Below, in pieces: positions 1-8,514 of a stretch of 8,514 nucleotides of DNA. Within the stretch, counting starts at the first letter, position 1, and the number at the start of each line of letters is the position of its first letter. Below the pieces are notes generated by a model. It ran no database searches. It had not been told where the DNA came from and was given only the letters and a program-made list of their open reading frames with translations. This stretch comes from a bacterium (GTDB taxonomy: Bacteria; Atribacterota; JS1; SB-45; 34-128). The position numbers were made by a program, and so were the translations under genes. The stretch covers positions 1 through 8,514 of the forward strand of contig JAHIPN010000448.1 in assembly GCA_018894595.1 (NCBI GenBank), in the 5' to 3' direction.

Positions 1-369
1 GATAGTATTCCCGAGATTCTGGAGACAGCAAAAAAATTTAAATCTAAAAATTTAGGAATTTGTCTGGATACCGGACATTGCAACATGACTTCTTCTCTTT
101 ATAATCAGTGTGGAGTTGTGGAGTGTTTGCCGGAAATAAAAGATTATTTATGCCATTTGCATATTCATGACAATTTCGGAAAGAGTGATGACCATTCTTT
201 GCCTTTTGAAGGCAATATAAATTGGAAAAAGTTTGTAAAGGGCTTAAAAGAAATTAATTATGAAGGGGTATTTATGTTTGAATTAAGAAAAAAAACAAAT
301 AATGAAGAAATGCTCCGAATGATTAAAGAATCGTACATAAATTTATTTAAGGAAGATAAAAATGAATGA
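1..369 (+). CDS. Sugar phosphate isomerase/epimerase-like TIM-barrel protein, C-terminal part
   Basis: The reading frame is open from the first base, so the start lies outside the window and 122 residues are visible. The fragment looks like the C-terminal half of a xylose-isomerase-like TIM barrel (AP endonuclease family 2 fold). It has LDTGHCN (visible residues 22-28), HLHIHDN (52-58), a DDHSLPFEG loop (63-71) and MFELR with E94. In this family the Asp, His and Glu residues at these places bind divalent metals such as Mn or Zn in sugar or sugar-phosphate isomerisation. The substrate cannot be told from this part. The stop codon overlaps the lipA start by 8 nt, and a lipA-like Shine-Dalgarno sequence sits inside its last codons, so the two genes are probably co-transcribed and translationally coupled. 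An internal ATG at 85 is not the true start, because the metal-site motif begins before it. Confidence 0.85.
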   Translation, partial: DSIPEILETAKKFKSKNLGICLDTGHCNMTSSLYNQCGVVECLPEIKDYLCHLHIHDNFGKSDDHSLPFEGNINWKKFVKGLKEINYEGVFMFELRKKTNNEEMLRMIKESYINLFKEDKNE

Positions 370-1240
370 TAAAAAAGGACATCTTTATTGGTTACGAAGA
401 AAATTGCCCGACCAAAAAGTTTTAGAGCGGATGGATTTATTATTAAAAGAATTAAATTTACATACAGTTTGTGATAGTGCCCTATGTCCCAACCGGGGCG
501 AGTGTTTTAAAAAAGGAACAGCTACTTTTATGATATTAGGGAATATCTGTACACGAAACTGTAAGTTTTGTGCTGTAGAAAAAGGCAAACCCCTCCCCTT
601 AGACCCGAAGGAACCCTGTCATATTGCCCAGGCAGCCAAACATTTAAATCTTAAACATATAGTAGTTACTTCTGTAACCAGAGATGACCTTCCGGATGGT
701 GGAGCAGAATACTTTGCCCAGACCATTATGGAGATTAAAAAGTTACTTCCGGAAAGCACCATAGAGGTATTAACCCCGGATTTTGAGGGTTCCTGGGAAG
801 CGCTTCAAAAAGTAATAGATGCTCAGCCAAAAGTTATAAATCATAATATCGAAACAGTTGCCCGTCTGTATAATTTAGTAAGGCCAAAAGCGGTTTACAA
901 GCGTTCCCTGGAGCTATTAAGACAGGTTAAGATCCGGGGTAAAAATATTATTTCCAAATCGGGGGTTATGTTAGGCTTAGGAGAGGAAAAGGAAGAAGTT
1001 ATCAAAGTGATGAAAGATTTACGGGAAGTGGATTGTGATATTTTAACTATAGGTCAGTATTTAAAGCCGTCTCCTCACCATTTAAAAGTCAGCGATTATA
1101 TTCATCCTGATAAATTTGAAGAATATCAAAATATAGGGATGTCTTTAGGCTTTAAATACGTTGCCTCAGCGTCTTTGGTGCGCAGTTCCTATCACGCCGG
1201 AGAAATATTGAAAGAAATACAATTTAATTGCAATTTGTAA
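362..1240 (+). CDS. lipA: Lipoyl synthase (radical SAM)
   Basis: Lipoyl synthase inserts two sulfur atoms into octanoyl groups on lipoyl-domain proteins or GcvH, using S-adenosylmethionine and two 4Fe-4S clusters in the cytosol. The 292-residue protein has the auxiliary-cluster cysteines C37, C42 and C48 (CDSALCPNRGEC). The radical SAM CX3CX2C motif is at C63, C67 and C70 (CTRNCKFC). The C-terminal RSSYHAGE motif (274-281) carries the conserved Ser that ligates the auxiliary cluster. The length is close to the usual 290-320 residues. The ATG at 362 follows AAGGAAG at about 348-354 and overlaps the preceding stop codon by 8 nt. No lipB, lplA, gcvH or dehydrogenase gene is visible in the window, so the lipoylated target is unknown. 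Identification by motif is very secure. Confidence 0.97.
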   Translation: MNDKKGHLYWLRRKLPDQKVLERMDLLLKELNLHTVCDSALCPNRGECFKKGTATFMILGNICTRNCKFCAVEKGKPLPLDPKEPCHIAQAAKHLNLKHIVVTSVTRDDLPDGGAEYFAQTIMEIKKLLPESTIEVLTPDFEGSWEALQKVIDAQPKVINHNIETVARLYNLVRPKAVYKRSLELLRQVKIRGKNIISKSGVMLGLGEEKEEVIKVMKDLREVDCDILTIGQYLKPSPHHLKVSDYIHPDKFEEYQNIGMSLGFKYVASASLVRSSYHAGEILKEIQFNCNL

Positions 1241-1250
1241 GCTTATTTCT

Positions 1251-1303
1251 TTGATATATTTAAATATATCTGATAGAATTAAAATTAATAAACCAAATAT
1301 AAT
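1251..1303 (+). promoter_or_regulatory. Candidate promoters upstream of the EF-G paralogue
   Basis: One candidate is TTGATA (1251-1256), 17 nt, TAGAAT (1274-1279), each box matching the sigma-70 consensus at 5 of 6 positions. A second perfect -10 box, TATAAT (1298-1303), has no good -35 box. Both lie between the lipA stop and the strong AGGAGG site at 1321-1326. The region is very AT-rich, so chance matches are possible. Confidence 0.45.
1253..1270. promoter_or_regulatory. 18-bp perfect palindrome overlapping a -35 box
   Basis: GATATATTTAAATATATC reads the same on both strands. It overlaps the candidate -35 box and spacer of the promoter ahead of the EF-G paralogue, a position typical of a repressor operator. 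It could also be a weak hairpin at the end of lipA, but there is no GC-rich stem and no T-run after it. Chance is a real alternative in such AT-rich DNA. Confidence 0.3.
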
Positions 1304-1336
1304 AAAATTAACCGAGGATAAGGAGGACAGGTTTGT

Positions 1337-3436
1337 ATGACCAAATATGATATTAATAAAGTAAAAAATGTTGCCTTGGTAGGCCATGGTGATTCTGGAA
1401 AAACCTCGCTTACTGAGGCTTTACTTTATGATTCAGGAATGATTACCAGATTGGGAGATATAAAACAAGGCAATACCACTACTGACTATGATCCCCGAGA
1501 AATAAAGAAAGGAATAACTATCAATTCATCTTTAGCCTATTTAAATTGGAAGGATTTAATGATAAATATTCTTGATACCCCAGGATACCTCGATTTTATT
1601 ACTGATACAAAATTAAGCCTTAGAGTTGTAGATAGTGCCATAATAGTTGTATGTGGAGTATCGGGAGTAGAAGTGCAGACTGAAAAAGTCTGGGATTTTG
1701 CCGATGAATACAAGCTGCCCCGAGTTATTTTTATAAATAAAATGGATCGGGAAAGGGCTGATTTTTACCGAGTAAAAGATACGATTAATAAGGTTTTTGG
1801 TTCATCCGCAATTTCAGTTCAGTTACCCATTGGTAAGGAAGAAAATTTCCAGGGCATAATCGATTTAATAAAGATGAAAGCTATTGTTTATAAAAAATCG
1901 GGAGAGGGTAAGCCGGTCTTTGAAGAACAGGAAATTCCCCAGGATATAAAAGAACAGGCAGAATCCTACAGGAAAGAATTGGTAGAAGGAGTAGCTGAAT
2001 TTGATGACGAGCTTTTAATGAAGTATTTAGACGGAGAAAGTTTGACTGATCAGGAGATTACTTTTTTGTTAAAACAAGGGGTAAAAGAGAGAAAGATTGT
2101 TCCCATTCTTTGCGGCTCAGCAACCATGAATTTGGGAATAGAACCTCTTCTTGATTTTATAGGCGAATACCTTCCTTCTCCATCTGAAATGCCCCCCGTT
2201 GCGGCTAAGAATGTAAAAACTTCTTCGGAAGAATTAATAGAAAATTCTATTGATTCTCCTTTTTCTGCTTTTGTTTTCAAAACTGTAGCAGACCCCTATG
2301 TGGGAAATTTAACTTACTTTAGAGTGTATTCAGGGAAATTACCCGAAGATTCAAATGTATATAATCCTTCAAAAAGCGTAGATAATAAAGTAGGGAAGAT
2401 TTATAAAATGCAGGGTAAGAATCAACGATCTATTCCTGAGATTTGTGCCGGAGACATAGCTGCTGTAGCCAAACTTAAAAACACTGTTACCGGTGATACT
2501 CTCTGCGATAAAGATAATCCTATTTTATTTGAAAAAGTAGAATATCCTGAGCCAATAATGTTGTTGGCAATCTCTCCCAGGACTAAGGGGGATGAGGATA
2601 AATTAAGTACCGCTCTAAGCAAGATAATCGATGAGGATCCTACAGTTAAAGTTTATCGGGATGAAGATACCGGAGAAACCATATTAGCTGGCATGGGAGA
2701 ATCTCACCTGGAAGTAATAATTGATACCATGGAAAGTAAATTTGGGGTAGAGGTGGAAAAGAGTACTCCTAAAGTAGGATATAAAGAGACTATCCGAAAA
2801 AGTGTTAAGGTAGAAGGAAAATATAAAAAGCAATCCGGCGGAAGAGGGCAGTACGGGCATTGTTGGTTAGAGCTTGAACCTAGAAGCAGGGGAGAAGGCT
2901 TTGAATTTGTAGATAAAATAGTTGGTGGAGTAATTCCGCGTCAATATCGACCTGCAGTAGAAAAAGGCGTGATCGGAGCAATGAAAAAAGGAATATTGGC
3001 AGGATATCCCACCGTAGATATAAAGGCTACCGTTTATGACGGCAGTTATCACCCGGTAGATTCTTCGGAAATGGCTTTCAAAGTAGCCGGTTCGATGGCT
3101 TTTAAGAAAGGAGCGGCAGAAGCTAATCCGATCTTATTAGAGCCTATTATGGATATAGAAGTAATAGTGCCAAAAGAATATATGGGGGATATAATCGGAG
3201 ATTTGAACAGCAAAAGAGGGAAGATAATGGGTATGGAAGAATCTTCAAGCGGGAAACAAGTCATTAAAGCTAAAATCCCTCAATCAGAGATTTTTAAATA
3301 TGCTATCGATTTAAGGTCAATTACTCAAGGGAGAGGAACTTTTAGTTTGAAATTTTCCCATTACGAAGAAGTACCTGCTAATATTGTACAGGAAATAATT
3401 GCTAAAACCAAAAAAGAAGAGGAAGATAAAAAATAA
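1337..3436 (+). CDS. Elongation factor G-like GTPase (EF-G2 type paralogue)
   Basis: This 699-residue protein has the full EF-G domain set: a GTPase with P-loop GHGDSGKT (16-23), switch I GIT (59-61), DTPGY (80-84), NKMD (134-137) and GSA (260-262), then domains II to V. Domain IV holds the KKQSGGRGQYGH segment (497-508) and the tip loop DGSYHPVDSSEMAF (568-581). EF-G moves tRNAs and mRNA on the ribosome, and a second EF-G or an EF-G paralogue may act in translocation, ribosome recycling or stress. The canonical switch II His of DTPGH is Tyr (Y84) here, and the P-loop reads GDSGKTS rather than the usual GIDAGKTT. Both are typical of the paralogous EF-G2-like group, so this is probably not the main fusA. 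It stands alone, without rpsL, rpsG or tuf. The ATG at 1337 follows AGGAGG with a 10-nt spacer. Confidence 0.9.
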   Translation: MTKYDINKVKNVALVGHGDSGKTSLTEALLYDSGMITRLGDIKQGNTTTDYDPREIKKGITINSSLAYLNWKDLMINILDTPGYLDFITDTKLSLRVVDSAIIVVCGVSGVEVQTEKVWDFADEYKLPRVIFINKMDRERADFYRVKDTINKVFGSSAISVQLPIGKEENFQGIIDLIKMKAIVYKKSGEGKPVFEEQEIPQDIKEQAESYRKELVEGVAEFDDELLMKYLDGESLTDQEITFLLKQGVKERKIVPILCGSATMNLGIEPLLDFIGEYLPSPSEMPPVAAKNVKTSSEELIENSIDSPFSAFVFKTVADPYVGNLTYFRVYSGKLPEDSNVYNPSKSVDNKVGKIYKMQGKNQRSIPEICAGDIAAVAKLKNTVTGDTLCDKDNPILFEKVEYPEPIMLLAISPRTKGDEDKLSTALSKIIDEDPTVKVYRDEDTGETILAGMGESHLEVIIDTMESKFGVEVEKSTPKVGYKETIRKSVKVEGKYKKQSGGRGQYGHCWLELEPRSRGEGFEFVDKIVGGVIPRQYRPAVEKGVIGAMKKGILAGYPTVDIKATVYDGSYHPVDSSEMAFKVAGSMAFKKGAAEANPILLEPIMDIEVIVPKEYMGDIIGDLNSKRGKIMGMEESSSGKQVIKAKIPQSEIFKYAIDLRSITQGRGTFSLKFSHYEEVPANIVQEIIAKTKKEEEDKK

Positions 3437-3519
3437 TTCTTAAAAAAATTTAAAATATTTTTAAAAAAAAGAAGGATTTTTAAATTAGATATAGAATTTA
3501 TTATATAAAGATAAACTTA

Positions 3520-3548
3520 TTTACATATTTGCACTGAAAAAATATTAT
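3520..3548 (+). promoter_or_regulatory. Candidate sigma-70 promoter of the 26-aa peptide gene
   Basis: TTTACA (3520-3525), exactly 17 nt, then TATTAT (3543-3548); both boxes match consensus at 5 of 6 positions. The start point would be near 3555, giving a very short leader that begins at the Shine-Dalgarno sequence itself. Between the EF-G stop and this point there is only A/T-rich DNA with no convincing terminator. Confidence 0.45.
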
Positions 3549-3570
3549 AAAAAAAAGGAGGTGTAATAGT

Positions 3571-3651
3571 ATGGCGGAATTAGCTTGGTATTGGTGGGCA
3601 GCAATCATTGGAGCAATAGCGTATTTAATATACTATTTCTATAACAAATAA
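3571..3651 (+). CDS. 26-residue single-pass membrane peptide
   Basis: The ORF encodes 26 residues. It begins MAELAWYWWAAIIG, continues through a hydrophobic stretch to about residue 23 and ends YNK. Nearly the whole peptide is one transmembrane helix with aromatic belts (W6, Y7, W8, W9 near one end and Y21, Y22, F23, Y24 near the other). I do not recognise the family. The case for a real gene is the context. A near-perfect anti-16S match, AAAGGAGGTG (3554-3563), lies 7 nt before the ATG, a candidate promoter precedes it, and a GC-rich hairpin follows. Acidic E3 at the N end and Lys at the C end suggest an N-out, C-in orientation by the positive-inside rule. Possible roles are a small regulator or partner of a membrane complex, or a toxin-like peptide; no antitoxin RNA or gene is obvious. 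The next gene encodes an envelope-type protein, which may or may not be related. Confidence 0.65.
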   Translation: MAELAWYWWAAIIGAIAYLIYYFYNK

Positions 3652-3688
3652 TAAAAAATAAATTAATATTAAATTACTAAAAATTGTA

Positions 3689-3700
3689 AGAAACGTTTCT
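3689..3700. promoter_or_regulatory. 12-bp palindrome AGAAACGTTTCT
   Basis: This perfect palindrome sits in the gap between the small peptide gene and the toast-rack gene, 2 nt before the hairpin at 3703. It could be an operator for the downstream gene or the first of two tandem hairpins. A TATAAG -10-like box (3700-3705) touches its end but lacks a -35 box at proper spacing. Confidence 0.25.
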
Positions 3701-3702
3701 AT

Positions 3703-3748
3703 AAGTGCAGGGCGAAGCAAATTGTCCTGCACTTTATTTATCTTTATT
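3703..3748 (+). terminator. Intrinsic terminator-like hairpin after the 26-aa peptide gene
   Basis: AAGTGCAGGGC (3703-3713) pairs with GTCCTGCACTT (3724-3734) in an 11-bp stem with one G-U pair and a 10-nt loop. It is followed by a T-rich but interrupted tract (TATTTATCTTTATT). It would close the transcript of the small peptide gene before the next gene's ribosome binding site. The imperfect T-run leaves room for read-through. Confidence 0.6.
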
Positions 3749-3763
3749 AAAAGGGTGATTAAT

Positions 3764-4633
3764 TTGAAATTAAAAACCAAAAAAAGATATATTTTGTTAA
3801 TTTTGCTTTTACTTATTTTCTTTATTATTACTTATAAATCAATGGCAGATGAAACAAACGGGGAAAACATGGTCATTCCTTTAAGAGAAGTAGATTCATT
3901 AAAAGTAACTATAAAATTTGGGGCAGGAAAGCTGGACTTAATTTCCGGAGAAGAAGATGCATTTAAAGGAAATTTTCAATATGATAAAAGTATCTTAAAG
4001 CCCAATATCCGATATAAAATATTAGAGGAAACCGGTATCCTAACCCTATCCCAGAGTATTAAAAAAGACCTCAATTTATCATTTCCTTATAAAAATAGAT
4101 GGAATTTGAAATTACCTTCTGGTGTTCCTTTACAATTATATATTAATACTGCGACTTATAGCGGTGATATTGACCTAACTAATTTACAGATAGAAAATTT
4201 TTATCTCAATTCCGGAGCAAGTCAAACCAATATTGTATTTAATCAACCCAATCTTATAGACTTAAAAAATATTAATATCAAAACAGGTGCCTCCACTATA
4301 AAAATGTTAGGTTTGGCTAACGCAAATTTTAATGAAATGAATTTTACCGGCGGAGTAGGGAGCTACACCTTTGACTTTTCAGGCAACCTGACTAAAAAAT
4401 CGAAAGTTAACATTAATGCAGGGGCAGCTAAAATAATTTTAAAGATACCTTCGAACATGGGAACTAAGATAATTTTTAGAAATTTCCCAGCTTCAAAATT
4501 AGATGTCAGAGGTTTTGTAAAAATAAATGACCAGACTTATATTAGTCCGGAATATGGCAAAAGTGCTGCAGAATTAGATATCGAAATCAAGGGAGGCCTC
4601 ATAGATGTTGAGGTGGTCTCGTTAACCGATTGA
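3764..4633 (+). CDS. Membrane-anchored toast-rack / LiaF-like beta-repeat protein
   Basis: I place the start at the TTG at 3764, which follows AAGGGTGAT (3751-3759); this gives 289 residues. An upstream in-frame TTG at 3722 lies inside the terminator hairpin and lacks a binding site. The N-terminus is basic (KLKTKKR), followed by a hydrophobic segment at about 9-23, so it is a signal peptide or anchor and the rest is outside the membrane. The FGAGKLDLISG segment (52-62) resembles the toast-rack N-terminal domain found in LiaF/DUF2154-type envelope proteins. Glycine-alanine turns recur at about residues 151, 175, 197 and 220 (SGAS, TGAS, GGVG, AGAA). The spacing of about 23 residues suggests a beta-solenoid or stacked beta-sandwich. 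No catalytic motif is visible. Family members are linked to cell-envelope stress sensing or adhesion. No liaRS or pspC partner lies in the window, so the function is unknown. Confidence 0.7.
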   Translation: MKLKTKKRYILLILLLLIFFIITYKSMADETNGENMVIPLREVDSLKVTIKFGAGKLDLISGEEDAFKGNFQYDKSILKPNIRYKILEETGILTLSQSIKKDLNLSFPYKNRWNLKLPSGVPLQLYINTATYSGDIDLTNLQIENFYLNSGASQTNIVFNQPNLIDLKNINIKTGASTIKMLGLANANFNEMNFTGGVGSYTFDFSGNLTKKSKVNINAGAAKIILKIPSNMGTKIIFRNFPASKLDVRGFVKINDQTYISPEYGKSAAELDIEIKGGLIDVEVVSLTD

Positions 4634-4659
4634 CTTTTATTTTTTTTTTCAATTATACT
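4630..4659 (+). promoter_or_regulatory. Candidate promoter of the T-box/tRNA-Ala/leuS unit
   Basis: TTGACT (4630-4635), 18 nt, TATACT (4654-4659); each box matches consensus at 5 of 6 positions. The -35 box overlaps the TGA stop of the preceding gene. The spacer contains a run of ten T (4640-4649). The predicted start is near 4666, about 20 nt before T-box stem I, as expected for such leaders. Confidence 0.6.
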
Positions 4660-4862
4660 TAAAACGAATCGAATCAGAAAAAGACAGAGCGAAGGACTGA
4701 AAGGTATTTTTTCAAAAAGAGAATCAGCATCTGGTGAAAGCTGATAAACACCTTTAAACTCGCCTTCAAGTTTTGTAAGCGAAAAATTAAATTAAAATGT
4801 TAATTTAAATGTAGTTTACAGCGTTGACAAGCGTTAATTGTTTAATAAGAGTAGATAATTGT

Positions 4863-4938
4863 GGGGCTGTAGCGCAGTCGGGAGCGCGCCTCCTTGGCGT
4901 GGAGGAGGTCGCGGGTTCGATTCCCGCCAGCTCCACCA
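4863..4938 (+). tRNA. tRNA-Ala (anticodon GGC)
   Basis: The 76-nt sequence folds into a standard cloverleaf. The acceptor GGGGCTG pairs with CAGCTCC and includes the G3-U70 pair that marks alanine tRNAs. The D-arm is GCGC/GCGC with A14 and the GG pair in the loop. The anticodon stem CCTCC/GGAGG has loop TTGGCGT (anticodon GGC, reading GCC and GCU). The variable loop has 5 nt, the T-arm is GCGGG/CCCGC with TTCGATT, the discriminator is A, and CCA is encoded. Nothing in the fold looks degenerate. It has no terminator of its own and lies inside the leuS T-box leader. A TTGACA at 4824-4829 could be a private -35 box, but no good -10 box follows at proper spacing. Confidence 0.97.
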
Positions 4939-4985
4939 AATTACAATATGTAAAATCTACTGAAAAAGGGTGGTACCACGAGAAG

Positions 4986-5040
4986 AATCTCGTCCCTGGT
5001 AATAATTTAATTAATTACTTGAGACGGGATTTTTATTTTT
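4986..5040 (+). terminator. T-box-controlled intrinsic terminator before leuS
   Basis: ATCTCGTCCC (4987-4996) pairs with GAGACGGGAT (5021-5030), with one G-U pair and one C-A mismatch. The stem is extended inside by GGTAAT/ATTACT and followed by TTTTTATTTTT. Its 5' arm shares the CTCGTCCC segment with the antiterminator, so the two folds exclude each other. It is the only visible terminator for tRNA-Ala transcripts when leucine tRNA is charged. Confidence 0.9.
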
Positions 5041-5058
5041 AAGGAGGAATGTTTAAAA

Positions 5059-7560
5059 ATGGAAGAAAGATATAATTTTGCCGAAGTTGAAAAAAAATGG
5101 CAGGAATATTGGACGAAAAATAATTTTTTTAAATCTTATGTAGATTCTAAAAAACCGAAATATTATGTTTTAGAAATGTTTCCCTATCCTTCGGGAGAAC
5201 CTCATATGGGGCACGTGAAAAACTACGTTATTGGTGATGTAGTGGCCAGATATAAACATTCTCAAGGATATAATATTCTGCACCCTATGGGTTGGGATGC
5301 CTTTGGCTTACCCGCGGAGAACGCTGCTATACAAAATAACATTCATCCTTCAATCTGGACTAAAAACAATATTCAAAAAATGAAAAATACTCTTACTAAT
5401 ATGAGCATCAGTTATGATTGGGATAGAGAAATAGCAACCTGTAATCCGGATTACTACAAATGGACACAATGGATTTTCTTACAATTATATAAAAAAGGAT
5501 TAGCCTACAAAAAGAAAGGTGTAGTTAACTGGTGTCCCTCCTGTTCTACTGTGTTAGCTAATGAACAAGTTGTGGAGGGAAAATGTGAAAGATGTGAAGC
5601 CGAAGTTGTTAAAAAAGAGTTATCTCAATGGTTTTTTAAGATTACCGAATATGCTCAGAGATTGCTTGATGATATAGAGTGTTTAGAAGAATGGCCAGAG
5701 AAAGTATTGACTATGCAGAGAAATTGGATAGGCAGGAGCGAAGGAGCAAGGATCGAATTTCCCATAAAGGGGAGCAATAAGACTATCCCGGTTTTTACTA
5801 CTCGACCCGACACTCTCTATGGAGCAACTTATTTTTTATTGGCCCCCGAACACCCTGCAGTAGGAGAGATAACAAAAGACTCTTCTTGCAAAGATGAAGT
5901 TCAGAGTTTTGTAAGAGAGGTAAGTAAAGAGAGCGCTATAGATAGGGTATCTGGCGTGTTGGAAAAAAGAGGATGTTTTACCGGTAAATATGTAATAAAT
6001 CCCATAAATGATGAGGAAATTCCCATTTGGGTAGCAAATTACATACTAATGGACTATGGAACGGGTGCGGTAATGGCAGTTCCGGCTCATGACCAAAGAG
6101 ATTTTGAATTTGCCAAAAAATATAATTTACCTATCAGAATAGTTATTCAACCAGAGGATAAAAAAGTTACCTCTGACACTATGGAGGCTGCTTTTGACCA
6201 AGCAGGCATTATGGTTAATTCCGGCCAATTTAATGGTTTATCAAGTAGTAAGTCATTAGGTGTGATGATTGATTATCTGATTAAAAAAGGCTCTGGGAAG
6301 AGAGAGGTTAATTATAGATTAAGAGACTGGCTTATTTCGCGCCAGCGTTATTGGGGGGCGCCCATACCTATAATTTATTGTTCTGATTGCGGAATGGTCC
6401 CTGTACCTGAAAATGATTTACCGGTTTTACTACCGGAAGATGTTGATTTTAGACCTAAAGGTATGTCACCACTGGCAAGCAGTAAAGAGTTTGTCAATAC
6501 AGCTTGTCCGAAGTGTGGTAAGGAAGCCAAAAGAGAAACAGACACTATGGATACTTTTGTCTGTTCTTCCTGGTACTACCTTAGATTTTGCTCTTCTAAA
6601 ATTAATACAGCACCATTTGATGCTGAAGAATTAAAATACTGGATGCCGGTAGACCAGTATATCGGCGGGGTAGAGCACGCTATATTACATCTATTATATT
6701 CTCGGTTTTTTATTAAAGCTCTATACGATATGGGGTTTGTAAATTTTAAGGAACCCTTCAAAAGGCTCTTTACTCAAGGAATGGTCTGCAAAGACGGAGC
6801 AGCAATGTCTAAATCAAAAGGTAATATAGTCAATCCGGGAGAAATATTTTCAAAATTCGGCATTGATGCTACCAGAATAATGATGCTGTTTGCTGGTCCT
6901 CCGGAAGCAGATATGGAATGGACTGATAAAGGAATGGATGGGGCATCTCGGTTTTTGAATCGAGTTTGGCGGTTAATTTACAATAATATCGATTGTTTTA
7001 AAAAGCCAAAAAACAAGGAAGAAATTTCCCCTGAAGATATAAGCATTGAAGCTAAAAAAATAAGACAGAAGACCCATCAAACCATTAAAAAAGTAACTGA
7101 AGATATCGAACAAAGATTTCATTTCAATACGGCTATTAGTGCAATCATGGAATTAGTAAATGAAATATACAAGTTTCAGCTGGAAGCAGAAGAAAAACAG
7201 GGCAAAGAAGGAGATATTTTTGTTTTAAGAGAGGCTTTAGAAATGATAGTCAGGCTTCTGGGTCCCATCGCTCCTCATTTTTCAGAAGAGCTATGGCAAG
7301 AGATGCGCAACAAAGAAATTATTTATATGCAGTCCTGGCCCAAATATGATGAGAAGATGTTGGAGGAAGAGGAGAAGCTAATTGTAGTCCAGGTAAATGG
7401 AAAACTAAGAGGAAAATTGACGGTTCCTGCATCTTACAATGATGAGAAAATAAAAAAGGAAGCACTTTCTCTACCAAAAATACAAGAAAAAATTGAAGGC
7501 AAAAAGATTATAAAAGTTATTGTTGTTTCTGGGAAACTGGTAAATATTGTGGTAAAATAA
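5059..7560 (+). CDS. leuS: Leucyl-tRNA synthetase
   Basis: This class I synthetase charges tRNA-Leu with leucine. The 833-residue protein is of normal bacterial length. It has the HIGH motif as HMGH (49-52) in [12 protein letters not shown] and a zinc-binding CPSC...CERC knuckle (C159, C162, C176, C179). The CP1 editing domain has TTRPDT (247-252) and the editing Asp in PAHDQRD (D345), which hydrolyses mischarged tRNA. A second Cys pair set follows (CSDCG and CPKCG), then the ASSW-like CSSWYYLRF segment and the KMSKS loop as AMSKSKGN (582-589). The C-terminal [11 protein letters not shown] segment is the usual tRNA-binding tail. The first Lys of KMSKS is Ala here while the second, catalytic Lys (K585) is kept. 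The ATG is preceded by AAGGAGG (5041-5047) directly after the T-box terminator, so expression should rise when uncharged tRNA-Leu accumulates. Confidence 0.98.
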
Positions 7561-7575
7561 AAAACAGTGAAACAG

Positions 7576-7589
7576 GTTGCAAGTTGCAA
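7576..7589. repeat. Tandem 7-bp repeat, GTTGCAA x2
   Basis: Two exact copies of GTTGCAA lie back to back just after leuS, followed by a partial third (GTTT). Each contains the palindrome TTGCAA. They mark the start of a 301-bp spacer between leuS and ssb that holds no gene, only short repeats and the ssb promoter region. No clear leuS terminator with a T-run is seen there. Confidence 0.6.
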
Positions 7590-7603
7590 GTTTAAAAAAA
7601 GAA

Positions 7604-7627
7604 GTAGGGGCGTATTGCAATACGCCC
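7604..7627. repeat. REP-like unit 1: GTAG foot plus 20-bp palindrome
   Basis: GTAG (7604-7607) is followed by the perfect palindrome GGGCGTATTGCAATACGCCC (7608-7627). A GTAG or GTGG tetranucleotide next to a hairpin is the hallmark of REP sequences recognised by RAYT transposases. The palindrome could also help end leuS transcripts, though no T-run follows. Confidence 0.7.
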
Positions 7628-7634
7628 TTCCAAT

Positions 7635-7660
7635 GGTAGGGGTTCGATTCATCGAACCTG
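7635..7660. repeat. REP-like unit 2: GTAG foot plus GGTTCGAT hairpin
   Basis: GTAGGG leads into GGTTCGAT (7641-7648), a TC loop and ATCGAACC (7651-7658), an 8-bp perfect stem. It lies 7 nt after unit 1 in the same orientation. The foot is the same but the stem sequence is different. Confidence 0.65.
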
Positions 7661-7684
7661 TTAGAAAAATTATCAAAACAATCT

Positions 7685-7704
7685 GGGTCGAATAAATCTG
7701 ACCC
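7685..7704. repeat. Short hairpin GGGTC/GACCC
   Basis: GGGTC (7685-7689) and GACCC (7700-7704) form a 5-bp stem with a 10-nt loop. On the minus strand it reads GGGGTCAGATTTATTCGACC, resembling the ends of small dispersed palindromic elements. It could be a second repeat family, but one copy cannot show this. Confidence 0.35.
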
Positions 7705-7732
7705 CATCAAATTTAGAACTCACAATGATAAA

Positions 7733-7814
7733 GAATTTAATTAACTGATAAATTGATTTCAAACTAATTAACTAATCAGACAACTAGTTTACTAAATTGA
7801 CTGGTAGACTGGAA
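7733..7814. repeat. Degenerate AACTAATT/GACTGG tandem repeat tract
   Basis: Near-repeats of an 8-mer occur in a row: AACTAATT (7762-7769), AACTAATC (7770-7777), AACTAGTT (7782-7789), then TACTAAATT and two ACTGG copies. It looks like a decayed simple repeat with no coding potential. The tract runs into the candidate ssb promoter. Confidence 0.5.
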
Positions 7815-7825
7815 GATTTTGTAAA
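7797..7825 (+). promoter_or_regulatory. Weak candidate promoter of ssb
   Basis: TTGACT (7797-7802), 17 nt, TGTAAA (7820-7825). The -35 box matches 5 of 6 and the -10 box only 4 of 6. It would give a leader of about 30 nt that contains the AAGGAGG site at 7845-7851. The repeat tract next to it may produce TTGACT by chance. Confidence 0.3.
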
Positions 7826-7861
7826 TTTAAAATTTAAAATAAAAAAGGAGGAAATTTTTTT

Positions 7862-8311
7862 ATGGCTACTTTTGGTGACTTAAACAGTTTTATAAGTATT
7901 GGCAGATTAACCAGAGACCCGGAATTAAGATACACACCTGGCGGGACGGGGGTATGTAAATTTGGCATTGCCATAAACAGGACTTATAGAAATCAGGAAG
8001 GAAATAACATAGAAGACGTTCTCTTTATAAATGTAACAACCTGGGGTAAGCAGGCAGAAAATGTTTCGCAGTTTTTGAAAAAAGGCAGAAGGGTGGCTAT
8101 AAGTGGTGAATTAAGGTCTAATAATTGGCAGGATAAAGAAGGAAACAAGAGAACTTCTTTTGAAATTAACGCCCGAACTGTACAGTTTTTAGATTTAGTG
8201 AAAGATATAGGTATTGCCAAAGAAGGCCCTCCCACAGAGGGAGAAGAGAATGTTTCTGATGAACCAATAAATGAAGATACTTCAATATCAGAAGAAGATA
8301 TTCCGTTTTAA
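7862..8311 (+). CDS. ssb: Single-stranded DNA-binding protein
   Basis: SSB coats single-stranded DNA during replication, recombination and repair and recruits partner proteins by its acidic tail. The 149-residue protein has an OB fold over about residues 6-111: GRLTRDPELRYTPGGTGVCKF (14-34), FINVTTWGKQAENV (55-68) with W61, and GRRVAISGELRSNNWQ (75-90). A short acidic linker leads to the C-terminal tip SEEDIPF (143-149), matching the canonical DDIPF partner-binding tip. The linker is short compared with proteobacterial SSBs. The ATG follows AAGGAGG with a 10-nt spacer. It lies alone between repeat-rich spacers rather than between rpsF and rpsR, so it may be a separate locus or a second copy. 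No phage or plasmid genes lie beside it in the window. Confidence 0.95.
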   Translation: MATFGDLNSFISIGRLTRDPELRYTPGGTGVCKFGIAINRTYRNQEGNNIEDVLFINVTTWGKQAENVSQFLKKGRRVAISGELRSNNWQDKEGNKRTSFEINARTVQFLDLVKDIGIAKEGPPTEGEENVSDEPINEDTSISEEDIPF

Positions 8312-8313
8312 AA

Positions 8314-8348
8314 TAGTGAATAGTCGTTAGTGAATAGTATTTAGTGAA
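8314..8348. repeat. Direct repeats TAGTGAATAGT
   Basis: TAGTGAATAGT occurs at 8314-8324 and 8328-8338, with a partial third copy TAGTGAA at 8342-8348. The period is 14 bp. The tract starts 3 bp after the ssb stop codon and looks like a simple tandem repeat; no gene is visible from here to the window end. Confidence 0.65.
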
Positions 8349-8369
8349 GAAAAAAACATAGAAGTCAAA

Positions 8370-8404
8370 TTAGTAGGGGCAGACCTTGTGTCTGCCCCTA
8401 CTAA
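8370..8404. repeat. REP-like unit 3: 15-bp stem hairpin
   Basis: TTAGTAGGGGCAGAC (8370-8384) and GTCTGCCCCTACTAA (8390-8404) pair perfectly over 15 bp around a CTTGT loop. The GTAGGGGC foot is the same as in units 1 and 2, but here the foot itself is also inverted at the other end. It may act as a bidirectional terminator or transcript-end stabiliser after ssb. Confidence 0.8.
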
Positions 8405-8414
8405 TAATTAATTT

Positions 8415-8438
8415 GTAGAGGCACGATGCATCGTGTCC
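8415..8438. repeat. REP-like unit 4: GTAGAGG foot plus 14-bp palindrome
   Basis: GTAGAGG (8415-8421) is followed by the perfect palindrome CACGATGCATCGTG (8422-8435), with further G-U and G-C closing pairs. It lies 10 bp after unit 3 in the same orientation, so units occur as pairs both before and after ssb. Confidence 0.65.
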
Positions 8439-8514
8439 ATAAACTACTTTTTAGATAAACTAAAATTTGCAAAATTCCTAAATATTATGCTAATATTATT
8501 ATAGACAAAGAAAA

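What the first reader, a model, noticed from the sequence alone, without database searches (positions are those of the whole stretch)
4666..5040. Complete tRNA-Ala gene nested inside the leuS T-box riboswitch
Stem I with its Leu specifier (4691-4767) lies upstream of the tRNA, and the antiterminator/terminator (4967-5040) lies downstream. Both parts look intact. Removing the 76-nt tRNA leaves a leader of normal length, so an ordinary T-box seems to have gained a tRNA gene. Every leuS promoter transcript would include tRNA-Ala even when leuS itself is terminated. RNase P and 3'-end processing would cut the sensor (stem I) from the switch (antiterminator), so sensing must finish before processing or the system must work differently. 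I know of no described case, but I cannot search.
Basis: partly seen in the sequence, partly recalled or inferred. Interest (0 to 1): 0.9.

Follow-up and report, generated by a model that had tools for sequence, protein, structure and literature searches.

The report
tRNA-Ala gene inside leuS T-box riboswitch
In this bacterium, and in many others spread over several phyla, the RNA switch in front of the leucyl-tRNA synthetase gene carries a complete alanine tRNA gene in one of its hairpins, so that one RNA appears to serve both as a leucine sensor and as the source of an alanine tRNA.

Summary
A functional-looking tRNA-Ala(GGC) (4863-4938) sits in the loop of stem III of an otherwise complete leucine (CUC) T-box leader (4678-5000) before leuS. 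In four groups chosen around positive genomes it was found in 49 of 63, 37 of 113, 17 of 50 and 20 of 301 genomes. The stem III flanks covary around the tRNA and the known RRRxG...AA discriminator motif is kept. The strong promoter lies before stem I. In most genomes tested the nested copy is the only tRNA-Ala(GGC) found. G3:U70, encoded CCA and a U(-1) excess fit a tRNA that is cut out and used. Best reading: a bifunctional leader that always yields tRNA-Ala while the leucine T-box sets leuS read-through. Transcription, processing and regulation are inferred; no RNA data were seen. Nine literature searches showed no description, but two older T-box surveys were not held.

The parts
4630..4659 (+). 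promoter of the leader: TTGACT, 18 nt, TATACT
   Evidence: 10 of 12 consensus bases; in relatives the best site before stem I averages 10.52 of 12, shuffled 7.99 (93 loci)
4678..5000 (+). T-box leader, whole Rfam model, with the tRNA as an insertion in stem III
   Evidence: RF00230, 91.8 bits, model 1-219 of 219
4687..4771 (+). stem I; AGAGA at 4718-4722
   Evidence: Rfam alignment; read from the sequence
4759..4761 (+). specifier CUC (Leu)
   Evidence: Rfam alignment; CUC in 103 of 114 rows by pattern
4772..4820 (+). stem II
   Evidence: Rfam alignment
4821..4835 (+). stem IIA/B with the F-box-like CGUUA
   Evidence: Rfam alignment; name F-box from PMC7778990
4847..4851 (+). purine string AAGAG (RRRxG) before stem III
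   Evidence: motif as in PMC7778990 and PMC7583486; RRRxG in 106 of 113 rows
4850..4856 (+). stem III, 5' strand AGUAGAU (register shifted by two against the RRRxG anchor in the window)
   Evidence: 7-bp duplex with 4955-4961, -8.3 kcal/mol; in the strict anchored register the window itself pairs poorly
4863..4938 (+). tRNA-Ala, anticodon GGC (4896-4898), G3:U70, encoded CCA
   Evidence: G3:U70 and ACCA in 114 of 114 rows
4955..4961 (+). stem III, 3' strand AUCUACU
   Evidence: covariation in relatives
4968..4996 (+). antiterminator with the T-box bulge UGGU at 4971-4974
   Evidence: Rfam alignment; UGGU in 112 and UGGA in 2 of 114 rows
4984..5039 (+). intrinsic terminator: long hairpin and U-run
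   Evidence: minimum-energy fold of 4666-5040; missed by the simple scan, whose loop limit it exceeds
5059..7560 (+). leuS, leucyl-tRNA synthetase

Best explanation
The leuS leader is a two-purpose RNA. One promoter before stem I makes a transcript whose stems I, II, IIA/B and antiterminator form a normal leucine T-box, and whose stem III ends in a complete tRNA-Ala(GGC) in place of a small loop. Uncharged tRNA-Leu(GAG) lets RNA polymerase read on into leuS; charged tRNA-Leu lets it stop. Either way RNase P and 3' processing release tRNA-Ala, so that terminated leaders are not wasted but supply the cell's tRNA-Ala(GGC). The stem III stalk keeps the discriminator motif and can hold sensor and switch together before, and perhaps after, the tRNA is cut out. 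Shown by sequence: anatomy, conservation, covariation, promoter position, single-copy status in most genomes tested, tRNA identity elements. Inferred: one transcript, processing, leucine control, the clamp.
For: Full-length T-box match around the tRNA in the window and in 18 of 19 fetched slices, 11 of them above gathering. 113 of 120 scan loci are tRNA-Ala(GGC) by ARAGORN and 3 more by eye; leuS downstream in 112 of 120. CUC in 103 of 114 rows, while the next triplet varies: GCC 74, GUC 17, ACC 7, AUC 3, GCU 2. Stem III flanks: 48 of 69 distinct loci have at least 5 of 6 pairs, against mean 21.6 and maximum 30 in 1000 partner swaps; duplex energy -6.81 against -3.65, lowest of 200 swapped means -4.10. 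Promoter before stem I, none in excess between specifier and tRNA. G3:U70 in 114 of 114; U(-1) in 93 of 114 against 12 of 27 other tRNA genes in the same loci. Nested gene is the only Ala-GGC match in 19 of 24 genomes and in all 30 composite-bearing genomes tested (30 of the 49). tRNA-Leu(GAG)-like genes in 8 of 9 Atribacterota genomes searched. In S. aureus RNase Y cuts the leuS T-box between stem I and the T-box sequence (PMC4608709, passages), so cleavage there is compatible with a working T-box.
Against: No RNA data. 42 of 114 rows, the window among the poorly pairing ones, give no clean helix of 4 or more pairs in the anchored register. Minimum-energy folds recover the acceptor stem in 67 of 114 leaders only. 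Ktedonobacteria (3 genomes) have a second Ala-GGC match. The single-copy test uses a pattern with at most one mismatch and partly incomplete genomes. T-box and tRNA have come apart in several lineages (L096, L113, L151, L160, L167, L171), so the link is not obligatory. The U(-1) comparison is not corrected for relatedness.
Confidence: 0.75

Rival explanations
1. The nested tRNA-Ala is itself a regulatory part: its folding, its ACCA end near the UGGU bulge, its charging or its excision feeds into the leuS decision, so that the leader reads alanine or tRNA-processing state as well as leucine.
For: Always the same isoacceptor in the scan (116 of 120); fixed place in stem III, part of the charging sensor; ACCA is complementary to UGGU (sequence).
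Against: The Ala codon GCC after CUC is not conserved (29 of 103 differ). T-boxes with a broken tRNA (L160, L167) or without it (L171) exist. G3:U70 in 114 of 114 points to normal use in translation.
Confidence: 0.15
2. Two overlapping but independent units: the tRNA has its own promoter and the T-box terminator merely ends it.
For: A TTGACA-like stretch lies at 4824-4829 in the window (sequence).
Against: That stretch is the IIA/B element in the Rfam alignment and has no matching second hexamer in the + strand scan. Best scores between specifier and tRNA equal shuffled ones (7.23 against 7.06; at least 10 in 5 of 93).
Confidence: 0.06
3. The T-box is a relic: the leader now only makes tRNA-Ala, and leuS gets whatever reads through the terminator.
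For: In nine other Atribacterota loci the sensor is absent and promoter, tRNA-Ala, terminator and leuS remain; L096 and L113 lack stem I.
Against: In the window and in most relatives all parts are present, with CUC kept in 103 of 114 rows and stem III covarying.
Confidence: 0.05
4. Assembly chimera or recent chance insertion.
For: The closest relatives are metagenome bins.
Against: Also in isolates: Syntrophomonas wolfei subsp. methylbutyratica, S. palmitatica, Thermosyntropha lipolytica, Desulfofundulus species and others.
Confidence: 0.01

Closest known systems
T-box leader, Rfam RF00230, leucine class upstream of leuS
   Same: Stem I with specifier and AGAGA, stem II, IIA/B, stem III, antiterminator with UGGU, terminator
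   Different: A whole tRNA gene for another amino acid fills the loop of stem III
T-box leaders cut by a nuclease between stem I and the T-box sequence (S. aureus valS, leuS, serS; RNase Y, PMC4608709, passages; B. subtilis thrS and RNase J, recalled)
   Same: RNA cut between sensor and switch
   Different: There no tRNA is released; here the cut would be tRNA maturation
tRNA genes in mRNA or rRNA operons (recalled)
   Same: tRNA and another RNA share one promoter
   Different: There the tRNA lies beside other elements; here it is inside the secondary structure of a riboswitch

Membership tests
T-box riboswitch (RF00230) | Match to the T-box covariance model | tested here: met
   Full-length, 91.8 bits, E 1.3e-19; below the curated gathering score of 93 by 1.2 bits, 18 of 19 relatives' slices match full length, 11 above gathering
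T-box riboswitch (RF00230) | Specifier codon fitting the downstream gene | tested here: met
   CUC (Leu) before leuS; 103 of 114 rows
T-box riboswitch (RF00230) | UGGN bulge matching the discriminator base of the ligand | tested here: met
   UGGU in 112 of 114 rows; A73 in tRNA-Leu is recalled
T-box riboswitch (RF00230) | RRRxG-stem III-AA motif | tested here: met
   RRRxG in 106 of 113 and AA in 108 of 114 rows; in the window the stem is shifted against it
T-box riboswitch (RF00230) | Response of read-through to uncharged tRNA | not testable with these tools
   Needs transcription assays
functional tRNA-Ala | Cloverleaf, G3:U70, CCA end | tested here: met
   ARAGORN; 114 of 114 rows (CCA was part of the search pattern for the relatives)
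functional tRNA-Ala | Processed from the leader and charged with alanine | not testable with these tools
   U(-1) excess, 93 of 114 against 12 of 27, is indirect only

The most novel reading that the evidence does not exclude
The leader is a cut-out riboswitch: RNase P and 3' processing remove the tRNA from the tip of stem III while the covarying stalk keeps sensor and switch together. The T-box then works as a two-piece RNA, and tRNA-Ala maturation, leucine sensing and leuS output are set by one promoter and linked in time: a regulator that makes one tRNA while reading another.
Probability: 0.3. Interest if true: 0.95.

Novelty: new variant of a known kind. Interest (0 to 1): 0.86.

Why it matters
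It would be a widespread case of a tRNA gene built into the structure of a riboswitch, with the tRNA made from the regulator of a synthetase for a different amino acid. It implies that terminated T-box leaders can be the main source of a tRNA. It makes two questions testable: what stem III tolerates, and how RNA processing and co-transcriptional sensing share one RNA. It also shows how standard searches can miss the class: the window and 7 of the 18 full-length matches score below Rfam's gathering threshold, and 11 of 16 loci gave no T-box match above it.

Tried and rejected
Alanine sensing through the GCC that follows CUC: rejected, since that triplet differs in 29 of 103 loci, also among close relatives of the window. 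Own promoter for the tRNA: not supported. Chimera: rejected. A free search for the longest helix between the tRNA flanks was too lenient to tell (at least 5 net pairs in 108 of 113, but also in 77% of swapped and 71% of shuffled pairs); it was replaced by an anchored test. The first anchored version, with the last motif taken, exceeded all of 500 swaps at pairs 1-4 but not at pairs 5 and 6; the second let real and swapped pairs choose the register alike. The first specifier pattern was too strict (76 of 114) and was replaced (103 of 114). A loose terminator pattern matched 66 of 114 only; it was not refined. Whole-leader folding recovers the tRNA acceptor stem in 67 of 114.

Rows dropped: 4 of 120 scan places (L019, L031, L049, L062) are not tRNA-Ala in a T-box; L014, L044 and L093 were left out of the 114-row set (113 loci plus the window) because the tRNA is cut by the slice or by an insertion. 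The final stem III test used 100 of 114 rows, 69 distinct. The promoter test used 93 of 114. The LeuS tree used 96 proteins (quick method). The groups were chosen around positive genomes, so their rates are not those of bacteria at large. No group without the arrangement, such as Bacilli, was searched as a control.

Full report
What is there. The window carries lipA, an EF-G-type gene, a protein with a toast_rack N-terminal domain, leuS and ssb. Before leuS lies a promoter-like site (4630-4659), then a T-box leader that Rfam's model matches from end to end (4678-5000, 91.8 bits, E 1.3e-19). A tRNA-Ala(GGC) at 4863-4938 falls in the stem III part of the model as a 98-nt insertion. The specifier is CUC and the T-box bulge UGGU, and a terminator hairpin with its U-run follows. 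The leader folds better than its 100 shuffles (z -3.86). LeuS identity to the six closest scan loci is 86-94% over the aligned pieces, and the LeuS tree puts the window among Atribacterota, so the window very probably comes from that phylum.

It is not a single case. I scanned one genome each of public bacterial and archaeal species for any tRNA 3' half with CCA followed within 5-35 nt by a T-box sequence. ARAGORN names the tRNA in 113 of these as tRNA-Ala(GGC); three more (L014, L044, L093) are Ala-GGC by eye, cut by the slice or by an insertion, and four are unrelated. leuS lies downstream in 112 of 120. In three others (L006, L048, L057) an acyl-CoA-synthetase-like gene comes first and the DNA held is too short to show leuS; in L084 the held DNA ends after 63 bases; the last four are the unrelated ones. 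Record titles include Syntrophomonas, Thermosyntropha, Desulfofundulus, Symbiobacterium, Ktedonobacter, Dictyobacter, Sphaerobacter, Armatimonadota, Caldisericota, Coprothermobacterota and Atribacteria (80 of the 120 titles were shown). Counts with the same pattern, in groups chosen around positive genomes: 17 of 50 in the Atribacterota, 20 of 301 in a sample of the Chloroflexota, 49 of 63 in the class of S. wolfei, 37 of 113 in the class of Desulfofundulus. The pattern undercounts: of 30 pattern-negative genomes of the first and third group looked at, five have the arrangement with a variant T-box sequence (L155, L156, L157, L159, the last with a masked tRNA) or a wider spacing (L152).

Position and structure. 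Rfam alignments of relatives show stem I, II, IIA/B, then RRRxG, the stem III 5' strand, the tRNA, the stem III 3' strand, AA and the antiterminator. On 19 fetched slices, 18 give full-length T-box matches around the tRNA, 11 of them above gathering; the nineteenth (L142) has only the antiterminator end. The motif 5'-RRRxG-stem III-AA-3' is described as part of the charging sensor in PMC7583486 and PMC7778990 (passages read). Here RRRxG is found in the 33 nt before the tRNA in 106 of 113 rows and AA at its place in 108 of 114. The two strands covary: 48 of 69 distinct loci have at least 5 of 6 pairs, against a mean of 21.6 and a maximum of 30 in 1000 partner swaps; all six pairs form in 27 of 69 against a maximum of 13. 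Duplex energy of the flanks averages -6.81 kcal/mol against -3.65 for swapped partners. In 72 of 114 rows an uninterrupted helix of 4 or more pairs starts at the motif; it is 6 bp at the median, with a median of 6 nt between it and the tRNA on each side. The other 42 rows, the window included, give none in that register; the window has a 7-bp duplex two bases off it (-8.3 kcal/mol).

The tRNA looks used. G3:U70, the alanine identity pair (recalled), and ACCA are present in 114 of 114 rows (CCA was in the search pattern). U at -1, which PMC9433436 (passages read) calls optimal for catalysis by RNase P, occurs in 93 of 114 against 12 of 27 other tRNA genes in the same loci (Fisher p 3e-4, relatedness not corrected). 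Its gene is usually the only tRNA-Ala(GGC) found: 19 of 24 genomes have one true Ala-GGC match and it is the nested gene (checked); in one (G021) the single gene is split off by an integrase element, three Ktedonobacteria have two matches, and one has none. In one search, the 30 genomes given from the 49 each have exactly one Ala-GGC match, at the nested place. The pattern allows one mismatch and the genomes may be incomplete.

One promoter. In 93 loci the best score in the stretch before and into stem I averages 10.52 of 12 (shuffled 7.99), with at least 10 in 70. Between specifier and tRNA it averages 7.23 (shuffled 7.06), with at least 10 in 5.

The T-box looks used. CUC is present in 103 of 114 rows while the triplet after it varies. 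In L024, L038 and L076 a branched-chain-aminotransferase-like gene, and in L006, L011, L029, L042, L048, L057, L074, L083, L100 and L107 an acyl-CoA-synthetase-like gene, is the first gene under the leader (named by eye). tRNA-Leu(GAG)-like matches without mismatch are found in 8 of 9 Atribacterota genomes searched (the pattern is short and its control also matches at one mismatch).

History. The LeuS tree of 96 sequences groups mostly by phylum (9 changes of label where 6 is the least; shuffled mean 17.6), and the Atribacterota rows form one group with support 98. Within it the window's clade has the nested form. In nine loci of other Atribacterota (L158, L162-L165, L168, L170, L173, L175) there is promoter, tRNA-Ala(GGC), a short terminator that often begins CUCGUCC or CUCGCCC, and leuS, without the sensor. 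Losses are seen on both sides: L096 and L113 lack stem I and L118 keeps part of it, L151 has lost the antiterminator, L171 keeps the T-box but lacks the tRNA, L160 and L167 have a broken tRNA 5' half; the genome of L167 has an intact copy elsewhere, that of L160 shows none. Some Syntrophomonas-class loci (L154, L161, L166, L169) show neither by these tests. The simplest reading is an old nested form with losses, but the root is not fixed and ancient transfer is not excluded.

How it most likely works. See Best explanation. The step from anatomy to function is inference; no RNA data were available. The stalk as a clamp after excision is a proposal that follows from covariation, not a result.

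Known or new. Nine searches of the open library, with T-box combined with tRNA gene, leuS, tRNA-Ala, embedded, nested, stem III, RNase P, precursor tRNA and organism names, listed no paper whose title or shown abstract describes this. I read passages of five papers (one search found no passage). [quoted passage not shown] Two older T-box surveys were not held, so an earlier mention cannot be excluded.

Noticed in passing
L044 and L146 (Symbiobacterium thermophilum bin, G021): A phage-type integrase gene (PF00589, 5.4e-16) lies beside the nested tRNA-Ala in L146, and L044 holds only a tRNA 3' part before antiterminator and leuS: an integrative element seems to use the nested tRNA as its site, which splits the T-box.
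   Followed up: partly
L171 (unnamed Atribacterota genome G057): Complete stem I and antiterminator, but stem II, half of stem III and the tRNA are missing; no Ala-GGC match in that 1.1-Mb genome. A natural tRNA-less form or an assembly fault.
   Followed up: partly
L158, L162-L165, L168, L170, L173, L175: tRNA-Ala(GGC), terminator and leuS without a T-box; the terminator often begins with CUCGUCC or CUCGCCC, like the antiterminator 3' strand of T-boxes, perhaps a relic.
   Followed up: partly
L009, L045, L058, L060, L082, L092, L116: The leader goes from the specifier almost straight to stem III and the tRNA, without room for stem II and IIA/B (by eye).
   Followed up: no
L003, L016, L034, L053, L054, L069, L090 (Ktedonobacteria): A second tRNA-Ala lies upstream of the leader, before the nested one.
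   Followed up: no
window 4863-4938 and slices L134-L143, L149: In the overlap-filtered Rfam table the tmRNA model (40-47 bits) stands in place of the tRNA family at the nested tRNA: an annotation trap.
   Followed up: no
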